Shown here: positions 1 to 64,000 of the stretch, in pieces
Numbering within the stretch: the stretch's first letter is position 1
Layout: each line of letters begins with the position of its first letter
From: Planctomycetota bacterium
Lineage (GTDB): Bacteria; Planctomycetota; MHYJ01; WSZJ01; JACPWG01
NCBI GenBank assembly: GCA_016197205.1
Contig: JACPWG010000185.1
Coordinates: forward strand, 62,001 to 126,000
Length of the DNA: 64,000 nucleotides
Direction of reading: 5' to 3'
Program-made: the position numbers and the translations under genes
Notes under the pieces: model-generated
What the model was told of the DNA's origin: nothing
Seen by the model: only the letters and a program-made list of their open reading frames with translations
Databases searched by the model: none

Positions 1-271
1 GCCGTTGTGGAGGGCGACTCGGGTCGGGTCAAGGCGGACGGGGAAGAGGTGTTCCTCATGCGCATCCTTGCGAAGTGTGTCCCTTGGAAACGGCAGTGGA
101 GGGCTGGGGTCTCATTCGCGAGCGCCCTGGATTTTACTTGTGCCAATGAAGTGGAACAATAGGAAATGGGGACGCGCCGGCTTGTTCACAAGCACGGGCT
201 CGCCGCGCGTTGGGAGCGAGACGTCGCCGCCCTTCCCCTTGACCCCAGCCCCTTCAATCCCCCGGGCGCGG

Positions 272-410
272 GAAGCGGCGAACTTCGCAACCGTCTCCTC
301 CGCCGGCCACGAGCCCTTGTGGTGCAGGGCTTCCGCCCTGCACCGACGGGACAACCCGGGTGGAAACCACCAAACCCGTGGAGTGCGGGCGCGGCCCCAG
401 GGGAGAGAAA
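272..410 (+). repeat. Dispersed ~135-bp repeat with internal palindrome (copy 1)
   Basis: The core is a perfect palindrome, GTGCAGGGC..GCCCTGCAC, preceded by CTCCTCCGCCGGCC. The same arrangement with near-identical flanks recurs at about 48208-48345, and the palindrome alone recurs inverted near 48408-48441. It behaves like a REP- or MITE-type intergenic element. Confidence 0.7.
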
Positions 411-580
411 ATAGGTGCTTCTGGCGTTCCGTCCGCGAGCGGGTGAAGGGCGGAAGCCCCGCACCGCAATCCGGAGCCCGGCGCCGGGGGAAGGGCGGAT
501 CGGGGAGCCGCCGGTGCCGCCGGCCGGCGTCGGGGGGATCCGATCGCGCCGCCGCAGCGCTGCAAGCGGCGAGTTGACTG

Positions 581-609
581 TTGACGACCCCTCGCGGTTT
601 CTGTACTCA
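581..609 (+). promoter_or_regulatory. Orphan copy of the MPE-NACHT-FGE promoter
   Basis: TTGACG and TACTCA are separated by 17 bases. The surrounding sequence, from TTGACTGTTGAC through the GCGCGGCCCCCGTCACC leader to about base 640, matches the regions before the genes at 2936 and 7897. No related coding sequence follows: the leader runs into the 3' end of a minus-strand gene. This is best read as the remains of a third gene copy. Confidence 0.6.
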
Positions 610-722
610 TTCAGGCGCGGCCCCCGTCACCACCTCCGCGCTACCCTCCACCTGGCCCTGGAGGCCGTCCCGCCTTCCGTGCTCATCGGCTGAAGAACCG
701 TCGTTTTCACACCGCTGAGAAA

Positions 723-1838
723 TCACACGGGTCGCGCCACCACTCGACGTCTGCTGCCGGCGAGCCTCGATGCGACGAACGCCAGACCGCCCAGCGTTCC
801 GAACTCCCGGTCGCAATCGGCCAAGAAGCGTCGGGCCGCCTCTCGACAACGTGCGGCCCCGTCCAGCAGCGGTTGGATGGATTCCGACAGGAGCACGCCG
901 ACTCCAAGCGCGACAACAGAGCGGATGTTATGTTGGATTTCGGGATCCTCATCCTCGCCCGCAACGAGGGTTCCCAGCGGCTTCTCGTTTACAACCGCTC
1001 GCCATACGGCGCCAAGCCCGCAACGAGCCACGACTCCGAGGAGCTGGCGGTCGCCGTAAATGCCTGCGGAGACTCTCGGGAACTGGAGGCACGGTGGAGC
1101 GCTCGGCAGCGTCACGAAGGGCAGGTCGCCGCTTCGCGCGAGGCGAAGCATCTCCTCTAGCCGCCACCCGGTCCCGCTTGCGACCAGCAGAAGCGAAGGT
1201 CGATCCAGCCCGGCTCGGGGGATGGGCATCGGTGTCGCGAAGGGCGGTGTGAACGTCACTCCCGCGTCTTCGGATTGCGTGTACGACAAGCTGTTCAGTC
1301 GGGGGACGAAGAGCCCGGAGAAGGTGCCCTCGATGGCCCTCCACCGAGTCTCCAGCGTGACGAGGCCAGGATGCGCTCCTTGGGTGCACCGGTACAATTC
1401 GGACATCTTCGCGGCAAACACGAAGTAGACAGGTGCAACGTCGGCCGCGAGCGGAAGCCCACAGTTCAGAACATACTCGAATCGTTTCAACAAGCGGTGC
1501 TCCCCTGTGAGCGAGGTAGCGGGCACGCCGCATCGGAGGAGTTCAGCGAGGTCGCGTTCGATGCCGTCAACTCTCTGAACCATGGCTGCGGCGAACTCTT
1601 GAAAACTGGAGTGACGGCGCGCATCGAACAACAAGGGCTCCAGGATTCGGCCGAGCTCACTGGAGGTCCAGACCAGGTGTTCCCGGCCTCGAAACTCCTC
1701 TCGCAGGATCCCCCGTTGGGTCGCGCCGTAGAACTCGGGGAGGCATACCGCGTGCCCACCCCCCAGGGCAACGGCAGCCCCGAGGAGATACGGGGCATGT
1801 CCGTGGCTTGGCAAGACGAGCACCGGCAATCGAGGCAT
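723..1838 (-). CDS. Glycosyltransferase-like (GT-B/MGT type) protein, hypothetical
   Basis: This 371-residue protein has no motif that I can tie firmly to one family. The N-terminus carries PSHGHAPYLLGA followed by a Gly-rich strand and helix. The C-terminal quarter has the pattern of a conserved Gln/Asn helix followed by GVGVLL, then a terminal helix. This is the layout of GT-B UDP-glycosyltransferases of the MGT/UGT type, where the N-domain binds acceptor and the C-domain binds the nucleotide sugar. The start follows the upstream membrane-protein gene by 9 bases on the same strand, so the two are probably cotranscribed. The usual acidic donor-site motif is not obvious, so the enzyme role is inference. 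Natural-product or surface glycosylation are both possible. Confidence 0.5.
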   Translation of the reverse strand: MPRLPVLVLPSHGHAPYLLGAAVALGGGHAVCLPEFYGATQRGILREEFRGREHLVWTSSELGRILEPLLFDARRHSSFQEFAAAMVQRVDGIERDLAELLRCGVPATSLTGEHRLLKRFEYVLNCGLPLAADVAPVYFVFAAKMSELYRCTQGAHPGLVTLETRWRAIEGTFSGLFVPRLNSLSYTQSEDAGVTFTPPFATPMPIPRAGLDRPSLLLVASGTGWRLEEMLRLARSGDLPFVTLPSAPPCLQFPRVSAGIYGDRQLLGVVARCGLGAVWRAVVNEKPLGTLVAGEDEDPEIQHNIRSVVALGVGVLLSESIQPLLDGAARCREAARRFLADCDREFGTLGGLAFVASRLAGSRRRVVARPV

Positions 1839-1847
1839 CAGCGACCT

Positions 1848-2343
1848 CTACTTCCCCAGCAGCGCGTCAATCGCAAGGACGGCGTCAACGATGGCGGTGG
1901 CTACCATGCTGCCGATCAACCACTTGAAGGTGGACATTCGCTGGAACCAGTTTCCGCCCTCCGCGTATGCCAGGAACTCGCTAGGGGCCCGAAAGGCGTT
2001 CTTCTCGATGTTCCTGCGACTCTTGTACCGACTCTCCTGGAAAAAGCGGTGCTTTACCACCGCGAGCGTGAGCACAAGCGTCGTGAACGCCGCGAGCACC
2101 AACAGGAGGGTCTTTGGTAGCACCTTCGAATCGAGCTTCTCGAACGCGATTCCGACGAGGAACGCGTTGACGCCGATGGCGACCGCGGGCACCTGCCACA
2201 GAGCATTGTCCCAGTGTCTCCAAATCGGCGCACGCCTCGACGTACATGGCGCGCACACTTTCCTGGTCCTCGGGTGGCACCGAGTGCGTGACGTCCTTTG
2301 ACGAACCGCCCGACGTCGAGTCACTGGACATGGGGGTCCTCAT
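1848..2343 (-). CDS. Small three-helix membrane protein, apparently frameshifted
   Basis: The natural N-terminus (from 2343, MRTPMSSDSTSGG...) and the C-terminal part (ending at 1848) lie in different frames. They join near base 2217, where CADLE in one frame would continue as HWDNALWQVP in the other. The HWDN..W..P motif followed by a hydrophobic helix is characteristic of small bacterial membrane proteins of SLATT-like or related effector type. Two further hydrophobic segments follow (LLLVLAAFTTLVL and IGSMVATAIVDAVL). A single-base indel explains the split; I see no slippery site that would favour programmed frameshifting. As it stands the gene makes either a 158-residue protein from a non-native start or nothing. 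Pairing with the next gene suggests a small two-gene module. Confidence 0.5.
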
Positions 2344-2629
2344 GCAACGCGGGCACAGCTACCGGTCAAGGCCCGGGCGGAGCTCCAGCTCCAACCAACC
2401 GCTTCGGATCCAGACGCCGCGACCGCCGAGCCGAGCCGCCCGGCTTGATACAAGCGTTCACCCAGCCCGGGAGGATCTCGACGCAGGCCACTGCACATGC
2501 ACGGTCCGACCGCACGGCACATGCACAGGACTCAGGCGTCTCTACCGGCGATGCTACCCGGCCCCCCGGTGCGAATCAAGGGCAAGCCTCCCCCGGACCC
2601 GGTTCCTCGCGCTTCGGCTGGGCTACTCC

Positions 2630-2790
2630 CCCGGCTCAACGCGCTTCGAGAAGGCCCTCTGGCGCTTTCCCCGACCGGACCCGGAGGGGCCGCTCGCGCC
2701 TCTCGCGGAGCTGCTCCCGCAGCCTGCGGGCGCGGAAGCACGCGCGAGAAGGAAGGGAGAATCGAGATGCCCTTGCCGGCGCCGGCGCCG
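2630..2790 (+). pseudogene. Fossil fragment of a homolog of the gene at 14400
   Basis: The frame reads TRFEKALWRFPR, then LAPLAELLPQPAGAEARA. The gene at 14400 reads ARFQRALWRFPR, then LALLAELLPPLAGAEERA, in the same order and spacing. Similarity is also visible at the nucleotide level (CCCTCTGGCGCTTTCC versus CCCTGTGGCGCTTTCC). No start or continuation exists, so this is a remnant, presumably of a second copy of the MoxR-linked gene. Confidence 0.55.
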
Positions 2791-2849
2791 GCAGGCGTCG
2801 GGGGGGCGCCCGTTGCGACTCCGCCGTGCTGCAATCTGCGACTTGACTG

Positions 2850-2878
2850 TTGACTTCGCCTCGCGGTTTCTGTAGTCA
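2850..2878 (+). promoter_or_regulatory. Promoter of MPE-NACHT-FGE gene 1
   Basis: TTGACT (2850-2855), 17 bases, TAGTCA (2873-2878). The same elements and spacing precede the paralog at 7897 and an orphan leader at 581. The leader to the GTG start is about 55 bases and ends in a GGGAGGGA ribosome site. Confidence 0.6.
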
Positions 2879-2935
2879 TTCAGGCGCGGCCCCCGTCACC
2901 ACCTCCGCGCTCTCCTCGGGAAGGGAGGGACCTCC

Positions 2936-5900
2936 GTGCCCAAGCTCACTTGGCTTCACCTCTCCGATCTCCACCAGGGCATGGACGGGCACGGGCGCCT
3001 CTGGCCTCGCGTCGAGCAGCTCTTTCTCGACGACCTCACCGCCCTCCACTCGAAGACCGGCCCGTGGGACGTCGTTTTCTTCACCGGCGATTTGGCCTAC
3101 TCGGGTCGGCCTTCCGAGTACGACCGGCTCCAGACCACGCTCGAACGGGTCTGGAAGCGCTTTGCCGAGCTTCGCTGCGACCCGCCACCCCTGCTCCTGT
3201 CTGTCCCCGGAAACCATGACCTGGTCTGGCCGGACGCGAATGACGACGCCGTCGAGCTGCTGACGAACCTGTGGTCGAAGCAGTCCGTCCAGGCAAAATT
3301 CTGGAAAGAGCCCGCGTGCCCTACACGCGCGTTGATCGACGAGGCGTTCTCCCCGTTCGTCCAGTGGTGGGACCAGTGGCGCGACCTCCACTCGCATCCG
3401 GCGCTGCGCGAGTACGTGCCCGGCCTCCTGCCCGGCGATTTCCGGGCGACCGTGGAAAAGGACGGCCTGCGGCTGGGCGTCGTCGGTCTCAACAGCTCCT
3501 TCCTCCAGCTTGGGAAGGGCGACTACGAGAGGAAGCTCTGCCTGGCGTCGGAACAACTCTACGGCGTCCTGGGAGAGGCCGGCGTGCCCTGGTTCGACGA
3601 CCACGACCTGTGCGTCCTCCTCACCCACCACCCGCCCGAATGGCTTGCCGCGGACGCCGCCAAAGCATTGAATGGAGAGATCGCGCCGCCCGGGCGCTTC
3701 GCGGCCCATCTCTTCGGCCACCTGCACGAGGCGACGAGCGAGACCGTTTCCATCGCCGGGGCGGCGCCTCGGCGCCGGCATCAGGCGCTCTCGCTCTTTG
3801 GCCTGGAGGACGTCGGCGCACTCGGAAACAAAGACCGCCGACACGGCTATGCGGCCTGGCAGGTGGTCGTCGACGACCCGCGCCAGACCCGTCTGCGCTG
3901 CTGGCCGCGCCAAGCGGTTCCGCTGGCGGCGGGCGGTCTCCACATCGTGCCGCACACAGGCTTCACGCTGGACGACGACCAGGGGACCGCGTCCGACCCC
4001 GTCACGTTGACCGCTTCCCGACAGGCCGCCCGAGCCGCCTTGCTCGCCCCGCCGGCGCCGGCCGCCGCGGCGCCTACGACGAAGTCCCCGGTCGGCGCGC
4101 CGGCGGGCGAGGCGCAGCGCCCCGGGCCGGCCGTCCCCCCGCCCGAGGAGGCCGACCTGCTCGTGCGGTATCGCCGCTGGGTCGAGGCCCGCTACCGCAA
4201 CATCTCGCTGATCGGTTTCGGCGAGCAGTTGCAGATCAAGCTCCCGATCGACCAGGTCTACGTGCCCCTGACCCTGTCGCTGCGCGCCGTGGACGGGGGC
4301 GCGAAGCGCAAGGATGAGACGTCGCACGAAGACGCCGATCAAGGGATCTCGATGGAACAGGCGTTTCGCCACGCGGACGCGGCGGGCCTGCGCGGGCTCG
4401 CGATGCTCGGCAACCCGGGCGCGGGCAAGACGACCGCCGCCCTGCGTGTCGGGTGGCAATGCGCCGACCCTCGGCAGGGCCCGGCCTCGCTCGGTCTCCC
4501 GGGGGACCTCGTGCCCGTGGTCCTGCGCTTGCGCTCTCTCCTCCGCACGGACGCCGGGTTGCGCGAGTTCCTGACGCGCGAAATGAAGGACCAGTATCCG
4601 GAGGACCCGGGCGCCGGCGAGCGCCTCTGGCGGCGTCCGGCGGCGGCCGGCGCGGGTCCTGGCCGTCTCTGGATTCTGGACGGCCTGGACGAAGTCGCCG
4701 ATCGTGGGGAGCGCGCCCGGGTAAGCGGCTGGATCGAGGAAATGCTCCACGACCGCCCGGAGGACCGGTTCCTCGTCACCTCGCGCGACGCGGGATACGA
4801 CGGGGACGTCGTCCTGACCGGCGGGTTCCTGGAGGTCCGTGTTCGACCGTTGACCGGGCCACGGCAGGAGGAGTTCGTTCGCCGCTGGTTCCTGACCGTC
4901 GAAACGCAGATGGCCCGCGACAAGGCGGAGGCTGCGCGGCTCGCGGAGACCCGCCGCTCCGGGCTCCTCGCCGTGCTGGCCGGGGCGGATTTCCGCAGTG
5001 CGCGCCTCATGTCCATGGCGGCGAATCCGCTGCTCCTTTCGATTCTGTGCGTGGTGTATCGCAAGGATCTGGACCTGCCGAAACGCCGCGCGGAGCTGTA
5101 CTGGAAGTGCGTGGACGTCCTGCTCGACCACTGGCGCAAGGAGTGGCGCAGGACGACCCGCCAGGCGCCGCTTGATCCGCAGGCGGCACGCGAGGTTTTG
5201 AAGCCGGTCGCCGCGTGGCTCCACGCGCAGGAAGGACGCACCGAGGCGGAGGCGAAGGAGCTTGCGGTCGAGGCGACGAAGGCGCTCTCCACGCTGTCCG
5301 CCGAAACCGGCCTCGGCACGGACGGCGCCGCCTTCCTGAAACGGGTTCGGGACGAGTCCGGGTTGCTGGTCAGCCTCGTGGCCGGCCGATACTCGTTCCT
5401 GCACTCGACGTTCCAGGAATACCTCGCGTCGTGTCACGCCTGCGACCGCCGCCATGCGGGCGACCTGGCGGGGCGGTTCGAGATGAGCTGGTGGCAGGAA
5501 GTTGCTCTCCTGGCCCTGAGCCAGGCGCCGGCCGAATGGACGGCGGAGTTCTTTGCCGGCTTGCTGGCAAGCGGCGCCGCCGAACGCCAGCCGGAGTTGT
5601 TCGCGCTTGCGCTCGTCGAGTCGCTTCATCTACCCCTCGAGCCCTTCGTCAAGACCCTGTCGGACCCGGCAGCGCCGCCGGCGAGGCTGGCACTCGTGCT
5701 GAGGAACCTCGGTGACAGGAGTGACGTGGCGCTGGTTTACGCGGCCGTGGCACTCTCGCTCCATTCGGATCCCAGGGTCGCGGGCGCTGCCGCTGAGCTG
5801 CTGCTCCGCGCCGGCAGGCATTCTGAACCCAGGGCCCTCGTCGCCGGCTCGCCCTTTGTGCATACGAAGTCGGGCATCCTACTGGTTTACGTTCCGGCTG

Positions 5901-6580
5901 GCGCTTTCGACATGGGCTCACCGAGCGAAGAGCAAGGCCGCGATTCCGATGAGCGGCGTCACCGGGTTCAACTTTCGCCGTTCTGGATCGCGAAGTTCTC
6001 GATCACGAACGAAGAGTACGCGCGGTTCTTGCATGACAACCCGTCGCACCCGGTGCCCTCGAGTTGGACGAACAGCCGATTCAATCAACCGAAGCAGCCA
6101 GTCGTGGGGGTTTCCTGGCACGATGCGACAGCGTATTGCCGCTGGGCGGGGCTGCGGCTGCCCACGGAGGCACAGTGGGAGTACGCCTGCCGCGCCGGGA
6201 CGACGACGCCATTTCACTTCGGCAGCACGATCGCGACCGACCAGGTCAACTACCACGGCAAATACCCGTACGGGGACGCACCCAAGGGGCCGGATCGGCA
6301 GACCACACTCGCCGTGGGATCGTTCCCTCCCAATGCGTGGGGCCTGCACGATATGCACGGGAATGTGTACGATTGGTGCGAGGACGTGTACGACGCGGGC
6401 TACTATAGGCACTCGCCAGCCACAGATCCCCTGTGCGCATTAGGCTCCTCGGAACGGGTGGTCCGGGGCGGCTCCTGGCGCAGCGACGCCGTCTACTGCC
6501 GCTCCGCCTATCGCTACGGGTACGGCCCCGGGAACCGCTTCGACATCGTGGGGTTCCGCCCCGCCAAGCCGTTACAATAG
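2936..6580 (+). CDS. Metallophosphoesterase-NACHT ATPase-FGE/C-type-lectin fusion (paralog 1)
   Basis: A 1214-residue STAND-type protein starting at GTG after GGGAGGGA. Residues ~3-270 are a calcineurin-like metallophosphoesterase with all motif blocks: SDLH, GDLAYSG, GNHD, LLTHH and GHLH. A Pro/Ala linker (~360-405) leads to a NACHT ATPase with Walker A GNPGAGKTT (~492) and Walker B LWILDGLDEV (~579). Then come a TSRD sensor and the SFLHSTFQEYLA motif typical of the NACHT C-terminal helical region. From ~970 an FGE-sulfatase domain begins (VPAGAFDMGSP, LPTEAQWEYACRAG, MHGNVYDWCED, VVRGGSW). I infer a defence protein: the FGE/lectin end recognises a ligand, NACHT oligomerises, and the phosphoesterase acts as effector, perhaps on nucleic acid or cyclic nucleotide. 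The last 25 codons look like a DGR variable region when compared with the paralog at 7897. Confidence 0.85.
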   Translation: MPKLTWLHLSDLHQGMDGHGRLWPRVEQLFLDDLTALHSKTGPWDVVFFTGDLAYSGRPSEYDRLQTTLERVWKRFAELRCDPPPLLLSVPGNHDLVWPDANDDAVELLTNLWSKQSVQAKFWKEPACPTRALIDEAFSPFVQWWDQWRDLHSHPALREYVPGLLPGDFRATVEKDGLRLGVVGLNSSFLQLGKGDYERKLCLASEQLYGVLGEAGVPWFDDHDLCVLLTHHPPEWLAADAAKALNGEIAPPGRFAAHLFGHLHEATSETVSIAGAAPRRRHQALSLFGLEDVGALGNKDRRHGYAAWQVVVDDPRQTRLRCWPRQAVPLAAGGLHIVPHTGFTLDDDQGTASDPVTLTASRQAARAALLAPPAPAAAAPTTKSPVGAPAGEAQRPGPAVPPPEEADLLVRYRRWVEARYRNISLIGFGEQLQIKLPIDQVYVPLTLSLRAVDGGAKRKDETSHEDADQGISMEQAFRHADAAGLRGLAMLGNPGAGKTTAALRVGWQCADPRQGPASLGLPGDLVPVVLRLRSLLRTDAGLREFLTREMKDQYPEDPGAGERLWRRPAAAGAGPGRLWILDGLDEVADRGERARVSGWIEEMLHDRPEDRFLVTSRDAGYDGDVVLTGGFLEVRVRPLTGPRQEEFVRRWFLTVETQMARDKAEAARLAETRRSGLLAVLAGADFRSARLMSMAANPLLLSILCVVYRKDLDLPKRRAELYWKCVDVLLDHWRKEWRRTTRQAPLDPQAAREVLKPVAAWLHAQEGRTEAEAKELAVEATKALSTLSAETGLGTDGAAFLKRVRDESGLLVSLVAGRYSFLHSTFQEYLASCHACDRRHAGDLAGRFEMSWWQEVALLALSQAPAEWTAEFFAGLLASGAAERQPELFALALVESLHLPLEPFVKTLSDPAAPPARLALVLRNLGDRSDVALVYAAVALSLHSDPRVAGAAAELLLRAGRHSEPRALVAGSPFVHTKSGILLVYVPAGAFDMGSPSEEQGRDSDERRHRVQLSPFWIAKFSITNEEYARFLHDNPSHPVPSSWTNSRFNQPKQPVVGVSWHDATAYCRWAGLRLPTEAQWEYACRAGTTTPFHFGSTIATDQVNYHGKYPYGDAPKGPDRQTTLAVGSFPPNAWGLHDMHGNVYDWCEDVYDAGYYRHSPATDPLCALGSSERVVRGGSWRSDAVYCRSAYRYGYGPGNRFDIVGFRPAKPLQ
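6458..6576 (+). other. Candidate DGR variable region, paralog 1
   Basis: It runs from the VVRGGSW codons to the GFRPA codons. Compared with 11943-12062, 12 codons within 6479-6547 encode different residues. In 10 of these both copies end in C and differ only at positions 1 and 2, for example CGC/TAC, AGC/TAC and AAC/TAC. Flanking codons such as TGC CGC TCC GCC and GGC CCC GGG are unchanged. This is the pattern expected from mutagenic copying of AAC codons of a template repeat. No template repeat was found in the window. Confidence 0.6.
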
Positions 6581-6666
6581 GTCCGTCTTGCAGTCTTACG
6601 ATTTGCGAAAGCGGTTGGTGACGCAGGAGTCACTGAGTGGCGTGCGCCGGGACCGGAAGCCGCAGT

Positions 6667-6903
6667 TCAGGTTCCGGCCGTCGAGGGCCTCCGCATCCAC
6701 CGCCGCGGGTGCCTCAGGGCGTCCAGCACCGCGCGCTCGACCCAGTGCGACACGGGGAGCCCCGCGGCCTCGGCCGCGAGGCGCACCTGCACACAGACGT
6801 GCATCGGAAGCGTCCAGGTCACCGCTTTGCGGTGCGTACCCGACGCAAGAGGACGCCCCGCCCCCGGGCGCCGCCCTCCCCGGCTGTGCTTTCGGGCCGC
6901 CAT
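6667..6903 (-). CDS. Small ribbon-helix-helix-like protein
   Basis: A 78-residue protein with a basic Gly/Pro-rich start (GGRRPGAGRP), a short strand (AVTWTLPMHV) and two predicted helices (LAAEAAGLPVSHWVERAVLDAL). That order matches small MetJ/Arc-like DNA-binding proteins or antitoxins. I chose ATG at 6903; an ATG at 6954 is also open. It overlaps the start-proximal gene on the same strand by 85 bases, which is unusual and leaves one of the two uncertain. It lies between the two MPE-NACHT-FGE paralogs in opposite orientation. A regulatory or antitoxin role is only a guess. Confidence 0.45.
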   Translation of the reverse strand: MAARKHSRGGRRPGAGRPLASGTHRKAVTWTLPMHVCVQVRLAAEAAGLPVSHWVERAVLDALRHPRRWMRRPSTAGT

Positions 6904-7160
6904 GGGACCTCCGCACGGGCGATGATGCCCTGTCTTTGGCCGAGCGCCAGCCACAGCCTGCGCAGCTCCACGTAGAGGGGATCAACGACCACCTCGGACG
7001 GTCTTCGACCCTTGGAGAAAATCGGCGAGGTCGGTCCGAATGCGAAGGCGCCGAACTCGGTCCAAGGGATGTTCTCCCGGCTCCGCCTCCGCGCCTCCTG
7101 GAGGAACTCCCGAGCGTGCGCCCGCCGGTCGGCCGGCGTTTTCGTGACCGTTCGTTTCAT
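6819..7160 (-). CDS. Small hypothetical protein
   Basis: A 113-residue basic protein starting at ATG 7160 (MKRTVTKTPADRRAHARE). A charged N-terminal helix is followed by IPWTEFGAFAFGP and VDPLYVELRRLWLALGQ. I do not recognise the family. It sits 53 bases downstream of the gene ending at 7214 and its 3' end overlaps the next small gene, so the three may be cotranscribed. The overlap of 85 bases makes this the least certain of the trio. Confidence 0.4.
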   Translation of the reverse strand: MKRTVTKTPADRRAHAREFLQEARRRSRENIPWTEFGAFAFGPTSPIFSKGRRPSEVVVDPLYVELRRLWLALGQRQGIIARAEVPWRPESTAGEGGARGRGVLLRRVRTAKR

Positions 7161-7213
7161 GGTTCGGGCCCTGAAAGTCGCGTGCTCTGCTGGAGCGGAA
7201 GGAGCGTGCGCGT

Positions 7214-7543
7214 TCAGACCTCCTCGTACGAGACCGGGTGATACTCGAAGAACATCTTTTTCTGCCGAAACAGCTTCTTCGCCGTAGCCAGGAACCGACG
7301 AACCTGCGAGAGGGCCCTCCGTTCTCGCGCTCTGCCTGCCGGCCGCAAGATCGCAAAGACCAGGCAATGGTCGTCCAGCATGCCTTCCCAATAGCCCGTC
7401 ACTCTCCCGACGGTCGTAAAGGCCCCGAAAATCCTCGTCATTTCGTCGCGCCACCATCGCCAGGTGCTGAGCGGAAATGGCTTCCCGTCGTTGTCGCGGA
7501 TCGGGAACATCAGAGTGACCTTGACCTGCCGGGACCGTGCCAT
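7214..7543 (-). CDS. Conserved-looking small hypothetical protein
   Basis: A 109-residue protein from ATG 7543 (MARSRQVKVTLMFPIRDNDG). Its composition alternates strands and helices. It carries the sequence pattern MFPIRDNDGKPF, then W..WRDEM, then FGAFTT.G...G.WEG, then a strand and a C-terminal FRQKKMFFEY. That order is familiar from small standalone proteins of unknown function on accessory DNA, which I cannot name with confidence. It is the first gene of the minus-strand trio between the two large paralogs. It is not a four-helix bundle, so it does not look like the DGR accessory protein Avd. Confidence 0.55.
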   Translation of the reverse strand: MARSRQVKVTLMFPIRDNDGKPFPLSTWRWWRDEMTRIFGAFTTVGRVTGYWEGMLDDHCLVFAILRPAGRARERRALSQVRRFLATAKKLFRQKKMFFEYHPVSYEEV

Positions 7544-7810
7544 CCGAGTCCCCGTTTCGAGCGCGCTCTCTCCTGAGGTCGACCCGCTCGCCTGCCCGGC
7601 ACGGGGACACCGGCTTTTCCCATCCCACGGTGACGAGCGCATCGTAGCCCTCAAACATGAAAACAGCAATACCTATTCATTCTCCAGCACGGGTTGGTAT
7701 TCACCACGGAGACACTGAGAAACGGAGGGCCGCGCCCCCAGGCGCCGTGAGGACTGGTCGTGCGCCGTTGTTTCCGCGCGGGCCCTGAAGTGCGCTCCGC
7801 GACTTGACTG

Positions 7811-7839
7811 TTGACTTCGCCTCGCGGTTCCTGTACTCA
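7811..7839 (+). promoter_or_regulatory. Promoter of MPE-NACHT-FGE gene 2
   Basis: TTGACT (7811-7816), 17 bases, TACTCA (7834-7839), in a leader nearly identical to that of the paralog at 2936. The downstream GGGAGGGA precedes the GTG start at 7897. Confidence 0.6.
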
Positions 7840-7896
7840 TGCGAGCGCGGCCCGCGTCACGACCTCCGCGGTCTCCTCGACAAGGGAGGGACCTCC

Positions 7897-10800
7897 GTGC
7901 CCAAGCTCACTTGGCTTCATCTCTCCGATCTTCACCAGGGCATGGACGGGTACGGGCGCCTCTGGCCGCGCGTCGAGCAGCTCTTCCTCGACGACCTCAC
8001 CGCCCTCCACCCGAAAACCGGACCGTGGGACGTCGTTTTCTTCACGGGCGATTTGGCCTACTCGGGTAGCACCTCCGAGTACGAACGGCTCGACGCCACG
8101 CTCGACAAGCTCTGGAAGCGCTTCGCCGAACTCCGCTGCGACCCTTTGCCCCTGCTCCTGGCCGTCCCGGGGAACCATGACCTGGTCTGGCCGGACGCGA
8201 ACGACGACGCCGTCGTGCTGCTGACAAACCTGTGGCACAACCGCTCCGTCCAGTCGAAATTCTGGAACGAACCCAAGTGCGCCGCGCGCGCCATGCTCGA
8301 CAAGGCGTTCTCCCCGTTCGTCCAGTGGTGGGACCGATGGCGCGCCGGCCACCCGCATCGGGCGCTGCGCGAGTACGTGCCCGGGCATTTGCCCGGCGAT
8401 TTCCGGGCGACGGTGGAGAAGGACGGCCTGCGGCTTGGCGTCGTCGGCCTCAACAGCGCCTTCCTCCAGCTCGGGAAGGGCGACCACAAAGGGAAGCTCT
8501 GCCTGGCGCCGGAACAGCTCAACGGCGTCCTGAGGCCGGCCGGGGTGCCGTGGTTCGACGAGCACGATCTATGCGTCCTGCTCACCCACCACCCGGCCGA
8601 CTGGCTGGACCCGGCCGCCGTGCGCGACCTGGACGGGGAGATCGCGCCGCCCGGGCGTTTCGCCGCCCACCTCTTCGGCCACATGCACGAGTCGGTGAGC
8701 GCGACGATCTCGATCGCAGGGGCGGCCCCGCGCCGCCGGCAGCAGGCGCTTTCGGTCTTCGGCCTTGAGGCCATCGGCGCGTCCGGCACGAAAGACCGTC
8801 GTCACGGGTACGCGGCGTGGCAGGTGCACCTCGCCGATTCCGCCGGCGCCCGTTTGCGCTGCTGGCCGCGCGCCGCGACCGCGCGCTCGGCGGGCGGTCT
8901 CCACATCGTGCCGGACACGGGCTTCGACCTCCACGATGACCAGGCGACGGCCCCCGAGGCCGTCTCGCTTACGGCCTCCGCCTCCCGACAGGCCGCCCGA
9001 GCCGCGTTGCTCGCGCCACCGGCGCCTCCCGCCGCGCCGTCCCCGGCGAAGGCCCCGGTCCTGGCCCCGCCGCCCGCCGGCGGTCCGCGCCCGCCCCGCC
9101 GCGTGTTCGTCTCCTACACGGCCGAAGACCTGGTCGACCACGCCGACGTCGTGATCGACGAGATCCGAAAGCTCCAGTGGCTCGCCGTCGACCACCGCGA
9201 TTGGGCCGCCGGAGGGCTTCCGTCCGTCAGCGAATGCCGGGCGCAGGTGGCCGGATGCGACCTACTCGTGGTGCTCGTCGCTCATCGCTACGGCTGGGTG
9301 CCCACGGAGCAGGAGGGCGGGAACGGCGAGCACAGCATCGTCTGGCTGGAGGTCGAGCAGGCGTCGGCCGGCGCTCCGCCACTCGACGTCCTGCCGTTCC
9401 TGGTCGAGGACGGCGCCGATTGGCCCGTTCGCCGGATCGAGGGGCTTGGCAAGCCGGCGGTCCTGGAGCGGCTCGGCCGATTCAAGCAGTTCCTGAGCAC
9501 GCGCACCCGTCGGACGTTCACGAAGGACCCCGAGTCGCTGCGGGCGCACGTGCTCCAGGCGCTCTACGAAGCCGACCGCCGCCTCGCGGGGCGCGAGGCC
9601 TCGGGTGCCCGGCCGCCCGTCACCACGCCGGAGGAGGGCGACCCGATCGTGCGGTACCGTCGCTGGGTCGAGGCCCGCTACCGCAACGTTTCGCTGATCG
9701 GTTTCGGCGAGCAGTTCCAGATCAAGCTCCCGATCGACCGCATTTACGTTCCCCTGACCCTCTCGCTGAGTCGGGGGGCCGGCGTCGCGAAGGACAAGGA
9801 AGGGGCCCTGCACGAAGCAGCCGACCGGGGACTCTCGATGGAAGAGGCGTTTCGCCGAGCGGACGCGGCGGGCCTCCGCGGCGTCGCCCTGCGCGGCGAC
9901 CCGGGCGCGGGCAAGACGACCGCCGCCCTGCGTGTCGGCTGGCAATGCGCGGACCCCTTGCAAGGCTCGGCCTCGCTCGGCCTCGCGGGGGACCTCGTGC
10001 CCGTCGTCCTGCGCCTGCGGTCGCTCCTCCGCACGGACGGTGGGTTGCGTGAATTCCTGACGCGCGAGTTGAAGGACCAGTATCCGGACGACCCGGGCGC
10101 CGGCGAGCGCCTCTGGCGACGTCCGGCGGCGGGTCGCCCGGGACCGGGCCGGCTCTGGATTCTCGACGGCCTGGACGAAGTCGCCGATCCTCTCGAGCGC
10201 GCCCGGGTCAGCGGCTGGATCGAGCGGATGCTCCAGGACCGCCCGGAGGACCGATTTCTCGTCACTTCGCGCGACGCGGGTTACCAGGGGGATGTCGTCC
10301 TGACCACGGGGTTCCTGGAGGTGCGTGTTCAACCTCTGACCGGACCCCGGCAGGAAGAATTCGTTCGCCGCTGGTTCTCAACCGTGGAGACGCAGATGGC
10401 CGGCGCCACGGCCGAGGCTGCGTGGCTGGCGGAGACCCGCGGCGCCGGGCTTATCGCCGTGCTGACGGGGGCGGATTTCCGCAGTGCGCGCCTCATGTCC
10501 ATGGCGGCGAACCCGCTGCTCCTGTCCATCCTGTGCGTGGTCTATCGCAAGGATCTGGACCTGCCCAGGCGGCGCGCGGAACTTTACTCGAAGTGTGTCG
10601 ACGTCCTGCTCGACCACTGGCGCAAGGAGTGGCGCAGGGCGGCGGGGCTGGCGCCGCTCGACGTGAGTGCCGCCCGCGAGGTCTTGAAGCCGCTCGCCGC
10701 GTGGCTGCACACCAAGGAAGGACGCACCGAGGCCGAGTCGCTCGAGCTCGCGGCCGAGGCGACGACCGCGCTCTCCACGCTGTCGGTCCAGGCCGGGCTG

Positions 10801-12066
10801 GGAACGGACGGCGCCGCCTTCCTGAAACGCGTTCGGGACGAGTCCGGGCTGCTGGTCAGTCTCGTCGCGGGTCGATACTCGTTCCTGCACTCGACGTTTC
10901 AGGAGTACCTCGCCGCGTGTCACGCCTGCGAGCGCCGCAGCGCGGGTGACCTGGCGGAGCGCTTCAAGGCGAGCTGGTGGCAGGAAGTCGTTCTCCTGGC
11001 GCTCAGCCAGGCGTCGGCCGACTGGACGGCAGAGTTCTTCACCGGGTTGCTGGCAAGCGGCGCCGCCGAGCGCCAGCCCGAGTTGTTCGCGCTTGCGCTC
11101 CTCGAGTCGTTGCACCTGCCCCTCGAGCCCTTCGTCAAGACGTTGTCGGACCCGGCAGCGCCGCCGGAGAGGCTGGCGCTCGTGCTACGGAACTTCGGGA
11201 GCAGGACCGACGCGGCGCTGGTCTCGGCGGCCGAGGCCCTAGCGCGCCATCCGGATCCGCGCGTCGCGGGGGCCGCCGCCGAGCTGCTGCTGCGCGCCGG
11301 CAAGCTGGCCGAGCCCGGGATCCTCGTCGCAGGCTCGACCGTGGTGCATCCGAAATCGGGCATCACGCTGGTCTACGTTCCGGCCGGCGCCTTCGACATG
11401 GGCTCACCGGAAACAGAGAAGGGACACCAGTCCGATGAGCGGCTTCATCGGGTCCAACTCTCGGCCTTCTGGATGGCGAAGTTCTCGATCACGAACGAAG
11501 AGTACGCGCGGTTCTTGCACGATAACCCCTCGCAGCCAGTGCCCTCAAGCTGGACGGATAGCCGCTTCAATCAACCGAAGCAGCCGGTCGTTGGTGTTTC
11601 CTGGAACGATGCGACCGCGTACTGCCGCTGGTCTGAGCTGCGGCTGCCCACGGAGGCACAGTGGGAGTACGCCTGCCGCGCCGGGACGACGACGCCATTT
11701 CACTTCGGCAGCACGATCACAACCGACCAAGTTAACTACGACGGCAACTACCCGTACGGGGGCGCGCCCAAGGGGCCGTATCGGGAGACCACCGTGGCCG
11801 TGGGCACTCTCCCGCCCAACGCCTGGGGCCTGCACGAAATGCACGGAAATGTGTGGGAGTGGTGCGAGGACGTGTACGACGAGGGCTACTATGGGCGCTC
11901 GCCGGCCAACGATCCGTTGTGCGATTCGGGCCCGTCGGACCGGGTCGTCCGGGGCGGCTCCTGGTACTACATCGCCTTCAGCTGCCGCTCCGCCTACCGC
12001 TTCAGGCACGGCCCCGGGTACCGCCTCCACAATGTCGGGTTCCGCCCCGCCAGGCCGTTGCCATAG
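7897..12066 (+). CDS. Metallophosphoesterase-DUF4062-NACHT ATPase-FGE fusion (paralog 2)
   Basis: A 1389-residue paralog of the gene at 2936. The GTG start is chosen by exact correspondence with that gene; an in-frame upstream start near 7804 would translate the promoter. It has the same metallophosphoesterase motifs (SDLH, GDLAYSG, GNHD, LLTHH, GHMH). At residues ~400-560 it carries an extra domain starting RRVFVSYTAEDL with VSECRAQVAGCDLLVVLVAHRYG, the pattern of DUF4062, a TIR-like domain. NACHT follows (GDPGAGKTT ~670; LWILDGLDEV ~755; SFLHSTFQEYLA), then the FGE-sulfatase domain (~1145-1389). Gene 1 lacks DUF4062 and has a short linker at that point, so the paralogs differ by gain or loss of a whole module. 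The C-terminal ~25 codons are the candidate variable region. A role in phage or conflict defence is inference. Confidence 0.85.
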   Translation: MPKLTWLHLSDLHQGMDGYGRLWPRVEQLFLDDLTALHPKTGPWDVVFFTGDLAYSGSTSEYERLDATLDKLWKRFAELRCDPLPLLLAVPGNHDLVWPDANDDAVVLLTNLWHNRSVQSKFWNEPKCAARAMLDKAFSPFVQWWDRWRAGHPHRALREYVPGHLPGDFRATVEKDGLRLGVVGLNSAFLQLGKGDHKGKLCLAPEQLNGVLRPAGVPWFDEHDLCVLLTHHPADWLDPAAVRDLDGEIAPPGRFAAHLFGHMHESVSATISIAGAAPRRRQQALSVFGLEAIGASGTKDRRHGYAAWQVHLADSAGARLRCWPRAATARSAGGLHIVPDTGFDLHDDQATAPEAVSLTASASRQAARAALLAPPAPPAAPSPAKAPVLAPPPAGGPRPPRRVFVSYTAEDLVDHADVVIDEIRKLQWLAVDHRDWAAGGLPSVSECRAQVAGCDLLVVLVAHRYGWVPTEQEGGNGEHSIVWLEVEQASAGAPPLDVLPFLVEDGADWPVRRIEGLGKPAVLERLGRFKQFLSTRTRRTFTKDPESLRAHVLQALYEADRRLAGREASGARPPVTTPEEGDPIVRYRRWVEARYRNVSLIGFGEQFQIKLPIDRIYVPLTLSLSRGAGVAKDKEGALHEAADRGLSMEEAFRRADAAGLRGVALRGDPGAGKTTAALRVGWQCADPLQGSASLGLAGDLVPVVLRLRSLLRTDGGLREFLTRELKDQYPDDPGAGERLWRRPAAGRPGPGRLWILDGLDEVADPLERARVSGWIERMLQDRPEDRFLVTSRDAGYQGDVVLTTGFLEVRVQPLTGPRQEEFVRRWFSTVETQMAGATAEAAWLAETRGAGLIAVLTGADFRSARLMSMAANPLLLSILCVVYRKDLDLPRRRAELYSKCVDVLLDHWRKEWRRAAGLAPLDVSAAREVLKPLAAWLHTKEGRTEAESLELAAEATTALSTLSVQAGLGTDGAAFLKRVRDESGLLVSLVAGRYSFLHSTFQEYLAACHACERRSAGDLAERFKASWWQEVVLLALSQASADWTAEFFTGLLASGAAERQPELFALALLESLHLPLEPFVKTLSDPAAPPERLALVLRNFGSRTDAALVSAAEALARHPDPRVAGAAAELLLRAGKLAEPGILVAGSTVVHPKSGITLVYVPAGAFDMGSPETEKGHQSDERLHRVQLSAFWMAKFSITNEEYARFLHDNPSQPVPSSWTDSRFNQPKQPVVGVSWNDATAYCRWSELRLPTEAQWEYACRAGTTTPFHFGSTITTDQVNYDGNYPYGGAPKGPYRETTVAVGTLPPNAWGLHEMHGNVWEWCEDVYDEGYYGRSPANDPLCDSGPSDRVVRGGSWYYIAFSCRSAYRFRHGPGYRLHNVGFRPARPLP
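11943..12062 (+). other. Candidate DGR variable region, paralog 2
   Basis: This is the counterpart of 6458-6576. Codons between 11965 and 12033 carry residues YYI, F-S, F-RH, Y and LHN where paralog 1 has RSD, V-Y, Y-GY, N and FDI. Just upstream, about 80 bases (11637-11718) are identical to paralog 1 (6151-6232), so the variation is local and not general divergence. Confidence 0.6.
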
Positions 12067-12154
12067 GTCCGTGTTACGGTCTTACCGTCTGCGATTGCGG
12101 TTGGTGACGCCGGAGTTGCCGAACGGCGTCCGCCGGGGCGGGTGGACCGAAAAC

Positions 12155-12183
12155 AAAAAAAGCGCACAAATGCGTGGTTTTTT
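12155..12183 (+). terminator. Likely rho-independent terminator after paralog 2
   Basis: An A-run, a short stem CGCA..TGCG with a CAAA loop, and then TTTTTT lie about 90 bases after the stop of the gene ending at 12066. The A and T runs make it symmetric, so it could work in both directions. Confidence 0.5.
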
Positions 12184-12218
12184 CTTGCAGCCATGATAGT
12201 AGACTGACAGGGTGGGCC

Positions 12219-12277
12219 CGGCATGGGTCGCGAGAGCCTCCCGGCGTGGCCGGGACGCGCGGCCCGGACCCATGCCG
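12219..12277. repeat. 11-bp inverted repeat with nested stem
   Basis: CGGCATGGGTC (12219-12229) and GACCCATGCCG (12267-12277) are perfect complements and enclose a second GC-rich stem (CGGCGTGGCCG). It stands directly before the ORF at 12289, so it could be a structured leader or an element end. Confidence 0.5.
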
Positions 12278-12288
12278 GTGAGGCCCCC

Positions 12289-12534
12289 ATGCTCTACCGC
12301 GTCCTCGACCTGAGGTATTGCGAGAAGAAACAGACCATCGACGATGAACCCCTGCAGCGCCTGCTGCACGGGCATGAGACGGTCGAGATCACCCAGCAGT
12401 TCTACCGGCACGAGGGGGTTCCCCACCGCCTCGACACACGCGACGGCGAAGACGGTCCATCCGTCGGCCAGTCGCCCCGCCTGAAGGCGGAACTCCGAAC
12501 GGGGTCGCAGTACCTCGCGCATGTTGCAAGGTGA
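12289..12534 (+). CDS. Truncated small ORF, possible DGR accessory (HRDC-type) remnant
   Basis: An 81-residue frame from ATG 12289 (MLYRVLDLRYCEKKQ). The first ~45 residues read like a real protein: a strand, then DDEPLQRLLHGHETVEITQQFYRHEGVP split over two elements. That order (MxYxxF/L, then LxxFLxxHxVLxV, then a strand) resembles the N-terminus of the small HRDC-domain proteins often found beside DGR reverse transcriptases. After VPH the frame degenerates into low-complexity sequence and then into the GTAGTTCCGCC-type repeat at 12477. I therefore read it as a broken gene; the family assignment is tentative and rests on pattern memory only. Confidence 0.35.
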   Translation: MLYRVLDLRYCEKKQTIDDEPLQRLLHGHETVEITQQFYRHEGVPHRLDTRDGEDGPSVGQSPRLKAELRTGSQYLAHVAR

Positions 12535-12598
12535 TGGCCGATTTTCGGGCCCGGCGCGCGCAGAACACGGCGCTGCTTGTAGTTCCGCCTTCAGGCGG
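12477..12598. repeat. Two inverted copies of the CCGCCTTCAGGCGG repeat
   Basis: The sequence at 12477-12496 (CCGCCTGAAGGCGGAACT) and the one at 12579-12598 (GTAGTTCCGCCTTCAGGCGG) face each other. The same 20-base palindromic unit recurs at 27205-27224, 27251-27270 and 54170-54189, making it a REP-like family of this genome. Confidence 0.7.
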
Positions 12599-12692
12599 CC
12601 CGTGGCGCGACTGGCGTTCGCCCGCGAGTGGACCTTCGACATCGATCCGGGGGGTGCGTGACTTGGGGTCTTTCGAGTCGGGACGGATCCGA

Positions 12693-12721
12693 TTGACCCC
12701 CGCTGCACAAAGGGCTAGAAT
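12693..12721 (+). promoter_or_regulatory. Promoter of the MoxR operon
   Basis: TTGACC (12693-12698), 17 bases, TAGAAT (12716-12721), giving a leader of about 60 bases before the GTG at 12790, which has a GGAGG ribosome site. Confidence 0.6.
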
Positions 12722-12789
12722 CCTCACGCCCGCTCCTCGCCACCTACAGCCAGCCCACGAACCGCCTGCCGCTTTCGCCGGAGGTCCCC

Positions 12790-14403
12790 GTGAGCGACTC
12801 CTCGCCGCACGACCCGCGGCACGTCTCCCAGGCGCCAACGCTCGCCCCGGCGAAAGGCGCGCGCCCGCGCGACTTCGACGTCCGCGACCTCTACGAAGGG
12901 CCGGCCGGTCGCCCCGGACTCCCCGGCGCCCCCGCGTCCGCCGGCATCCCGCTGGCCGAGAAGCTCCGCCAGGCCTACTTCTGGATCGTCAACCACGCCA
13001 TCATCACGCCCTACTACGACATCGAGTTCAACGACCCAGCCGCGGGCCCGCCCCGCGCCTTCCGCTTCGGCGGAGCCGGTACCGAGGTCCGCCTCCCCAC
13101 CGACGCCTCGTTCTCCAGCTTTGTCCTGCTCCCCATCCTCACGTTCGCCGTCCGCAAGCGCGCGCTCTTCATCGGCGGGCCCGGTCGCGGCAAGACCGCG
13201 AGCGCGATCCTTATGGGCATCCTCGCGGGCTACTCGCCGGAAGAGGTCCGCCGCGGCATCCAGCACGGGCAGCCCCAGATGACGCTCGCCGACCTCCTCG
13301 GCAACCCCCTCCCGCGAGACCTCGTCGAAGCCAAGGACATGGAGAGCATCAAGATCGCCTGGCGCCGCTGGATCGGCATGCGGGTCAAGATCGTCGATGA
13401 GTACAACCGCATCCCCACCCGTACGCAGTCGGCCCTGCTCACGCTCCTCGCGGACGGCTACGCGGAAATCCTCGACCAGACCATCACCAGCCCCGACAGC
13501 GCGTGGTTCCTCACCGCGAACGACGACCTCGGCGGCGGCACCTACCAGGTCATCGAGGCGCTCAAGGACCGGATCGATGTGGTCATCAAGGCGCTCAATT
13601 TCAACCCGCGCTTCCTCCAGGAGCTTCTCGATCGGGTGGAGCGCGAGCTCAAGCCCGAAGAGCTGGTCCCCCACGAGATCGTTTTCTCCGAGCATGAGCT
13701 GGACGCGATCCATCAGGAGATTCTCCACGTCCCCATCCCGCCGAAGGTCCGCCGCTCGCTCGAGTTTTTCGCCGCGCAGTTCGACTTCTGCGACCTCGCC
13801 GCGCGCGAGGTGGAGTACAAGACCAAGGACACGATCCGCATCGCGGGGAAGACGCTGTCCGCCACCTGCGCGAACGACTGCGGCCGGGACAAGGTGAAGG
13901 TCCTTTGCAGCCAGACGGAAAACGGCCTGTCCGTCCGCGCGCTCCTCACGCTCCTCCACTACGTGAAGGCCCTCGCGTGGTTCCGCGGGCGCGCCGAAGT
14001 CTCGATCGAAGACGTGCGCCAGCTCGTGCCGTGGGTCCTGCACGAGAAGCTCGTCCAGAATCCCACGACCCCTTACCTCGACGTCGCCGGGAACGCGATC
14101 TACCGGATCGACCGGATCGCGTGGATCCGGCGGGCGTTCGACCTGTCGTGCGAAGAGTACGCCCGGCTCGGCCTCGAGGCCGACGACCCGGTGGTCCCCA
14201 TCGAGAACGCGTTCGAGCGCGGCCTGGACGGCGTGCCGGAGGGGGAGGTCCGGAAGCGCATGAACGCGATCGAGACCCATCTCGAAAAGCTCGCGAAGGC
14301 GACGAAGCTGTACGCGCACGTGCAAAACGACGTGCTCAAGCTGAAGTATTTTCACCAGCGCTACTCGAACTATCTGAGGTGGCTGCTCTCGTGCAAGGCG
14401 TGA
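12790..14403 (+). CDS. MoxR-family AAA+ ATPase
   Basis: A 537-residue ATPase starting at GTG after GGAGG. Walker A is GGPGRGKTAS (~residues 130-140), Walker B with an unusual Tyr is VKIVDEYNRIP (~200), and the sensor region is FLTANDDLGGGTYQV. RTQSALLTLLADGY before the sensor is typical of MoxR proteins, chaperone-like ATPases that remodel partners bearing vWA domains. The protein is longer than the usual ~320 residues, with an N-terminal ~110-residue extension and a helical C-terminal domain that contains a Cys pair (SATCANDCG). It overlaps the next gene by four bases (GTGA). The vWA partner lies at 18150, separated by an unrelated two-gene pair. Confidence 0.85.
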   Translation: MSDSSPHDPRHVSQAPTLAPAKGARPRDFDVRDLYEGPAGRPGLPGAPASAGIPLAEKLRQAYFWIVNHAIITPYYDIEFNDPAAGPPRAFRFGGAGTEVRLPTDASFSSFVLLPILTFAVRKRALFIGGPGRGKTASAILMGILAGYSPEEVRRGIQHGQPQMTLADLLGNPLPRDLVEAKDMESIKIAWRRWIGMRVKIVDEYNRIPTRTQSALLTLLADGYAEILDQTITSPDSAWFLTANDDLGGGTYQVIEALKDRIDVVIKALNFNPRFLQELLDRVERELKPEELVPHEIVFSEHELDAIHQEILHVPIPPKVRRSLEFFAAQFDFCDLAAREVEYKTKDTIRIAGKTLSATCANDCGRDKVKVLCSQTENGLSVRALLTLLHYVKALAWFRGRAEVSIEDVRQLVPWVLHEKLVQNPTTPYLDVAGNAIYRIDRIAWIRRAFDLSCEEYARLGLEADDPVVPIENAFERGLDGVPEGEVRKRMNAIETHLEKLAKATKLYAHVQNDVLKLKYFHQRYSNYLRWLLSCKA

Positions 14404-15701
14404 TCGGCGGCCCGGCCGCGACCTGGCTCGCCGCCCGTCGTGAAGAGCTGAACGCGCGCTTCCAGCGGGCCCTGTGGCGCTTTCCGCGGCTGGAGGCGGA
14501 AAGGGTGCTCGCGCTCCTCGCGGAATTGCTGCCGCCGCTGGCGGGCGCCGAAGAGCGTGCAGGCGAAAAAAAAGAGCGCGGCGCCGGCGCGAGCGGGCCG
14601 GGGCCCGGCGCCGGTACGGAGGCGCTGCTCTCGGCCGTGTACGACCTCGTCCTGCTGCACGCCGGCCGGCAAACGCTGGCCCCGCGAAGCGGCGCGGAGG
14701 CGGCCGGCGGATCGGTGGGCGGCGGGACGTCGCCCGCGCTCGGGCTGCTCTTCCGCGAGGTGTTTCCCGCGATCCGGTCGCGGCTCCTCGAACGGCCGTT
14801 GGAGCTGCCGGCCGCCCTCTCGAATGCCGTGGAAAACCTCGGGGAGCGGGGGCCAGCGTTCGCCCGAGGGATCGCGCGCGTGGCGGCCTGCGCGCCCGGT
14901 GCGGACGCACTCCTCGACGCGGGTGCGGTGCTGGCCTGGCGGTTAGGCGAGGCGAGGCTGCGGCGCGCCGCGCTGGCCGCTGCAGCGCGGCTGCCGGCGC
15001 GCGCCGCGCTCGAGGCCCTCGGGCTCGGGGACTGGCCGGACGCGGCGGCGCCCCTCGCCCTCGCTTCGCTGGCCGCGGACGGCTGGCGCCACCCTCGCGA
15101 CGTGTTCTCCCCCCGAACGGTCGAGCGGCTCCCGAAGTGTTCGCACGAGGAGCTGACCGCGCTTGGCGCCCGCCTCGCGCCGGACGCGGACGCGCCGCTC
15201 GAGGCGTGGGCCCCGGTCGGTAAAGCCGGAGAGTTCTCGGGATTCGGCGGGGAGTTCGCGGAGCCGCCGCTCCTCCTCGAAGCCGGCGCCGAGTCGGACC
15301 GGCATCGCTTCTGGGCGTCAGCCGGTGAGGCGCGCTTCCGGATCGACGCCGACTGCTTCGGCTGCGTGTGCCGGGCCGACCCGGCCGCGGCGTTTCCGGT
15401 GCGGCGCGTGACCGCGCCCGCCGGGTCGACGGTGCGTCCGAAGCGCGGAGCCGCGAGCCGGCTGGCCGCCGGCCTGGCCGCGGTGGCCTCCGCCGTGACG
15501 GGCGCGAAGGCCGACGCGCCCCCCGCCGAACCCTTGCTCCGCGTGTCCGCCGACGGGACGGTCACCCGCGAAGGGGAGTCGCGCGCGTTCCCGCTCTTGG
15601 TCGGCGCAACGTCGTTCGTCTCGCTCGACCGCGCGCTCGCGGTCGCGCTCGCCGACTCGCATCGCATCCGCATCCTGGCGCCGGTGCGGCCGGCGCTGTA
15701 G
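14400..15701 (+). CDS. MoxR-linked protein of unknown function, possibly bpX-like
   Basis: A 433-residue protein starting at GTG 14400, translationally coupled to the MoxR gene through a GTGA overlap. Residues 1-60 form charged helices (ALWRFPRLEAERVLALLAEL). The middle is Ala/Leu-rich and helical. The last ~150 residues are strand-rich (GEARFRIDADCFGCVC, LLVGATSFVSLDRALAVALA) and end in a hydrophobic strand. A strand-rich C-terminus of this kind beside MoxR and vWA genes recalls the beta-propeller-like bpX components of MoxR/vWA ternary conflict systems, but I cannot confirm it. A fossil copy of its N-terminus lies at 2630-2790. Confidence 0.6.
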   Translation: MIGGPAATWLAARREELNARFQRALWRFPRLEAERVLALLAELLPPLAGAEERAGEKKERGAGASGPGPGAGTEALLSAVYDLVLLHAGRQTLAPRSGAEAAGGSVGGGTSPALGLLFREVFPAIRSRLLERPLELPAALSNAVENLGERGPAFARGIARVAACAPGADALLDAGAVLAWRLGEARLRRAALAAAARLPARAALEALGLGDWPDAAAPLALASLAADGWRHPRDVFSPRTVERLPKCSHEELTALGARLAPDADAPLEAWAPVGKAGEFSGFGGEFAEPPLLLEAGAESDRHRFWASAGEARFRIDADCFGCVCRADPAAAFPVRRVTAPAGSTVRPKRGAASRLAAGLAAVASAVTGAKADAPPAEPLLRVSADGTVTREGESRAFPLLVGATSFVSLDRALAVALADSHRIRILAPVRPAL

Positions 15702-15838
15702 AATTGTGACCTGCCGAAGCCGCTGATGCGCGACTGGGCGTGTTGGAGACACTCGAAGCGGATGGGGGACGCGCTGGACGCGGCGGGGAGCTTCCTCGTC
15801 GTGTCCGGAGCCGTCTGGGCGGTACGCTGGAGATTTGC

Positions 15839-17023
15839 GTGAAGCCGAACGACCTCGAAAAACTGCTGGAGGACCTGGAGTCCGACCTCGTCGAGCGGAA
15901 GGAATCCGCCAACGACATCAAGAAGATCAATCAGGCGATCTGTGCCTTCGCAAATGACCTTCCCCATCATGGGGCGCCCGGGTACGTCTTCATCGGCGTG
16001 GACGATGCGGGCAACCCTGTCTCGCTGAAAATCACGGATCAATTGCTGCAGAATCTGGCGCACCTGCGGTCGGAAGGGAACATCCAACCGATCCCTGCCA
16101 TGACCGTACAGAAGGTGCTCTTAAAAGGTGCGCCAGTCGTGGTTGTCGAGGTTCACCCCTCCGACATCCCTCCCGTTCGATACAAGGGCCAAGTCTGGGT
16201 ACGCGTGGGTTCACGCAGGGCTACGGCGACGCCCGACGAGGAGAGACGTCTCGCCGAGAGGCACGTGGCCGGCTCGTTGACCTTCGATCGACGCCCTTGC
16301 TCGGAGGCCGGGCTCTCCGATCTGCTCCTCGACAATTTCCGTACCCAGTACCTCCCTAACGCCGTCGCGGCCGAAGTCCTAGCCCAGAACCAGCGGACGG
16401 CCCTGGAGCAGCTCGCGTCCCTCCGGCTCTTCGATGCAAAACGAGGCGTGCCGACAAATGCGGGGCTGCTCGTCCTCGGCGCGAATCCGCAGTCGTTCCT
16501 GCCGTGTGCGTACGTGCAGTTTGTCCGCTATGACGGTCGGACGCTCGCGGACGCCGTGCAATCGAGCAACGAAGTCACCGGAGACCTGCTGACCCAGTTG
16601 CAGCAACTCGACAGGTTGTTGCCGCTGCAGATCCACACCGCGCGCGTCCCTTCGCAGACGCTCGCCCACGCCGAGATCCCGGATTACCCGCTGCAAGCCA
16701 TCCGGGAGTTCGTGCTGAACGCGATCTTGCATCGAACGTATGAGGCCACGAACGCACCCGTTCGGATCAACTGGTTTTCCGACCGGGTCGAGGTCCAGAA
16801 TCCCGGCGGCCTCTACGGCACGGTTACGCCGGAGAACTTCGAGCGCACGTCGGACTACCGAAATCCCGTCCTGGCGGAGGCCATGAAGACGCTGGGCTAT
16901 GTCGAGAAGTTCGGCGTCGGGATCGCTCGGGCAAAGGCCGCGCTCAAAGCGAACGGCAGCCCCGAGCCGGTCTTCGCCTTTGAGCCGTCGCAGGTCCTGG
17001 TGACGGTCCGGAGACGCGCATGA
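15839..17023 (+). CDS. AlbA_2 (Schlafen-like) and HATPase_c_4 protein
   Basis: A 394-residue protein from GTG 15839 (an ATG at 15740 is also open but lacks similarity to family starts). The N-terminal domain has DLVERKESANDIKKINQAI, then AFAND, then GYVFIGVDDAGN, the AlbA_2/Schlafen-AlbA signature. The C-terminal half carries AIREFVLNAILHRTYE and VEVQNPGGLYG, the HATPase_c_4 pattern. Such proteins are often annotated as ATP-binding transcriptional regulators or putative helicases and are common on accessory islands. It overlaps the ParA gene by four bases (ATGA). The pair sits between the MoxR and vWA parts of another operon, which suggests insertion. Confidence 0.8.
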   Translation: MKPNDLEKLLEDLESDLVERKESANDIKKINQAICAFANDLPHHGAPGYVFIGVDDAGNPVSLKITDQLLQNLAHLRSEGNIQPIPAMTVQKVLLKGAPVVVVEVHPSDIPPVRYKGQVWVRVGSRRATATPDEERRLAERHVAGSLTFDRRPCSEAGLSDLLLDNFRTQYLPNAVAAEVLAQNQRTALEQLASLRLFDAKRGVPTNAGLLVLGANPQSFLPCAYVQFVRYDGRTLADAVQSSNEVTGDLLTQLQQLDRLLPLQIHTARVPSQTLAHAEIPDYPLQAIREFVLNAILHRTYEATNAPVRINWFSDRVEVQNPGGLYGTVTPENFERTSDYRNPVLAEAMKTLGYVEKFGVGIARAKAALKANGSPEPVFAFEPSQVLVTVRRRA

Positions 17024-18045
17024 AGACCATCGCCTTCTTCAACAACAAGGGGGGAGTGGGGAAGACGACCCTCGTCTATCACCTGTCCCATATGCTGAGC
17101 CGGCTAGGTCATCCTACGCTGGCGGTCGACCTGGATCCGCAGGCGAACCTGACTTCGGCGTTTTTCGACGAAGAATTTTTGGAGCGCATTTGGGAGGACG
17201 ATGGGGAGACGATCGTGGGTTGCGTGGACCCCATCCTGGAGGGGACAGGCGACATCACGCCACCCCGCACTTGGGAAATGGACCTCGACTTGTCGTTGAT
17301 TCCAGGCAGCCTGGGTCTGTCGCGCTTCGAGGACAAACTATCCGCGAGCTGGCGCGGCGGCCTGATCGTGGATCCGGCCGATCTGCGCGTGACGACCGCC
17401 TTTCACCGCATCATCCTGTGCGGCGCGAAGGAGGTCGGCGCGTCGGTCGTCCTGCTCGACGTGGGGCCGAATCTCGGAGCGATCAATCGAGCCGCACTCC
17501 TGGCCGCCGACTACCTTGTGATCCCCATGGCAGCGGACCTCTATTCCCTCCAGGGGCTGCGCAACCTCGGCCCCACGGTGAGAAGATGGCGCGCCGAGTG
17601 GGGCAAGGTCAGAGAGGCGACAGCCCGGGTCGACCTGAAATTCGAACTCCCCGTGGGCGAAATGGAACCCGCGGGCTACGTGGTGCTCCAACACGCCGTG
17701 CGCCTGGATCGGCCGGTTCGGGCCTTCGGCAGGTGGCTGGAGCGCATCCCCTCGGAGTACGAGAGGGCCGTGCTCAACGTGAAGCGGAAGCGGCGCGTCC
17801 CCGCTACGCGACGGTCTGTGAGGCAAGGTGAAGGTGAGCCGCGGGACGCGCATTGCCTCGCCACGCTGCGAAACTTCAGAAGCCTGATGCCGATGGCCCA
17901 GGACGCCCGGAAACCGATGTTCGATCTCCGCGCCGCCGACGGCGCCATCGGCAGCCATGCGCAACTCGTCCAGACGTGCAGGGGCGAGTTCGAGTCGCTC
18001 GCGCTGCGGATCGCGGAGCGGTGTGGGCTCGCGAAGGCGGAATAG
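17020..18045 (+). CDS. ParA/MinD-family ATPase
   Basis: A 341-residue P-loop ATPase with the deviant Walker A KGGVGKTT at residues ~10-17 and an LLDVGPNLGAINRAAL switch region. It is longer than plasmid ParA because of a basic C-terminal region with a KRKRR stretch. No ParB or centromere-like repeat is beside it, so plasmid partition is unlikely. Coupling (ATGA) to the AlbA_2/HATPase protein points to a joint function. ParA paired with a Schlafen-like regulator could be a small conflict or defence module; that is inference. Confidence 0.8.
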   Translation: MKTIAFFNNKGGVGKTTLVYHLSHMLSRLGHPTLAVDLDPQANLTSAFFDEEFLERIWEDDGETIVGCVDPILEGTGDITPPRTWEMDLDLSLIPGSLGLSRFEDKLSASWRGGLIVDPADLRVTTAFHRIILCGAKEVGASVVLLDVGPNLGAINRAALLAADYLVIPMAADLYSLQGLRNLGPTVRRWRAEWGKVREATARVDLKFELPVGEMEPAGYVVLQHAVRLDRPVRAFGRWLERIPSEYERAVLNVKRKRRVPATRRSVRQGEGEPRDAHCLATLRNFRSLMPMAQDARKPMFDLRAADGAIGSHAQLVQTCRGEFESLALRIAERCGLAKAE

Positions 18046-18114
18046 CGGGAGCAGACGCGCGCGCTTGTTCGGCCGGCCGCCCGGTCGCCTGGCCGCGCCC
18101 GCCCACGCTGCCCA

Positions 18115-18143
18115 TAGACGCGCGTCCTGCCCTGCGCTAGAAT
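18115..18143 (+). promoter_or_regulatory. Promoter of the vWA gene, probably giving a leaderless transcript
   Basis: TAGACG (18115-18120), 17 bases, TAGAAT (18138-18143). The ATG at 18150 follows the -10 box by only 6 bases, so transcription should start at or beside the start codon. No ribosome site fits in between. Confidence 0.55.
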
Positions 18144-18149
18144 TCCCCT

Positions 18150-20057
18150 ATGGCCAAGTCCTCCTCGCCTCCGCAACGCGCCGATGAAGCCGACCCGCTC
18201 CCGCCGGACGCGCTCACCGCCGCCTGGCGCGCCGCCTGGCCCGAGGCGCTCGCCGCGTGGTCGTCATTCACGCAGCTTCGCGAGCCCGCCTACTTGACCA
18301 CGAAGGCGGACGCGAAGGCTCACGGCATGGCCGGCGAGCTGGCCGCGATCCGGCTGCGCGACCAGGTGATCGCGGTGAATCTGCACCTGCTCCGGGAACG
18401 GGGGCTCGAGCGGCGCTGGTCGCGCGAGATCCTCGCCCACGAGATCGGGCACCACGTCTACGTCCCCGGCAACCTGACGGAGCACGCCCGCCTCATCGCG
18501 GCCATGCGGCGCATCCTCGTCACGTTCCCTGTCGACGTCACGCACATGGTCGCGAATCTGTACGCCGATCTCCTCGTGAATGACCGCCTGCAGCGCCGGC
18601 CCGAGCTGGAGCTCGTCGGCGATGCGCAGGCGCGGCCGAAGCTGGATTTCCCCGGCCTCTACCGGCGACTCGGCGAAACGGCGCCGGGGGCATCGGCGCA
18701 AGCGGGCGTCCCGCCGAGCCAGGTCTGGCTGCTCTACCTGCGGATCTGCGACCGCCTCTGGCTCTTGCCCAGCGACGCGCGGCTCACGCCGCCGAGTCTC
18801 CCGCCGGAGCTCGAGGCGGACGCGCTCTTTCTCGCGCGTCTGGTCCGGTCCTTCGCCGCCGACTGGCTGCGCGGCGCGCGTCGCTTCGCCAGCGTCCTCT
18901 ACCCCTATCTCCTCACGGATCAGAAAGCGGGCCAAGCGCCCGGCCTCCTTCGCGCCGGCCTGCACGACACGCGTGGGGCCTGCGGCGCGGCGCCCGGCGA
19001 GGCGGACGCCGACGCCGTGCCCGATGGCCTCGCGGGAGTCGATCCGACCGAGAACGCGGACCTCGACGATTTCGAGGACGACGCCACCGACCCGCTCCAT
19101 GCGAAGCGTTCCGCGCGCAAGGACCCGCCTACGCCCGCGCCCGCGAACACGGCGCCGACCGCCGAGGGCCAGGGACGCCCCGGCGCGCAATTCCGCGAGC
19201 CCCACGAGTACGGCGAACTCCTGAAAGCCCTCGGCCTCGACCTCGACGCCCACGAGGTGACCACCCGCTATTATCGCGAGCGTGCGCTCCCGCACCTCCT
19301 TCCCTTCCCGGCGAGACGGGCGCCGCGTGCGCGCGAACCGCTCGCCGAAGGGCAGGAGCCGTGGACCCCGGGCGAGCCGCTCGAGGCGATCGATTGGCTC
19401 GGCAGCGTTCTCGCCTCCCCGCACGTCATTCCCGGCGTGACGACGGTCCAGCCCGTTTTCGGGGACACCCCCGGCGCGGATCCGGCGAAGGTCCCCGTGG
19501 ACCTCGACATCTACGTGGACTGCTCCGGCAGCATGCCGAACCCCGCCGTCTCCGTGAGCTACCTCGCGCTTGCGGGCGCGATCCTCGCCCTCTCCGCGCT
19601 GCGCGTCGGGGCGCGCGTGCAGGCGACGCTCTGGTCCGGCGCGCGCCAGTTCGACACGACCGGCGGCTTCGTCCGCGAGGAGAAGCGCATCCTCGGCATC
19701 CTGACCGGCTACCTCGGCGGAGGCACGGCCTTTCCCCTCCACCTCCTCCGCGACACCTACGAGGCGCGAAAGCCCGCGGATCCGCCCGCGCACATCGTCG
19801 TGATTTCGGACGACGGAGCGGACACCATCCTCCTCAAGGACGAGAAGGGGACCCCCGGCGCGAAGCTCGCGCAGCGCGCGTTCGAGCGTGCCCGCGGCGG
19901 CGGCACGTTCGTGCTGAACCTCCCCGCCGTCGATAGCTGGAAGGCCGCGCCGACGCTCCGCGCGATGGGCTTCCGCATCCACCCGGTCCAGGCGTGGGAG
20001 GACCTCGTCGCCTTTGCGCGCGCCTTCGTGCGGGAGACGTACGAGGGGCGGTCGTGA
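18150..20057 (+). CDS. HExxH metallopeptidase-like plus vWA domain protein (MoxR partner)
   Basis: A 635-residue protein. Residues ~95-105 carry LAHEIGHHVY, an HExxH zinc-peptidase-like site. An acidic linker (~290-330) follows. The last ~200 residues form a vWA domain with the MIDAS motif DCSGSMPNP and the later VVISDDGADT loop. Proteins joining a peptidase-like domain to vWA are standard partners of MoxR ATPases, and the MoxR gene lies upstream at 12790. The gene has its own promoter, fits a leaderless transcript, and is coupled to the next gene by GTGA. A conflict-system role, with the ATPase gating the peptidase or vWA part, is inferred from the association. Confidence 0.8.
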   Translation: MAKSSSPPQRADEADPLPPDALTAAWRAAWPEALAAWSSFTQLREPAYLTTKADAKAHGMAGELAAIRLRDQVIAVNLHLLRERGLERRWSREILAHEIGHHVYVPGNLTEHARLIAAMRRILVTFPVDVTHMVANLYADLLVNDRLQRRPELELVGDAQARPKLDFPGLYRRLGETAPGASAQAGVPPSQVWLLYLRICDRLWLLPSDARLTPPSLPPELEADALFLARLVRSFAADWLRGARRFASVLYPYLLTDQKAGQAPGLLRAGLHDTRGACGAAPGEADADAVPDGLAGVDPTENADLDDFEDDATDPLHAKRSARKDPPTPAPANTAPTAEGQGRPGAQFREPHEYGELLKALGLDLDAHEVTTRYYRERALPHLLPFPARRAPRAREPLAEGQEPWTPGEPLEAIDWLGSVLASPHVIPGVTTVQPVFGDTPGADPAKVPVDLDIYVDCSGSMPNPAVSVSYLALAGAILALSALRVGARVQATLWSGARQFDTTGGFVREEKRILGILTGYLGGGTAFPLHLLRDTYEARKPADPPAHIVVISDDGADTILLKDEKGTPGAKLAQRAFERARGGGTFVLNLPAVDSWKAAPTLRAMGFRIHPVQAWEDLVAFARAFVRETYEGRS

Positions 20058-20740
20058 TCCCCGACGACGACCGCGCCGCGGCGGGCCCCGAGCCTTCGAC
20101 CGCCCCGCTTCGATTTGCGACTCGCCCCGCCGCGCCGCTTGGCCTCCCGGAGATGCTTCGCTGGCTCGCGGAGCTGCCCGTGGAGTTTCGGGCGCCGTTC
20201 GGACTGGGCCGCGGCAGGACGAAGGTGAATGCCGTGGTCGCCGATCTGTGGGAGACGCTCTTCGAAGAGCCGCCGCCGCGCGACGTGGTCCTGGCGTTCG
20301 CCCCGGGCGCCATGGACCGGGCGCGGCGCGCGCATCTGCGCTGGGCGCTTGCGGGCTGTCGCGTGCTCGCGCATCCGGAGCTGCGGCCGGCCGCCGCCAC
20401 GGAGGCGGACCGCACCCGGGCCCGGACGGGCGTTCGCGCGTTTCTCCTCGAGGACCTCGCCGCGCTCTCCGCGGTCGTCGCCGCGGACGCGCTGGACGCG
20501 GATCCGGAGCGGCGCGAGGAACTGGTCCGGCTCGGCCTGCGGGCCCTCGGCCTCGCGCCCGTCGGAGAAACGCCGGAGGAGGCGCGTGACCGGCTGGCCC
20601 AGGTGGACTCCGTGGAGCGGCGGCGGCTCGTGGACGCCGCGGCCGCGCGCGAGCGCCGTGCGCGCGAAATGCGCGAACTCCTTGCGCGGCGGGCCGCGGA
20701 GGCTCGGGTCGGCAAGACGAAGGGCGCTCCGCCGAAGTGA
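20054..20740 (+). CDS. MoxR/vWA operon protein of unknown function
   Basis: A 228-residue, strongly charged, mostly helical protein starting at GTG 20054 inside the stop of the vWA gene (GTGA). Recognisable stretches include LPEMLRWLAELPVEF and an Arg/Glu-rich C-terminal helix (~190-215). No catalytic motif is visible and I do not recognise the family. Tight coupling to the HExxH-vWA gene suggests a stoichiometric partner, perhaps an inhibitor or adaptor of that protein. Confidence 0.7.
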   Translation: MIPDDDRAAAGPEPSTAPLRFATRPAAPLGLPEMLRWLAELPVEFRAPFGLGRGRTKVNAVVADLWETLFEEPPPRDVVLAFAPGAMDRARRAHLRWALAGCRVLAHPELRPAAATEADRTRARTGVRAFLLEDLAALSAVVAADALDADPERREELVRLGLRALGLAPVGETPEEARDRLAQVDSVERRRLVDAAAARERRAREMRELLARRAAEARVGKTKGAPPK

Positions 20741-20760
20741 GCGCCCGCGCAAGCATGACT

Positions 20761-20885
20761 GCACATTTTCGTGGATCGCCCTATGCCTGGGGGCGCGGGC
20801 CTCCGGCCCGCGCCGCGCGGCCCAGAGGGCCGCGCCCCCAGGAGCCTCGAGGTCTGAGTCTGCGCAGCTATTTTTGCGCGGGCGC
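20761..20885 (+). repeat. Dispersed palindromic element, CCTGGGGGCGCGGGCC family (copy A)
   Basis: From GCACATTTTCGTGGATCG through a double palindrome (GCGCGGGCC..GGCCCGCGC and its GGCCGCGCCCCCAGG partner) to GCAGCTATTTTTGCGCGGGCGC. Nearly the same element lies inverted at about 56462-56580. The central palindrome alone recurs near 43814 and 56260. It looks like a REP/BIME or small non-autonomous element. Confidence 0.75.
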
Positions 20886-21061
20886 CAAGCGGCCACGCCG
20901 TGCGCCGGCCGGCCGGACTCGGCTTGGCTCGAAAACTGGAATTCCGAGCATGGCGGCGCCCCGGACCCATTTCAAAATCCAAATTGCAAATTTCAAATTT
21001 CAAATATCGCATGGTAGGATGATGGGCGAGGCTCCACCTACTTTGACCGGAGAAGAAGCGG

Positions 21062-23500
21062 ATGCCCGACGAACCCGGTGGAATCAAAGTCGCAGGCGGC
21101 TACCTGCGCGCCGCCCTGATGGGGCTCGTCGAGGAGATTCCGCTCGTCGGCAAGATGGTCGTGCGGGTCGTCGAGCACCATCAACTGCACCCGGGCCGGC
21201 CGAACGACAAATTGGAGCGGTCGGTTCGGAAGCTCATGACGGCGACGTCGCGCGGGGACCCCGTCCGCACCCAGGCGTTGGCGGCCCTTCCGGAGCCCGT
21301 CGTCACCGAGGCGGTGCGCGAGGCGTCGCACCTGTTGAGCGCCCCCGAGCGGACGAGGATCGAGAGGGCCGCGGCGGACGCCGCCCGGCTCCCGGCCGCC
21401 GTCGCCCCCGAGGCCTTCATGAACGCCGTAGCCGAAGTCCTGGCCTCCTCCCCCGCGGTCCGGCACAGCCTCCTCAGCCGCGCCCACGCGCGCAGCGGGC
21501 GGCCCGCGCCCTTGCCTCGCGGGGAGGTCATCGACGGCCGTTTCGAGATCGAAGAGTTCCTGGGTGAAGGCGGCATGGGGGTCGTGTACCGGGCGCACGA
21601 TCGCCGCTTCGAATCGCACGTCGCGCTCAAGCTGCTCTCCCGCGACCTCGTCCAGGACGAGGCCGCGAAGACGCGCTTTCGCAAAGAGGTCAGCCTCGGC
21701 CTCCGCCTCTCGCACCCGAACATCGTCCGCGTCCACGATCTCGGGGAGGTCGGCGGGCAGCTTTACATGCACATGGAGCTGGTCGACGGGTCCACGCTCC
21801 GCGCCCTCCTTGGCGACGGTCCGCTCCCCGTGCCGCGCGCCCTCGAGATCGCCCGCGGCTTCCTCGGCGGCCTCGCGCACGCCCATAAAAAAAATGTGCT
21901 TCACCTGGACGTCAAGCCGGAGAACATTCTCCTCGGCCCGGAAGGATACGTCGCGCTCGGGGACTTCGGTCTCGCGCGCGCCCTCGGCGGGGACGCCTTC
22001 CGCTCGCTGGTGGCGGGCGCGGGCACGCCGTACTACATGGCCCCCGAGCAGCTCAAAGGGGATCGGGAGCTCGACACGCGCGCCGACGTCTTCGCCGCGG
22101 GCATGGTCCTTTACGAAATGTTCACCGGCGAACCGGCGATGGGCGCCTTCGAACCGCTACCGGACGAAGTGCCGCCGATCCTGCGGGCGGCCGTGCAGCA
22201 GGCCCTCTCCCAGCGACGCGAGAAGCGTCCGCCGGATGCGATGGCGCTCCTAGAGTCCGTCGCGGCGGCCATCGCCTCGTCGGCCGCGTCGCCCGCCTCC
22301 CCCGCGCCGATCGTCGTCGTCGCGCCCCCGTCGGCACCGGGACCCGCGGAGGAGCTGGACTTCGCGTTCGTCTCCGCGCCGCCGCCGTCCCCGCCCGCTC
22401 CCCTCCCGGCTGCGTTCGCGAGGCCGGCGCCACCCGTCGAGGCCCCGAGCGAGGTGATCCTCAGGTTTCCGCCCGGGCACCCTCCGGCCGACGAAGGCGA
22501 GAAGACCCTCGTGGACCTCCCGCCCGACCCCGCCACGTTCATCGACGTGACCCGGATCTCGAGCAGCGTGCCCGGCGCCTGCCCCGCCAAGAGTGACGAC
22601 GAGGCCACGGTGGTGGATCCGCCTTGGACCGACCTCGTGCTTCACGCGCCTCCGAAGGTCACGTCGCCTCCGCCCGCCGGCAAGCGACTGCCTCCGCTCC
22701 TTTCCGCGCCCGCGTCCAATCTCACGCGGTCGCGCCGAAACGAACAGGGGTTCGACGAGTTCGTCCACGAGCGGACCGGGCTGGTCCTCGTCCAGATCCC
22801 GAGAGGCGAGTCCTGGATGGGCAGCGACGACGGCGCGAAACCCGAGACGCCCGTCCATCCGGTGGCGTTGCGGGCGTACCTGATCGGGAAGCACGAGGTG
22901 ACGAACGCGCAGTACCGGGCTTTCTGCCGCGAAACGGGGCACGCGCCGCCACCGCCCCCGCTCGACGGCTGGGGCTATACGCGCTGTTTCGAGGACTCGA
23001 AGTACGATAACCATCCGGTTGTGAACGTTGCTTGGCAGGACGCGGTCGACTTCTGCGCCTGGGCGGGTCTGCGGCTCCCAACCGAAGCGGAGTGGGAGAA
23101 GTCCGCCTCCTGGGACGAGCGGGGCGGGCGCGCGCGCACGTACCCGTGGGGAGAAGAGGCGCCCACCCAGCGGTTCGCGAACTTCGGGAAGGCCAAGGGC
23201 CGCGGCGAGTACACGCGGGGCGTGACGTCCTGTCCGGCGGGCGCGAGTGCCTACGGGGTCGTCGATCTCGCGGGCAACGTCTGGGAATGGTGCGCGGACT
23301 GGTACGACGAGGGCTACTACGCCTCCTGCGGCGACGGGACGCCCAACCCCGCGGGTCCGGCGACCGGCACGATGCGCGTGGTGCGCGGCGGGTCGTGGCT
23401 GAACTCCGACCGGTACCTCCGCTGCGCCTACCGCAACGGGCGCGATCCGCTGAATTGGTACATCCTGGTCGGCTTCCGGGTCGCCGCCCCCGTGCCCTAG
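21062..23500 (+). CDS. Ser/Thr protein kinase-FGE-sulfatase fusion (1)
   Basis: An 812-residue protein. Residues 1-150 form a helical region with a hydrophobic Gly-rich start (YLRAALMGLVEEIPLVGK) shared only with the next gene. A Hanks-type kinase follows at ~160-400: FLGEGGMGVVYRA glycine loop, VALKLL, catalytic loop LHLDVKPEN, DFGLAR, MAPEQ. The catalytic loop is HLD instead of HRD, so it is a non-RD kinase, but the catalytic Asp, Lys and Asn are kept. A Pro/Ala-rich linker (~400-550) joins an FGE-sulfatase domain (~558-812; MGSDDGAKPE, LPTEAEWEKSASW, NVWEWCADWYDEGYY). Kinase output with an FGE/lectin-like sensor is the likely design; its C-terminus does not show the NNC pattern of the two NACHT paralogs. 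Confidence 0.85.
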   Translation: MPDEPGGIKVAGGYLRAALMGLVEEIPLVGKMVVRVVEHHQLHPGRPNDKLERSVRKLMTATSRGDPVRTQALAALPEPVVTEAVREASHLLSAPERTRIERAAADAARLPAAVAPEAFMNAVAEVLASSPAVRHSLLSRAHARSGRPAPLPRGEVIDGRFEIEEFLGEGGMGVVYRAHDRRFESHVALKLLSRDLVQDEAAKTRFRKEVSLGLRLSHPNIVRVHDLGEVGGQLYMHMELVDGSTLRALLGDGPLPVPRALEIARGFLGGLAHAHKKNVLHLDVKPENILLGPEGYVALGDFGLARALGGDAFRSLVAGAGTPYYMAPEQLKGDRELDTRADVFAAGMVLYEMFTGEPAMGAFEPLPDEVPPILRAAVQQALSQRREKRPPDAMALLESVAAAIASSAASPASPAPIVVVAPPSAPGPAEELDFAFVSAPPPSPPAPLPAAFARPAPPVEAPSEVILRFPPGHPPADEGEKTLVDLPPDPATFIDVTRISSSVPGACPAKSDDEATVVDPPWTDLVLHAPPKVTSPPPAGKRLPPLLSAPASNLTRSRRNEQGFDEFVHERTGLVLVQIPRGESWMGSDDGAKPETPVHPVALRAYLIGKHEVTNAQYRAFCRETGHAPPPPPLDGWGYTRCFEDSKYDNHPVVNVAWQDAVDFCAWAGLRLPTEAEWEKSASWDERGGRARTYPWGEEAPTQRFANFGKAKGRGEYTRGVTSCPAGASAYGVVDLAGNVWEWCADWYDEGYYASCGDGTPNPAGPATGTMRVVRGGSWLNSDRYLRCAYRNGRDPLNWYILVGFRVAAPVP

Positions 23501-23581
23501 CCGCCGAAGACGCCGAAGGCGGGGAAGCCGGGGAAGAGTCCGGAGTCGGGGAAGAGGCCGAAGTCGATAAAGACGAAAAAC

Positions 23582-23720
23582 GAGCCACCGAAGACGCCGA
23601 AAACGCCGAAAAAAGAAACGGTCGTTCGGTGGCTTGTCCCTCCGGTGGCTGGCCGGGGGGGGTTCGAAGACCGGAGACCAAAAAGCGGTCGTTCGGCGTT
23701 TTCGGCGTCTTCGGTGGCTC
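23582..23720. repeat. 29-bp perfect inverted repeat in a GAAGACGCCGAA-rich spacer
   Basis: Bases 23582-23610 and 23692-23720 are exact reverse complements (GAGCCACCGAAGACGCC... and its mirror). The spacer 23501-23810 is otherwise filled with imperfect copies of CTTCGGCGT and CCTCCGGTGGCT. Related CTTCGGCGTCTTCGG runs occur near 37430-37480 and 58555-58590. No gene is visible in the spacer. Confidence 0.7.
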
Positions 23721-23810
23721 GTCCCTCCGGTGGCTCATGCCTCCGGTCGCTTGTGCCTTCAGTGGCTTGCCCCCACGGCGGCTCCTTGACGCCAGGTCGA
23801 GAGAAGCTGG

Positions 23811-26013
23811 ATGTCCGATGATGCGAGCCGCTGGCCGGTCGCCCGCGGCTATCTGCGCGCGGCCCTGATGGGGCTGGTCGAGGAGATCCCGTTCGTCGGC
23901 AAGGCGCTCATCCGCGTCGTCGAGCACCATCACCAGCACCCGGACCCGGGCGCGGACGAGCTGGACGACGCCTTTCGGGCGATCGTGTCCGCGGCGAGCC
24001 ACGGCGACCCCGGCCGGACGCAGGCGGTCGCGGCCCTGCCGGAAGCCGTGGTCACGCAGGCCGTGAAGGAGGCCTCGTCCCGCCTCCGCCGCGAGGAGCG
24101 GGAGCGGCTGGAAAAGGCGGCCGCCGACCTCGAGGCCCTCCCCCCGGGCGCCCCGCTGGACGACTTTTTTCATACGGCCGCGAACGTGCTGGCCGGCTCC
24201 CCCGCCGTGCGGCACTGCCTCCTTTCCTACGCGCACCAGCGACTCGGCCGGCCTGTACCGCACGCGCCCGGCGAAGTCATCGACGGGCGGTTCGTCGTCG
24301 TCGAGTTCCTCGGCGAAGGGGGCATGGGGATCGTCTATCGCGTGCACGATCGGCGCCGCGACGTGGACGTGGCCCTCAAGCTCCTTTCCCGCTCCCTCGT
24401 CGCGGACCCCGCGGCGAAAGCACGCTTCCGGAAAGAGGTGAACCTCGCGTTGCAGCTCTCCCACCCGAACATCGTCCGCGTGCACGATCTGGGGGAGGCC
24501 GACGGGCAGCTCTACATGCACATGGAACTCGTCGAAGGGCAAACCCTGCGCGCGCCCTTGACGGCGGGCGCGATGCCGCTGCCGCGTGCCGCCGCGATCG
24601 CCCGGGGTCTCCTGGCCGGGCTGGCTCACGCGCACCAGAAGGGCGTGCTGCATCTCGACGTGAAGCCCGAGAACATTCTTCTCCGGCGGGGCGGGGACGT
24701 GGCGCTGGCCGACTTTGGCCTCGCGCGCGGCATGGGCGTGGACGCGTTTCGCTCGATGCTCACGGGCGCCGGCACGCCCGGGTACATGGCGCCCGAGCAA
24801 TTCAAGGGCGAACGCGATCTGGACGCGCGCGCGGACGTCTTCGCGGCCGGCGCCGTGCTCTATGAAATGCTGACCGGCGAACGGGCGATCGGGGCGTTCG
24901 AGCCGCTGCCCGAGGAGCTGCCCGACGGCCTGCGCGTGGCGGTGCATCGGTCGCTCTCGCAGCGCAAGGAGAAGCGACCCGTCGACGCGACGGCGCTCCT
25001 GGCGCTGCTCGAGGAAGCGGTCCACCCGCCGACCATCGGCTCGAGCGAGGGCTTGGTCGCGACCGTCGTGGCCGGCGCCCCTCGCGCGGACGCGGCTAAG
25101 GTGTTCACCCTACCCGAACCCGTCGCCCGGCCGGCCTCCCTTCCCCCGCCCCTGCCGGCTACCGTTCTGCCCCCCCCGCTGCCACAGGCGCCCAGGCCCG
25201 CCGTCCCCCCTCCCTTGCACGGGCTCTCGCCGCTGGGAAAAAACGGGCAGGGGTACGACGAGTACCGGCACGCGGGCACCGGGCTGATCCTGCTCCACGT
25301 CCCTGCCGGCGAGTTTCGGATGGGCAGCGAGCGCGCCGCGGACGAGCGCCCCGTTCACGGCGTCAGGTTGGCCGCCTATCTCCTCGGGAAGGGGCCGGTG
25401 ACCAACGCCCAGTATCGCGCGTTCTGTCGCGCCACGGGCACGGCCCTGCCGACGGACCTCCCCTCGCGCTGGCTGTACGCCGACTACTGCACGAGCGCCG
25501 CGTACGACGCGCACCCGGTCGTGAACGTCTCCTGGCAGGACGCGCGGGCCTTCGCCGCGTGGGCCGGGTTGCGGCTCCCGTCGGAGGCGGAGTGGGAACG
25601 GGCCGCGGGCTGGGACGCCGTCGCCGGGCGGGCGCGGAGTTTTCCCTGGGGGGAGGAGCCCGCGTCCCCCAAGCTGGCGAACTTCGGACGACCCGAGGGC
25701 GGGGGCTCGTACACGACCGCCGTCGGGGCCTACCCGGCCGGCGCCAGTCCGTGCGGCGCCCTCGACATGGCCGGCAACGTCTGGGAGTGGTGTGCGGACT
25801 GGTACGACGACCGGTACTACGAGACGTGCCCGGAGCGCGTTCTCAACCCACGCGGCCCGGAGGCCGGATCGGAACGCGTGGTCCGCGGCGGCTCCTGGGT
25901 GGACGATGGACGCGGGCTGCGCGCGGGCTTCCGCTTCGCGGTGGAACCCGACTTCCGCTGGGCGTACATCGGCTTCCGCGTGGCCGGCGATTTCCCCACC
26001 GGAGGACCCGCCC

Positions 26014-26027
<14 letters not shown>
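23811..26027 (+). CDS. Ser/Thr protein kinase-FGE-sulfatase fusion (2)
   Basis: A 738-residue tandem paralog of the gene at 21062. The start is ATG 23811 (MSDDASRW). The N-terminal segment YLRAALMGLVEEIPFVGK is shared. The kinase domain (~160-405) has FLGEGGMGIVYRV, VALKLL, LHLDVKPEN (again HLD), DFGLAR and MAPEQ. After a Pro-rich linker the FGE domain (~480-730) has MGSERAADE, LPSEAEWERAAGW and NVWEWCADWYDDRYY. Its 3' end overlaps the start of queG by 14 bases, and the queG ribosome site (GGAGGA) lies inside its coding sequence. The tandem arrangement suggests duplication in place, with diverged FGE ends. Confidence 0.85.
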
Positions 26028-27258
<1,231 letters not shown>

Positions 27259-27340
27259 AGGCGGAACTACGAACAGATGCGCGACCTGCGCGAGCCGCGT
27301 GTCTGTCCAAACTGTTTTTTGACAGGAGTGGTGGTTCGTA

Positions 27341-28135
27341 ATGCCGCTACTGAACTTCGAAGGCGCGGACGGCCGCGCCGATCACCTCGAGTACAACCTG
27401 TACGAGCCCGTCGGCGGTTCGTGGGGCACGCTGGTGGTCTACCTGCACGGCCTCCTCGCCGACCAGAACGGCGAGAAGGCCACCTTCCTGCGGCAGCGGG
27501 TGCTCGCTGGCGGCTGTGCGTACGCAACGTTCGACTTTCGCGGTCACGGCCGCTCGAGCCGCGCGCTGCGGGAGCTCACGCCGAGCGGGCTCTTGGAGGA
27601 CGTCACGGCCGTCGTCGGTCGCGTTGCGCGGCCGGGCCGGCGGCTTGTGCTGGTCGGTTCCAGCCTGGGCGGCTGGGCGGCGGCGTGGTTCACGGTTCGG
27701 GGTACGGCGCCGGTCGACGCCTGCTTCCTGATCGCCCCGTCGTTCCGGCTGCTCCAGCGACTCGCGGACGCGCTCTCGCCCGAGGAGCGCGAGGCGTGGC
27801 GAAGTGCGGGCAGCCGCGTCTTCCGCGGGCCGTACGGCGAGTACGAGCTGGGCGCCCAGGTTCTCGAGGACGTGACCGCCTACCGTTTCGAAGACCTCGC
27901 CGCCGCCTATTGCACCCCCACCTTCATTGTCCACGGCATGCGGGACGAAAGCGTGCCCTGGGAACAGAGCCTCGAGTTCGCCTCGAAAACCGCGAAGGCC
28001 GACGTGGAGTGCCTTGTCCTGAACGACGGCGACCACCGGCTGACAACGCACAAGGAACGGCTGGCCGCCGCGCTCCTCGGCTTCCTGCGGCAACGAAAGC
28101 TGCTCCCCGGGGCGGCCGAAGAGCAAGGCGCTTGA
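27341..28135 (+). CDS. Alpha/beta hydrolase (serine esterase-like)
   Basis: A 264-residue alpha/beta hydrolase from ATG 27341 with an AGGAG ribosome site. The oxyanion-hole region is YLHGLLADQ, the nucleophile elbow is GSSLGGW (~residue 107), the acid is in HGMRDESVPW and the catalytic His in NDGDHRL. The size and motifs fit small serine esterases of the BD-FAE or YfhR-like kind; the substrate cannot be told. No signal peptide, so it is cytoplasmic. It stands alone between queG and the minus-strand esterase gene. Confidence 0.8.
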   Translation: MPLLNFEGADGRADHLEYNLYEPVGGSWGTLVVYLHGLLADQNGEKATFLRQRVLAGGCAYATFDFRGHGRSSRALRELTPSGLLEDVTAVVGRVARPGRRLVLVGSSLGGWAAAWFTVRGTAPVDACFLIAPSFRLLQRLADALSPEEREAWRSAGSRVFRGPYGEYELGAQVLEDVTAYRFEDLAAAYCTPTFIVHGMRDESVPWEQSLEFASKTAKADVECLVLNDGDHRLTTHKERLAAALLGFLRQRKLLPGAAEEQGA

Positions 28136-28342
28136 CGGCGCGAAGGCAGGCGACCCGCGTTGCCTGCCTCCGCATTTCTGTCTTCCGCCTACGTCGGTTC
28201 CCGCGCAACGTCGCCGACGGGAGACGCCCCCAGGCCTCGTGCTTGGGCCTCGTCAACGCGGCCGTAGGGCCCGGAAGAAGATAACTTGCTCGTTCGACGC
28301 GCAGGAGAGCGACTTGAATTCTCAAGGCTCAATTTTCAAGAC

Positions 28343-29647
28343 TCAGTACAGCTTCACCCGCGCCGGGAACCACAGGTTGACGTCGTTCCGGTCCACGATC
28401 GACTCGAGCGCGTCGGCAAAGGACGGCGTGACGACGCTGTTCCACTTCTGCTCCCCGTTCAGCGTGATCGTCACCGGCTTGGTCAGATCGACCATCTTCT
28501 CGTTCAGCCACACGCTGAGCTTCGGCGATCCCGGTTTGCACGTGACGTCGAGCTTGTTGCCGTCGCGCGTTGCTTCGATCCGCGAGGGGTAGAAGGGCAT
28601 GCCCACCGGCTCCGCCACGCTCAGCCAGAACGAGTGCGTGTGGTAGGTGCGCGTCGGATACCACACGATCTTTTTCGGGAGCGGGTTGCGGGACTTCGTG
28701 AAGAGCCAATCCAGGATCGGCTTCACGCCGTCCGGAGGAAAGCCGTGGCCGATCTTGGGGTATTCCTTGTAGACGTGCTCGTACTTCCACTCCTTCATCT
28801 TGTCGTCGGCATAGCGGTCCGGCTCGACCGGCACCTGCTGATCGTCCGTCCCGTGGAAGAACCAGATCGGCAGGTTAAAGTAGTTTTCGAGCTGGCCGGG
28901 CTCGTGGCGCGTGCCCTTGCCCCCCTCGACCGCGACGATCGGGCCGCCCGCACCCGAGGCGGCCGCGGCGAAGAGGTCCGAATGGTGGCCCGCGAGCGAC
29001 CAGGTCCCGAAGCCGCCCATCGAGTGGCCGACGACGTAGATGTGGTTCGTGTCGATGCGGTAGGTGTGCTTCACTTCTTCGATGAGGGCGAGGAGGTACT
29101 GCTGTTCCTTCTGCTTGTACCACTCCGTTTCGTCGAGCGCCTCGAGGACCTGCGGGAAGACGCAGATCGCGCCCTTGCCGCCCGCGCCGGACCACTGGCT
29201 CGCCGCGCTGCCCGCGTCCCCCACGCCGGCGCCGCCGCCGTGCAGCCCGATGACGAGCGGGACCGCCTGCGCGCCCGTGCCCCGCGACTGGTTCTGAAGC
29301 AGGTAGCGACCGCCGTGCTCCTTCGAGCGGTTCTCCCCCTTCCCGTCGCTTTTGGGGCCGGCTGCTGCGATCAGCTCGAAGGCCTTCGGCGCGAGCTTGG
29401 CCACCTGGTCCGCGGGCACGTCGAGCGCGGCGGCCTCCGCGAGGAGCGCGGGGCGGTCCGCGGGTTTTGCCTGCACGTACTTCTGCATGAAGGCGACCGC
29501 GGCCTTGCGCTCCTTGTCCCCCCAGGGCTTCTTCGGGGTCGGACCGTCCGCGAACGCTCCTGGGATGCCGGGCGGTCCTCCGGCGGCGAAGAGCAGGGCG
29601 ATCGCAGCAAGAGCGAGAGCCAGGGCTATGCGGGCGGACGAGTTCAT
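28343..29647 (-). CDS. Secreted esterase (PHB depolymerase/feruloyl-esterase type)
   Basis: A 434-residue protein with an N-terminal signal sequence (ALALALAAIALLFAAGG, residues ~7-25). The catalytic core has GLHGGGAGVGD (oxyanion loop), GHSMGGFGTW (nucleophile Ser), HGTDDQQVP (Asp) and IGHGFPP (His). This is the pattern of LpqC/PHB-depolymerase-like esterases that act outside the cytoplasm on polymer or ester substrates. The C-terminal ~120 residues are strand-rich. Its ATG overlaps the stop of the MetF-like gene (ATGA), so the two form an operon. The substrate is unknown. Confidence 0.8.
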   Translation of the reverse strand: MNSSARIALALALAAIALLFAAGGPPGIPGAFADGPTPKKPWGDKERKAAVAFMQKYVQAKPADRPALLAEAAALDVPADQVAKLAPKAFELIAAAGPKSDGKGENRSKEHGGRYLLQNQSRGTGAQAVPLVIGLHGGGAGVGDAGSAASQWSGAGGKGAICVFPQVLEALDETEWYKQKEQQYLLALIEEVKHTYRIDTNHIYVVGHSMGGFGTWSLAGHHSDLFAAAASGAGGPIVAVEGGKGTRHEPGQLENYFNLPIWFFHGTDDQQVPVEPDRYADDKMKEWKYEHVYKEYPKIGHGFPPDGVKPILDWLFTKSRNPLPKKIVWYPTRTYHTHSFWLSVAEPVGMPFYPSRIEATRDGNKLDVTCKPGSPKLSVWLNEKMVDLTKPVTITLNGEQKWNSVVTPSFADALESIVDRNDVNLWFPARVKLY

Positions 29648-30576
29648 CGCGATGGCCCTTCGAGGGTGGCGGCCGGCCGCGCCGGCGCGAAGGCGCGGAG
29701 CAGTCCCTCCGCCGAGGCGTGGCTCGACTTGCGGCCGAGGTCGCCGATCAGGAGTCCGACCTCGCAGGCGGTCGCGCCGGCCCCCTCGGCCGGGCGGGCG
29801 GCGATCGCGTTCCAGGCGGCGTGGATCGCCGCAACACAGATTTCGTCCATCCCGCTCCCGTCGCGGCCGGCCGCGCGCGCTCGCTTCCGAAAGGCCGGCG
29901 GCAGCGTGCAGCCGATGGACTCGGCGAAGCGCAGGTGCGGCAGACGCGACAGCGGCGAGAAGCATAGGTAAATAGTGGGCGCGACCGGAGGCGGCTCGGC
30001 GGCGAGGCTTCGCAGGACCGCGAGCGTCTCCTCCGCCTCGAAGAGGACCTGCGTGGTGAAAAAGCGCGCGCCCGCCTCGACCTTCGACCGGACGCGCCGT
30101 GCCTCGTCTTCGCGGGACGGGATGAGGATGTTCCCCACGCGGAGCCCCAGCTCCGTCGCGGCCGCATTCATCTCGAGGATGCCGCACGGGTAGGTCGCCG
30201 TGTTGGACTGCGCGCCCACGAGCACCGCCTCGTCGATGCCGGCCGCACGGCAGCGCGCGAACCAGTCGACGTTGGCCTGCCGGTCCCGGTCCTCGCCGCA
30301 GACGACCCGGTAGGGGAGGACCCGCACGCCGAACCGCCGTCGCAGCTCGCCCGCATACGCGAGCACGTCGACGCGCGCCTTTCCCGCGATGATGGTCTTG
30401 TCGTCGCGGACCTCTTCGCGGATCTCGGGCAGGGCGATGCCGTCGATGCGAGAGGCGGCGAGAATGCGCTCGATGCGGTCGAGGTGGGCCGCGTGCTCGG
30501 ACTCGTCCCCGGCCAGCGGCGGGACCTCTTCGAAGAGGACCGCGGACGGCCTGCGCGCGGGCGTGGTTGCGGACAA
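29644..30576 (-). CDS. Methylenetetrahydrofolate-reductase-like TIM-barrel protein
   Basis: A 310-residue protein whose sequence order fits the MetF/MTHFR barrel: EVPPLAGDESEH at the start, then SRIDGIALPEIRE, VRVLPYRVVCGEDRDRQ (equivalent to the H-x-T/C-x-x-D region), VGAQSN, LRVGNILIPSRE and ARFFTTQVLFEAE. The substrate-binding QxFF-like element appears as FFTTQVLFE. MetF makes 5-methyl-THF from 5,10-methylene-THF with FAD. Divergence and the coupling to a secreted esterase make the exact reaction uncertain, so I give no symbol. Confidence 0.7.
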   Translation of the reverse strand: MSATTPARRPSAVLFEEVPPLAGDESEHAAHLDRIERILAASRIDGIALPEIREEVRDDKTIIAGKARVDVLAYAGELRRRFGVRVLPYRVVCGEDRDRQANVDWFARCRAAGIDEAVLVGAQSNTATYPCGILEMNAAATELGLRVGNILIPSREDEARRVRSKVEAGARFFTTQVLFEAEETLAVLRSLAAEPPPVAPTIYLCFSPLSRLPHLRFAESIGCTLPPAFRKRARAAGRDGSGMDEICVAAIHAAWNAIAARPAEGAGATACEVGLLIGDLGRKSSHASAEGLLRAFAPARPAATLEGPSR

Positions 30577-30613
30577 GGCGTTTCCTTTCCTCTGGTGGCG
30601 GAGAGCCTACACT

Positions 30614-31045
30614 CTACCCGCGCGGCCCCTCTCGAGGCAACGGCACATGCACAATCGCCCGGCTCGCAACCTCGGCGAGTCGGAAGGTCAGGTCCTTCAT
30701 CCGCTGCTTGTCGCTCCTGTAATGATCGGCCGTCAACTCAGGGATAAAGGCGTGTCCCGGCGGCGCCCGGGGGTCCGGGTCCTGTACGACTGTGAGGCCG
30801 AGCCGCGATATTTCCTCGACCGCGAGTTGTACGACGTAATAATCATGGGGCTGTCTGCCGGAGGCGGCAAGTTGTTCGGCCGTGACGTACTTGAGGCGCG
30901 AGACCGACAGACCCTGCGTGTCCCGATCGCTCGGACGAAACGCGGCCGGTGTAACGGGAATCGGCTTTCCGGCGTCGTAGTGATTCCTGTGGACGCGGCG
31001 AAGGACGAACTCCGCGAGTTCGACCGATCCCTCCTCCTGGCTCAT
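30614..31045 (-). CDS. Hypothetical protein, third gene of the TIGR04255-type module
   Basis: A 143-residue protein from ATG 31045 (MSQEEGSVELAEFVLRRVHR). It has mixed strands and helices (HDYYVVQLAVEEISRLGLTV, HAFIPELTADHYR) and no catalytic motif that I recognise. It lies 33 bases after the WDGMGA-type gene and 37 bases before the MetF-like gene on the same strand, so it probably belongs to one transcript. The neighbourhood is typical of accessory modules. Confidence 0.65.
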   Translation of the reverse strand: MSQEEGSVELAEFVLRRVHRNHYDAGKPIPVTPAAFRPSDRDTQGLSVSRLKYVTAEQLAASGRQPHDYYVVQLAVEEISRLGLTVVQDPDPRAPPGHAFIPELTADHYRSDKQRMKDLTFRLAEVASRAIVHVPLPREGPRG

Positions 31046-31078
31046 CGGTGGCGTGCCCCAAGGGTTTGCAGGCGTCCG

Positions 31079-31507
31079 TCAGCGCGCCCACTCCACATGG
31101 CCAGAGAGAGGGCTGAGCTCCTGATGCTGGGCGGCTTGCCCCGGAACGACCAGCATCCACTCCGCGCGATCAGGGGTCGCGATCTCAACCTCGAGATAGC
31201 ACCCCGCGCCCTGCCACTCCAGGAGGACTTCTCCGTCCCTTCCCGGTACCACGCGAGAGGGCGGGACGGCTCGTTCGGTCCTCCGCATGTCTTGCAGCCA
31301 GCGGATCGCGGCATCGGCAAGTTCCGGTCGGATGGCGGACGCGCCCATCCCGTCCCAGTCTTCTCGCAAGCCGCGATACCGCAGCAGGTCGTCGATCAGC
31401 CCATCCCAGTCGGCATGGCCCTCGCCCCATCCGACGGAGGTCAGCGCCGCCTCGGCCTGGATACCGGTCTGACCAAAGAGCCGGGGCCTGGTGTCCGTCA
31501 CTGACAT
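31079..31507 (-). CDS. Hypothetical protein with LREDWDGMGA motif
   Basis: A 142-residue protein. The centre carries LREDWDGMGASAIRPELAD, a motif shared by many small proteins of unknown function on mobile and accessory DNA (usually WDGxGAxxPxxxA). The C-terminal half is strand-rich (EVLLEWQGAGCYLEVEIAT). Its start overlaps the 3' end of the TIGR04255-type gene by 10 bases, so the two are translationally coupled. The function is unknown. Confidence 0.7.
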   Translation of the reverse strand: MSVTDTRPRLFGQTGIQAEAALTSVGWGEGHADWDGLIDDLLRYRGLREDWDGMGASAIRPELADAAIRWLQDMRRTERAVPPSRVVPGRDGEVLLEWQGAGCYLEVEIATPDRAEWMLVVPGQAAQHQELSPLSGHVEWAR

Positions 31508-32325
31508 GCGCTCCTCCTACCCCAGGCTTGATGCGCCTCCGCTGAGGTCCAGTTCACAAAGCACCGTACGATGGCGCGGTGTCCGAGGGCTATACCCTCG
31601 AATAAATCGGCCGAAGACTCGCCCCCGACGGGCCCGCGAGCCGTCAACTGAAAGACCAGGACCTCCCCGGCACTCGTCCTCCCGTGTTTCACCGAGGCAT
31701 GCAACCTCCCACGGCGAGGCTCGAGTTCCATGTGCCAATCGGAAGCGAGGCTCTCGAGCCGGAGACCGGATTCGCCCGGAGTCCGGCCGATCAAGCCGGG
31801 CAAGATGCGCGGCCAATCCCCCGGAGATTGCCAGAGTCCTCCCTGCGGAAGGTGGTTGACGTAGGTCACTTCCCACTGATTCGGGGCCAGCTCGCCGAGC
31901 TTGGCTTCCTTAACGAACCGCGTGAAGGCCGCCCAGTGCTGGATGAACTCGGCCCGCGCGATCTCGTGTCGAGGATACGCCTGCTCGCGCCTCCGCCAGT
32001 TGTAGAGGAACCGTGACCTCTGAACTTGGATCACGCGATCATCGGCGGCACTGCTGATTTGGAGGCGTCGAGGTTGATCCGAGACGATGAGTTGGAGGAG
32101 AGGCCCCGCCGCAAGCCGAGGGTCGCCGAATCGCTCGAATTGATCCAACAGCTCGGGGGCGTCCCGCGCCCCGGTCCACGAATCGTCGAGGTAGCGCTTC
32201 CAAAACCAACCCATGTGGCCGCTGGTCATGCCCGACAGGGCCGCAAACTGCACGCCGAGAGCCGTCTCCACGACCGGAGAGTTTTCGAAGTGGACCGTGA
32301 AGTCCTCGATGCTGGGCGAGGGCAT
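31498..32325 (-). CDS. TIGR04255-type protein
   Basis: A 275-residue protein beginning MPSPSIEDFTVHFENSPVVE. The segment PVVETALGVQFAAL, then GHMGWFWKRYLD, and later WEVTYVNHLPQG match the TIGR04255 family, whose members are sporadically distributed and of unknown function, usually encoded next to a second small gene. It is the first gene of a three- to five-gene minus-strand run. The scattered distribution of the family and the overlap with a WDGMGA-type gene suggest a mobile conflict-type cassette. Confidence 0.75.
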   Translation of the reverse strand: MPSPSIEDFTVHFENSPVVETALGVQFAALSGMTSGHMGWFWKRYLDDSWTGARDAPELLDQFERFGDPRLAAGPLLQLIVSDQPRRLQISSAADDRVIQVQRSRFLYNWRRREQAYPRHEIARAEFIQHWAAFTRFVKEAKLGELAPNQWEVTYVNHLPQGGLWQSPGDWPRILPGLIGRTPGESGLRLESLASDWHMELEPRRGRLHASVKHGRTSAGEVLVFQLTARGPVGGESSADLFEGIALGHRAIVRCFVNWTSAEAHQAWGRRSACQ

Positions 32326-32581
32326 TCAGTCGCTCCAGGTACGATGTGCCGAAAAGCCAGTTCGGGGGATGTAGCTGACTGAAGCCGTGAAGCGGCGGGA
32401 AGGTAGCGTCCCATCCTACTGTCTGGGCCTGCGCACTCGCAAGAAAAAGCTGACTCGGGTGCGTCGATCGAGGGTCGTGACTGCTCGATATGCCCGGCCG
32501 ACCGGCCGCTGGGAAGGTCGCCGAGTCGCTCGGCGCCTCCGCCGATGACGGAGAATAGCCCCGCCAGGAACGCCCCGCCGA

Positions 32582-33601
32582 CTACGCCTCCGCCACTCCC
32601 CGCCCCCTCGCCTCGCGCTGCGCCGCCTCGACGTCCGCGTCCACCATTCGCCTCACGAGCTCCGCGAACCGCACCCGCGGTCGCCACCCGAGCACGCGCT
32701 CCGCCTTCGAGGCGTCTCCCCTCAGGTGGTCCACCTCGGCGGGCCGGAAATACCGCGGGTCGACCTCGACGTGCGCCCGCCAGTCGAGCCCCGCGTGCGC
32801 GAAGGCCGCCTCCACGAACTCCTGCACCGAGTGGCTCTCCCCGGTCGCGATCACGAAATCGTCCGGCCGCTCTTGCTGCAGCATGAGCCACACCGCTTCG
32901 ACGTAATCGCCGGCGAAGCCCCAGTCGCGGCGCGCGGTCAGGTTGCCGAGGTAGACCTTGCGCTCGAGGCCGGCCTTGATCCGCCCGATCGCGCGCGTGA
33001 TCTTGCGCGTGACGAAGGTCTCGCCGCGGCGCGGGGACTCGTGATTGAAGAGGATGCCGTTGACGGCGAAGAGCCCGTACGCTTCGCGGTAGTTCGTGGT
33101 GATCCAGTAGGCATAGAGCTTCGAAACGGCGTAGGGAGAGCGTGGGTGGAACGGCGTGGTTTCGCGCTGCGGGGTCTCGGCTGCCTGCCCGAAAAGCTCG
33201 GAGCTGGAGGCCTGGTAGAAGCGCGCGGGCAGGCCCTGATCGCGGATGGCTTCGAGGAGGCGGAGCGTCCCGAGCGCGGTCACGTTGGAGGTGTATTCGG
33301 GGATGTCGAAGCTGACGCGCACGTGGCTCTGCGCCGCGAGGTGGTAGACCTCGTCCGGCCGGACCGCGCGCAGGACCTTCTCCACGCTGCTGCCGTCGGT
33401 GAGGTCGGCGTAGTGCAGGTGGAAGCGCACGCCCGCGAGGTGCGGGTCCTGGTAGAGGTGATCGATGCGACCGGTGTTGAAGGTCGACGCGCGGCGGATG
33501 ATGCCGTGGACGTCGTACCCTTTCGAGAGCAGGAACTCGGCGAGGTAGCTGCCGTCCTGCCCCGTGATGCCCGTGATGAGCGCGCTCTTGGGTTTCGACA
33601 T
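32582..33601 (-). CDS. gmd: GDP-mannose 4,6-dehydratase
   Basis: A 339-residue short-chain dehydrogenase converting GDP-mannose to GDP-4-keto-6-deoxymannose, the first step of GDP-L-fucose synthesis. It has [17 protein letters not shown] (NADP-binding GxxGxxG), the [12 protein letters not shown] segment typical of Gmd, and the [10 protein letters not shown] catalytic YxxxK. The start is ATG 33601; the longer open frame upstream overlaps the fcl stop and has no family similarity. It follows fcl by two bases on the same strand, so both come from one transcript. Confidence 0.9.
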
Positions 33602-33603
33602 CT

Positions 33604-34554
33604 TCACGTCCCTTTGTGGGCGCGGGAGCGGCGAAAGGCCTCGACCGTTTCGCGGAGGCCGTCCTCGAGGGGGATGCGCGAGCGGAACCCGAACGCGGTG
33701 CGCGCGCGGCTCACCTCGAGGACCCGCCGCGGCTGGCCGGTGGGCCGGTCGGTGCGCCACGCGATGCGCCCCCGAAAGCCGGCGAGGCGGGCGAGGGTCT
33801 CGGCCAGCTCTCGGATGGAGGTCTCGCAGCCGGTGCCGAGATTGACCGGCTCCGGGGCGTCGTAGCGTTCGAGGGCGTCGACGAGGCCGCGCGCGGCGTC
33901 CCGCACGTGCAGGAACTCCCGGGTCGCCCGGCCGTCCCCCCAGACCTCGACTTCGGGGTCGCCGCGGTCCGTGCCCTCGACGAATTTCCGCACCAGGCTC
34001 GGGACCACGTGGCCGCGCTCGAGGTCGAACCGGTCGCCGGGTCCGTAGAGGTTGGTCGGGAGCACGAAGATCGCGGGGAAGCCGTGCTGCGCGCGCAGGG
34101 CGGCGGAGAGGGCGAGGAGCATTTTTTTTGCAAGCCCGTAGGGGGCCGTCTCCGGGGCCGGGTAGCCGTCCCAGAGCGTCTCCTCGCGAAAAGGCGCGGG
34201 GCAGCGCTCCGGGTAGCTGCAGGCGGTGCCGACGGTCAGGAACTTCCGCACGCCGCGCTGACGCGCCGCGTCAAGCAGGTGGATGCCCATGAGCAGGTTG
34301 TCCTGGAGCATGCCGGCCGGGTCGGCGACGTTCGCGCCGATGCCGCCGACGTTCGCGGCCAGATGGACCACGGCGTCGGGCCGCTCGCGGTCGAGAAGCG
34401 CGCGGACGGCTGCCACCTCTCGGAGGTCGCACTCCGCGGCACGCGGCGCCACGACGCGGGCCGCGCCGGCCGCCGCAAGGGCGGGCAGCACGTGGGCGCC
34501 GAGAAAACCGTGGCCGCCGGTGACGAGAACGGTGGCGTGCAGGAGGTCGAACAT
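33604..34554 (-). CDS. fcl: GDP-L-fucose synthase
   Basis: A 316-residue NADPH-dependent epimerase-reductase acting after Gmd. The cofactor loop is [25 protein letters not shown] is characteristic of this enzyme, and [10 protein letters not shown] holds the YxxxK pair. [13 protein letters not shown] and the C-terminal substrate-binding region are present. ATG 34554 has GGAG-like sequence upstream and a TTGACA/TATGTT promoter 40-68 bases before it. With gmd it supplies GDP-fucose for surface polysaccharides. Confidence 0.9.
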
Positions 34555-34593
34555 CAGACTCCGGTCCAGCGAGTCGGTTGAATGCGGCGCGAC

Positions 34594-34622
34594 AACATAG
34601 CCGCAGGCCGCCGGCCTGTCAA
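34594..34622 (-). promoter_or_regulatory. Promoter of fcl-gmd
   Basis: On the minus strand TTGACA (34622-34617), 17 bases, TATGTT (34599-34594), upstream of the ATG at 34554. Confidence 0.6.
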
Positions 34623-34687
34623 GCGCGGCGCCCGGCGAGATGCCTTTCCCGGTGCTCGGGCCGGCGTGGCATTCCCGTGCCCCTTCA

Positions 34688-34716
34688 TTGACTTCGCCGT
34701 GCCCATGGGCTAGACT
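34688..34716 (+). promoter_or_regulatory. Promoter of the DUF3592-like gene
   Basis: TTGACT (34688-34693), 17 bases, TAGACT (34711-34716), diverging from the fcl-gmd promoter about 65 bases away. Confidence 0.55.
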
Positions 34717-34782
34717 CCTCCGCGCTGCTGGGCGAGACATCCGCACGCTCTTCCCCTTCACCCCCGTTGGAGACCATCGCCC

Positions 34783-35238
34783 GTGGACGCCACCCCATCG
34801 GGGCAGCCGCTCTCGCACCCACTCTTGGTCCTGCAGCGTCTCCCACTCGTCGAGTTGGTCCTCGCGATGATGTTCACGCTGGCGACCGCCGGGTTTTATG
34901 GGTACGAGTGGTGGTTCATGAGGCGGGCGCGGATTGTCGAAGGCGTCGTGGTAGAAATGGTCGTCACCGGTCGGATGCACGACATGAAGGCTCCTGTGGT
35001 GGAGTACGAGGTCGGTGGCATCCGGCGGCGACTTCAGATACCGCATGCGTCGAACCCCCCGAGCTTCGCGCTCGGCCAGAAACTGAGAGTGGCGTACGAT
35101 CCTGCCGACCCGGCGAACGCCCTTTCCGATCTTGAGGCTCGCCCGCTGATGCTCCGGATCCCCGCCGCCGCGGCGGGATTCTGCTGGCTGCTCACCGGCT
35201 ATAGGCTCCTCCGGCTTCGGCTGGGTCGGCGGGCATAG
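34783..35238 (+). CDS. DUF3592-like membrane protein
   Basis: A 151-residue protein from GTG 34783. A hydrophobic helix (LVLAMMFTLATAGFYGYEWW) comes first, then a strand domain (PVVEYEVGGIRRRLQIPHAS, LRVAYDPADPANA) and a second membrane helix (LRIPAAAAGFCWLLTGY). The order helix, small beta domain containing V.VxYDPxxP, helix is that of DUF3592 proteins. The function is unknown. The stop abuts the next reading frame, and the secreted HEAT protein may be cotranscribed. Confidence 0.75.
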   Translation: MDATPSGQPLSHPLLVLQRLPLVELVLAMMFTLATAGFYGYEWWFMRRARIVEGVVVEMVVTGRMHDMKAPVVEYEVGGIRRRLQIPHASNPPSFALGQKLRVAYDPADPANALSDLEARPLMLRIPAAAAGFCWLLTGYRLLRLRLGRRA

Positions 35239-35274
35239 GTGAGCTGGGAAGCGCGCACGAGAGGACTCTCCATC

Positions 35275-37260
35275 TTGAAGAAGACGACCGTTCGCCGGCT
35301 TGCGGTTGCGCTCGCCGCAGCCGCTCTCTTCCTCGCGACCAAGCGCGTGTCCGCCGATCCTCCCGCCGGGGCGCCCACTGTTGCCCCGCCCGCCGCCCCC
35401 GCGCCCGGCCTCCGTCTCGAGGTGCGGGTCGCCGACCTCCTCGGGGAAATCGAGCGGCTGGAGGACGCGCGTTCCCTCGGCGACGGCAAGCTGGTCGCCA
35501 TGCTCGGCTGCTCCGACGCCCGGGTCCGCGCACGCGCCGTGCTCGCGCTCGGTCGGCTTCAGGACAAGTCCACCGCGGCCGCGCTCGCGCCCCTTCTCGC
35601 GGATTCGGACCCCGGTGTCGTCGAAGCCACCCTCTTCGCACTCGGCCAGCTCGGCGATGCGGCCTCGGTCCCCGCTCTTCGCCCCTTCCTGCAAAACCCC
35701 TGGTCGCCGCTCCGCGCACTCGCCGTCGAGGCGCTAGGCCGCGTCGGCGCGGCCGCCGAGACATCCGCCCTGGTCGCCGACCCGGACCCCGCCGTTCGCG
35801 CCGAGGTCGCCTCGAGCTGGATCCGTTCCCGCGCCCTGCCGGGGCCCGCGGTCCTCGATCGCCTCCTCCGCGACGCCGTCCCGGACGTGCGGTGGCGGGC
35901 CGCTTGCGCCGCGACCCGGGTGGACGCGCGTGCGGCCTTCAAGTCCCTTCTCGGCGCGTGCGGCGACCGCGATCCCCTCGTCCGCCTCTATGCGGTGCGC
36001 GGGATCGCGCGCGCGGACCAGGACGAAGGGCTGCCCGCGCTCCTCGCCGCCGCCGCCGACCCCTCCGACGAGGTCGTCTACGAAGCGGTCGTCGGGCTCG
36101 GGACGCGCCCCGCCGAAGACGCCACGCGCGCGCTCGCGACCGCCCTCCGTCGCCCCCTCTTCGCCGTGCGTGCGGCCGCGGTCGAGGCCCTCGGCAAACG
36201 GGGTTTCGACGGCGTGGCCGCGCTGCTCGACGACCCCTCCCCCACCGTGCGCGCGGCGGCACTCGTCGCCGCCGCCCGCGTGCGGGGGGCGTCCATGGCC
36301 CTGCGCATCCAGGCCGCGGCCGCGCCCGGCGAGCATCCTGCGCTCCGACGAGCCGCGGTCCAGGCAACGCGCGTCCTCGCGGGCGCCGATCCCGTTCCCG
36401 CCCTGGAACCGCTCTTTCGTTCCGGGGACGCCGTCGTTCGGACCGCCGTGCTCGAAGCGCTCGAAGGCCTCGACGGGGAAGCACCGGTTCCGCTGATCCT
36501 GGCCGGGCTGCGGGACCCCGATCTTGCCGTGCGCGGGACCGCGGTCGGCCTGCTCGAGGGGCGAAAGGAGCCGCGGTTCATCCCGCCCCTCGTCGACGCC
36601 TTTCGCGCGTCCGGCGGCCGCGAGTTCTACGAGCTCCGCGAGGAGATCCTTGCCACGCTCGAGAAGCTCGGCCTCGCCGACGGCGTCGCGCTCGCCGAGG
36701 AGGCCCTCCGCGACTCGTATCTGTCGGTGCGGCTCCAGGCCGCGAAGACGCTCAAGGCCCTCGCCAAGCGTGAGGTGGCGCTTCCCCCCGCCGGCCCGCC
36801 CGACCCGCGTCCGGCCGTGCGCTCGTTCGCCCGCCCGCCGCGCGTCGCGATCGACACGCCACGCGGCCGAATCGTGGTCGAGTGTTTTCCCGACGACGCG
36901 CCCGTCCACGTGAGCCGGTTCATCGACCGTGTCGAGAAGGGCTTCTACCGGCGGCTCACCTTTCACCGCGTCGTGCCGAACTTCGTCGTGCAGGGAGGGG
37001 ACCCGCGCGGGGACGGTTGGGGGGACGGCGGCGAGACGGTGCGGGACGAGATCAACCGGCGGCGCTTCGAGCCCGGCGCGGTCGGCATGCCCAAGGCCGG
37101 CAAGGACACCGGCGGCTGCCAGCTCTTCCTCACGCATCTCGCCACGCCCCACCTCGACGGCAACTACACGGTCTTCGGACGCGTGCTCTCGGGCCTGGAA
37201 GTCCTCCGGCAGCTCGAGGTCGGGGACGAAATGACCCTTGAAGTGGTGGGCTCGCAGTAG
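35275..37260 (+). CDS. Secreted HEAT-repeat protein with C-terminal cyclophilin domain
   Basis: A 661-residue protein. I start at TTG 35275 because a GAGAGGA ribosome site lies 10 bases before it and the product then begins MKKTTVRRLAVALAAAALF, a clean signal peptide; a GTG at 35239 would add 12 residues before it. Residues ~60-500 are HEAT/PBS repeats (VRARAVLALGRL, VRAAAVEALGKRG). The last ~145 residues are a peptidyl-prolyl isomerase of the cyclophilin type: FHRVVPNFVVQGGDPRGDG, GAVGMPKAG and QLFLTHLATPHLDGNYTVFG. It probably assists folding or scaffolds partners in the periplasm. The fusion is uncommon outside this type of bacterium, as far as I know. Confidence 0.85.
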   Translation: MKKTTVRRLAVALAAAALFLATKRVSADPPAGAPTVAPPAAPAPGLRLEVRVADLLGEIERLEDARSLGDGKLVAMLGCSDARVRARAVLALGRLQDKSTAAALAPLLADSDPGVVEATLFALGQLGDAASVPALRPFLQNPWSPLRALAVEALGRVGAAAETSALVADPDPAVRAEVASSWIRSRALPGPAVLDRLLRDAVPDVRWRAACAATRVDARAAFKSLLGACGDRDPLVRLYAVRGIARADQDEGLPALLAAAADPSDEVVYEAVVGLGTRPAEDATRALATALRRPLFAVRAAAVEALGKRGFDGVAALLDDPSPTVRAAALVAAARVRGASMALRIQAAAAPGEHPALRRAAVQATRVLAGADPVPALEPLFRSGDAVVRTAVLEALEGLDGEAPVPLILAGLRDPDLAVRGTAVGLLEGRKEPRFIPPLVDAFRASGGREFYELREEILATLEKLGLADGVALAEEALRDSYLSVRLQAAKTLKALAKREVALPPAGPPDPRPAVRSFARPPRVAIDTPRGRIVVECFPDDAPVHVSRFIDRVEKGFYRRLTFHRVVPNFVVQGGDPRGDGWGDGGETVRDEINRRRFEPGAVGMPKAGKDTGGCQLFLTHLATPHLDGNYTVFGRVLSGLEVLRQLEVGDEMTLEVVGSQ

Positions 37261-37298
37261 CACCGCTCACCGCGGGCGGTCGCCAGAAACGCAAACGG

Positions 37299-37514
37299 AA
37301 CCACAGCTTTCACGGATGAACGACGATTTCACGGATTCGCGATCGGTGACACAGTCGCGCAAAAGCTTGTTTTTCGGGAAACGAATTCTCGGTAGAAAAT
37401 TGGCGTACTTGGCGAAATTCGCGGTTCGTCTTTCGGCGTCTTCGGCGTCTTCGGCGTCTTCGGTGGCTCGTCCCTTTGGTTGCGGCCTTGGGCTGCTCTG
37501 GGAAAGCTGTGGTT
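37299..37514. repeat. Spacer bounded by a 12-bp inverted repeat, with CTTCGGCGT run
   Basis: AACCACAGCTTT (37299-37310) and AAAGCTGTGGTT (37503-37514) bracket this gene-free stretch. It includes a TTTCACGGAT-type motif twice and a run of CTTCGGCGT units followed by CTTCGGTGGCTCGTCCC, as in the 23501-23810 spacer. This may be a small non-autonomous element. Confidence 0.5.
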
Positions 37515-37611
37515 TCCCTTACCCGCTCTCGCGAAGCTCTTCAAGAGATTGCCGGTAGTTTCCCAGTAGGGATCCAAGTCGCCGTTCGGCGCGGTTCAGG
37601 AGCCGTTCGTC

Positions 37612-38445
37612 GTGTCCATCGACTTCGATTGCTACTGCGGCGTCCGCATGGGCGTCCCGGACGAGCAGGCGAACACGCAAGTCCGCTGCCCGGGCTGCGG
37701 TCGCCTCTCGACCGTCCCGCCGCACACGACCTCCCCCCCAACGCCGGGCACGGTCCTCACGAGGCCTCTCCCTCCGGAAGCGCGGACCTCGCGCGCGGCG
37801 ATCTGGAGCGCCGCCCTCGGCGCGTTCGGCTTCCTCTGCTGCCCCGCCCCCGTCGCCCTTCTGCTGGGCGTGGTCGCCATCGTCCTCATCTCCAACAGCC
37901 ACGGCGCCCAGAAGGGGACCGGGCTCGCCGCGCTGGGGATTCTCCTGAGTCTGTTCTGGGTCGCGGCGCTCCCCTTCGCGCGCCCGATCCTTGAGCCGTG
38001 GTTCCTGGACCTGGCGCCCGATTCGATGCGACGCTCGTACGACCAGACCCGCTGCCGCGAAAACCTCTCCCTCCTCGGCGCGGCGGTCAACGCGTACGTG
38101 GCCCGCCAGGGGCAGGGGGAGGGCTATCCGCCCGGTCGCGGGGCCGCTTTCCTTCGGCGGCTGCCCGACGTCGAGCCGGAGCGGCTTCGCTGCCCGGCGC
38201 GAGCGCGCGTGCAGCCCGGCGCCGGGCCCGCGCCCGCATCCGGGGCCGGCCGTGGAGGGCGCGCGTATCGCGGCCCGGCGATCACGCTCTCGGGCGACCT
38301 CCCGGCCGAGACCGCGATCGCCTGCGACGAGGAGGGGCAGCACGCGGGCGGCATCCACGCCCTCTACCTGGACGGCCATGTCGAATTCGTCCCTGTGGAC
38401 TCCCCCGCCTACCGCGAGGCGATGGAGTCGACGACCTCGGAGTAG
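37612..38445 (+). CDS. Prepilin-like H-X9-DG protein with zinc ribbon and DUF4190-like membrane part
   Basis: A 277-residue protein from GTG 37612. The N-terminus has paired cysteines (CYCG, then CPGCG), a small zinc-ribbon-like knuckle. Two hydrophobic helices follow (FLCCPAPVALLLGVVAIVLI and GLAALGILLSLFWV), the layout of DUF4190. The C-terminal domain is strand-rich and ends with HAGGIHALYLDGHVEF, matching the H-X9-DG type C-terminus of DUF1559 prepilin-like proteins abundant in Planctomycetota. The usual N-terminal prepilin cleavage site is missing, so this is a membrane-anchored variant. The function is unknown. Confidence 0.7.
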   Translation: MSIDFDCYCGVRMGVPDEQANTQVRCPGCGRLSTVPPHTTSPPTPGTVLTRPLPPEARTSRAAIWSAALGAFGFLCCPAPVALLLGVVAIVLISNSHGAQKGTGLAALGILLSLFWVAALPFARPILEPWFLDLAPDSMRRSYDQTRCRENLSLLGAAVNAYVARQGQGEGYPPGRGAAFLRRLPDVEPERLRCPARARVQPGAGPAPASGAGRGGRAYRGPAITLSGDLPAETAIACDEEGQHAGGIHALYLDGHVEFVPVDSPAYREAMESTTSE

Positions 38446-38530
38446 CCGGGGCGGCAGGAATGCGCGTCGGCCGCTCGTCGTTAGGCAAGGGGGGCCGGCC
38501 TTGCGCTCGTGCGCGGCTCGGCCGTTTTGC

Positions 38531-38560
38531 TTGACTGTCACCCCGCGGTCGGCCTAGAAT
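38531..38560 (+). promoter_or_regulatory. Promoter of the HEAT-vWA gene
   Basis: TTGACT (38531-38536), 18 bases, TAGAAT (38555-38560), about 70 bases before the ATG at 38630. Confidence 0.6.
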
Positions 38561-38629
38561 GCCCGGCAGTCTTGGCGTTTCAGTCGTTCCTCCGGATCCG
38601 CCGCCGACCCTCCTCCCAGGGAGCCGCAC

Positions 38630-40294
38630 ATGCCCGCGCACAGACTCTCCTCGCTCCGGTGCCTTGCCCTCGGGGTCGTGCTCCTCGGCGGGCTCGCCGG
38701 TCTTCGCGCCGCCGCCGCCGCGGACGAAGTCGACGACCTGCATTCCGCGCTGAAAAGAAAGGCCTACGGCGATTATTGGGACCGGCTGGACGCCGCCCGC
38801 AAGCTGGGCTCCATCGGGAGCCGCAGGGCGGCCGAAGTCCTGTGCGAGTTCCTTGACGACGCGGAACCCCCGGTCATCGAGGCGGTGGTGCTCGCCCTCT
38901 CGCGGATCAAGGACCCCGAGGCCGTGAAGTTCCTCTCCCAGAACGCGCTGCTCGGCGGCCGCTCGGAGAAGACGCGTGCGCACGCGGCCTGGGCGCTCGA
39001 GCTGATGAAGGAAAAGGACACGATCCCGCCGCTCCTGAGGGCCCTCGGCGACGCCTCGGTCGAAGTCCGCGCGTGCGCCGCGAACGCCCTCGGCGCGATC
39101 AGCGAGAAGGAGGTCGCCAAGCCGCTCTCCGAAAAGCTGTCCTCGAGCTCCCCACCGCCCGTTTCCGTGGCCATCCTGCACGCCCTCGGCCGCCTCAAGG
39201 AGAACTCCGTGTACGACGCCGTCGCGGCGCTCTTCGGGACCTCGAACGCGCTGGTGCGCGCCGCGGCCCTGCGTGCGGGCGCCTCGCTCGGCGCGGAAAA
39301 AGCCCTGGAGGCCCTTCAGAAAGGGACGACCGCAACGGACGCCCCGGTCCGCATCGCCGCGCTCGAATCCTGTCAGAAGGCCGATTTCGAGGCCTCGCTG
39401 GCCGCCTCGATCAAAGCCCTCGACGACGAGGCCTGGCAAGTCCGCGTCGCCGCCATCTACACGTTTCAGCGGCTGTGGGACAAGCGTTCGCTCGAGCCGC
39501 TGATCGCCCGCATGGAGAAGGAAAAGGGGCGCCTCCGCCTCGACATCGGCCTGATGCTGAAAGACCTGACCGGGAAGGACATCGGCTTCGACGCGAAATC
39601 CTGGCGCGGCTGGTGGGAGGGGCACAAGGCGGACTTCGAGATGCCGCCCAGGCCGAAGAAGGGACAGAAGCGCGAGGCGAAAGACGACGGCACGCAAGCG
39701 GCGTTCTTCAACATCCCCGTGCTCTCCGACCGCGTCACGTTCGTGATCGACTACTCCGGGTCGATGTACAAAGAGGACCCGGGTCGCGGCACTCCCGACG
39801 GGAAGACCGCCGCCGCCGCGCCGAAGCGCAAGATCGACCTGGCCCTGGAGGAGCTGCAAAACGTCCTCAACCGGCTGAAGCCTGAAGTGAGGTTGAACCT
39901 GGTCGTGATGAGCACGGAGGCGGTGAACCAGAAGTGCCGGAAGGCCGCGCCGCAGCTCGTGCCCGCGACCGAGGAGAACAAGAAGCGTCTGATGGATTTC
40001 GCGAAGGCCACGTGCAAGAAGCTCGAGGAGATCAAGCGCGGGCGCGGCGACATGTACGACTCGATCCGGGACGCGATGGCGGACCCCGAGTGCGACACGG
40101 TCTTCGTGCTCTCCGACGGCCGGCCCAGCTCGGGCGAGGTGCAGGAGTCGGTGACGTTCTTCCACCGCATCGCCATGGACAATGAATTCAAGAAGGTCAT
40201 GATCCACACGGTCCTCACCGGCACGAAGGGGATCGACCAGGAGTTCATGGACCGCATCGCCGAGGAGACGAACGGGATCGCGGTGGCGAGGTAG
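38630..40294 (+). CDS. Secreted HEAT-repeat and vWA-domain protein
   Basis: A 554-residue protein with a signal peptide (CLALGVVLLGGLAGLRAAAA). Residues ~35-300 are HEAT repeats (RAHAAWALELMK, VRACAANALGAI). The vWA domain occupies the last ~190 residues: FVIDYSGSM is the MIDAS motif, and VFVLSDGRPSSG provides the later acidic loop. Such proteins probably act as protein-interaction scaffolds in the periplasm. It stands alone behind its own promoter. It is unrelated to the MoxR-linked vWA protein, having neither a peptidase domain nor a nearby ATPase. Confidence 0.8.
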   Translation: MPAHRLSSLRCLALGVVLLGGLAGLRAAAAADEVDDLHSALKRKAYGDYWDRLDAARKLGSIGSRRAAEVLCEFLDDAEPPVIEAVVLALSRIKDPEAVKFLSQNALLGGRSEKTRAHAAWALELMKEKDTIPPLLRALGDASVEVRACAANALGAISEKEVAKPLSEKLSSSSPPPVSVAILHALGRLKENSVYDAVAALFGTSNALVRAAALRAGASLGAEKALEALQKGTTATDAPVRIAALESCQKADFEASLAASIKALDDEAWQVRVAAIYTFQRLWDKRSLEPLIARMEKEKGRLRLDIGLMLKDLTGKDIGFDAKSWRGWWEGHKADFEMPPRPKKGQKREAKDDGTQAAFFNIPVLSDRVTFVIDYSGSMYKEDPGRGTPDGKTAAAAPKRKIDLALEELQNVLNRLKPEVRLNLVVMSTEAVNQKCRKAAPQLVPATEENKKRLMDFAKATCKKLEEIKRGRGDMYDSIRDAMADPECDTVFVLSDGRPSSGEVQESVTFFHRIAMDNEFKKVMIHTVLTGTKGIDQEFMDRIAEETNGIAVAR

Positions 40295-40700
40295 CGGGGG
40301 CGCTAAAATCCCAAACCCCAAATCCCAAAAGTGACGGCGTCGACGGCGGGCGCGAACGCAGTTCTCATTGGACCACCGATCGCGGTCCGACTCCGATCAA
40401 CGACCCGAAAAAAGGCTAAACGCGACCGAGTGCGGCAAGTGGCTAGATCATGGCTCCGCGTCCCAACCAGCCGCGGGCGAAATTTGCAATTTGAAATTCG
40501 GACCATCCGTGTGGGTCGAATGCGGGACGTTTACACAGAGACGCGGAGACGCAGAGGCCGGGCGCCGAGTCCACCCTCCTCTGCCGGCGAAAATCGCTGG
40601 CAACGCACGGAGAGATTGATTTTAGCTTCATTTCGGCTTGTTGACTCCGATGGGCACGGGGTGGGGGGACGCGGCGCCGCTGCGCAGCCGTCCCTTTTCC
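40295..40700. other. Gene-free spacer with low-complexity intergenic motifs
   Basis: I see no gene. The stretch contains CCCAAACCCCAAATCCC, a TTTGCAATTTGAAATT segment also seen near 20980, and an ACAGAGACGCGGAGACGCAG run. It ends in the promoter of the 5'-nucleotidase gene. Confidence 0.5.
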
Positions 40701-40729
40701 TTGACGATACGGGGGCACCGGCCTAGAAT
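40701..40729 (+). promoter_or_regulatory. Promoter of the 5'-nucleotidase gene
   Basis: TTGACG (40701-40706), 17 bases, TAGAAT (40724-40729), about 50 bases before the ATG at 40780. Confidence 0.6.
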
Positions 40730-40779
40730 CCGCCGCTTGCTTCGCGGTCACGCTCTCCTCTCCTCCTTCCGAGACCCAC

Positions 40780-42363
40780 ATGCCGATCCCGTGGAAGCGC
40801 CTTCCCCGTCCGCTCGCCCTCCCGGTCCTCCTTCTCGCCCTCTTCGGGCTCGTCGGCTGCCCGGGTACCGGCCACCCTACCGACCTTTCGCGGATCGTCC
40901 TCCTCCATACGAACGACCTCCACGGCCAGGTGCTGCCGCTCCGGCTCGCGGCACGCGGTGACGCCCCCGCGCGCACGGTCGGCGGCTTTTCCGCGCTCAG
41001 CCGCTACGCGCTCGACGCGCGCGCGGAGGCCGAGCGAAACGGCCGCGCCTTCCTCCTCGTCGACGCCGGGGATTTCTTCCAGGGCACGCCCGAGGGCGAC
41101 CTCCCCAAAGGCCGCTTCGTGCTCGAGCTTCTCAATCACATGCGCTACGACCTCCTCACCGTTGGAAACCACGAGTTTGACAAGGGACCGGAAAACGTCG
41201 CCTCGCTCGCCGGCGCCGCGAGCTTTCCTTTCCTTGGCGCGAACGTCCGCCTCGCCGACGACCCGGCGCACGGCCCCGCCTGGCTGAAACCCTACGTGCT
41301 GAAGAACGCGGGCGGCGTCCGGATCGCCTTCGTCGGCCTCCTGACCTCCGAGATGCCGATCCTGACCACCGCGGCGGCCCGCAAAGGCCTCACCTTCCCG
41401 CGCGAGGAAGAGGTCCTGGCCGAGCTGCTCCCGCGGCTCGAGTCCACCGAGCACCCGGACCTCATCGTCCTCGTGACGCACTGCGGCTTCGAACGGGACA
41501 AGGAGCTGGCCGCGCGCTTCCCGCGCCTCCGTCTCATCCTGGGCGGGCACTCCCACACCGGCGTCGAGAAGACCTTCACGCACCCCGCGACCGGCTGCGT
41601 GATCGGACAGAACTTCTCAAGCTCGCGCAGCCTCGACCGCGTCGAGATCTTCTGGGACCGGGCGAAGCATCTGCCGGCCTCCATCACGACGCAGCTCGTC
41701 ACGCTCGATGCGCAGCAGGCCTCCACCGATTCCGAGGCGGACGCGCTCATTGCGCGGTATGCGCCCGAAATCGAGGCTGCGATGGGCGCGTCGGTGGGCG
41801 TCCTTGAAACCGACCTCGTCCGCGAATCGAATGGCGCGGTCTCCTCTCCGCTCGGCAACGTCCTCACGGACGCCATGCGCGAAGCGGCCGGGACCGACGT
41901 CGCCTTCCATAACCGCGCCGGCATCCGCGCCAATCTCTTGGCAGGCGAGCTGCACGAGCGCGAGATGTACCAGGTCTCGCCGTTCGGGAACACGCTCGTT
42001 ACGATGAAGCTCTCGGCGAAGGACCTGCGCGCGGTGCTCGAGCACAGCCTCTCGTCCGGCCCGCGCTACTTCCTGGAAGTGTCGGGCCTCGAGTGCGACT
42101 ACGACCCGTCGAAACCGGAAGGGGAGCGGGTCCTCGCGGTGCGCGTCGGCGGCGCGGCGCTTGCCGAAGACGCCGCGGTGACCGCGGTGACGAACTCCTT
42201 CGTCGCGCAGGGCGGGGACGGACACGCGATTTTCGCGGCGCAGAAGGACGCGCGCGATACCGGGCTGCAGCTCCTCGACGCGCAGCGGGAATACTTCCGC
42301 AAGCGCTCGCCGTTCAAACCGGAGTTCAAGAACCGAGCCCTGCCGGTGGCGGCGGGTAAGTGA
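40780..42363 (+). CDS. 5'-nucleotidase/2',3'-cyclic phosphodiesterase-type lipoprotein (UshA family)
   Basis: A 527-residue secreted phosphoesterase that should release nucleosides and phosphate from extracellular nucleotides. The signal sequence ends in a lipobox (LFGLVGC), so it is probably a lipoprotein. The metallophosphatase motifs are LLHTNDLHG, VDAGDFFQGTP, VGNHEFDKG, VTHCGFE and LGGHSHT. The C-terminal 5'-nucleotidase domain has NGAVSSPLGNVLTDAMR, FHNRAGIRANL and SPFGNTLV. Length and domain order match UshA. It precedes a nucleoside importer, which fits a scavenging role. A hairpin terminator follows the stop. Confidence 0.9.
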   Translation: MPIPWKRLPRPLALPVLLLALFGLVGCPGTGHPTDLSRIVLLHTNDLHGQVLPLRLAARGDAPARTVGGFSALSRYALDARAEAERNGRAFLLVDAGDFFQGTPEGDLPKGRFVLELLNHMRYDLLTVGNHEFDKGPENVASLAGAASFPFLGANVRLADDPAHGPAWLKPYVLKNAGGVRIAFVGLLTSEMPILTTAAARKGLTFPREEEVLAELLPRLESTEHPDLIVLVTHCGFERDKELAARFPRLRLILGGHSHTGVEKTFTHPATGCVIGQNFSSSRSLDRVEIFWDRAKHLPASITTQLVTLDAQQASTDSEADALIARYAPEIEAAMGASVGVLETDLVRESNGAVSSPLGNVLTDAMREAAGTDVAFHNRAGIRANLLAGELHEREMYQVSPFGNTLVTMKLSAKDLRAVLEHSLSSGPRYFLEVSGLECDYDPSKPEGERVLAVRVGGAALAEDAAVTAVTNSFVAQGGDGHAIFAAQKDARDTGLQLLDAQREYFRKRSPFKPEFKNRALPVAAGK

Positions 42364-42406
42364 GCATCGCGCGGCATTGCGTTTCCCCCGCCATGAAATG
42401 CACGAC

Positions 42407-42450
42407 GACCTACGCGATTTCGCAAGTGCAATCCGGTAGGTCTTCTTTTT
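42407..42450 (+). terminator. Terminator after the 5'-nucleotidase gene
   Basis: GACCTAC (42407-42413) pairs with GTAGGTC (42436-42442) and is followed by TTCTTTTT. It separates the nucleotidase gene from the importer genes. Confidence 0.6.
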
Positions 42451-42560
42451 GACGGGAGAACAGGACCGATAGGCTACGGTAGCGAAACATCCCGTTGATC
42501 CTGTGATCCTGTCAAAACACCTTCCCGATTTTGGGCATCAGCGTACTACGGAGAAGAGGG

Positions 42561-43586
42561 ATGAACTCGAACGGCAAGCTCGCGTTGCCGGCGGCGATGG
42601 TCGCCGTGGCGCTCTTCGGGCTCTTCGCTTCGCCCGCGCCGCTGCGCGCGGAGGGCAAGCTCCGGGTCGGGATGGTCTTCGACGTCGGCGGCCGCGGGGA
42701 CAAGTCGTTCAATGACGCCGCGTACCGGGGCCTCGAGCGCGCGATGAAAGAGCTGGCGATCAACGTCGAGGACACGAAGTACATCGAGCCGACGCAAACC
42801 GCCGATCGGGAGACCGGCCTGCGCGGTCTCGCCGAGAACGGCTTCGACATCGTCATCGGCGTCGGGTTCCTCTTCACCGAGGCCGTGAACGCCGTCGCCA
42901 AGGAGTTCCCGGAGACCAAGTTTGCCTGCGTCGACTACGACATCCAGGAGGGGAAGGAGATCCCGGCGAACGTGGCCGCGCTCAAGTTCCGCGAGGAGGA
43001 GGGCTCGTTCCTGATCGGCGCGATTTCCGCCCTCACCTCCAAGACGGGCAAGGTCGGGTTCGTCGGCGGCATGGACATCCCGCTCATTCACCGCTTCCAG
43101 GCCGGCTACGCGGCGGGCGCGAAGGCGGCGAACCCGAAGGTGGAGCTGCTGGTCAATTACGCCGGCGTGACCCCGGACGCGTTCAAGGACCCGTCGAAGG
43201 GAAAAGAAATGGGCCTGACGCAGTACTCGAACGGCGCGGACGTGATTTTCCACGCCTCCGGGTCGACCGGGCTCGGCGTCTTCCAGGCGGCGAAGGAGAA
43301 GGGGAAGCTGGCGATCGGCGTGGACTCCGACCAGTTCGCCGAGGCGCCGGGCCACGTCCTGACGAGCATGCTGAAGCGCGTGGACGTCGCGGTCTTCGAG
43401 GAGATCCGCTCGGCGCAGGCCGGGACCTTCAAGGGCGGACCGCGGGTCTTCGGCCTCAAAGAGGACGGCGTCGGGTACGTGAGCGACGACAACAACAAGT
43501 CGCTTCTCCCCGCCGACGTGATCGCGAAGGTCGAGGAGCTGAAGAAGAAGATCATCGCGGGTGAGATCAAGGTTCCGAACCAATAG
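42561..43586 (+). CDS. BMP-family nucleoside-binding protein of an ABC importer
   Basis: A 341-residue periplasmic binding protein. ATG 42561 follows GGAGAAGAGGG; the signal peptide is LALPAAMVAVALFGLFASPA. The mature protein has the BMP/PnrA (TmpC) signatures: VFDVGGRGDKSFNDAAYRG, TKFACVDYDI, FREEEGSFLIGA, KVGFVGGMDIPLIHRFQAGY and HASGSTGLGVFQAA. Members bind purine nucleosides. The ATPase and two permeases follow at 43997-48137, separated by a 410-base spacer rich in repeats. I see no lipobox Cys; the signal ends in ApLRA-E, so it is a soluble periplasmic form. Confidence 0.9.
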   Translation: MNSNGKLALPAAMVAVALFGLFASPAPLRAEGKLRVGMVFDVGGRGDKSFNDAAYRGLERAMKELAINVEDTKYIEPTQTADRETGLRGLAENGFDIVIGVGFLFTEAVNAVAKEFPETKFACVDYDIQEGKEIPANVAALKFREEEGSFLIGAISALTSKTGKVGFVGGMDIPLIHRFQAGYAAGAKAANPKVELLVNYAGVTPDAFKDPSKGKEMGLTQYSNGADVIFHASGSTGLGVFQAAKEKGKLAIGVDSDQFAEAPGHVLTSMLKRVDVAVFEEIRSAQAGTFKGGPRVFGLKEDGVGYVSDDNNKSLLPADVIAKVEELKKKIIAGEIKVPNQ

Positions 43587-43608
43587 GGATTGCTGATTGC
43601 TGATCGCT

Positions 43609-43713
43609 GATTGGCGATTGGCGATTGGCGATTGGCGATTGGCGATTGGCGATTGGCGATTGGCGATTGGCGATTGGCGATTGGCGATTGGCGATTGGCG
43701 ATTGGCGATTGGC
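43609..43713 (+). repeat. (GATTGGC)15 tandem repeat
   Basis: Fifteen uninterrupted 7-base units lie in the spacer between the binding-protein and ATPase genes of the importer. The flanks are degenerate TGCTGATTGCTGATC units, and AATCAGCAATCAG units recur at 43928-43972. The unit length of 7 means the copy number can vary without affecting any gene frame. Confidence 0.9.
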
Positions 43714-43787
43714 GCCCAGCGATCGTCTCTCGGTCCGTTCCTTGTTCCGCTCGGCGCCCGCGGCGTTTGTGGCAACGGACGCCAGTT

Positions 43788-43910
43788 CCCCGTTGACGAA
43801 CTGCGGACACGATGCCTGGGGGCGCGGGCCACCGGCCCGCGCGAGCCGGCACACGGCTTTCACTGCGCTCTCGCCGTGTGGACCAGCGTGTCCGAAGTTC
43901 GTCAACGGGG
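43788..43910. repeat. MITE-like element: 23-bp terminal inverted repeats around a palindrome
   Basis: CCCCGTTGACGAACTGCGG... (43788-43810) is the reverse complement of 43888-43910 with one mismatch. The interior contains the CCTGGGGGCGCGGGCC palindrome seen at 20786, 56260 and 56505. A related GTGTCCGAAG..CGTCAACG end occurs near 56598. The element is about 123 bases long and has no coding capacity. Confidence 0.7.
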
Positions 43911-43996
43911 CACAAGGGATTCGTCCGTAATCAGCAATCAGCAATCAGAAATCGCCAATCAGCAATCTGCCGCCCCTCCATTCCGGCGCTTCCCGC

Positions 43997-45565
43997 ATGC
44001 CCCTCCCGGATTCGCCCGCGTCTTCTTCCGTCCCCGCCGTCTCGATGCGCGGGATCACGAAGGTCTTCCCACGCGTCGTGGCGAACCGCGACGTGGACCT
44101 CTCGGTCGAGCCCGGAGAGATCCACGCGCTCATCGGGGAGAACGGCGCGGGCAAGTCCACGCTCATGAAGATCCTCTACGGCCTCCAGGCGCCGGACGCG
44201 GGGACCGTGCGGCTCTTCGGCGCGCCGCTGCATCCGCACACGCCGGCGGCGGCCATCCGGGCCGGGCTCGGCATGGTCCACCAGCACTTCATGCTCCTCC
44301 CCCCGCTCACGGTCGCCGAAAACGTCGTCCTCGGACAGGAGCCGGCTCGACTCGGCGTTTTTCTCGATCGCGACCGCGCGGAGGCGGAGCTGCTGGCGCT
44401 GTCCGAGCGCTACCGCCTCTCGGTCGATCCGCGCGCCCGCGTCGAGTCCCTCTCGGTCGGGCAGGAGCAGCGCGTCGAGATCCTCAAAGTCCTCTATCGC
44501 GGGGCAAGGGTCCTCATCCTGGACGAGCCCACCGCCGTGCTCACCCCGCCGGAGGTCGAAGAGCTGTACGCCATTCTCCGCGCGCTCAAGGCGGAGGGCA
44601 AGACGGTCCTCTTCATCTCGCACAAGCTGGCCGAAGTGATGGCCGTCACCGATCGCGTCACGGTCATGCGGCGGGGCGAGGTCGCGGGTAGGGTGAATAC
44701 CCGAGACACGTCGCGCGAAGAACTGGCGCGGCTGATGGTGGGGCGGCCGGTCCTCTTCGCCGTCGAGAAGCCGCCCGCCCGCCCCGGCGCGATCGCGCTG
44801 CGCGTGCAGGGACTCTCCGCGCTCGGCCACCGGGAGCTGCCGGCGGTGCGGGACGTTTCCTTCGATGCCCTGGCCGGCGAGATTCTGGGGATCGCCGGGG
44901 TGGAGGGGAACGGTCAGACGGAGCTGATCGAGGTGCTCACGGGCCTGCGGGAGGCGACGGCGGGCTCGGTCGAACTGGCGGGTCAGGAGATTCTTCGGCC
45001 GGGGCGGTTCCGGAAGACGCTGCGCGCGCGGCCGAACGACCTGCTTCGCCTCGGCATGGGGCACGTCCCGGAGGACCGGCACAAGCGCGGGCTCGTGCTC
45101 GACTACTCGGTCGCCGACAACCTGGTCCTCGGCCGGCATCGGCTCCGCGAGTTCAACGGGTTCCTGTTGCGGCGCGGCGGCGCGCTCCTGGCGCACGCGC
45201 GCGAACGCATCGCCTCCTTTGACATCCGCCCGCCGGATCCGCACGTGCCGGCGCGCGCCCTCTCCGGGGGAAATCAGCAGAAGATCGTCGTCGCGCGGGA
45301 GCTGGCGCGGGACCCGCGGGTCCTGCTCGCGTGCCAGCCCACCCGCGGCGTGGATATCGGCGCGATCGAGTCGATCCACCGGCGGCTCATCGAAGAGCGG
45401 GAGCGCGGGAAGTCGATCCTGCTCGTCTCCGCGGAGCTGTCGGAGATCCTCTCGCTCGCCGACCGGATCGCGGTCATGTACGGCGGGAGGATCGTCGGCA
45501 CGCTCGACCGGATCGACGCGAATGAAGAGCGGCTCGGGCAGCTCATGACCGGGGGGGCGCATTGA
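43997..45565 (+). CDS. Nucleoside/simple-sugar ABC importer ATPase (double domain)
   Basis: A 522-residue protein with two ABC domains in one chain, as in the NupO/YufO and RbsA type. Domain 1 has GENGAGKSTLMKIL, a LSVGQEQRVEIL signature and LILDEPTAVLTP. Domain 2 has the degenerate Walker A GVEGNGQTELIEV, LSGGNQQKIVVARELA and CQPTRGVDIGA. The degenerate second site is normal for the family. It energises import of the nucleoside delivered by the BMP protein at 42561. Its stop overlaps the permease start (TGATG). Confidence 0.9.
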   Translation: MPLPDSPASSSVPAVSMRGITKVFPRVVANRDVDLSVEPGEIHALIGENGAGKSTLMKILYGLQAPDAGTVRLFGAPLHPHTPAAAIRAGLGMVHQHFMLLPPLTVAENVVLGQEPARLGVFLDRDRAEAELLALSERYRLSVDPRARVESLSVGQEQRVEILKVLYRGARVLILDEPTAVLTPPEVEELYAILRALKAEGKTVLFISHKLAEVMAVTDRVTVMRRGEVAGRVNTRDTSREELARLMVGRPVLFAVEKPPARPGAIALRVQGLSALGHRELPAVRDVSFDALAGEILGIAGVEGNGQTELIEVLTGLREATAGSVELAGQEILRPGRFRKTLRARPNDLLRLGMGHVPEDRHKRGLVLDYSVADNLVLGRHRLREFNGFLLRRGGALLAHARERIASFDIRPPDPHVPARALSGGNQQKIVVARELARDPRVLLACQPTRGVDIGAIESIHRRLIEERERGKSILLVSAELSEILSLADRIAVMYGGRIVGTLDRIDANEERLGQLMTGGAH

Positions 45566-47124
45566 TGAGCCGGACGCTCGGTCGGCAGGCCCTCGCGCTC
45601 GCCGGGTGCCTCGTGGTCGGGACGCTCGGGCGCGGCCTCGTTCGGCTGGTCGACGCGCTGGCCGGCTCCCCCTTGGGACCCGGCACCGTCGGCGCCCTGT
45701 CCCTGGTCGCGGGGTTCGCCGTCGCGCTCGCCGCGGTGCGCGCCTGCGTGCGAACCGGCCGCTACGCGCTGTCGGAGCCTTTCTCCGCCGGCCTCGCCAT
45801 CGGCGTCGGCTTTCCCGGCCTGCTCGCGGTACGCGCGGTCGCGGCCGCCGCGGCGTCGGCGACGTGGCTCACGTGGCTCGGGTGGCCCGCGGCGCTCGGG
45901 ATCGGTGTGGCGCTCGGGCTCGGCTGCGTCGCCGCGCCGGAGTTCGTCCTCACCCGCCTGCTCGCGCCCGTCTGCGCCGTCGGGTGCGCGGCCCTCGTCG
46001 GCATGATCTGCCTTGCCCTCATGGGGTATGACCCGGTTGCCGCCGCACACGAAGTCGTCCATGGGGCGCAACAGGGCAAGTGGGGCCTCCGGGATGACCT
46101 CGGCTACATCCTCTACAACGCGACCCCGCTGCTCCTCACCGGCCTCGCCGTGGCCTCCGCCTTCCGGACCGGGCTCTTCAACATCGGCGGACGCGGGCAG
46201 ATCCTCGTCTCGTGCCTCGCCTGCGCCTGGGTGGGCGCTTTCCCTGGCCTCCCCGGCTTCCTGCACCTGCCGCTCGCCGTCGGGTCCGGCGTCCTCGCAG
46301 GCGCCGCGTGGGGCGCGATCCCCGGTCTCCTCAAGGCCTGGCGCGGCGCGCACGAGGTCATCATCACCATCATGATGAACTTCGTCGCAGCCGCTCTCAC
46401 CGGCTACTTCTGCACCTACCCGCTCAAGGAATCGGCGAGCAGCCTCATTCCCCAGACGGCCCCGATCTCGGAGAGCCTCCACGTCCCGCGTCTCGCGGAG
46501 CTGCTCAAACGCGCCGACATCGAGTTCCCGGGCTACGTGCAGGCGAATGTCTCCCTGCTGGTCGCGCTCCTGCTCGCGGGAGCGGTCTACGTCTTCCTCT
46601 GGCATACGCGGTGGGGCTACGAGCTGCGCGCCGTCGGGCTCAACCCGTCCGCGGCGGAGTACGGCGGCATCCGCGTCCCCCGCGCGATCGCGATGGCCAT
46701 GGCCCTCTCCGGCGCGCTCTCCGGCGCCTGCTGCCTGGACTTCATCTGCGGCCAGAAGTATCGCTACATGCACGACGACGCGATGGCCTACAGCGAGAAC
46801 GGCTTTCTCGGGATCGCGGTCGCGCTGCTGGGCCAGAACCATCCCGCGGGCGTGGTCGCGGCGGCGTTCTTCTTCGCGTTCCTCGTGCGCCTCGGCGGCC
46901 TCGTCGAGTTCCACACCCACGTGCCGAAGGACCTCGTGCTCGTCCTGCAGGCGGTGATCATCCTCTTCCTGATCGTCGGCAACGAGGTCTTCCGGCGGCT
47001 CGCCGAACGCTACCGCGCGTCCCTCGTCCGGAGCGGACGCTCCGTCCCGGCGACCGGGGGGAGTGCGGCGGGGGCGGACCCGGCGCCCGCGTCCGCGGCG
47101 GCGCCCGGGGGAGGAGGCGCATGA
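45565..47124 (+). CDS. Nucleoside ABC importer permease 1 (NupP type)
   Basis: A 519-residue permease of the BPD_transp_2 family with about ten hydrophobic helices. Typical segments are FRTGLFNIGGRGQIL, AHEVIITIMMNF, LRAVGLNPSAAEYGGI and FLGIAVALLGQNHP. The family is usually ~350 residues; the extra ~140 residues form additional N-terminal hydrophobic segments (LVVGTLGRGLVRLVDAL, AVALAAVRACV). ATG 45565 is chosen from the TGATG overlap; TTG 45562 is possible. It is coupled to the second permease by ATGA. Confidence 0.88.
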   Translation: MSRTLGRQALALAGCLVVGTLGRGLVRLVDALAGSPLGPGTVGALSLVAGFAVALAAVRACVRTGRYALSEPFSAGLAIGVGFPGLLAVRAVAAAAASATWLTWLGWPAALGIGVALGLGCVAAPEFVLTRLLAPVCAVGCAALVGMICLALMGYDPVAAAHEVVHGAQQGKWGLRDDLGYILYNATPLLLTGLAVASAFRTGLFNIGGRGQILVSCLACAWVGAFPGLPGFLHLPLAVGSGVLAGAAWGAIPGLLKAWRGAHEVIITIMMNFVAAALTGYFCTYPLKESASSLIPQTAPISESLHVPRLAELLKRADIEFPGYVQANVSLLVALLLAGAVYVFLWHTRWGYELRAVGLNPSAAEYGGIRVPRAIAMAMALSGALSGACCLDFICGQKYRYMHDDAMAYSENGFLGIAVALLGQNHPAGVVAAAFFFAFLVRLGGLVEFHTHVPKDLVLVLQAVIILFLIVGNEVFRRLAERYRASLVRSGRSVPATGGSAAGADPAPASAAAPGGGGA

Positions 47125-48137
47125 ATCTTCTCGCCGACCTCTGGCACATCCTCTGGAGTGTCGAGACCCTCACGGGCACGATCCGGCTCTCCATCCCGCT
47201 CCTCCTCGCCGCGCTGGGTGGCGTCTTCTCGGAGCGGTCGGGCGTCGTGAACATCGCGCTCGAGGGGATCATGCTGAACGCGGCCTTCGCGACCGTCCTC
47301 GCCACGCACGCGCTCACGCATCCGGCCGTCGGCGAGGTCCCCGGCGGCCCCTTTGCCGACCCGGACCTCCTCGTCTTCGGGATGTGGTCCGGCGTCGCGG
47401 CCGGAATGGCGGCCGGCGTCCTCACCGCCCTCATTCATGCGGTCGTCACCGTCACCGCGAAGGCCGACCAGATCGTCAGCGGCGTCGGCGTGAACCTCCT
47501 CGCCATCGGTTCCACCCAGTTCTTGTGCTTCAAGTTCTTCGGGAGCACGAGCAACTCGCCCACGATCCCCGCGATCCGTCCGTGGGACCTCGGCGACTTC
47601 GGGCAGTCGTTCCTGGGCCAGGTCCTCTTTGGCTATTCCCCGCTCGTGTACCTGGCCTTCGGCGTCCTGGCCCTTGCGCACGTGGTCCTCTTCCGCACGA
47701 CCTTCGGCCTGCGCCTCCAGGCCGTCGGGGAGCACCCGCGCGCGGCGGACACGCTCGGCGTATCAGTCGGTCGCATGCGGTACGCGGGCGTCCTCCTCTC
47801 CGGCGCCCTGGCGGGCCTCGGCGGCGCGTATCTCACAAGCGACGTGGCGCAGTTCACGCAGAACATGACCGCCGGCCGCGGGTACATTGCGCTTGCGGCG
47901 ATGATCCTCGGCAAGTGGACGCCCGGTGGCGCGCTCGGCGCGTGCCTGCTCTTCGCCTTCGCGCAGAAGTTCCAGTTCGCGCTCCGCGGCGCGCCGTCGC
48001 CCCTGCTTCAGTCGATCCCGTCGCAGTTCACGGACATGATCCCCTACCTCCTCACCATCCTCGTGCTCGCCGGCCTCGTCGGACGCGCGCGCGCGCCCGC
48101 CGCGCTCGGGAAACCGTACGAGGCGAGCGAGGCCTAG
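47121..48137 (+). CDS. Nucleoside ABC importer permease 2 (NupQ type)
   Basis: A 338-residue BPD_transp_2 permease from ATG 47121 with a GAGGAGG ribosome site. Diagnostic stretches are LSIPLLLAALGGVFSERSGV, NIALEGIMLNAAF, LQAVGEHPRAADTLGV and GRGYIALAAMILGKW. It pairs with permease 1 to form the membrane channel, completing a BMP-ATPase-permease-permease importer for nucleosides. It is the last gene of the operon; the next gene is separated by a 434-base repeat-containing spacer. Confidence 0.9.
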   Translation: MNLLADLWHILWSVETLTGTIRLSIPLLLAALGGVFSERSGVVNIALEGIMLNAAFATVLATHALTHPAVGEVPGGPFADPDLLVFGMWSGVAAGMAAGVLTALIHAVVTVTAKADQIVSGVGVNLLAIGSTQFLCFKFFGSTSNSPTIPAIRPWDLGDFGQSFLGQVLFGYSPLVYLAFGVLALAHVVLFRTTFGLRLQAVGEHPRAADTLGVSVGRMRYAGVLLSGALAGLGGAYLTSDVAQFTQNMTAGRGYIALAAMILGKWTPGGALGACLLFAFAQKFQFALRGAPSPLLQSIPSQFTDMIPYLLTILVLAGLVGRARAPAALGKPYEASEA

Positions 48138-48207
48138 GGGACAGCCCTTCCAACGTGGAAAGGCGACCACGACCTTTGTGGAACGAAGCCGCAAGTGCTG
48201 GATGCGG

Positions 48208-48441
48208 GAAAGGGCGAACTTTCCCGCGGTTCTCCTCCGCCGGCCGCGGACCCTTGTGGTGCAGGGCTTCCGCCCTGCACCGACGGGGCGACTCGTATGG
48301 AAATTACCGAGCCCGGGGCGTGCGGGGGCTGCCAGAGGAAATCGGGGAGGTGTGTCGGAGGGACCGTGCGGGCGCCGGTGCAGGGCGGACCCGTCCACCG
48401 AAGCGCCGCGCGCGAAGGCGGAAGCCCTGCACCACAAGTTG
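48208..48441. repeat. Dispersed ~135-bp repeat (copy 2) plus inverted half copy
   Basis: 48208-48345 matches the element at 272-410, including the GTGCAGGGC..GCCCTGCAC palindrome. A further inverted GAAGCCCTGCACCACAAG unit lies at 48420-48437. A short AATCAGCAATC run follows at about 48520-48545. No gene is visible from 48138 to 48571. Confidence 0.65.
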
Positions 48442-48571
48442 GACTCAAGTCGCAGGGTCAAGTGAACAGGCCGTTTGTGGTCCGCAACGAGGCGGTGCCG
48501 GCACGTTCGCCCGTTCGTGATCAGCAATCTGAAATCAGCAATCGCAAAGCAGTACCCCCTCGGGAGGTTTC

Positions 48572-49948
48572 ATGCCACGCTTCACCCGTTCCTGGATCGC
48601 TTCCCTCGCGATCGTCCTGGCTGTTGCGTTCTTGTCGGCGGCGCACCTGCTCCGTGCGGAGGACAAGCCCGCGGCCGCCCCGCCGGCGAAGCGGATCAAG
48701 AACGCGATCGTGATGATCGGCGACGGGATGGGCGTGGCTCACATCACGCTCGCCCGCGTCGTGACCGTCGGCGCGGACGGGCGGCTCGCGATGGACTCCT
48801 TCCCGGCGACGGGCCTCGTCACGACGCACTCGTCGAACTACCCGACGACCGACTCGGCGGCGGCAGCCACGGCGCTGTCCTCCGGCTACAAGACGAAGAA
48901 CCAGGTGATCGGGCAAACTCCCGAGGGGCAGGCGCGCCTCACGATCGCCGAGCTGGCCCACCGGAAGGGGCTGGCGACCGGGCTCGTGACGACCACGACC
49001 GTGACGCACGCGACCCCCGCGGGCTTCTGCGCCCACGTCGGCCACCGCGCGCAGGAGACCGAGATCGCGAAACAGCTCGTCGACGCGGCGGAGATCGACG
49101 TGCTCCTCGGCGGTGGGCAGAAAATGTTCTCGCCGGAGCTCCTTGCCGAGCTGGGCAAAAAAAGCTACCAGGTGGTGAAGGACCGGGACGCGCTCCTGGC
49201 GGCCAAAGGCCAGCGGCTCGTCGGCCTGTTTTCGCACGAACACATGAGCTTCGATGTGGACCGCGACCCAAAGGTCGAGCCCTCGCTCGCCGAGATGACG
49301 CGGAAGGCGCTCGAGACCTTGCGAGAGGACCCGGACGGTTTCTTCCTGATGGTGGAAGGCGGGAAAATCGACCACTCGGGGCACTCGCACGACGCGGCCG
49401 GCGTCGTCTTCGAGACCCGGGCCTTCGACGCGGCCGTGAAGGTCGCCCGTGACTTCGCGAAGGACACGGGAGACACGCTGGTCCTCGTCACCGCGGACCA
49501 TTCGACCGGAGCGCCGGCGATCACCGAAAACCTGGACATCGAGGGGCTCTTGAAGGTGTCGGCCTCTACGGAGCGGATCGCGAAGGAACTGGCGGCGCCG
49601 GGCGTGGACATCCGGGCCATCGTGAAACAGCGGACCGGCGTCGCGCTGGGGGACGAGGACGTGAAGGCGCTCGAAGAGGCGCTCCAGGCGGAGAAGGGCG
49701 GCCAGCCGTACGTGACGCAGACCGTCCTCGGTCACCGCATCAGCCGGCGGTTCGGCGTAGGCTTCCTTCCGCTCGAGGTCCTTGCAACCCAGAAAAGCAC
49801 CAAAGGCCACGACGGCGCGATGGTCGCGGTCCTCGCCTTCGGCCCCGGCTCGGAGCTCTTCGTCGGCGTGCAGGACAACACCGAGCTTCCCAAGAAAATC
49901 GTGCGGCTGCTCGGCTGGCCGGTGGAGGAGCTGGGCGTTCCGCGGTAG
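48572..49948 (+). CDS. Alkaline phosphatase (PhoA family)
   Basis: A 458-residue periplasmic phosphomonoesterase with a signal peptide (IASLAIVLAVAFLSAAHLL). Motifs are IVMIGDGMGVAH (metal Asp), PTTDSAAAATALSSG (nucleophile Ser in DSA), TATTVTHATP-like region as TTTTVTHATPAGF, MVEGGKIDHSGHSHD (metal-binding E/D/H) and VLVTADHSTGA (Asp/His). Length and motif order are those of classical PhoA. Between the nucleoside importer and purine salvage genes it would finish dephosphorylation of nucleotides before uptake. The symbol is left empty because PhoA and PhoB paralogs are hard to separate. Confidence 0.88.
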   Translation: MPRFTRSWIASLAIVLAVAFLSAAHLLRAEDKPAAAPPAKRIKNAIVMIGDGMGVAHITLARVVTVGADGRLAMDSFPATGLVTTHSSNYPTTDSAAAATALSSGYKTKNQVIGQTPEGQARLTIAELAHRKGLATGLVTTTTVTHATPAGFCAHVGHRAQETEIAKQLVDAAEIDVLLGGGQKMFSPELLAELGKKSYQVVKDRDALLAAKGQRLVGLFSHEHMSFDVDRDPKVEPSLAEMTRKALETLREDPDGFFLMVEGGKIDHSGHSHDAAGVVFETRAFDAAVKVARDFAKDTGDTLVLVTADHSTGAPAITENLDIEGLLKVSASTERIAKELAAPGVDIRAIVKQRTGVALGDEDVKALEEALQAEKGGQPYVTQTVLGHRISRRFGVGFLPLEVLATQKSTKGHDGAMVAVLAFGPGSELFVGVQDNTELPKKIVRLLGWPVEELGVPR

Positions 49949-49975
49949 CGGCGGCGCAAGTTACGGAACGCTCCC

Positions 49976-50248
49976 GTGGAAACCGACATCGTCGAAATCG
50001 CGGCCCGCATCACAGCTCTCCATCCTGCGGTCAAAGTCCGCCAATTGAGGGTCAGCCACGTTGCGGACGAGGACGGCCTTTGGTTCTTCTCCCTCGACGG
50101 AAGAGGAGAAGCGCAGCTTGAATCGCCTACCGGAAACTGTCCATTCCTCTTGGAGTCCACGAGGCATCCTCGATGTAGGGTTGTCTGTTCGATCGACGAA
50201 GCCGTGAATGCGTTGAACGCCGAGCTCGCAGCGATTATGGGAGAATGA
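49976..50248 (+). CDS. Small hypothetical protein
   Basis: A 90-residue protein from GTG 49976 (METDIVEIAARITALHPAV), 27 bases after the alkaline phosphatase gene. Two helices bracket a strand region (VKVRQLRVSHVADEDGLWFF, GEAQLESPTGNCPFLLES). Codon use is coding-like, but the sequence differs in style from its neighbours and contains a Cys-rich segment (RCRVVC). I do not recognise the family. Confidence 0.55.
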   Translation: METDIVEIAARITALHPAVKVRQLRVSHVADEDGLWFFSLDGRGEAQLESPTGNCPFLLESTRHPRCRVVCSIDEAVNALNAELAAIMGE

Positions 50249-50324
50249 GGTCGCGGTGCGACCGCAGCGACTCGGTCGAGGCTGTGGATGCGTATGCTTT
50301 CAGTAAACCCATTCTCCCAGCTTG

Positions 50325-50515
50325 TCATCCTGAGCGGGGCGCCGCAGCGCGAAGCGAAGGATCCAAGCCAAGGCGGACCCCCAAACTTCTCGACTGGCTC
50401 CCGGCCCCTCTGGTCTGCCGTTCGGGGACGTGTCGAGAAGAGCGGACGCCACCCTTGGTTCGGATCCTTCACTTCGCTCCGCGCTGCGGCGCTTCGCTTC
50501 GTTCAGGAAGACATG
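50325..50515. repeat. Inverted intergenic repeat, GAAGCGAAGGATCC type
   Basis: GTCATCCTGAGC...CGCAGCGCGAAGCGAAGGATCC on the left is mirrored by GGATCCTTCACTTCGCTCCGCGCTGCGGCGC...CTTCGTTCAGG on the right. Between them GACTGGCTCCCGGCCCCTC leads to a CTTCTCGACTG/CGTCGAGAAG inner arm. This kind of hairpin element is common between genes of environmental bacteria. No gene is visible from 50249 to 50703. Confidence 0.6.
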
Positions 50516-50626
50516 CATCGAACGGGTTCACTGAAAGGTTACGTGGATGCGGGGCAATCGAGCCGGCGCGGATTGAAGCCCTCCCCGCCGCACAGTCTCC
50601 ATGCCGCCGCGTCCCCGCCCGCGCGG

Positions 50627-50655
50627 TTGACACCCGCCCCGCGATGGAATAAGAT
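50627..50655 (+). promoter_or_regulatory. Promoter of the purine/pyrimidine salvage genes
   Basis: TTGACA (50627-50632), 17 bases, TAAGAT (50650-50655), about 48 bases before the ATG at 50704. Confidence 0.6.
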
Positions 50656-50703
50656 ACGCCCGTCCGCCACCCCTTCCCCCGATTCCCCTCCCGGGAGACC
50701 CGC

Positions 50704-51528
50704 ATGCGGGATCAGGTGCTTCCGAAAATCGAACAGGCCGTGGCCGCGATCCGCGCCCGGACGGATTTCGTCCCCGAGCTGGGGATCGTGCTCGGCTCGG
50801 GCCTGGGCGGCCTCGTCGACCGGCTCGAGGGGGCCCTCGCCATCCCGTACGCGGAGATTCCCAACTGGCCGGTGCCCACCGTCAAGGGGCATGCCGGCGC
50901 CCTCGTGCTCGGGCGGCTCGGCGGCAAGCACGTGGCCGCGCTCGCGGGCCGGTCCCACCTCTACGAAGGCTGCGACATCTCCGAGACCGCCTTCCCCGTG
51001 CGCGTGCTCGGGCGACTGGGCATCCGCACGCTCCTCGTGACGAATTCCGCCGGCAGCGCCACGAAGGAGTTGAACCCCGGCGACCTCATGCTCATCGTCG
51101 ATCACATCAACCTGCTCGGCATGAATCCGCTGCGAGGGCCGAACGTCGACGAGCTGGGCACGCGCTTCCCCGATATGTCCGCGGCCTATGATCGCGACCT
51201 CGCCAAGCTCGCGGAACGGGTCGCGGGCGAAGAAGGCATCCCGCTCAAGCCCGGGGTCTACCTCGCCACGCCCGGGCCCAGCTACGAGACGCCGGCCGAG
51301 GTCCGCATGATGCGACTCCTCGGCGCGGACGCGGTGGGCATGTCCTCCGTCCCCGAGGTGATCGCCGCGCGGCACATGGGGCTCCGCGTCCTGGGCGTCT
51401 CCTGCATCACGAACCTGGCCGCGGGCATTTCCGACCAGGCCCTCTCCCACGAGGAGGTGATCGAGACCGGCCGGCGCACGGCGGAGAAGTTCCAACGCCT
51501 CATCGAACGGATCGTGCGCGCGCTCTGA
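50704..51528 (+). CDS. punA: Purine nucleoside phosphorylase
   Basis: A 274-residue trimeric-type PNP that splits inosine or guanosine with phosphate into base and ribose-1-phosphate. Motifs in order: GIVLGSGLGGLVD (phosphate loop), GRSHLYEG, TNSAGSATKELNPGDLMLI, ATPGPSYETPAEVRM, VGMSSVPEVIAARH and the NLAAGISDQALSHEEV base-binding end. Length fits the ~270-residue family. ATG 50704 follows a GGGAG site. It heads the add and cdd genes, 19 bases from add, so the three form a salvage operon. Confidence 0.92.
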   Translation: MRDQVLPKIEQAVAAIRARTDFVPELGIVLGSGLGGLVDRLEGALAIPYAEIPNWPVPTVKGHAGALVLGRLGGKHVAALAGRSHLYEGCDISETAFPVRVLGRLGIRTLLVTNSAGSATKELNPGDLMLIVDHINLLGMNPLRGPNVDELGTRFPDMSAAYDRDLAKLAERVAGEEGIPLKPGVYLATPGPSYETPAEVRMMRLLGADAVGMSSVPEVIAARHMGLRVLGVSCITNLAAGISDQALSHEEVIETGRRTAEKFQRLIERIVRAL

Positions 51529-51547
51529 GGCGCGAAGGGGAAGGCAG

Positions 51548-52612
51548 GTGACACCCGCTCAAGATCGCCGCCGGCTCAAGGCGCTCGTCCCCAACCTGCC
51601 GAAGGTGGACCTGCACCTCCACCTCGACGGCGCGCTGCGCGTCGCGACGATCGCCGAGCTGGCGCGCGAACGCGGCTGCCCGCTCCCGACCTACGACACG
51701 CGCCGCCTGCGCCGGTTCGTCCAGGTCGGCCCGAGGTGCCGCTCGGTCGGCGAGTTCCTCGCCACGTTCCGATACTTCTACCCGGTGCTCCAGGACGCCG
51801 AGGCCCTGGAGCGCGCGGCCTACGAGCTGTGCGAGGACCAGGCCGCGGACCGGGTCGTGTACTTCGAAGCGCGCTTCGCGCCCGTGCTGCTCGCGACGGA
51901 GCGCTTCTCGATGGAAGACTCCGTGCGCGCCACCCTGCGCGGGCTGGAGCGCGGCTGCCGGCGCTTCCGCGTGCGGGCGCGGCTGCTCCTCTGCTGCTAC
52001 CGGCCGTCGCCGCCCGCCAGCTCCGTGGCCACGGTGAAGCTCGCGAGCGCGTACCGCGACCGCGGCGTGGCGGGGATCGACCTCGCGGGGGACGAGCGCT
52101 CCCACTCGGCCGCGCTCCACCAGCGGGCCTTCGACCTCGCGCGTCGACTCGGCGTGCCCGTGACGATCCACGCCGGCGAGGGCGGCCCGCCGGCGAATGT
52201 CCGGGACGCCCTGCTGCTCCAGAAGGCCCGGCGGATCGGACACGGCGTGCACATGACCGAGGCGCCCGACCTCGTCGAGTACGTGCGCGAGCGCGGCATC
52301 CCGATCGAGATGTGCCTGACGTCCAACCTCCAGACGCGCATCGTCGAGGCAATCGAGAGCCACCCGTTCGGCGGGCTGCTCCGCGCGGGCGTCCGCGTAA
52401 CCCTCAACTCGGACGACCCCGGCGTGAGCGGGATCACGCTTTCCGACGACTATCGGCTGGCCGTCGATGCCTGGGGCCTTTCGCTCGGGGAGCTGCGGAC
52501 GATCGCGCTGCACGGCGTGGAGGCCGCCTTCGTGTCCGAGGACGAACGCCGGACGCTCCGCCGCGCGGTGGAGCAAGGCTATGCCCGTGTGGCCACTACG
52601 CCGCGCCCGTGA
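51548..52612 (+). CDS. add: Adenosine deaminase
   Basis: A 354-residue zinc enzyme converting adenosine to inosine, which the adjacent PNP can then cleave. Motifs: KVDLHLHLDGALR (HxH zinc site), VTIHAGEGG (His and catalytic Glu), RIGHGVHMTE and LNSDDPGVSG (Asp pair). GTG 51548 follows GAAGGCAGG. The length agrees with the family. Downstream cdd starts 66 bases later. The link between add and punA explains the pathway order adenosine to inosine to hypoxanthine. Confidence 0.92.
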   Translation: MTPAQDRRRLKALVPNLPKVDLHLHLDGALRVATIAELARERGCPLPTYDTRRLRRFVQVGPRCRSVGEFLATFRYFYPVLQDAEALERAAYELCEDQAADRVVYFEARFAPVLLATERFSMEDSVRATLRGLERGCRRFRVRARLLLCCYRPSPPASSVATVKLASAYRDRGVAGIDLAGDERSHSAALHQRAFDLARRLGVPVTIHAGEGGPPANVRDALLLQKARRIGHGVHMTEAPDLVEYVRERGIPIEMCLTSNLQTRIVEAIESHPFGGLLRAGVRVTLNSDDPGVSGITLSDDYRLAVDAWGLSLGELRTIALHGVEAAFVSEDERRTLRRAVEQGYARVATTPRP

Positions 52613-52678
52613 GCCGGTGCGCGCCCGCTACATGCCTTTTGCACGAATCCCATTTTCGCGATGACGAGGAAACACGCG

Positions 52679-53119
52679 ATGAGCCCGAAAGAGCTTCTCG
52701 CCCTGGCGATTGCCGCCCGCGCGCACGCCTACGCGCCCTACTCGCACTACTCGGTGGGCGCCGCCCTGCTCACCCGCGGGGGGAAGGTTTTCACCGGCTG
52801 CAACGTCGAGAACGCCAGCTACGGCCTCGGGACGTGCGCCGAGCGTGTGGCCCTGGCGACTGCCGTGGCGGCCGGCGAACGCGAGTTCGAGTGGATCGCC
52901 GTCGCCGTCGGCGGAGCGGACAAGGCGCGGCCGTGTGGGGCCTGCCGCCAAGTCCTGTCGGAGTTCGCGCCCGAGTTGCGCCTGGTCCTCGGCAACGGCC
53001 GCGGGCGCTCGATGGTGACCCGTCTTTCCCGCCTCCTCCCGATGGCCTTTTCCCTGCGAGAGCCACCCGCGTCGCGGCGAAAGCGGCGGCCGGCCTCGCT
53101 CAAGCGGCGGGGACGCTGA
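52679..53119 (+). CDS. cdd: Cytidine deaminase
   Basis: A 146-residue homotetramer-type enzyme converting cytidine to uridine. AYAPYSHYSVGAAL, GCNVENASYGLGTCAER (Cys zinc ligand and catalytic Glu) and PCGACRQVLSEF (two Cys ligands) are all intact. I start at ATG 52679 because GAGGA lies about 10 bases upstream; ATG 52661 has none. The C-terminus is extended by ~20 basic residues (RRKRRPASLKRRGR), beyond the usual ~130-residue length. It ends 7 bases before the kinase gene. Confidence 0.92.
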   Translation: MSPKELLALAIAARAHAYAPYSHYSVGAALLTRGGKVFTGCNVENASYGLGTCAERVALATAVAAGEREFEWIAVAVGGADKARPCGACRQVLSEFAPELRLVLGNGRGRSMVTRLSRLLPMAFSLREPPASRRKRRPASLKRRGR

Positions 53120-53126
53120 GCACGTC

Positions 53127-54092
53127 ATGAAGAACGACCCGTTCGCGATCACGCCGGAGGACCTCAAGGGGCTCCGGTTCGAGATCCTGGAGAGCGAGAC
53201 CCTCGCCCCCGGCGACACGCTCGTCGGCGGACGCCTCGGGAAGTTCCGCATCGTCAAGCGGCTCGGCATCGGCGGGTGGGGCGTGGCCTACTTCGCCCGA
53301 CACGTCATCACCGAGCGCCCCTTCACCATCAAGGTCCTCGCCGAGTCCCTCGCGAGCAGCACCGTCTTCGTCCGCCGCTTCGTCAAGGAGGCGAAGATCA
53401 CGGCGCAGCTCGACCACCAAAACGTCCGGCAGGTGTTCGACGTCGACCAGGAACAGGACCGCTACTACATGGTGATGGAGTACGTCGACGGCGTGGGGCT
53501 GCAATCGCTCATCCAGGGCAACCGTTTCCTGCCGCCGCGGCTCGCCGCGCGGATCGCGGGACAAGTGTCGCGCGGGCTCCTCTACGCCCACGAGCGCGGC
53601 ATCCTTCACCGCGACGTGAAGCCCCGCAACATCCTCGTCGGGCGAAACGGCCTGGTGAAGCTCACGGACTTCGGCCTCGCCAAGGTCCTCGAGGAGGAGG
53701 AAGACGTTACCCAGGCGGCCGGAGTCCTGGAGACGCCCGAGTTCCAGAGCCCGGAACACCTCGCGGGCTGGGACAGCGACGTGAAGGCCGACATTTACGG
53801 CCTCGGGGCGACCTTCTTCTGCATGCTCACCGGCGAGGTCCCGTTTCGCGCGCCGGACAAGTACACGCTCGCGCAGATCCTGGAGACGCAGGAGACCCCG
53901 TCTCCGCAGGAACGCAACTCGGCGGTCCCGGGTCCGCTCGCGCAGATCGTGATGAACATGATGAACCACTATCCCTTCCTGCGCCATCAGAACTGGGCGG
54001 AGGCCATCGACGAGCTGTCCCGCTGGCTCGAGCGATCGGCCGACAAACCGGTCGCCCTACCCACCCCCCGCACTGACGGCCAACCCTCGTGA
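53127..54092 (+). CDS. Ser/Thr protein kinase
   Basis: A 321-residue Hanks-type kinase without a membrane helix. The glycine loop is LGIGGWGVAYFA with Trp where Phe/Met is usual. FTIKVL holds the Lys, LHRDVKPRNILV is a regular HRD loop, DFGLAK follows, and the activation segment ends in TPEFQSPE. It thus differs from the HLD kinases at 21062 and 23811. It starts 7 bases after cdd and its end overlaps an in-frame GTG of the following frame. The short N-terminal lead (~35 residues) is unlike PASTA kinases. The target is unknown. Confidence 0.85.
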   Translation: MKNDPFAITPEDLKGLRFEILESETLAPGDTLVGGRLGKFRIVKRLGIGGWGVAYFARHVITERPFTIKVLAESLASSTVFVRRFVKEAKITAQLDHQNVRQVFDVDQEQDRYYMVMEYVDGVGLQSLIQGNRFLPPRLAARIAGQVSRGLLYAHERGILHRDVKPRNILVGRNGLVKLTDFGLAKVLEEEEDVTQAAGVLETPEFQSPEHLAGWDSDVKADIYGLGATFFCMLTGEVPFRAPDKYTLAQILETQETPSPQERNSAVPGPLAQIVMNMMNHYPFLRHQNWAEAIDELSRWLERSADKPVALPTPRTDGQPS

Positions 54093-54169
54093 GCCGTGCA
54101 GAGCCTGGAAGCGCAGCTTCCCCCGTGAACACTTCCTCTCCGCCTTCCCATACACCCGCGCCGCCGTTC

Positions 54170-54189
54170 GTAGTTCCGCCTTCAGGCGG
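54170..54189 (+). repeat. CCGCCTTCAGGCGG repeat before the membrane-protein gene
   Basis: GTAGTTCCGCCTTCAGGCGG, the same unit as at 12579 and 27205, lies between the kinase gene and the ATG at 54206. If translated from 54089 it would encode VVPPSGG, as it does at the end of queG. Confidence 0.75.
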
Positions 54190-54205
54190 CCCGTCTCTCC
54201 GCACG

Positions 54206-56242
54206 ATGTCCGTGCTCGCGCTGGCCGCGCTTTTCTTTTTGCTGCTCCTCCCCCGCCTGGGCGCCGCCGCGGAACCCGCGCCCGAGCTCGACGTCGACGC
54301 GGGCTTCGGCGGCGTATGCGTCGACGGTCGGTGGGCGTCGGTCCGCGTCCGCGTGAAAAACGCCGGCGCGGACCTCGCCGGGACCCTTCGCCTCCTCGTC
54401 CGCACCCCGACCGAGGACCTCGGCGCTTACGAGGAGGCCGTCAAACTGCCGCGCGGTTCGACCAAGAGCTTCGAACTCCCCGTGCTCTCGCGCGGCGCGC
54501 CGGCCCTCGCGGTGGAGCTGCGTGATGGACGCGGACGCGTCGTCGCATCGCGCGTAGTGTCCCTTCGTCATGCCGCCGCGAAAGGGCTGCTCGTCGTGCT
54601 CGGCGCGTCCTGGCTTGGTCTCGAGGGGCTCGCTGTCGGGACCGGCGACGCGTCCCGTGCGGTCCTCGTGAGCCCGGAAAGGGCGCCCCGGCGCGCGCTC
54701 GGCTACGACGCCGTCGAATGCGTCTTCGTGGACGACGCCGCGCCGGCCGGAGCGCTCGACCCGTCGGCGGCGGAGGCGCTCGTGGCCTGGGTCCGCGGCG
54801 GCGGCCGGCTCGTGCTCTCGTGGAAGGACCTCGCGGCGCGGCGTATCCCCGGGCTCCTGCCGGCCGCGGAGGCCGTCGTCTGGAAGCGGACCGTCGCGGA
54901 TGCGCAGGCTTGGCGGGAGCTGCTGCCGGGTGTCGAGGCTCCCGTGGAGGAGGTGGCTCTCGCCGCAGGGCGCCTGCCGGGCGCGCACCCGCTGTGGCGG
55001 AGCGAGGCGGCGGCGACCGGGGTGGCGGCGGGCGGCGCGTGGGTGCAGGCGCTGCCGGTGGGCTTGGGCGAGGTCGTCGTGACGGGCTTCTCCGCCACGG
55101 AGTCGCCGTTGCGGGTGTGGAAGGGCTTGCCGGCGCTGTGGGCGGCGCTGCTCGAGCTCGAACTGCAAGCGGGTGTGGGTGCGGGCGCCACTCCGGGCGC
55201 GGGGCCGTCGGCTGCGTCGCTCGCACCGCGCGAATGCCCGGCGGAAGCGCTCGAAGATCTCCGCGTAGGGTATTCACCTGAGCGATGGCCCCTCGCGGTG
55301 CTCCTGCTCGTGCAGCCGCTCTTCGTGGGCGCCGGCTACGCGCTGTGGCTTCGGCGAGCACGTGGGGCCGGCGCGCCGACGCGGCCCGACGCCCCCAGGT
55401 CGCGGCGTAGCCGGGTCCCGGTCCTCGTCGTCGTGCTCCTGGCGGGTGCACTCGCCGGCGGGGGAAGCGCTCTCCTCGCGGGCGCCGGCGCACCAAGCGT
55501 TCGTCGGGTGAGCATGGTGCGCGGCATGCACGGCGCGGCCCTGTCCTGGCGAGGGACGACCGTCGCGGCCGTGTGCCTCCCCGCGGGCGGGCAGCTCGAC
55601 CTGACGCTCGACGATCCGGGCGGAGGACTCGCGGGCGATGGGCGCGGCGCCTCGCTCTGGCGTCGCCCGTCGCGCCGCTTTGGGTTCGAGCAGGACGTCG
55701 TTGTGCGTTCCGGCCAGGGAGCGCGCATGGACGCCGTGCGGCTCTCGCGGTCGGACGTCCTCACCGTGCGCGCGGACTGGAGCGGCAGGGAGCCGTCGAC
55801 CTCAGGTCTGCGGATCATCACGGAAAAGGACGGGCTCCGCTTCGCCAACGAAGGCGCCCGGCCGCTGCGGGACCTCAGGTACTGGGACGGCAACCGGCTT
55901 TGGGCCCGGCTCGGTGCATTGGGACCGGGTGAGATCTGGCGGCCGGAGGACGGCCGGATCGTCGCCGAGACGTCCGTGGTCGGCGACCGGCGCGCTGCCG
56001 CCGGCCGTGCACGGTGGCTCCGCGAGCAGGGCCTGCGCGTGGGCTCGTCCCCTTCGAATCCCGCGTCCGCGGCACTCTCCGCGGTCCTGACCGCCCTCTG
56101 GGATCGGCCGACCCCGATCCCCCCGGGGGATGCTGTCCTCTGGTACGTGGCCGAGACCGATCCCGGCGGCCTGCGCGTCCTCGGCGCGTCCGTCGAGCCG
56201 ACCGACCTCACCCTGGTGGAGCTCCATCTCGCGCCGCGTTGA
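54206..56242 (+). CDS. Membrane-anchored secreted protein of unknown function
   Basis: A 678-residue protein. I start at ATG 54206 because it gives a signal peptide (LALAALFFLLLLPRLGAAA) and excludes a REP-like repeat; a GTG at 54089, overlapping the kinase stop, would add 39 repeat-containing residues. Residues ~25-350 are an extracytoplasmic strand-rich region with VRVRVKNAGADLAGTL (Ig-like) and a GATase-like VRGGGRLVLSW segment. Two membrane helices follow (LAVLLLVQPLFVGAGYALW ~362; VPVLVVVLLAGALAG ~402), then another strand-rich domain. The order before an ABC-2 permease recalls accessory proteins of gliding-type ABC systems. That link is tentative. Confidence 0.7.
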   Translation: MSVLALAALFFLLLLPRLGAAAEPAPELDVDAGFGGVCVDGRWASVRVRVKNAGADLAGTLRLLVRTPTEDLGAYEEAVKLPRGSTKSFELPVLSRGAPALAVELRDGRGRVVASRVVSLRHAAAKGLLVVLGASWLGLEGLAVGTGDASRAVLVSPERAPRRALGYDAVECVFVDDAAPAGALDPSAAEALVAWVRGGGRLVLSWKDLAARRIPGLLPAAEAVVWKRTVADAQAWRELLPGVEAPVEEVALAAGRLPGAHPLWRSEAAATGVAAGGAWVQALPVGLGEVVVTGFSATESPLRVWKGLPALWAALLELELQAGVGAGATPGAGPSAASLAPRECPAEALEDLRVGYSPERWPLAVLLLVQPLFVGAGYALWLRRARGAGAPTRPDAPRSRRSRVPVLVVVLLAGALAGGGSALLAGAGAPSVRRVSMVRGMHGAALSWRGTTVAAVCLPAGGQLDLTLDDPGGGLAGDGRGASLWRRPSRRFGFEQDVVVRSGQGARMDAVRLSRSDVLTVRADWSGREPSTSGLRIITEKDGLRFANEGARPLRDLRYWDGNRLWARLGALGPGEIWRPEDGRIVAETSVVGDRRAAAGRARWLREQGLRVGSSPSNPASAALSAVLTALWDRPTPIPPGDAVLWYVAETDPGGLRVLGASVEPTDLTLVELHLAPR

Positions 56243-56259
56243 TCGAGTCCAAGCACAAC

Positions 56260-56580
56260 TCCTGGGGGCGCGGGCCTCTGGCCCGCGCGATCGGCCACTC
56301 GAGCCGCGGCTAGTACCCTGATCCGTAAATGCAGGGACGTCCTTTGACAGGATAACAAGATTCACCGGATGTACCGAGCTCGTATCATGTCGATCCTGTT
56401 ATCCTGTCAGAAAACAGGCATACGCCATCGCACTTGCGGGATCGTGTACTAGCCGTAAGCGTCCGCGCGAAAATAACTGCGCAAACTCGGACCTCGAGGC
56501 TCCTGGGGGCGCGGCCCGGAGGCCCGCGCTCCCAGGCATCGGTCGATCCACGAAAATGTAAAGTAATTCTTGCGCGGGCG
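56260..56580. repeat. Cluster of palindromic repeats upstream of the ABC-2 permease
   Basis: It contains the CCTGGGGGCGCGGGCC palindrome (56260-56289). Next is an inverted repeat of TGACAGGATAACA..GAT type (56345-56361 with 56392-56409). Last is an inverted copy (about 56462-56580) of the element at 20761-20885. A GATCCTGTCA unit of the second kind also occurs near 42500. No gene is visible. Confidence 0.7.
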
Positions 56581-56667
56581 CTGACCGCGGAGACGGTGGT
56601 GTCCGAAGCCCGTCAACGCTGCGCCTGCTGGCTGAAGCGCCTACGGTCGCACTTTCCAGGTTCCACC

Positions 56668-58482
56668 ATGGTCGTCTATCGCCGAGACCTCCGCTACCTC
56701 ACGACGCACCTCTGGGCGCGCTGGATGACGATGCTTCTCGTCGCCGCGCCGTTCATTCTCGGGTTCTCCCTCTGCATCTCCTGGATGGTCCTCGCCGGCA
56801 AGGACGGGGACGGCGCGGTCGGGTGGTTCCGCGACGGCCGCTCCATGTGCTCGCTTGCCCTCGTGCTCCAGCTCGTGCTCGCCCTCTCCGTCGCGGTCCT
56901 CGTGAGCATCCACATCGTCGCGTTCGAGGCACGGGAAGGGATGCTCGACATTCTGCGGCTCTGCCCGGTGGGGAGCGCTCGTGTCTTCCTCGAGAAGCTC
57001 TGCGTGGTCCTTTGCATTGCGCTCCCCTTTCTGGGGACGAACGCGCACCTCCTCGCCGCGGCCTGGGTCTATGGTTGGATGACGGGGCCGGAGGTGTTGG
57101 TATCGCTGGCGTTTTCCGTCCTGCTCGTGGCGTCAATGTCCGCGGTGGCGATGACGCTGGCCGTCGCCGCGCGCGTCCCAGAAGTGGCCTTTCCGATCGT
57201 CTTCCTCGTGGCCGGCGTCCTTGCGATCGGCCCGCCCCCACTCGTCGTCGAACCCGATGCGCCGTTAGAGTGGCTGCTCTTCAGTCCCTGGGCCTGCGCC
57301 TTTCGGCGGTTCGCGAACAAGATCCTCTTCCCTACCACCCCAGGCGAATGGGCCTGCGCCTTCGCTTGGTGCACGGCGATTTTCGTGGCGGCGGTCGCGC
57401 TCGGTTCGAGGCTGCTCTTGGCGAGCGAAGGGGGCGTGCGCCGGCGCTGGCTTGAAGTCGCGCCGTATGCCGGGGGCGCGCTCGCGGTGTGCGTGCTGGC
57501 CGTGGCAGGCTGGCGGGACGTCGGCGCGGCTTTCCTGCCCGTCGCGGTCCTCGCGCTGGTCCTCACGCTCGCTACGATCGGCGTGCGTCTCGCACAGGGG
57601 GTGGGAGCGAAGAGGGCGGGCAGGCGCCCCGCCCGCTCAGGGGCCGGCGGTCGGGGCGGCGATCCGTTCGTGGGGAAGGAACGCGACTTCTACGAGACGG
57701 GCGGGCTGCGCCTGCTGCGCGACGGCCTCCTGCTCCTGGTGTGCGCCTACGCGCTCTTCCTGGCGGCTCATCCGTCCGTCTTCGGTCATGCCACCGGCGC
57801 CGTCTGGCCGCTCCTGGAAAGCGGCAGCTTTCTCCTGTTGCTTGTCGGCGTGGCCCTGGGCGCGACCTCGCTCACGATCGAGCGGAGCCGAAACACGTAT
57901 GATTTGCTGCTTCTGACTCCGCTCCCGGCCGAGCGGGTGTACCGCGGCAAGGCGGGCGGGATCCTGCGTCACGTCGCGCCGCTCGGGCTGGCGACCGTGG
58001 CCCTTGCCGCCGCCGCGGGCGGCCCGTCGTGGCGAGTCGCGGCGGGCGCGGTTGCGTCGGCCCTCTGCCTGGCGCCTTGGGTCGCATTCGCGGTGAGGTG
58101 GGGCATGGTCTCGGGCGCCGGCGCCCGGAACAACCTGCAAGCGATGGCGTCCTGCCTCGGCGCGTTCTGGCTCTTCCACTGGCTCTGGGGGACGCCGAAC
58201 CCGCGCTACACAAGCTGGTATGGCGTGGGGTGGAACCTGGTGAAGTCCTCGCTGAATCCGTTCTTCTACGGCGAGCAGGCGGTGACCTTCGGCGAGACGC
58301 TTCCCGCGTGGCACCCGCTGGGCTTCTGGCGCGGGCTCGCGCTGTTTGCCCTCGCGACAGCGCTGCTCGGCTGGGGCGCAGCGAACCTGCTCGCGGTGAC
58401 CGCGCGAGGGATCGACCCGTGGGGTGAAGTTGTGAAGGCGGAAAAAAAGAAACGGAACCGCGACCGTGAGGGAGCGGTCTGA
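56668..58482 (+). CDS. ABC-2-type transporter permease
   Basis: A 604-residue membrane protein from ATG 56668; an upstream in-frame start would translate the repeats at 56462-56580. About twelve hydrophobic helices are visible, for example MLLVAAPFILGFSLCISWM, LVLQLVLALSVAVLVSIHI and VAMTLAVAARVPEVAFPIV. The motif FEAREGMLDILRLCPVGSAR and the later SLTIERSRNTYDLLLLTPL are two copies of the coupling-helix sequence of ABC-2 permeases. It therefore looks like two permease units fused in one chain. The ATPase gene follows at 58823, after a 340-base spacer. Confidence 0.82.
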   Translation: MVVYRRDLRYLTTHLWARWMTMLLVAAPFILGFSLCISWMVLAGKDGDGAVGWFRDGRSMCSLALVLQLVLALSVAVLVSIHIVAFEAREGMLDILRLCPVGSARVFLEKLCVVLCIALPFLGTNAHLLAAAWVYGWMTGPEVLVSLAFSVLLVASMSAVAMTLAVAARVPEVAFPIVFLVAGVLAIGPPPLVVEPDAPLEWLLFSPWACAFRRFANKILFPTTPGEWACAFAWCTAIFVAAVALGSRLLLASEGGVRRRWLEVAPYAGGALAVCVLAVAGWRDVGAAFLPVAVLALVLTLATIGVRLAQGVGAKRAGRRPARSGAGGRGGDPFVGKERDFYETGGLRLLRDGLLLLVCAYALFLAAHPSVFGHATGAVWPLLESGSFLLLLVGVALGATSLTIERSRNTYDLLLLTPLPAERVYRGKAGGILRHVAPLGLATVALAAAAGGPSWRVAAGAVASALCLAPWVAFAVRWGMVSGAGARNNLQAMASCLGAFWLFHWLWGTPNPRYTSWYGVGWNLVKSSLNPFFYGEQAVTFGETLPAWHPLGFWRGLALFALATALLGWGAANLLAVTARGIDPWGEVVKAEKKKRNRDREGAV

Positions 58483-58636
58483 GCGCGCTCTTCCGTCACC
58501 GCGGCTTCGACCCTGCCGCCTGTTTGCGAACGTGCTCCAACGGGTGCGTAGTGCGCCTTCGGCGTCTTCCGCGTTTTCGCCGGCTCGTTTCTCAGTACCG
58601 CTCCACGGAAGTCGGTGGGCAATAGGCGAAGGCAAG

Positions 58637-58717
58637 TTTGGCCGCCCGCGAGGCGCGCGAGCGAGGCGTAGTAACGGAGCACTACGGCGAGCGAGCGCAA
58701 CAAAGCGGGCGGCCAAA
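58637..58717. repeat. 13-bp inverted repeat with nested stem
   Basis: TTTGGCCGCCCGC (58637-58649) pairs exactly with GCGGGCGGCCAAA (58705-58717); a GTAGT..CTAC-type inner pair lies between. It is in the gene-free spacer 58483-58822, which also holds a CTTCGGCGTCTTCCGCG run. It could act as a terminator for the permease gene, but no T-run follows. Confidence 0.55.
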
Positions 58718-58822
58718 ATCGCCGAGCAAATTGGTCACCCAATTCCGTGGGGCGGTACTCAGGTTGCGGGCCTCGGCTCCCGCAGGGCTTCGGTGGTTCC
58801 CGTCGTGACGGGAGTTGACTTC

Positions 58823-59278
58823 ATGATCGAGATACGCGAACTGTCCAAGTCGTTCGGGAACCGCGAGGTCCTGTCCGGTCTCACCCTCGACGTGGGGCGC
58901 GGGGAGATCTTCGGCCTGATCGGGCCGAACGGCGCGGGCAAGACGACGACGATCCGGATGCTGGCCACGCTGCTCGCGCCGACGCGCGGCGATGCGTCGA
59001 TCTGCGGCCACTCGATTCTGCGCGCGACGCGGGAGGCGCGCTCGAAGCTGGGGTACATGCCGGATCTCCACGGCCTGTACGAAGGGATGACCGTAGAGGA
59101 CTATTTGCGCTTCTTCGCCGCGGCCTACGCGGTACCGGACGCGCGACTGGCGCTCGTCGTGGAGCAAATCCTGGAGCTGGTGGACCTGGGGCCGCTGCGC
59201 GGCGCGCGGATCGGCGAGCTGTCGCGGGGGACGCAGCAGCGGATCTCGCTCGCGCGCGTGCTCGTACACGACCCGTAA
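58823..59278 (+). CDS. ABC transporter ATPase, N-terminal part (interrupted by TAA)
   Basis: 151 residues from ATG 58823. The N-terminal half of an ABC-2-type exporter ATPase is complete to the signature: Walker A IGPNGAGKTTTIRML, Q-loop region near LGYMPDLHGLYEGMT, and a signature of LSRGTQQRISLARVL, with LSRGTQQR where LSGGQ is usual. The frame then meets TAA at 59276, right after VHDP. The next codons in the same frame continue with VLILDEP. One base change would restore a normal ~320-residue protein. It should be paired with the permease at 56668. Confidence 0.8.
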   Translation: MIEIRELSKSFGNREVLSGLTLDVGRGEIFGLIGPNGAGKTTTIRMLATLLAPTRGDASICGHSILRATREARSKLGYMPDLHGLYEGMTVEDYLRFFAAAYAVPDARLALVVEQILELVDLGPLRGARIGELSRGTQQRISLARVLVHDP

Positions 59279-59788
59279 GTGTTGATCCTGGACGAGCCCG
59301 CGTCCGGGCTCGACCCTCGGGCGCGAATCGAGATCCGGGAGATCCTGCGCGTCCTGCAGGGCATGGGGAAGACGATTTTTATTTCGTCGCACATCCTGCC
59401 GGAGCTGGAAGAGGTGTGTACGCGCGTCGCGATCCTGGACCGGGGGCGGCTGGTCTGGTCGGGCCGGCCGGCGGACGGCCTTTCGCAAGGGGAGCGCCTC
59501 CCGCGCGTCCGCGTGAGGCCCGCCGGCGCGCGGAGGGCGGAGGCGCTGGAGGCGCTGCAGGCGCACCCGCGCGTCACGCGCGCGGTCCTGGACGGGGAGG
59601 ACGTGCTGGTGACCCTCGCGGGGCGCGAGGACACGGCCGCGCTGGTCGCGCGTGCGCTGCTCGCGCGCGACATTGACGTGGTGCGCCTGGCGGAGGACCG
59701 GCCGAGCCTGGAGGAAGTCTTCCTGCAGGTCACGGGGCGGGAGACGGGCGGGGCGGGCGAGGGTGGCGGGACGGAGGAAAAGTCCTGA
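59279..59788 (+). CDS. ABC transporter ATPase, C-terminal part (after the TAA)
   Basis: 169 residues in the same frame as the preceding part, openable from GTG 59279. It contains Walker B LILDEPASGLDP, the H-loop FISSHIL and an accessory C-terminal domain ending LEEVFLQVTGRE, all typical of exporter ATPases. Without the N-terminal Walker A it cannot hydrolyse ATP alone. No ribosome site precedes the GTG. Nonsense mutation, sequencing error or stop readthrough are possible; mutation or error is simplest. Confidence 0.75.
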   Translation: MLILDEPASGLDPRARIEIREILRVLQGMGKTIFISSHILPELEEVCTRVAILDRGRLVWSGRPADGLSQGERLPRVRVRPAGARRAEALEALQAHPRVTRAVLDGEDVLVTLAGREDTAALVARALLARDIDVVRLAEDRPSLEEVFLQVTGRETGGAGEGGGTEEKS

Positions 59789-60033
59789 CAGGGTGGGGGC
59801 GTCGGCCCGTCGTGTCCCGGTCGTGGGCTCGACGGGCCGTCGAAATCGGGTGTAGAACGTCGGAGGGCAACCGACAGCCGATGGAGGACCGACAGAGCCG
59901 GGCTCTCATCGCTGATTGACGCCGAGCGGGTCAGGGGCGTCCCGCCTGCGAACCCGCACTCCGCAGTCCCCGGTTGGGTAGGCCTCATGGACGCGCTGTC
60001 GAGTTGACCCTGCTGGGCGGACTTTGGTGGGCT

Positions 60034-60633
60034 CTAGCCGCACGCCATGAGCAGGTCTTCACGGGTAGCCGTGCGATTTCGTTCGACACTCCACGCAACC
60101 TGCCCAAGCTTCCCGTCCCTTTGGATGGTCTGGATTCGCCGCAAGTTCGCCTCAAAGCCTGCGAGTGAGGGCGCGAGCTCTCTGGCTTGGTGCAGCAATC
60201 GTAAAGCGATTTGCGGATCTCTCCCCAGCTCGACGGTTGCGATCGCAAGCCACTCGGTCAGGTCCGCCGCAATGTCAGGTGGGGGCTGCAGTCGCAGTGC
60301 GCTCTCCGCGAGGCGTTCCGCGCGGACCCAGTCTCCGAGACTCGCGTAATGGTATGCCAGGTAGTACCCCGCCCAGAAAGACAGTAAGCCGAGCTCGACT
60401 GCGGTTTCGAGATCTTGAATCGACTCCCCTGACGGATAGGTTGCGAAGCCCCGAGCGGCATAGGGATCCGGACGCGCTGGATTCAACTCGATGGCCTGCC
60501 CGAACTCTGCCAGCGCCCGTGCTGAATCCCCAAGCTCTTGTCGATACCCCGCCCGGGTGACCGCGGCGACAATTGATCGGCCGACCCTCGAGTGCGGCAA
60601 CATGCCGGCTCGCGCTAGTTGGGCGACGGTCAT
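60034..60633 (-). CDS. TPR-repeat protein
   Basis: A 199-residue protein from ATG 60633 made largely of tetratricopeptide repeats: ALAEFGQAIELNPARPDPYAAR, LAYHYASLGDWVRAERLAESAL and AIATVELGRDPQIALRLLHQA in pieces of about 34 residues. The frame stays open about 29 codons upstream, without an earlier ATG or GTG that I can see, so the N-terminus may be longer or frayed. No membrane helix or signal peptide is present. A protein-binding role is all that can be said. Confidence 0.65.
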   Translation of the reverse strand: MTVAQLARAGMLPHSRVGRSIVAAVTRAGYRQELGDSARALAEFGQAIELNPARPDPYAARGFATYPSGESIQDLETAVELGLLSFWAGYYLAYHYASLGDWVRAERLAESALRLQPPPDIAADLTEWLAIATVELGRDPQIALRLLHQARELAPSLAGFEANLRRIQTIQRDGKLGQVAWSVERNRTATREDLLMACG

Positions 60634-60934
60634 GTCCGGAGCACTCTGGACGGAGAAGTCGTATACGCCCTCGTGGTGCTCACAGCCGCTGCGGAGTTGC
60701 TTTCCCGTGACAGTGCCGCCTCATACGACGATGGCGCCACTGGGAACAGCTACTTCTGGTGACAAGGAAAGCCTCGCAGCCGAGAGAGCTTCTTCCTCCC
60801 TCCGCTATTCTAGCGACAACACCGACCCCGAGCAAGAACGCGTTTGCACATTGCCTGTAACTCGAGTCAACAAATTACGTTGGTTAGGGGGGTGGGAGCT
60901 CCGACCGACGAGAAACGATAAGGACTTTTCCGAC
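60634..60934. other. Spacer with possible N-terminal remnant of the TPR gene
   Basis: The first ~90 bases continue the TPR frame on the minus strand (KQLRSGCEHHEGVYDF) without a clear start. The rest, before the HEAT gene, shows no gene and no convincing promoter. Confidence 0.4.
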
Positions 60935-61903
60935 ATGCGATCCACGAAATCGGCGCTCGCTCTCCTCTGCCTCTGGTTCTTCGCCGCGGCGTACACCGGG
61001 GCCGACGAGCAGGCCCCGACCTGGAAACAGTCGACGCGGGAATGGGTTCGGCTGCTGCGGGACGGCGACGCGACGGTGCGCCGAGCGGCACTCGACGCGC
61101 TCGCCGTGGCCGGTCCCGACGCGGATGCGGAGGCGGCCGTCCCGGCCCTCGTGGAGGTGCTTGCCGACCACGACCCGGTCCTGTGCGAGCGCGCCGCGTA
61201 CGCGCTCGGCAGCATCGGACCCGCGGCGTCCGCCGCGCTGCCCGCGCTGCTGAGGTTGGTGAAGGACGGTGCGCAGGCGGACGTGGAGCTGTCGACGCGG
61301 ATCGCCGCACTCGTCGCCATCGGCAAGCTCGGCCGGCCGGCGCCCGGCGTCCTGGCGGCGCTCGCGGACGCCCTCGACGGCCCGAACCTTTTTTTGCGTC
61401 GCGCGGCCGCCGTCGCGCTCGGCAGGCTCGGCCCTGCGGCACGCCCGGCCGGCCCCGCGCTTCTCCGCGCACTGGAGGACAAGGACGGGCCGCTCCGCGA
61501 GGCCGCCGCGGCTGCGCTTGGCGGGATCGGGCTCTCGAAGGCCGACGCGCGGGCGCCGTTTCTCGCCGGGCTGAGGGATGCCCGGTCGGGGGTGCGCCGG
61601 GCAGTCGTCCAGTCGCTCGCCGAGCCGGCCCGGGGGGCGGCCGAGACCCTGCCCGCGCTCGTGGCGGCGCTCGGGGACCCGGCTCCCGTCGTGCGCGAAA
61701 ACGCCGCGGCCCTGCTGTGCAAGCGCTGGAGCCCGACCGCGGCGGATCTGCCGGTCCTCCTCAAGGCCCTCCCGGATGAGAGCGCGATGGTTGCCGGGCA
61801 CGCGTGCTGTTTGCTGGCGAAGCTCGGCGTCGACGCGGCCCCTGCGTTGCCGATGCTGCTCCGGGCTCTTCGGGACGAGCGGATCGTGGAACACGGCAAG
61901 TGA
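60935..61903 (+). CDS. Secreted HEAT-repeat protein, N-terminal part (interrupted by TGA)
   Basis: 322 residues from ATG 60935 with a signal peptide (SALALLCLWFFAAAYTGA). HEAT/PBS repeats of about 37 residues fill the rest (VRRAALDALAVAGPDA, LCERAAYALGSIGPAA, LREAAAAALGGIGL). The frame ends at TGA 61901 directly before an ATG, in the middle of a repeat. The next 471 codons in the same frame carry on with the same kind of repeats. A TGG to TGA change in one ~795-residue protein explains this best. Confidence 0.75.
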   Translation: MRSTKSALALLCLWFFAAAYTGADEQAPTWKQSTREWVRLLRDGDATVRRAALDALAVAGPDADAEAAVPALVEVLADHDPVLCERAAYALGSIGPAASAALPALLRLVKDGAQADVELSTRIAALVAIGKLGRPAPGVLAALADALDGPNLFLRRAAAVALGRLGPAARPAGPALLRALEDKDGPLREAAAAALGGIGLSKADARAPFLAGLRDARSGVRRAVVQSLAEPARGAAETLPALVAALGDPAPVVRENAAALLCKRWSPTAADLPVLLKALPDESAMVAGHACCLLAKLGVDAAPALPMLLRALRDERIVEHGK

Positions 61904-63319
61904 ATGCGGGCAAGCGTCGGCGTCCGCGACCGTGCCGTCGCGGCCTTGGCGACCCTGGGTCCGGTCGCTTTGCCCGGCCTCCTCGGCGTGCTCAGGGATC
62001 CAGCGGAGAAGCTTCGCACGCGCACGGCGGCGGCAAGGGCCCTCGTGCCCTTCGGACCGGCGGCGCGGGAAGCGTTTCCCCTCGTGCGCGCGCTCTTGAA
62101 GGAATGCGGACGCTACGACACGAGTGCGCCGCTCCTCGCCCTGGCCGCCCTGGGGCCGGCGGCGGCAGAGGCTGCGCCCGATGTGGCACGTCTGCTGAGG
62201 GGCCGGGAGCCCTGGGACTGGTCGGAGGAGGTGCGCGCATTGCGGGCCTTCGGGCCCGCGGCCGTGCCCGTGCTGGTGCGTGCGCTGTCCGTGCAGGAAA
62301 ACGACACCGCGGTGTTTGCCGCCCGCGCGCTCCGGTTGTTGGAGACGGATGCGAGGGCGGCAGTGCCGGCCCTGGTGGAGTCGCTGAATTCGGACGACGA
62401 GGCCCTCCGTCAGGAGGCCGCGCTCACGCTTTCGTCCATCGACCCGCTGCGCGCGGAGGTGGTGCCGGCGATGATGGCCCTCCTGCGTTCCGACGATTGG
62501 GACACGAGAGAAGCCGCGGTGAAGTCGCTGAAACAGCTTGGCCCGAAGGCCGCGGCGGCGATCCCCGCCCTCGTTCGCGGCATTCGTGCTGGGGAGGAGC
62601 ACCTGGGCGGTGTACTGGCCGCCATCGGCCCGGCGTCGCGGGCCGTGGTGCCCGACCTCGTGGATTGCCTGAAGTCCGACAATTCGACGACGCGCAAGAA
62701 CGCGCTGGAGGCGCTGGGCGCGCTGGGCCCCGCCGCGCAGTGCGCGTTGCCCGCCCTGGTGGAGTGCCTGCGGTCCCAGGATTGGACTACGCGCAGAAGC
62801 GCCGTCGCTGCGCTCGGAAGGATGGGCACCGCCGCGGCGTCGGCGGTTCCGGCGCTGCTCGACCTGCTCAGGCGCGAGTCCGATACCGAGGCGATCGGTG
62901 CGCTGGGGAGCATCGGTCCAGCGGCCCGTGGCGCGGCGCCGCTTCTGCTCGTGCTGCTGAAGGAGCGTACCCGCTGGCCTCGCCTGTTTTGCGCGCAGGC
63001 CCTGCTCGAGATCGACCCGTTCGACGACGAGCCGGTGCGCGTCCTCTCCCAGTACCTCGCCGATCCGTGCGCGGACACGCGCCGGCGGGCCGCGTGGACC
63101 CTGCAGGAAATCGGCCCGCCGGCCAGAGGGGCGATTCCCGCGCTGCTGGTGGCGGCCAAGGACCCGGACCCGTGGGTTCGCGGTGCCGCCCTGGATGCGC
63201 TGCGCAGTTTCGGGCCGGCGGCCCAGGAGGCGGTGCTGGCCTTGGAACGGGCCGCGGCTGCCGGCTTGGCTGCCCCGGGTGCCGGCGCGCGGGCGGAAGC
63301 GTCACTTCCCGGGCGCTGA
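61904..63319 (+). CDS. HEAT-repeat protein, C-terminal part (after the TGA)
   Basis: 471 residues, in frame with the previous part and openable from ATG 61904. It contains about twelve HEAT repeats of the form ..VPALVESLNSDDEALRQEAA.. and IGPAARGAAPLLLVLL. No signal peptide is present, so by itself it would stay in the cytoplasm, unlike its N-terminal part. The 3' end overlaps that of the convergent gene at the right edge by 18 bases. Confidence 0.75.
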   Translation: MRASVGVRDRAVAALATLGPVALPGLLGVLRDPAEKLRTRTAAARALVPFGPAAREAFPLVRALLKECGRYDTSAPLLALAALGPAAAEAAPDVARLLRGREPWDWSEEVRALRAFGPAAVPVLVRALSVQENDTAVFAARALRLLETDARAAVPALVESLNSDDEALRQEAALTLSSIDPLRAEVVPAMMALLRSDDWDTREAAVKSLKQLGPKAAAAIPALVRGIRAGEEHLGGVLAAIGPASRAVVPDLVDCLKSDNSTTRKNALEALGALGPAAQCALPALVECLRSQDWTTRRSAVAALGRMGTAAASAVPALLDLLRRESDTEAIGALGSIGPAARGAAPLLLVLLKERTRWPRLFCAQALLEIDPFDDEPVRVLSQYLADPCADTRRRAAWTLQEIGPPARGAIPALLVAAKDPDPWVRGAALDALRSFGPAAQEAVLALERAAAAGLAAPGAGARAEASLPGR

Positions 63320-64000
63320 AGCGTCGAACGCCTGCTCAAGGAGGTCCCGCCTGAGACCCAGTTCAGCAAACACGCGTCGATAACTCCCATATTGCAGGCA
63401 GTATTTGCCACCGTCCAGGTGCACGCGGCTCGGGCACGCCAAACATGATCTACCTGGTGAGAGTGGCACGTAGTCCGCGTCTTCGTAACCGCTGAACGAA
63501 ACAACAGCCTGGGGTTCCGGTTCCAGATCAGGAATCGCACTCGTCCCCAGGCCGATCGCGTCGCGCGTCGGAACCGCCTCGATGGCCAGCCATTCTTCAT
63601 GCCGCAGCGAGAAGATGAGCAGCGAAGCCGCCACAGAGGGAGACAGACTCTCTCGATACCCGCGCCCTGTGAAGACAAAATCGCTGTCAGCATACGTCAC
63701 CCAGGCATGGTCTCCAGGGATCGGGGTGTCTTTCACGTCATACCGGCGCCAATTGTACGTCTGCGGATCGAGGGCGAGGATGCCGAGGCCAGCCGTCCCC
63801 ATCCATAGCCACCGTCCTCCCCGCTTCAGACCGCTCACACCCCGGGGGTTCCCCTCACCCGCCGCGTACCATCCGGCAGCGGCAGCGAGCGACCAGAAGT
63901 CGAATTCTGCAAAGGCCCCCGTTCGGTTGTTCCTGACAATGAGGGGGTCGCCGTGGTAGCAGCGTTGCAGAAAGGAGACGTCTCCATACTGGACCTGAGG
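63302..64000 (-). CDS. Partial protein of beta-propeller-like composition, runs off the right edge
   Basis: The minus-strand frame stays open from the stop at 63302 to base 64000, so the start lies outside the window; the GTG at 63838 is internal. About 232 residues are visible. GGRWLWMGTAGLGILALDP followed by WRRYDV resembles the repeated W(I/M)GT..GL...D blades of propeller proteins. The C-terminal part has four Cys (SCLACPSRVHL, KYCLQYG). I cannot name the family. Confidence 0.6.
   Translation of the reverse strand, partial: PQVQYGDVSFLQRCYHGDPLIVRNNRTGAFAEFDFWSLAAAAGWYAAGEGNPRGVSGLKRGGRWLWMGTAGLGILALDPQTYNWRRYDVKDTPIPGDHAWVTYADSDFVFTGRGYRESLSPSVAASLLIFSLRHEEWLAIEAVPTRDAIGLGTSAIPDLEPEPQAVVSFSGYEDADYVPLSPGRSCLACPSRVHLDGGKYCLQYGSYRRVFAELGLRRDLLEQAFDASAPGK

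What the first reader, a model, noticed from the sequence alone, without database searches (positions are those of the whole stretch)
11943..12062. Matching variable region in paralog 2, suggesting one DGR serving two targets
The paralog at 7897 carries the same conserved frame (RGGSW, CRSAYR, HGPG, GFRPA) with a different set of residues between. One substitution, GGG versus AGG, fits A-to-G change from an AGG template codon. A single template acting on two targets 5.5 kb apart, possibly from a remote locus, would explain the pattern. The two kinase-FGE genes at 21062 and 23811 do not show it in the same position, which acts as an internal control.
Basis: partly seen in the sequence, partly recalled or inferred. 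Interest (0 to 1): 0.8.

Follow-up and report, generated by a model that had tools for sequence, protein, structure and literature searches.

The report
Remote-template hypervariable sensors in NACHT receptors
Two neighbouring bacterial immune-receptor-like genes end in a stretch that was rewritten at the adenines of a template lying on another contig of the same genome; this is a further case of a known self-mutating system (a diversity-generating retroelement), whose enzyme gene looks broken in this assembly.

Summary
Window 11950-12045 and its paralog 6464-6559 are variable regions (VRs) of a diversity-generating retroelement (DGR). The VRs differ from it at 13/23 and 12/23 adenines but only 4/73 other bases each. 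Against a template rebuilt from all copies they match 67 and 68 of 69 non-A sites; other FGE sequences match at most 50. Silent sites are less diverged inside the VR than outside (0.09 versus 0.25-0.32). The template family also fits kinase-FGE genes on C25, C115 and, less well, C155. Half an FGE domain plus VR was grafted onto the NACHT genes: identity switches partner mid-domain, and a family-mate's ortholog lacks the VR. A truncated DGR accessory (HRDC) gene follows VR2. A second template (C100) matches two other NACHT receptors at 70/70 non-A sites. No intact DGR RT is in the 91%-complete assembly, so present activity at the window is unproven. DGR-diversified NACHT sensors and remote targets are published: new member of a known kind.

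The parts
2936..6580 (+). DGR target 1: metallophosphatase-NACHT-FGE protein, 1214 aa
   Evidence: Pfam: Metallophos, NACHT, FGE-sulfatase; 77-83% identical to target 2
6158..6200 (+). approximate graft point inside the FGE domain of target 1 (LPTEAQWEYACRAG motif)
   Evidence: partner identity switches here; motif position
6464..6559 (+). VR1, variable region of target 1
   Evidence: 13/23 A changed, 4/73 non-A changed against the C113 template, P 4e-7; 67/69 non-A kept against the reconstructed template
6581..6630 (+). conserved stretch just after the stop codon of target 1, shared with target 2 and the C25, C115 and C155 loci
   Evidence: alignment; no perfect stem of 6 bp or more at this VR
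7897..12066 (+). DGR target 2: metallophosphatase-DUF4062-NACHT-FGE protein, 1389 aa
   Evidence: Pfam
11644..11690 (+). approximate graft point inside the FGE domain of target 2
   Evidence: identity to the C25 kinase-FGE gene rises from about 0.50 to 0.84; identity to the family-mate ortholog falls from about 0.74 to 0.43-0.59
11950..12045 (+). VR2, variable region of target 2 (the finding)
   Evidence: 12/23 A changed, 4/73 non-A changed, P 2e-6; 68/69 non-A kept against the reconstructed template
12067..12115 (+). conserved stretch just after the stop codon of target 2
12289..12432 (+). remnant (48 aa) of a DGR accessory gene of the HRDC type
   Evidence: 93.8% identical to the C155 copy, whose homologs lie directly upstream of the DGR RT in seven relatives' loci; the C155 copy reaches Pfam HRDC, 24.3 bits with cutoff 23.8

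Best explanation
The two window genes are NLR-like receptors: an N-terminal metallophosphatase effector candidate, a NACHT switch and a C-terminal FGE/C-type-lectin sensor. They carry DGR variable regions. An RNA copy of a template elsewhere in the genome was reverse-transcribed with errors at adenines, and the cDNA replaced the matching 3' end of each gene in trans, randomising about a dozen surface codons (AAC to NNC) while resetting the other bases to the template sequence. The VR module came from a kinase-FGE DGR cassette of the C113 type. It was grafted by recombination within the conserved FGE motif onto a NACHT gene, which then duplicated. The C113 cassette has since decayed (target end lost, RT 5'-truncated and stopped), so homing at the window is either past or depends on an RT missing from the assembly. 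Shown: template/VR relation, remote location, graft point, broken state of C113 in the assembly. Inferred: direction of the graft, immune-sensor function, surface position of the codons, present inactivity.
For: Template beside an RT remnant on C113. Adenine-specific differences in each VR; pooled over four VRs 49/92 A against 23/292 non-A (the VRs are related, so the pooled P overstates). Non-A sites kept 63-68/69 in four VRs, at most 50/69 in 14 other FGE sequences. Silent divergence low and non-silent divergence high inside the VR, the reverse of the flanks, which excludes ordinary selection and ordinary gene conversion. RT with a template-like repeat 200-250 bp downstream of the RT core and HRDC upstream recurs in relatives. 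HRDC remnant beside VR2. Breakpoint and VR-less ortholog in a family-mate. A second template in the same genome with a remote target matching 70/70 non-A sites.
Against: No intact DGR RT in the assembly. The C113 template differs from the VR-implied template at several non-A sites. No hairpin downstream of either window VR. No population reads. Junctions on C113 could in part be assembly errors.
Confidence: 0.9

Rival explanations
1. The DGR still acts on the window genes: an intact RT and a cleaner template lie in the roughly 9% of the genome not assembled, or C113 is a broken variant of a locus that is intact in other cells of the population. (This is a rival only to the decay part of the best explanation.)
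For: The C100/C22 template-VR set is pristine at non-A sites (70/70), so some DGR RT worked recently in this lineage. Dore et al. 2024 (PMC10907252) saw intact and degraded variants of one DGR locus side by side. VR-implied template bases differ from C113, as if another copy were used.
Against: The window VRs carry one and two silent non-A changes and the C115 VR six, unlike the pristine C100 family. RT searches found only remnants on C113 and C74.
Confidence: 0.4
2. Ordinary divergence of FGE paralogs under diversifying selection on a binding loop, without a retroelement.
For: Ordinary FGE paralogs vary at the same residues.
Against: Cannot explain a non-coding AAC-rich copy next to an RT, the lack of silent change inside the VR, or the 67-68/69 match at non-A sites.
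Confidence: 0.03
3. Gene conversion among paralogs homogenised the 3' ends, and the C113 'template' is just a truncated FGE pseudogene.
For: Conversion does homogenise silent sites, and a graft between paralogs did happen.
Against: Conversion would also homogenise the A sites, which are the most different (pos 1+2 divergence 0.24 in the VR against 0.09-0.12 outside). A copy at the same place after the RT recurs in relatives.
Confidence: 0.04

Closest known systems
Thiohalocapsa PB-PSB1 DGRs (Dore et al. 2024, PMC10907252), notably DGR 3 and DGR 7
   Same: DGR-diversified CLec/FGE sensor fused to NACHT; a metallophosphoesterase domain in the DGR 7 target; paired targets; targets served in trans; loci with broken RT or template; domain shuffling of N-termini; MoxR-type AAA genes nearby
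   Different: The window targets have no vWA domain, and target 2 has DUF4062. The template lies on a different contig with no RT or template at the targets. A graft point within the FGE domain and a VR-less ortholog are seen here.
Cyanobacterial remote variable proteins (Vallota-Eastman et al. 2020, PMC7517822)
   Same: Kinase-CLec targets dispersed in the genome, remote from the RT, matched to a DGR template; decayed cassettes
   Different: Here the same template family serves both kinase proteins and NACHT receptors
Treponema denticola TvpA and Thermus aquaticus DGR variable protein (PDB 2y3c; 5nxl is listed as a serine/threonine kinase)
   Same: FGE-type C-lectin fold with sequence similarity to the window FGE domain
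   Different: Those targets are not NACHT fusions (own knowledge)

Membership tests
Diversity-generating retroelement | Template repeat and variable region that differ at template adenines | tested here: met
   VR1 13/23 A against 4/73 non-A; VR2 12/23 against 4/73; control FGE genes do not match at non-A sites
Diversity-generating retroelement | DGR-type reverse transcriptase encoded with the template | tested here: inconclusive
   RT remnant with YMDD and LPIGNLTSQ motifs directly before the template, but 5'-truncated and with an in-frame TAG; longer, uninterrupted RTs with a template-like repeat at the same place in relatives
Diversity-generating retroelement | Accessory gene (Avd or HRDC type) | tested here: inconclusive
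   Present only as remnants: 48 aa next to VR2, longer truncated copy at C155 reaching the Pfam HRDC cutoff; homologs beside relatives' RTs
Diversity-generating retroelement | VR at the C-terminus of a C-type-lectin/FGE fold target | tested here: met
   Pfam FGE-sulfatase 184-188 bits; TvpA among PDB sequence relatives
Diversity-generating retroelement | Hairpin/cruciform just downstream of the VR (described for phage-type DGRs, PMC3240598) | tested here: not met
   No perfect stem of 6 bp or more with loop 3-8 within 110 bases at VR1 or VR2; chance rate 13-19%. Demonstrated for BPP-1 and phage relatives; not shown to define all DGRs.
Diversity-generating retroelement | Ongoing variation in the population | not testable with these tools
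   No reads and no same-genus genome held
NACHT/STAND antiviral sensor (bNACHT, NLR-like) | Effector-NACHT-sensor tripartite architecture | tested here: met
   Metallophos, NACHT and FGE found by Pfam
NACHT/STAND antiviral sensor (bNACHT, NLR-like) | Protection against phage | not testable with these tools
   Needs experiment

The most novel reading that the evidence does not exclude
This genome keeps a dispersed repertoire of about 13 FGE-sensor proteins (effector-NACHT-FGE with metallophosphatase, TIR, caspase, Mrr-nuclease or phosphorylase N-termini, plus kinases), grouped into three template families. The variable module moves between receptors by recombination inside the FGE domain, so that old receptors are newly brought under adenine mutagenesis in trans: a bacterial NLR repertoire with shared, transplantable hypervariable sensors.
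Probability: 0.4. Interest if true: 0.7.

Novelty: new member of a known kind. Interest (0 to 1): 0.55.

Why it matters
It adds a well-documented case in which hypermutated sensor modules are shared by several immune-like receptors across a genome. It captures steps rarely seen together: capture of a variable module by a NACHT receptor, duplication of that receptor, and decay of the parent cassette. It also shows that DGR targets can be missed when only the surroundings of the reverse transcriptase are searched. Testing receptors and template together would make trans diversification of bacterial NLR-like sensors directly testable.

Tried and rejected
The RT on C178 looks like a CRISPR-associated RT (it sits between Cas2-like and Cas1-like frames, by eye) and was set aside. 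A partial FGE match at C155:47263 was checked as a possible template and is not adenine-rich. No hairpin was found downstream of the window VRs. NCBIfam models gave no DGR label for the RT; the best match is group II intron RT, far below its cutoff, so the DGR assignment rests on the neighbouring template and the relatives' loci. Pfam RVT_1 misses some DGR RTs (none for L057), so the RT search was repeated with a full relative RT. Structure prediction was not run, because fold membership already follows from Pfam and PDB sequence matches.

Full report
Observation. The window holds two paralogous genes, 2936-6580 and 7897-12066. Pfam gives Metallophos-NACHT-FGE for the first and Metallophos-DUF4062-NACHT-FGE for the second. 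The last 32 codons of the FGE frame, 6464-6559 and 11950-12045, differ at 19 of 96 bases, while flanking coding DNA differs mostly at third positions.

Template. The window is G000:C12:62001-126000 of a 9.1 Mb, 197-contig genome, 90.8% complete. An RT search hit C113, and the sequence after that RT contains RGGSWNNNAVNCRSANRNRNEPGNRDNNVGFR in one frame. Searching the genome with this stretch gave five gene copies: the two window genes, C25, C115 and C155. The template core is C113:11172-11267, minus strand, about 55 bp after the RT frame's final stop. VR1 differs from it at 13/23 A and 4/73 other bases (P 4e-7), VR2 at 12/23 and 4/73 (P 2e-6). Changes from A go to all three other bases.

Controls. 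Residues at these sites vary in ordinary FGE proteins too, so the test is conservation of the non-A bases. Against a template rebuilt from all copies, the VRs keep 68, 67, 66 and 63 of 69 non-A sites; 14 other FGE sequences (one of them the C100 template) keep 42-50. The genome has 68 FGE matches. Rebuilding the template from the VRs favours them, but the gap to the controls is large and the raw C113 template gives the same picture. Third-position divergence between the two window genes is 0.25 across the gene and 0.32 just upstream of the VR, but 0.09 in the VR; first and second positions go the other way, 0.11, 0.12 and 0.24. The same holds between a window gene and the C25 kinase gene (third position 0.43-0.45 upstream, 0.06-0.09 in the VR). 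Selection alone does not hold silent sites still, and gene conversion would also even out the A sites.

Cassette. In genomes of the same phylum a homologous RT is followed, 200-250 bp after its core, by a template-like sequence (G058, G037, G092, G072, G079, G094); on C113 the distance is about 220 bp. A protein homologous to the C155 HRDC-type protein lies just upstream of the RT in seven such loci. In the window, 12289-12432 encodes the first 48 residues of that protein at 93.8% identity, directly after VR2. The C155 copy reaches the Pfam HRDC cutoff. HRDC is a known DGR accessory (PMC10053308).

Decay. On C113 the RT lacks its N-terminal part (homology starts about KAAPFRD, preceded by a stop) and has an in-frame TAG near its C-terminus. 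The kinase gene upstream is 80% identical to the C155 kinase-FGE protein, but its FGE/VR end is replaced by unrelated sequence. C74 carries an N-terminal RT fragment, also interrupted. No intact DGR RT was found. C113 differs from the VR-implied template at several non-A sites, as a drifting template would.

Graft. Along the FGE domain, the second window gene shares about 0.50 nucleotide identity with the C25 kinase gene up to the LPTEAQWEYACRAG motif and 0.80-0.87 after it. Its identity to an ortholog in the only family-mate genome (63% protein identity over the upstream part) runs the other way, 0.74 falling to 0.43-0.59. That ortholog ends in RGGAWNSDEVALRCAYRGGNRHLARNADFGFRVVM, not a VR of this family, and that genome has no clear DGR RT. 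I infer that the VR half was moved from a kinase-FGE cassette onto a NACHT gene before the window duplication. The breakpoint is shown; the direction is inferred.

Rest of the genome. C100 carries a second template, 314 bp after a NACHT-FGE gene's VR, close to the contig end. Both that VR and the VR of a TIR-NACHT-FGE gene on C22 match it at 70/70 non-A sites and differ at 17 and 16 of 26 A, although the two genes are only 73% identical upstream. This is clean evidence of recent remote homing in this lineage. A third set (C195 twice, C39, C139, C53, C74) shows a similar pattern of silent conservation, without a template in the assembly; it is probable, not proven. N-terminal domains found in the second and third sets include TIR, caspase, Mrr and phosphorylase, with NACHT.

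Comparison. Dore et al. 2024 (PMC10907252) describe DGR-diversified CLec/FGE sensors on NACHT proteins, one with a metallophosphoesterase domain, trans service of remote targets, and broken RT loci. Vallota-Eastman et al. 2020 (PMC7517822) describe dispersed remote kinase-CLec targets. Roux et al. 2021 (PMC8144416) note that their survey cannot see remote targets. The window pair is therefore a new member of a known kind, with an unusually readable history.

Limits. No reads, no same-genus genome, a fragmented assembly. Function as antigen sensors is by analogy.

Noticed in passing
L214:12176-12588 (C100:54175-54587) and L217:8834-8929 (C22, minus): Second DGR template on C100 with a local NACHT-FGE target and a remote TIR-NACHT-FGE target on C22, both identical to it at 70/70 non-A sites; no RT on the assembled contig.
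   Followed up: partly
C195, C39, C139, C53, C74 (L216, L108, L110, L105, L231): Six more FGE genes with VR-like ends (third positions alike, first and second different), with caspase, Mrr and phosphorylase N-termini among them; no template found in the assembly.
   Followed up: partly
L230 (C74:54800-55181, minus): N-terminal fragment of another DGR RT, frame-broken, directly after a kinase-like gene that lacks an FGE end.
   Followed up: partly
L004:14089-17085 (C113, minus): Kinase gene 80% identical to the C155 DGR target, whose FGE/VR end is replaced by a different gene with a frame break.
   Followed up: partly
window 12790-14403 and 18150-20057: MoxR-like AAA ATPase and a protein with a weak vWA-like match next to the DGR targets, with Schlafen-AlbA2 and ParA-like genes between; resembles parts of the MoxR-vWA ternary conflict systems.
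   Followed up: no
L055 (C155:22410-22554): VR of the C155 kinase-FGE gene carries a 39-base insertion relative to the template, so it may no longer be a working target.
   Followed up: no
L001 (C178): RT between Cas2-like and Cas1-like frames, probably a CRISPR-associated RT.
   Followed up: no
whole genome: 68 FGE-sulfatase domain matches in one genome, a large expansion.
   Followed up: partly
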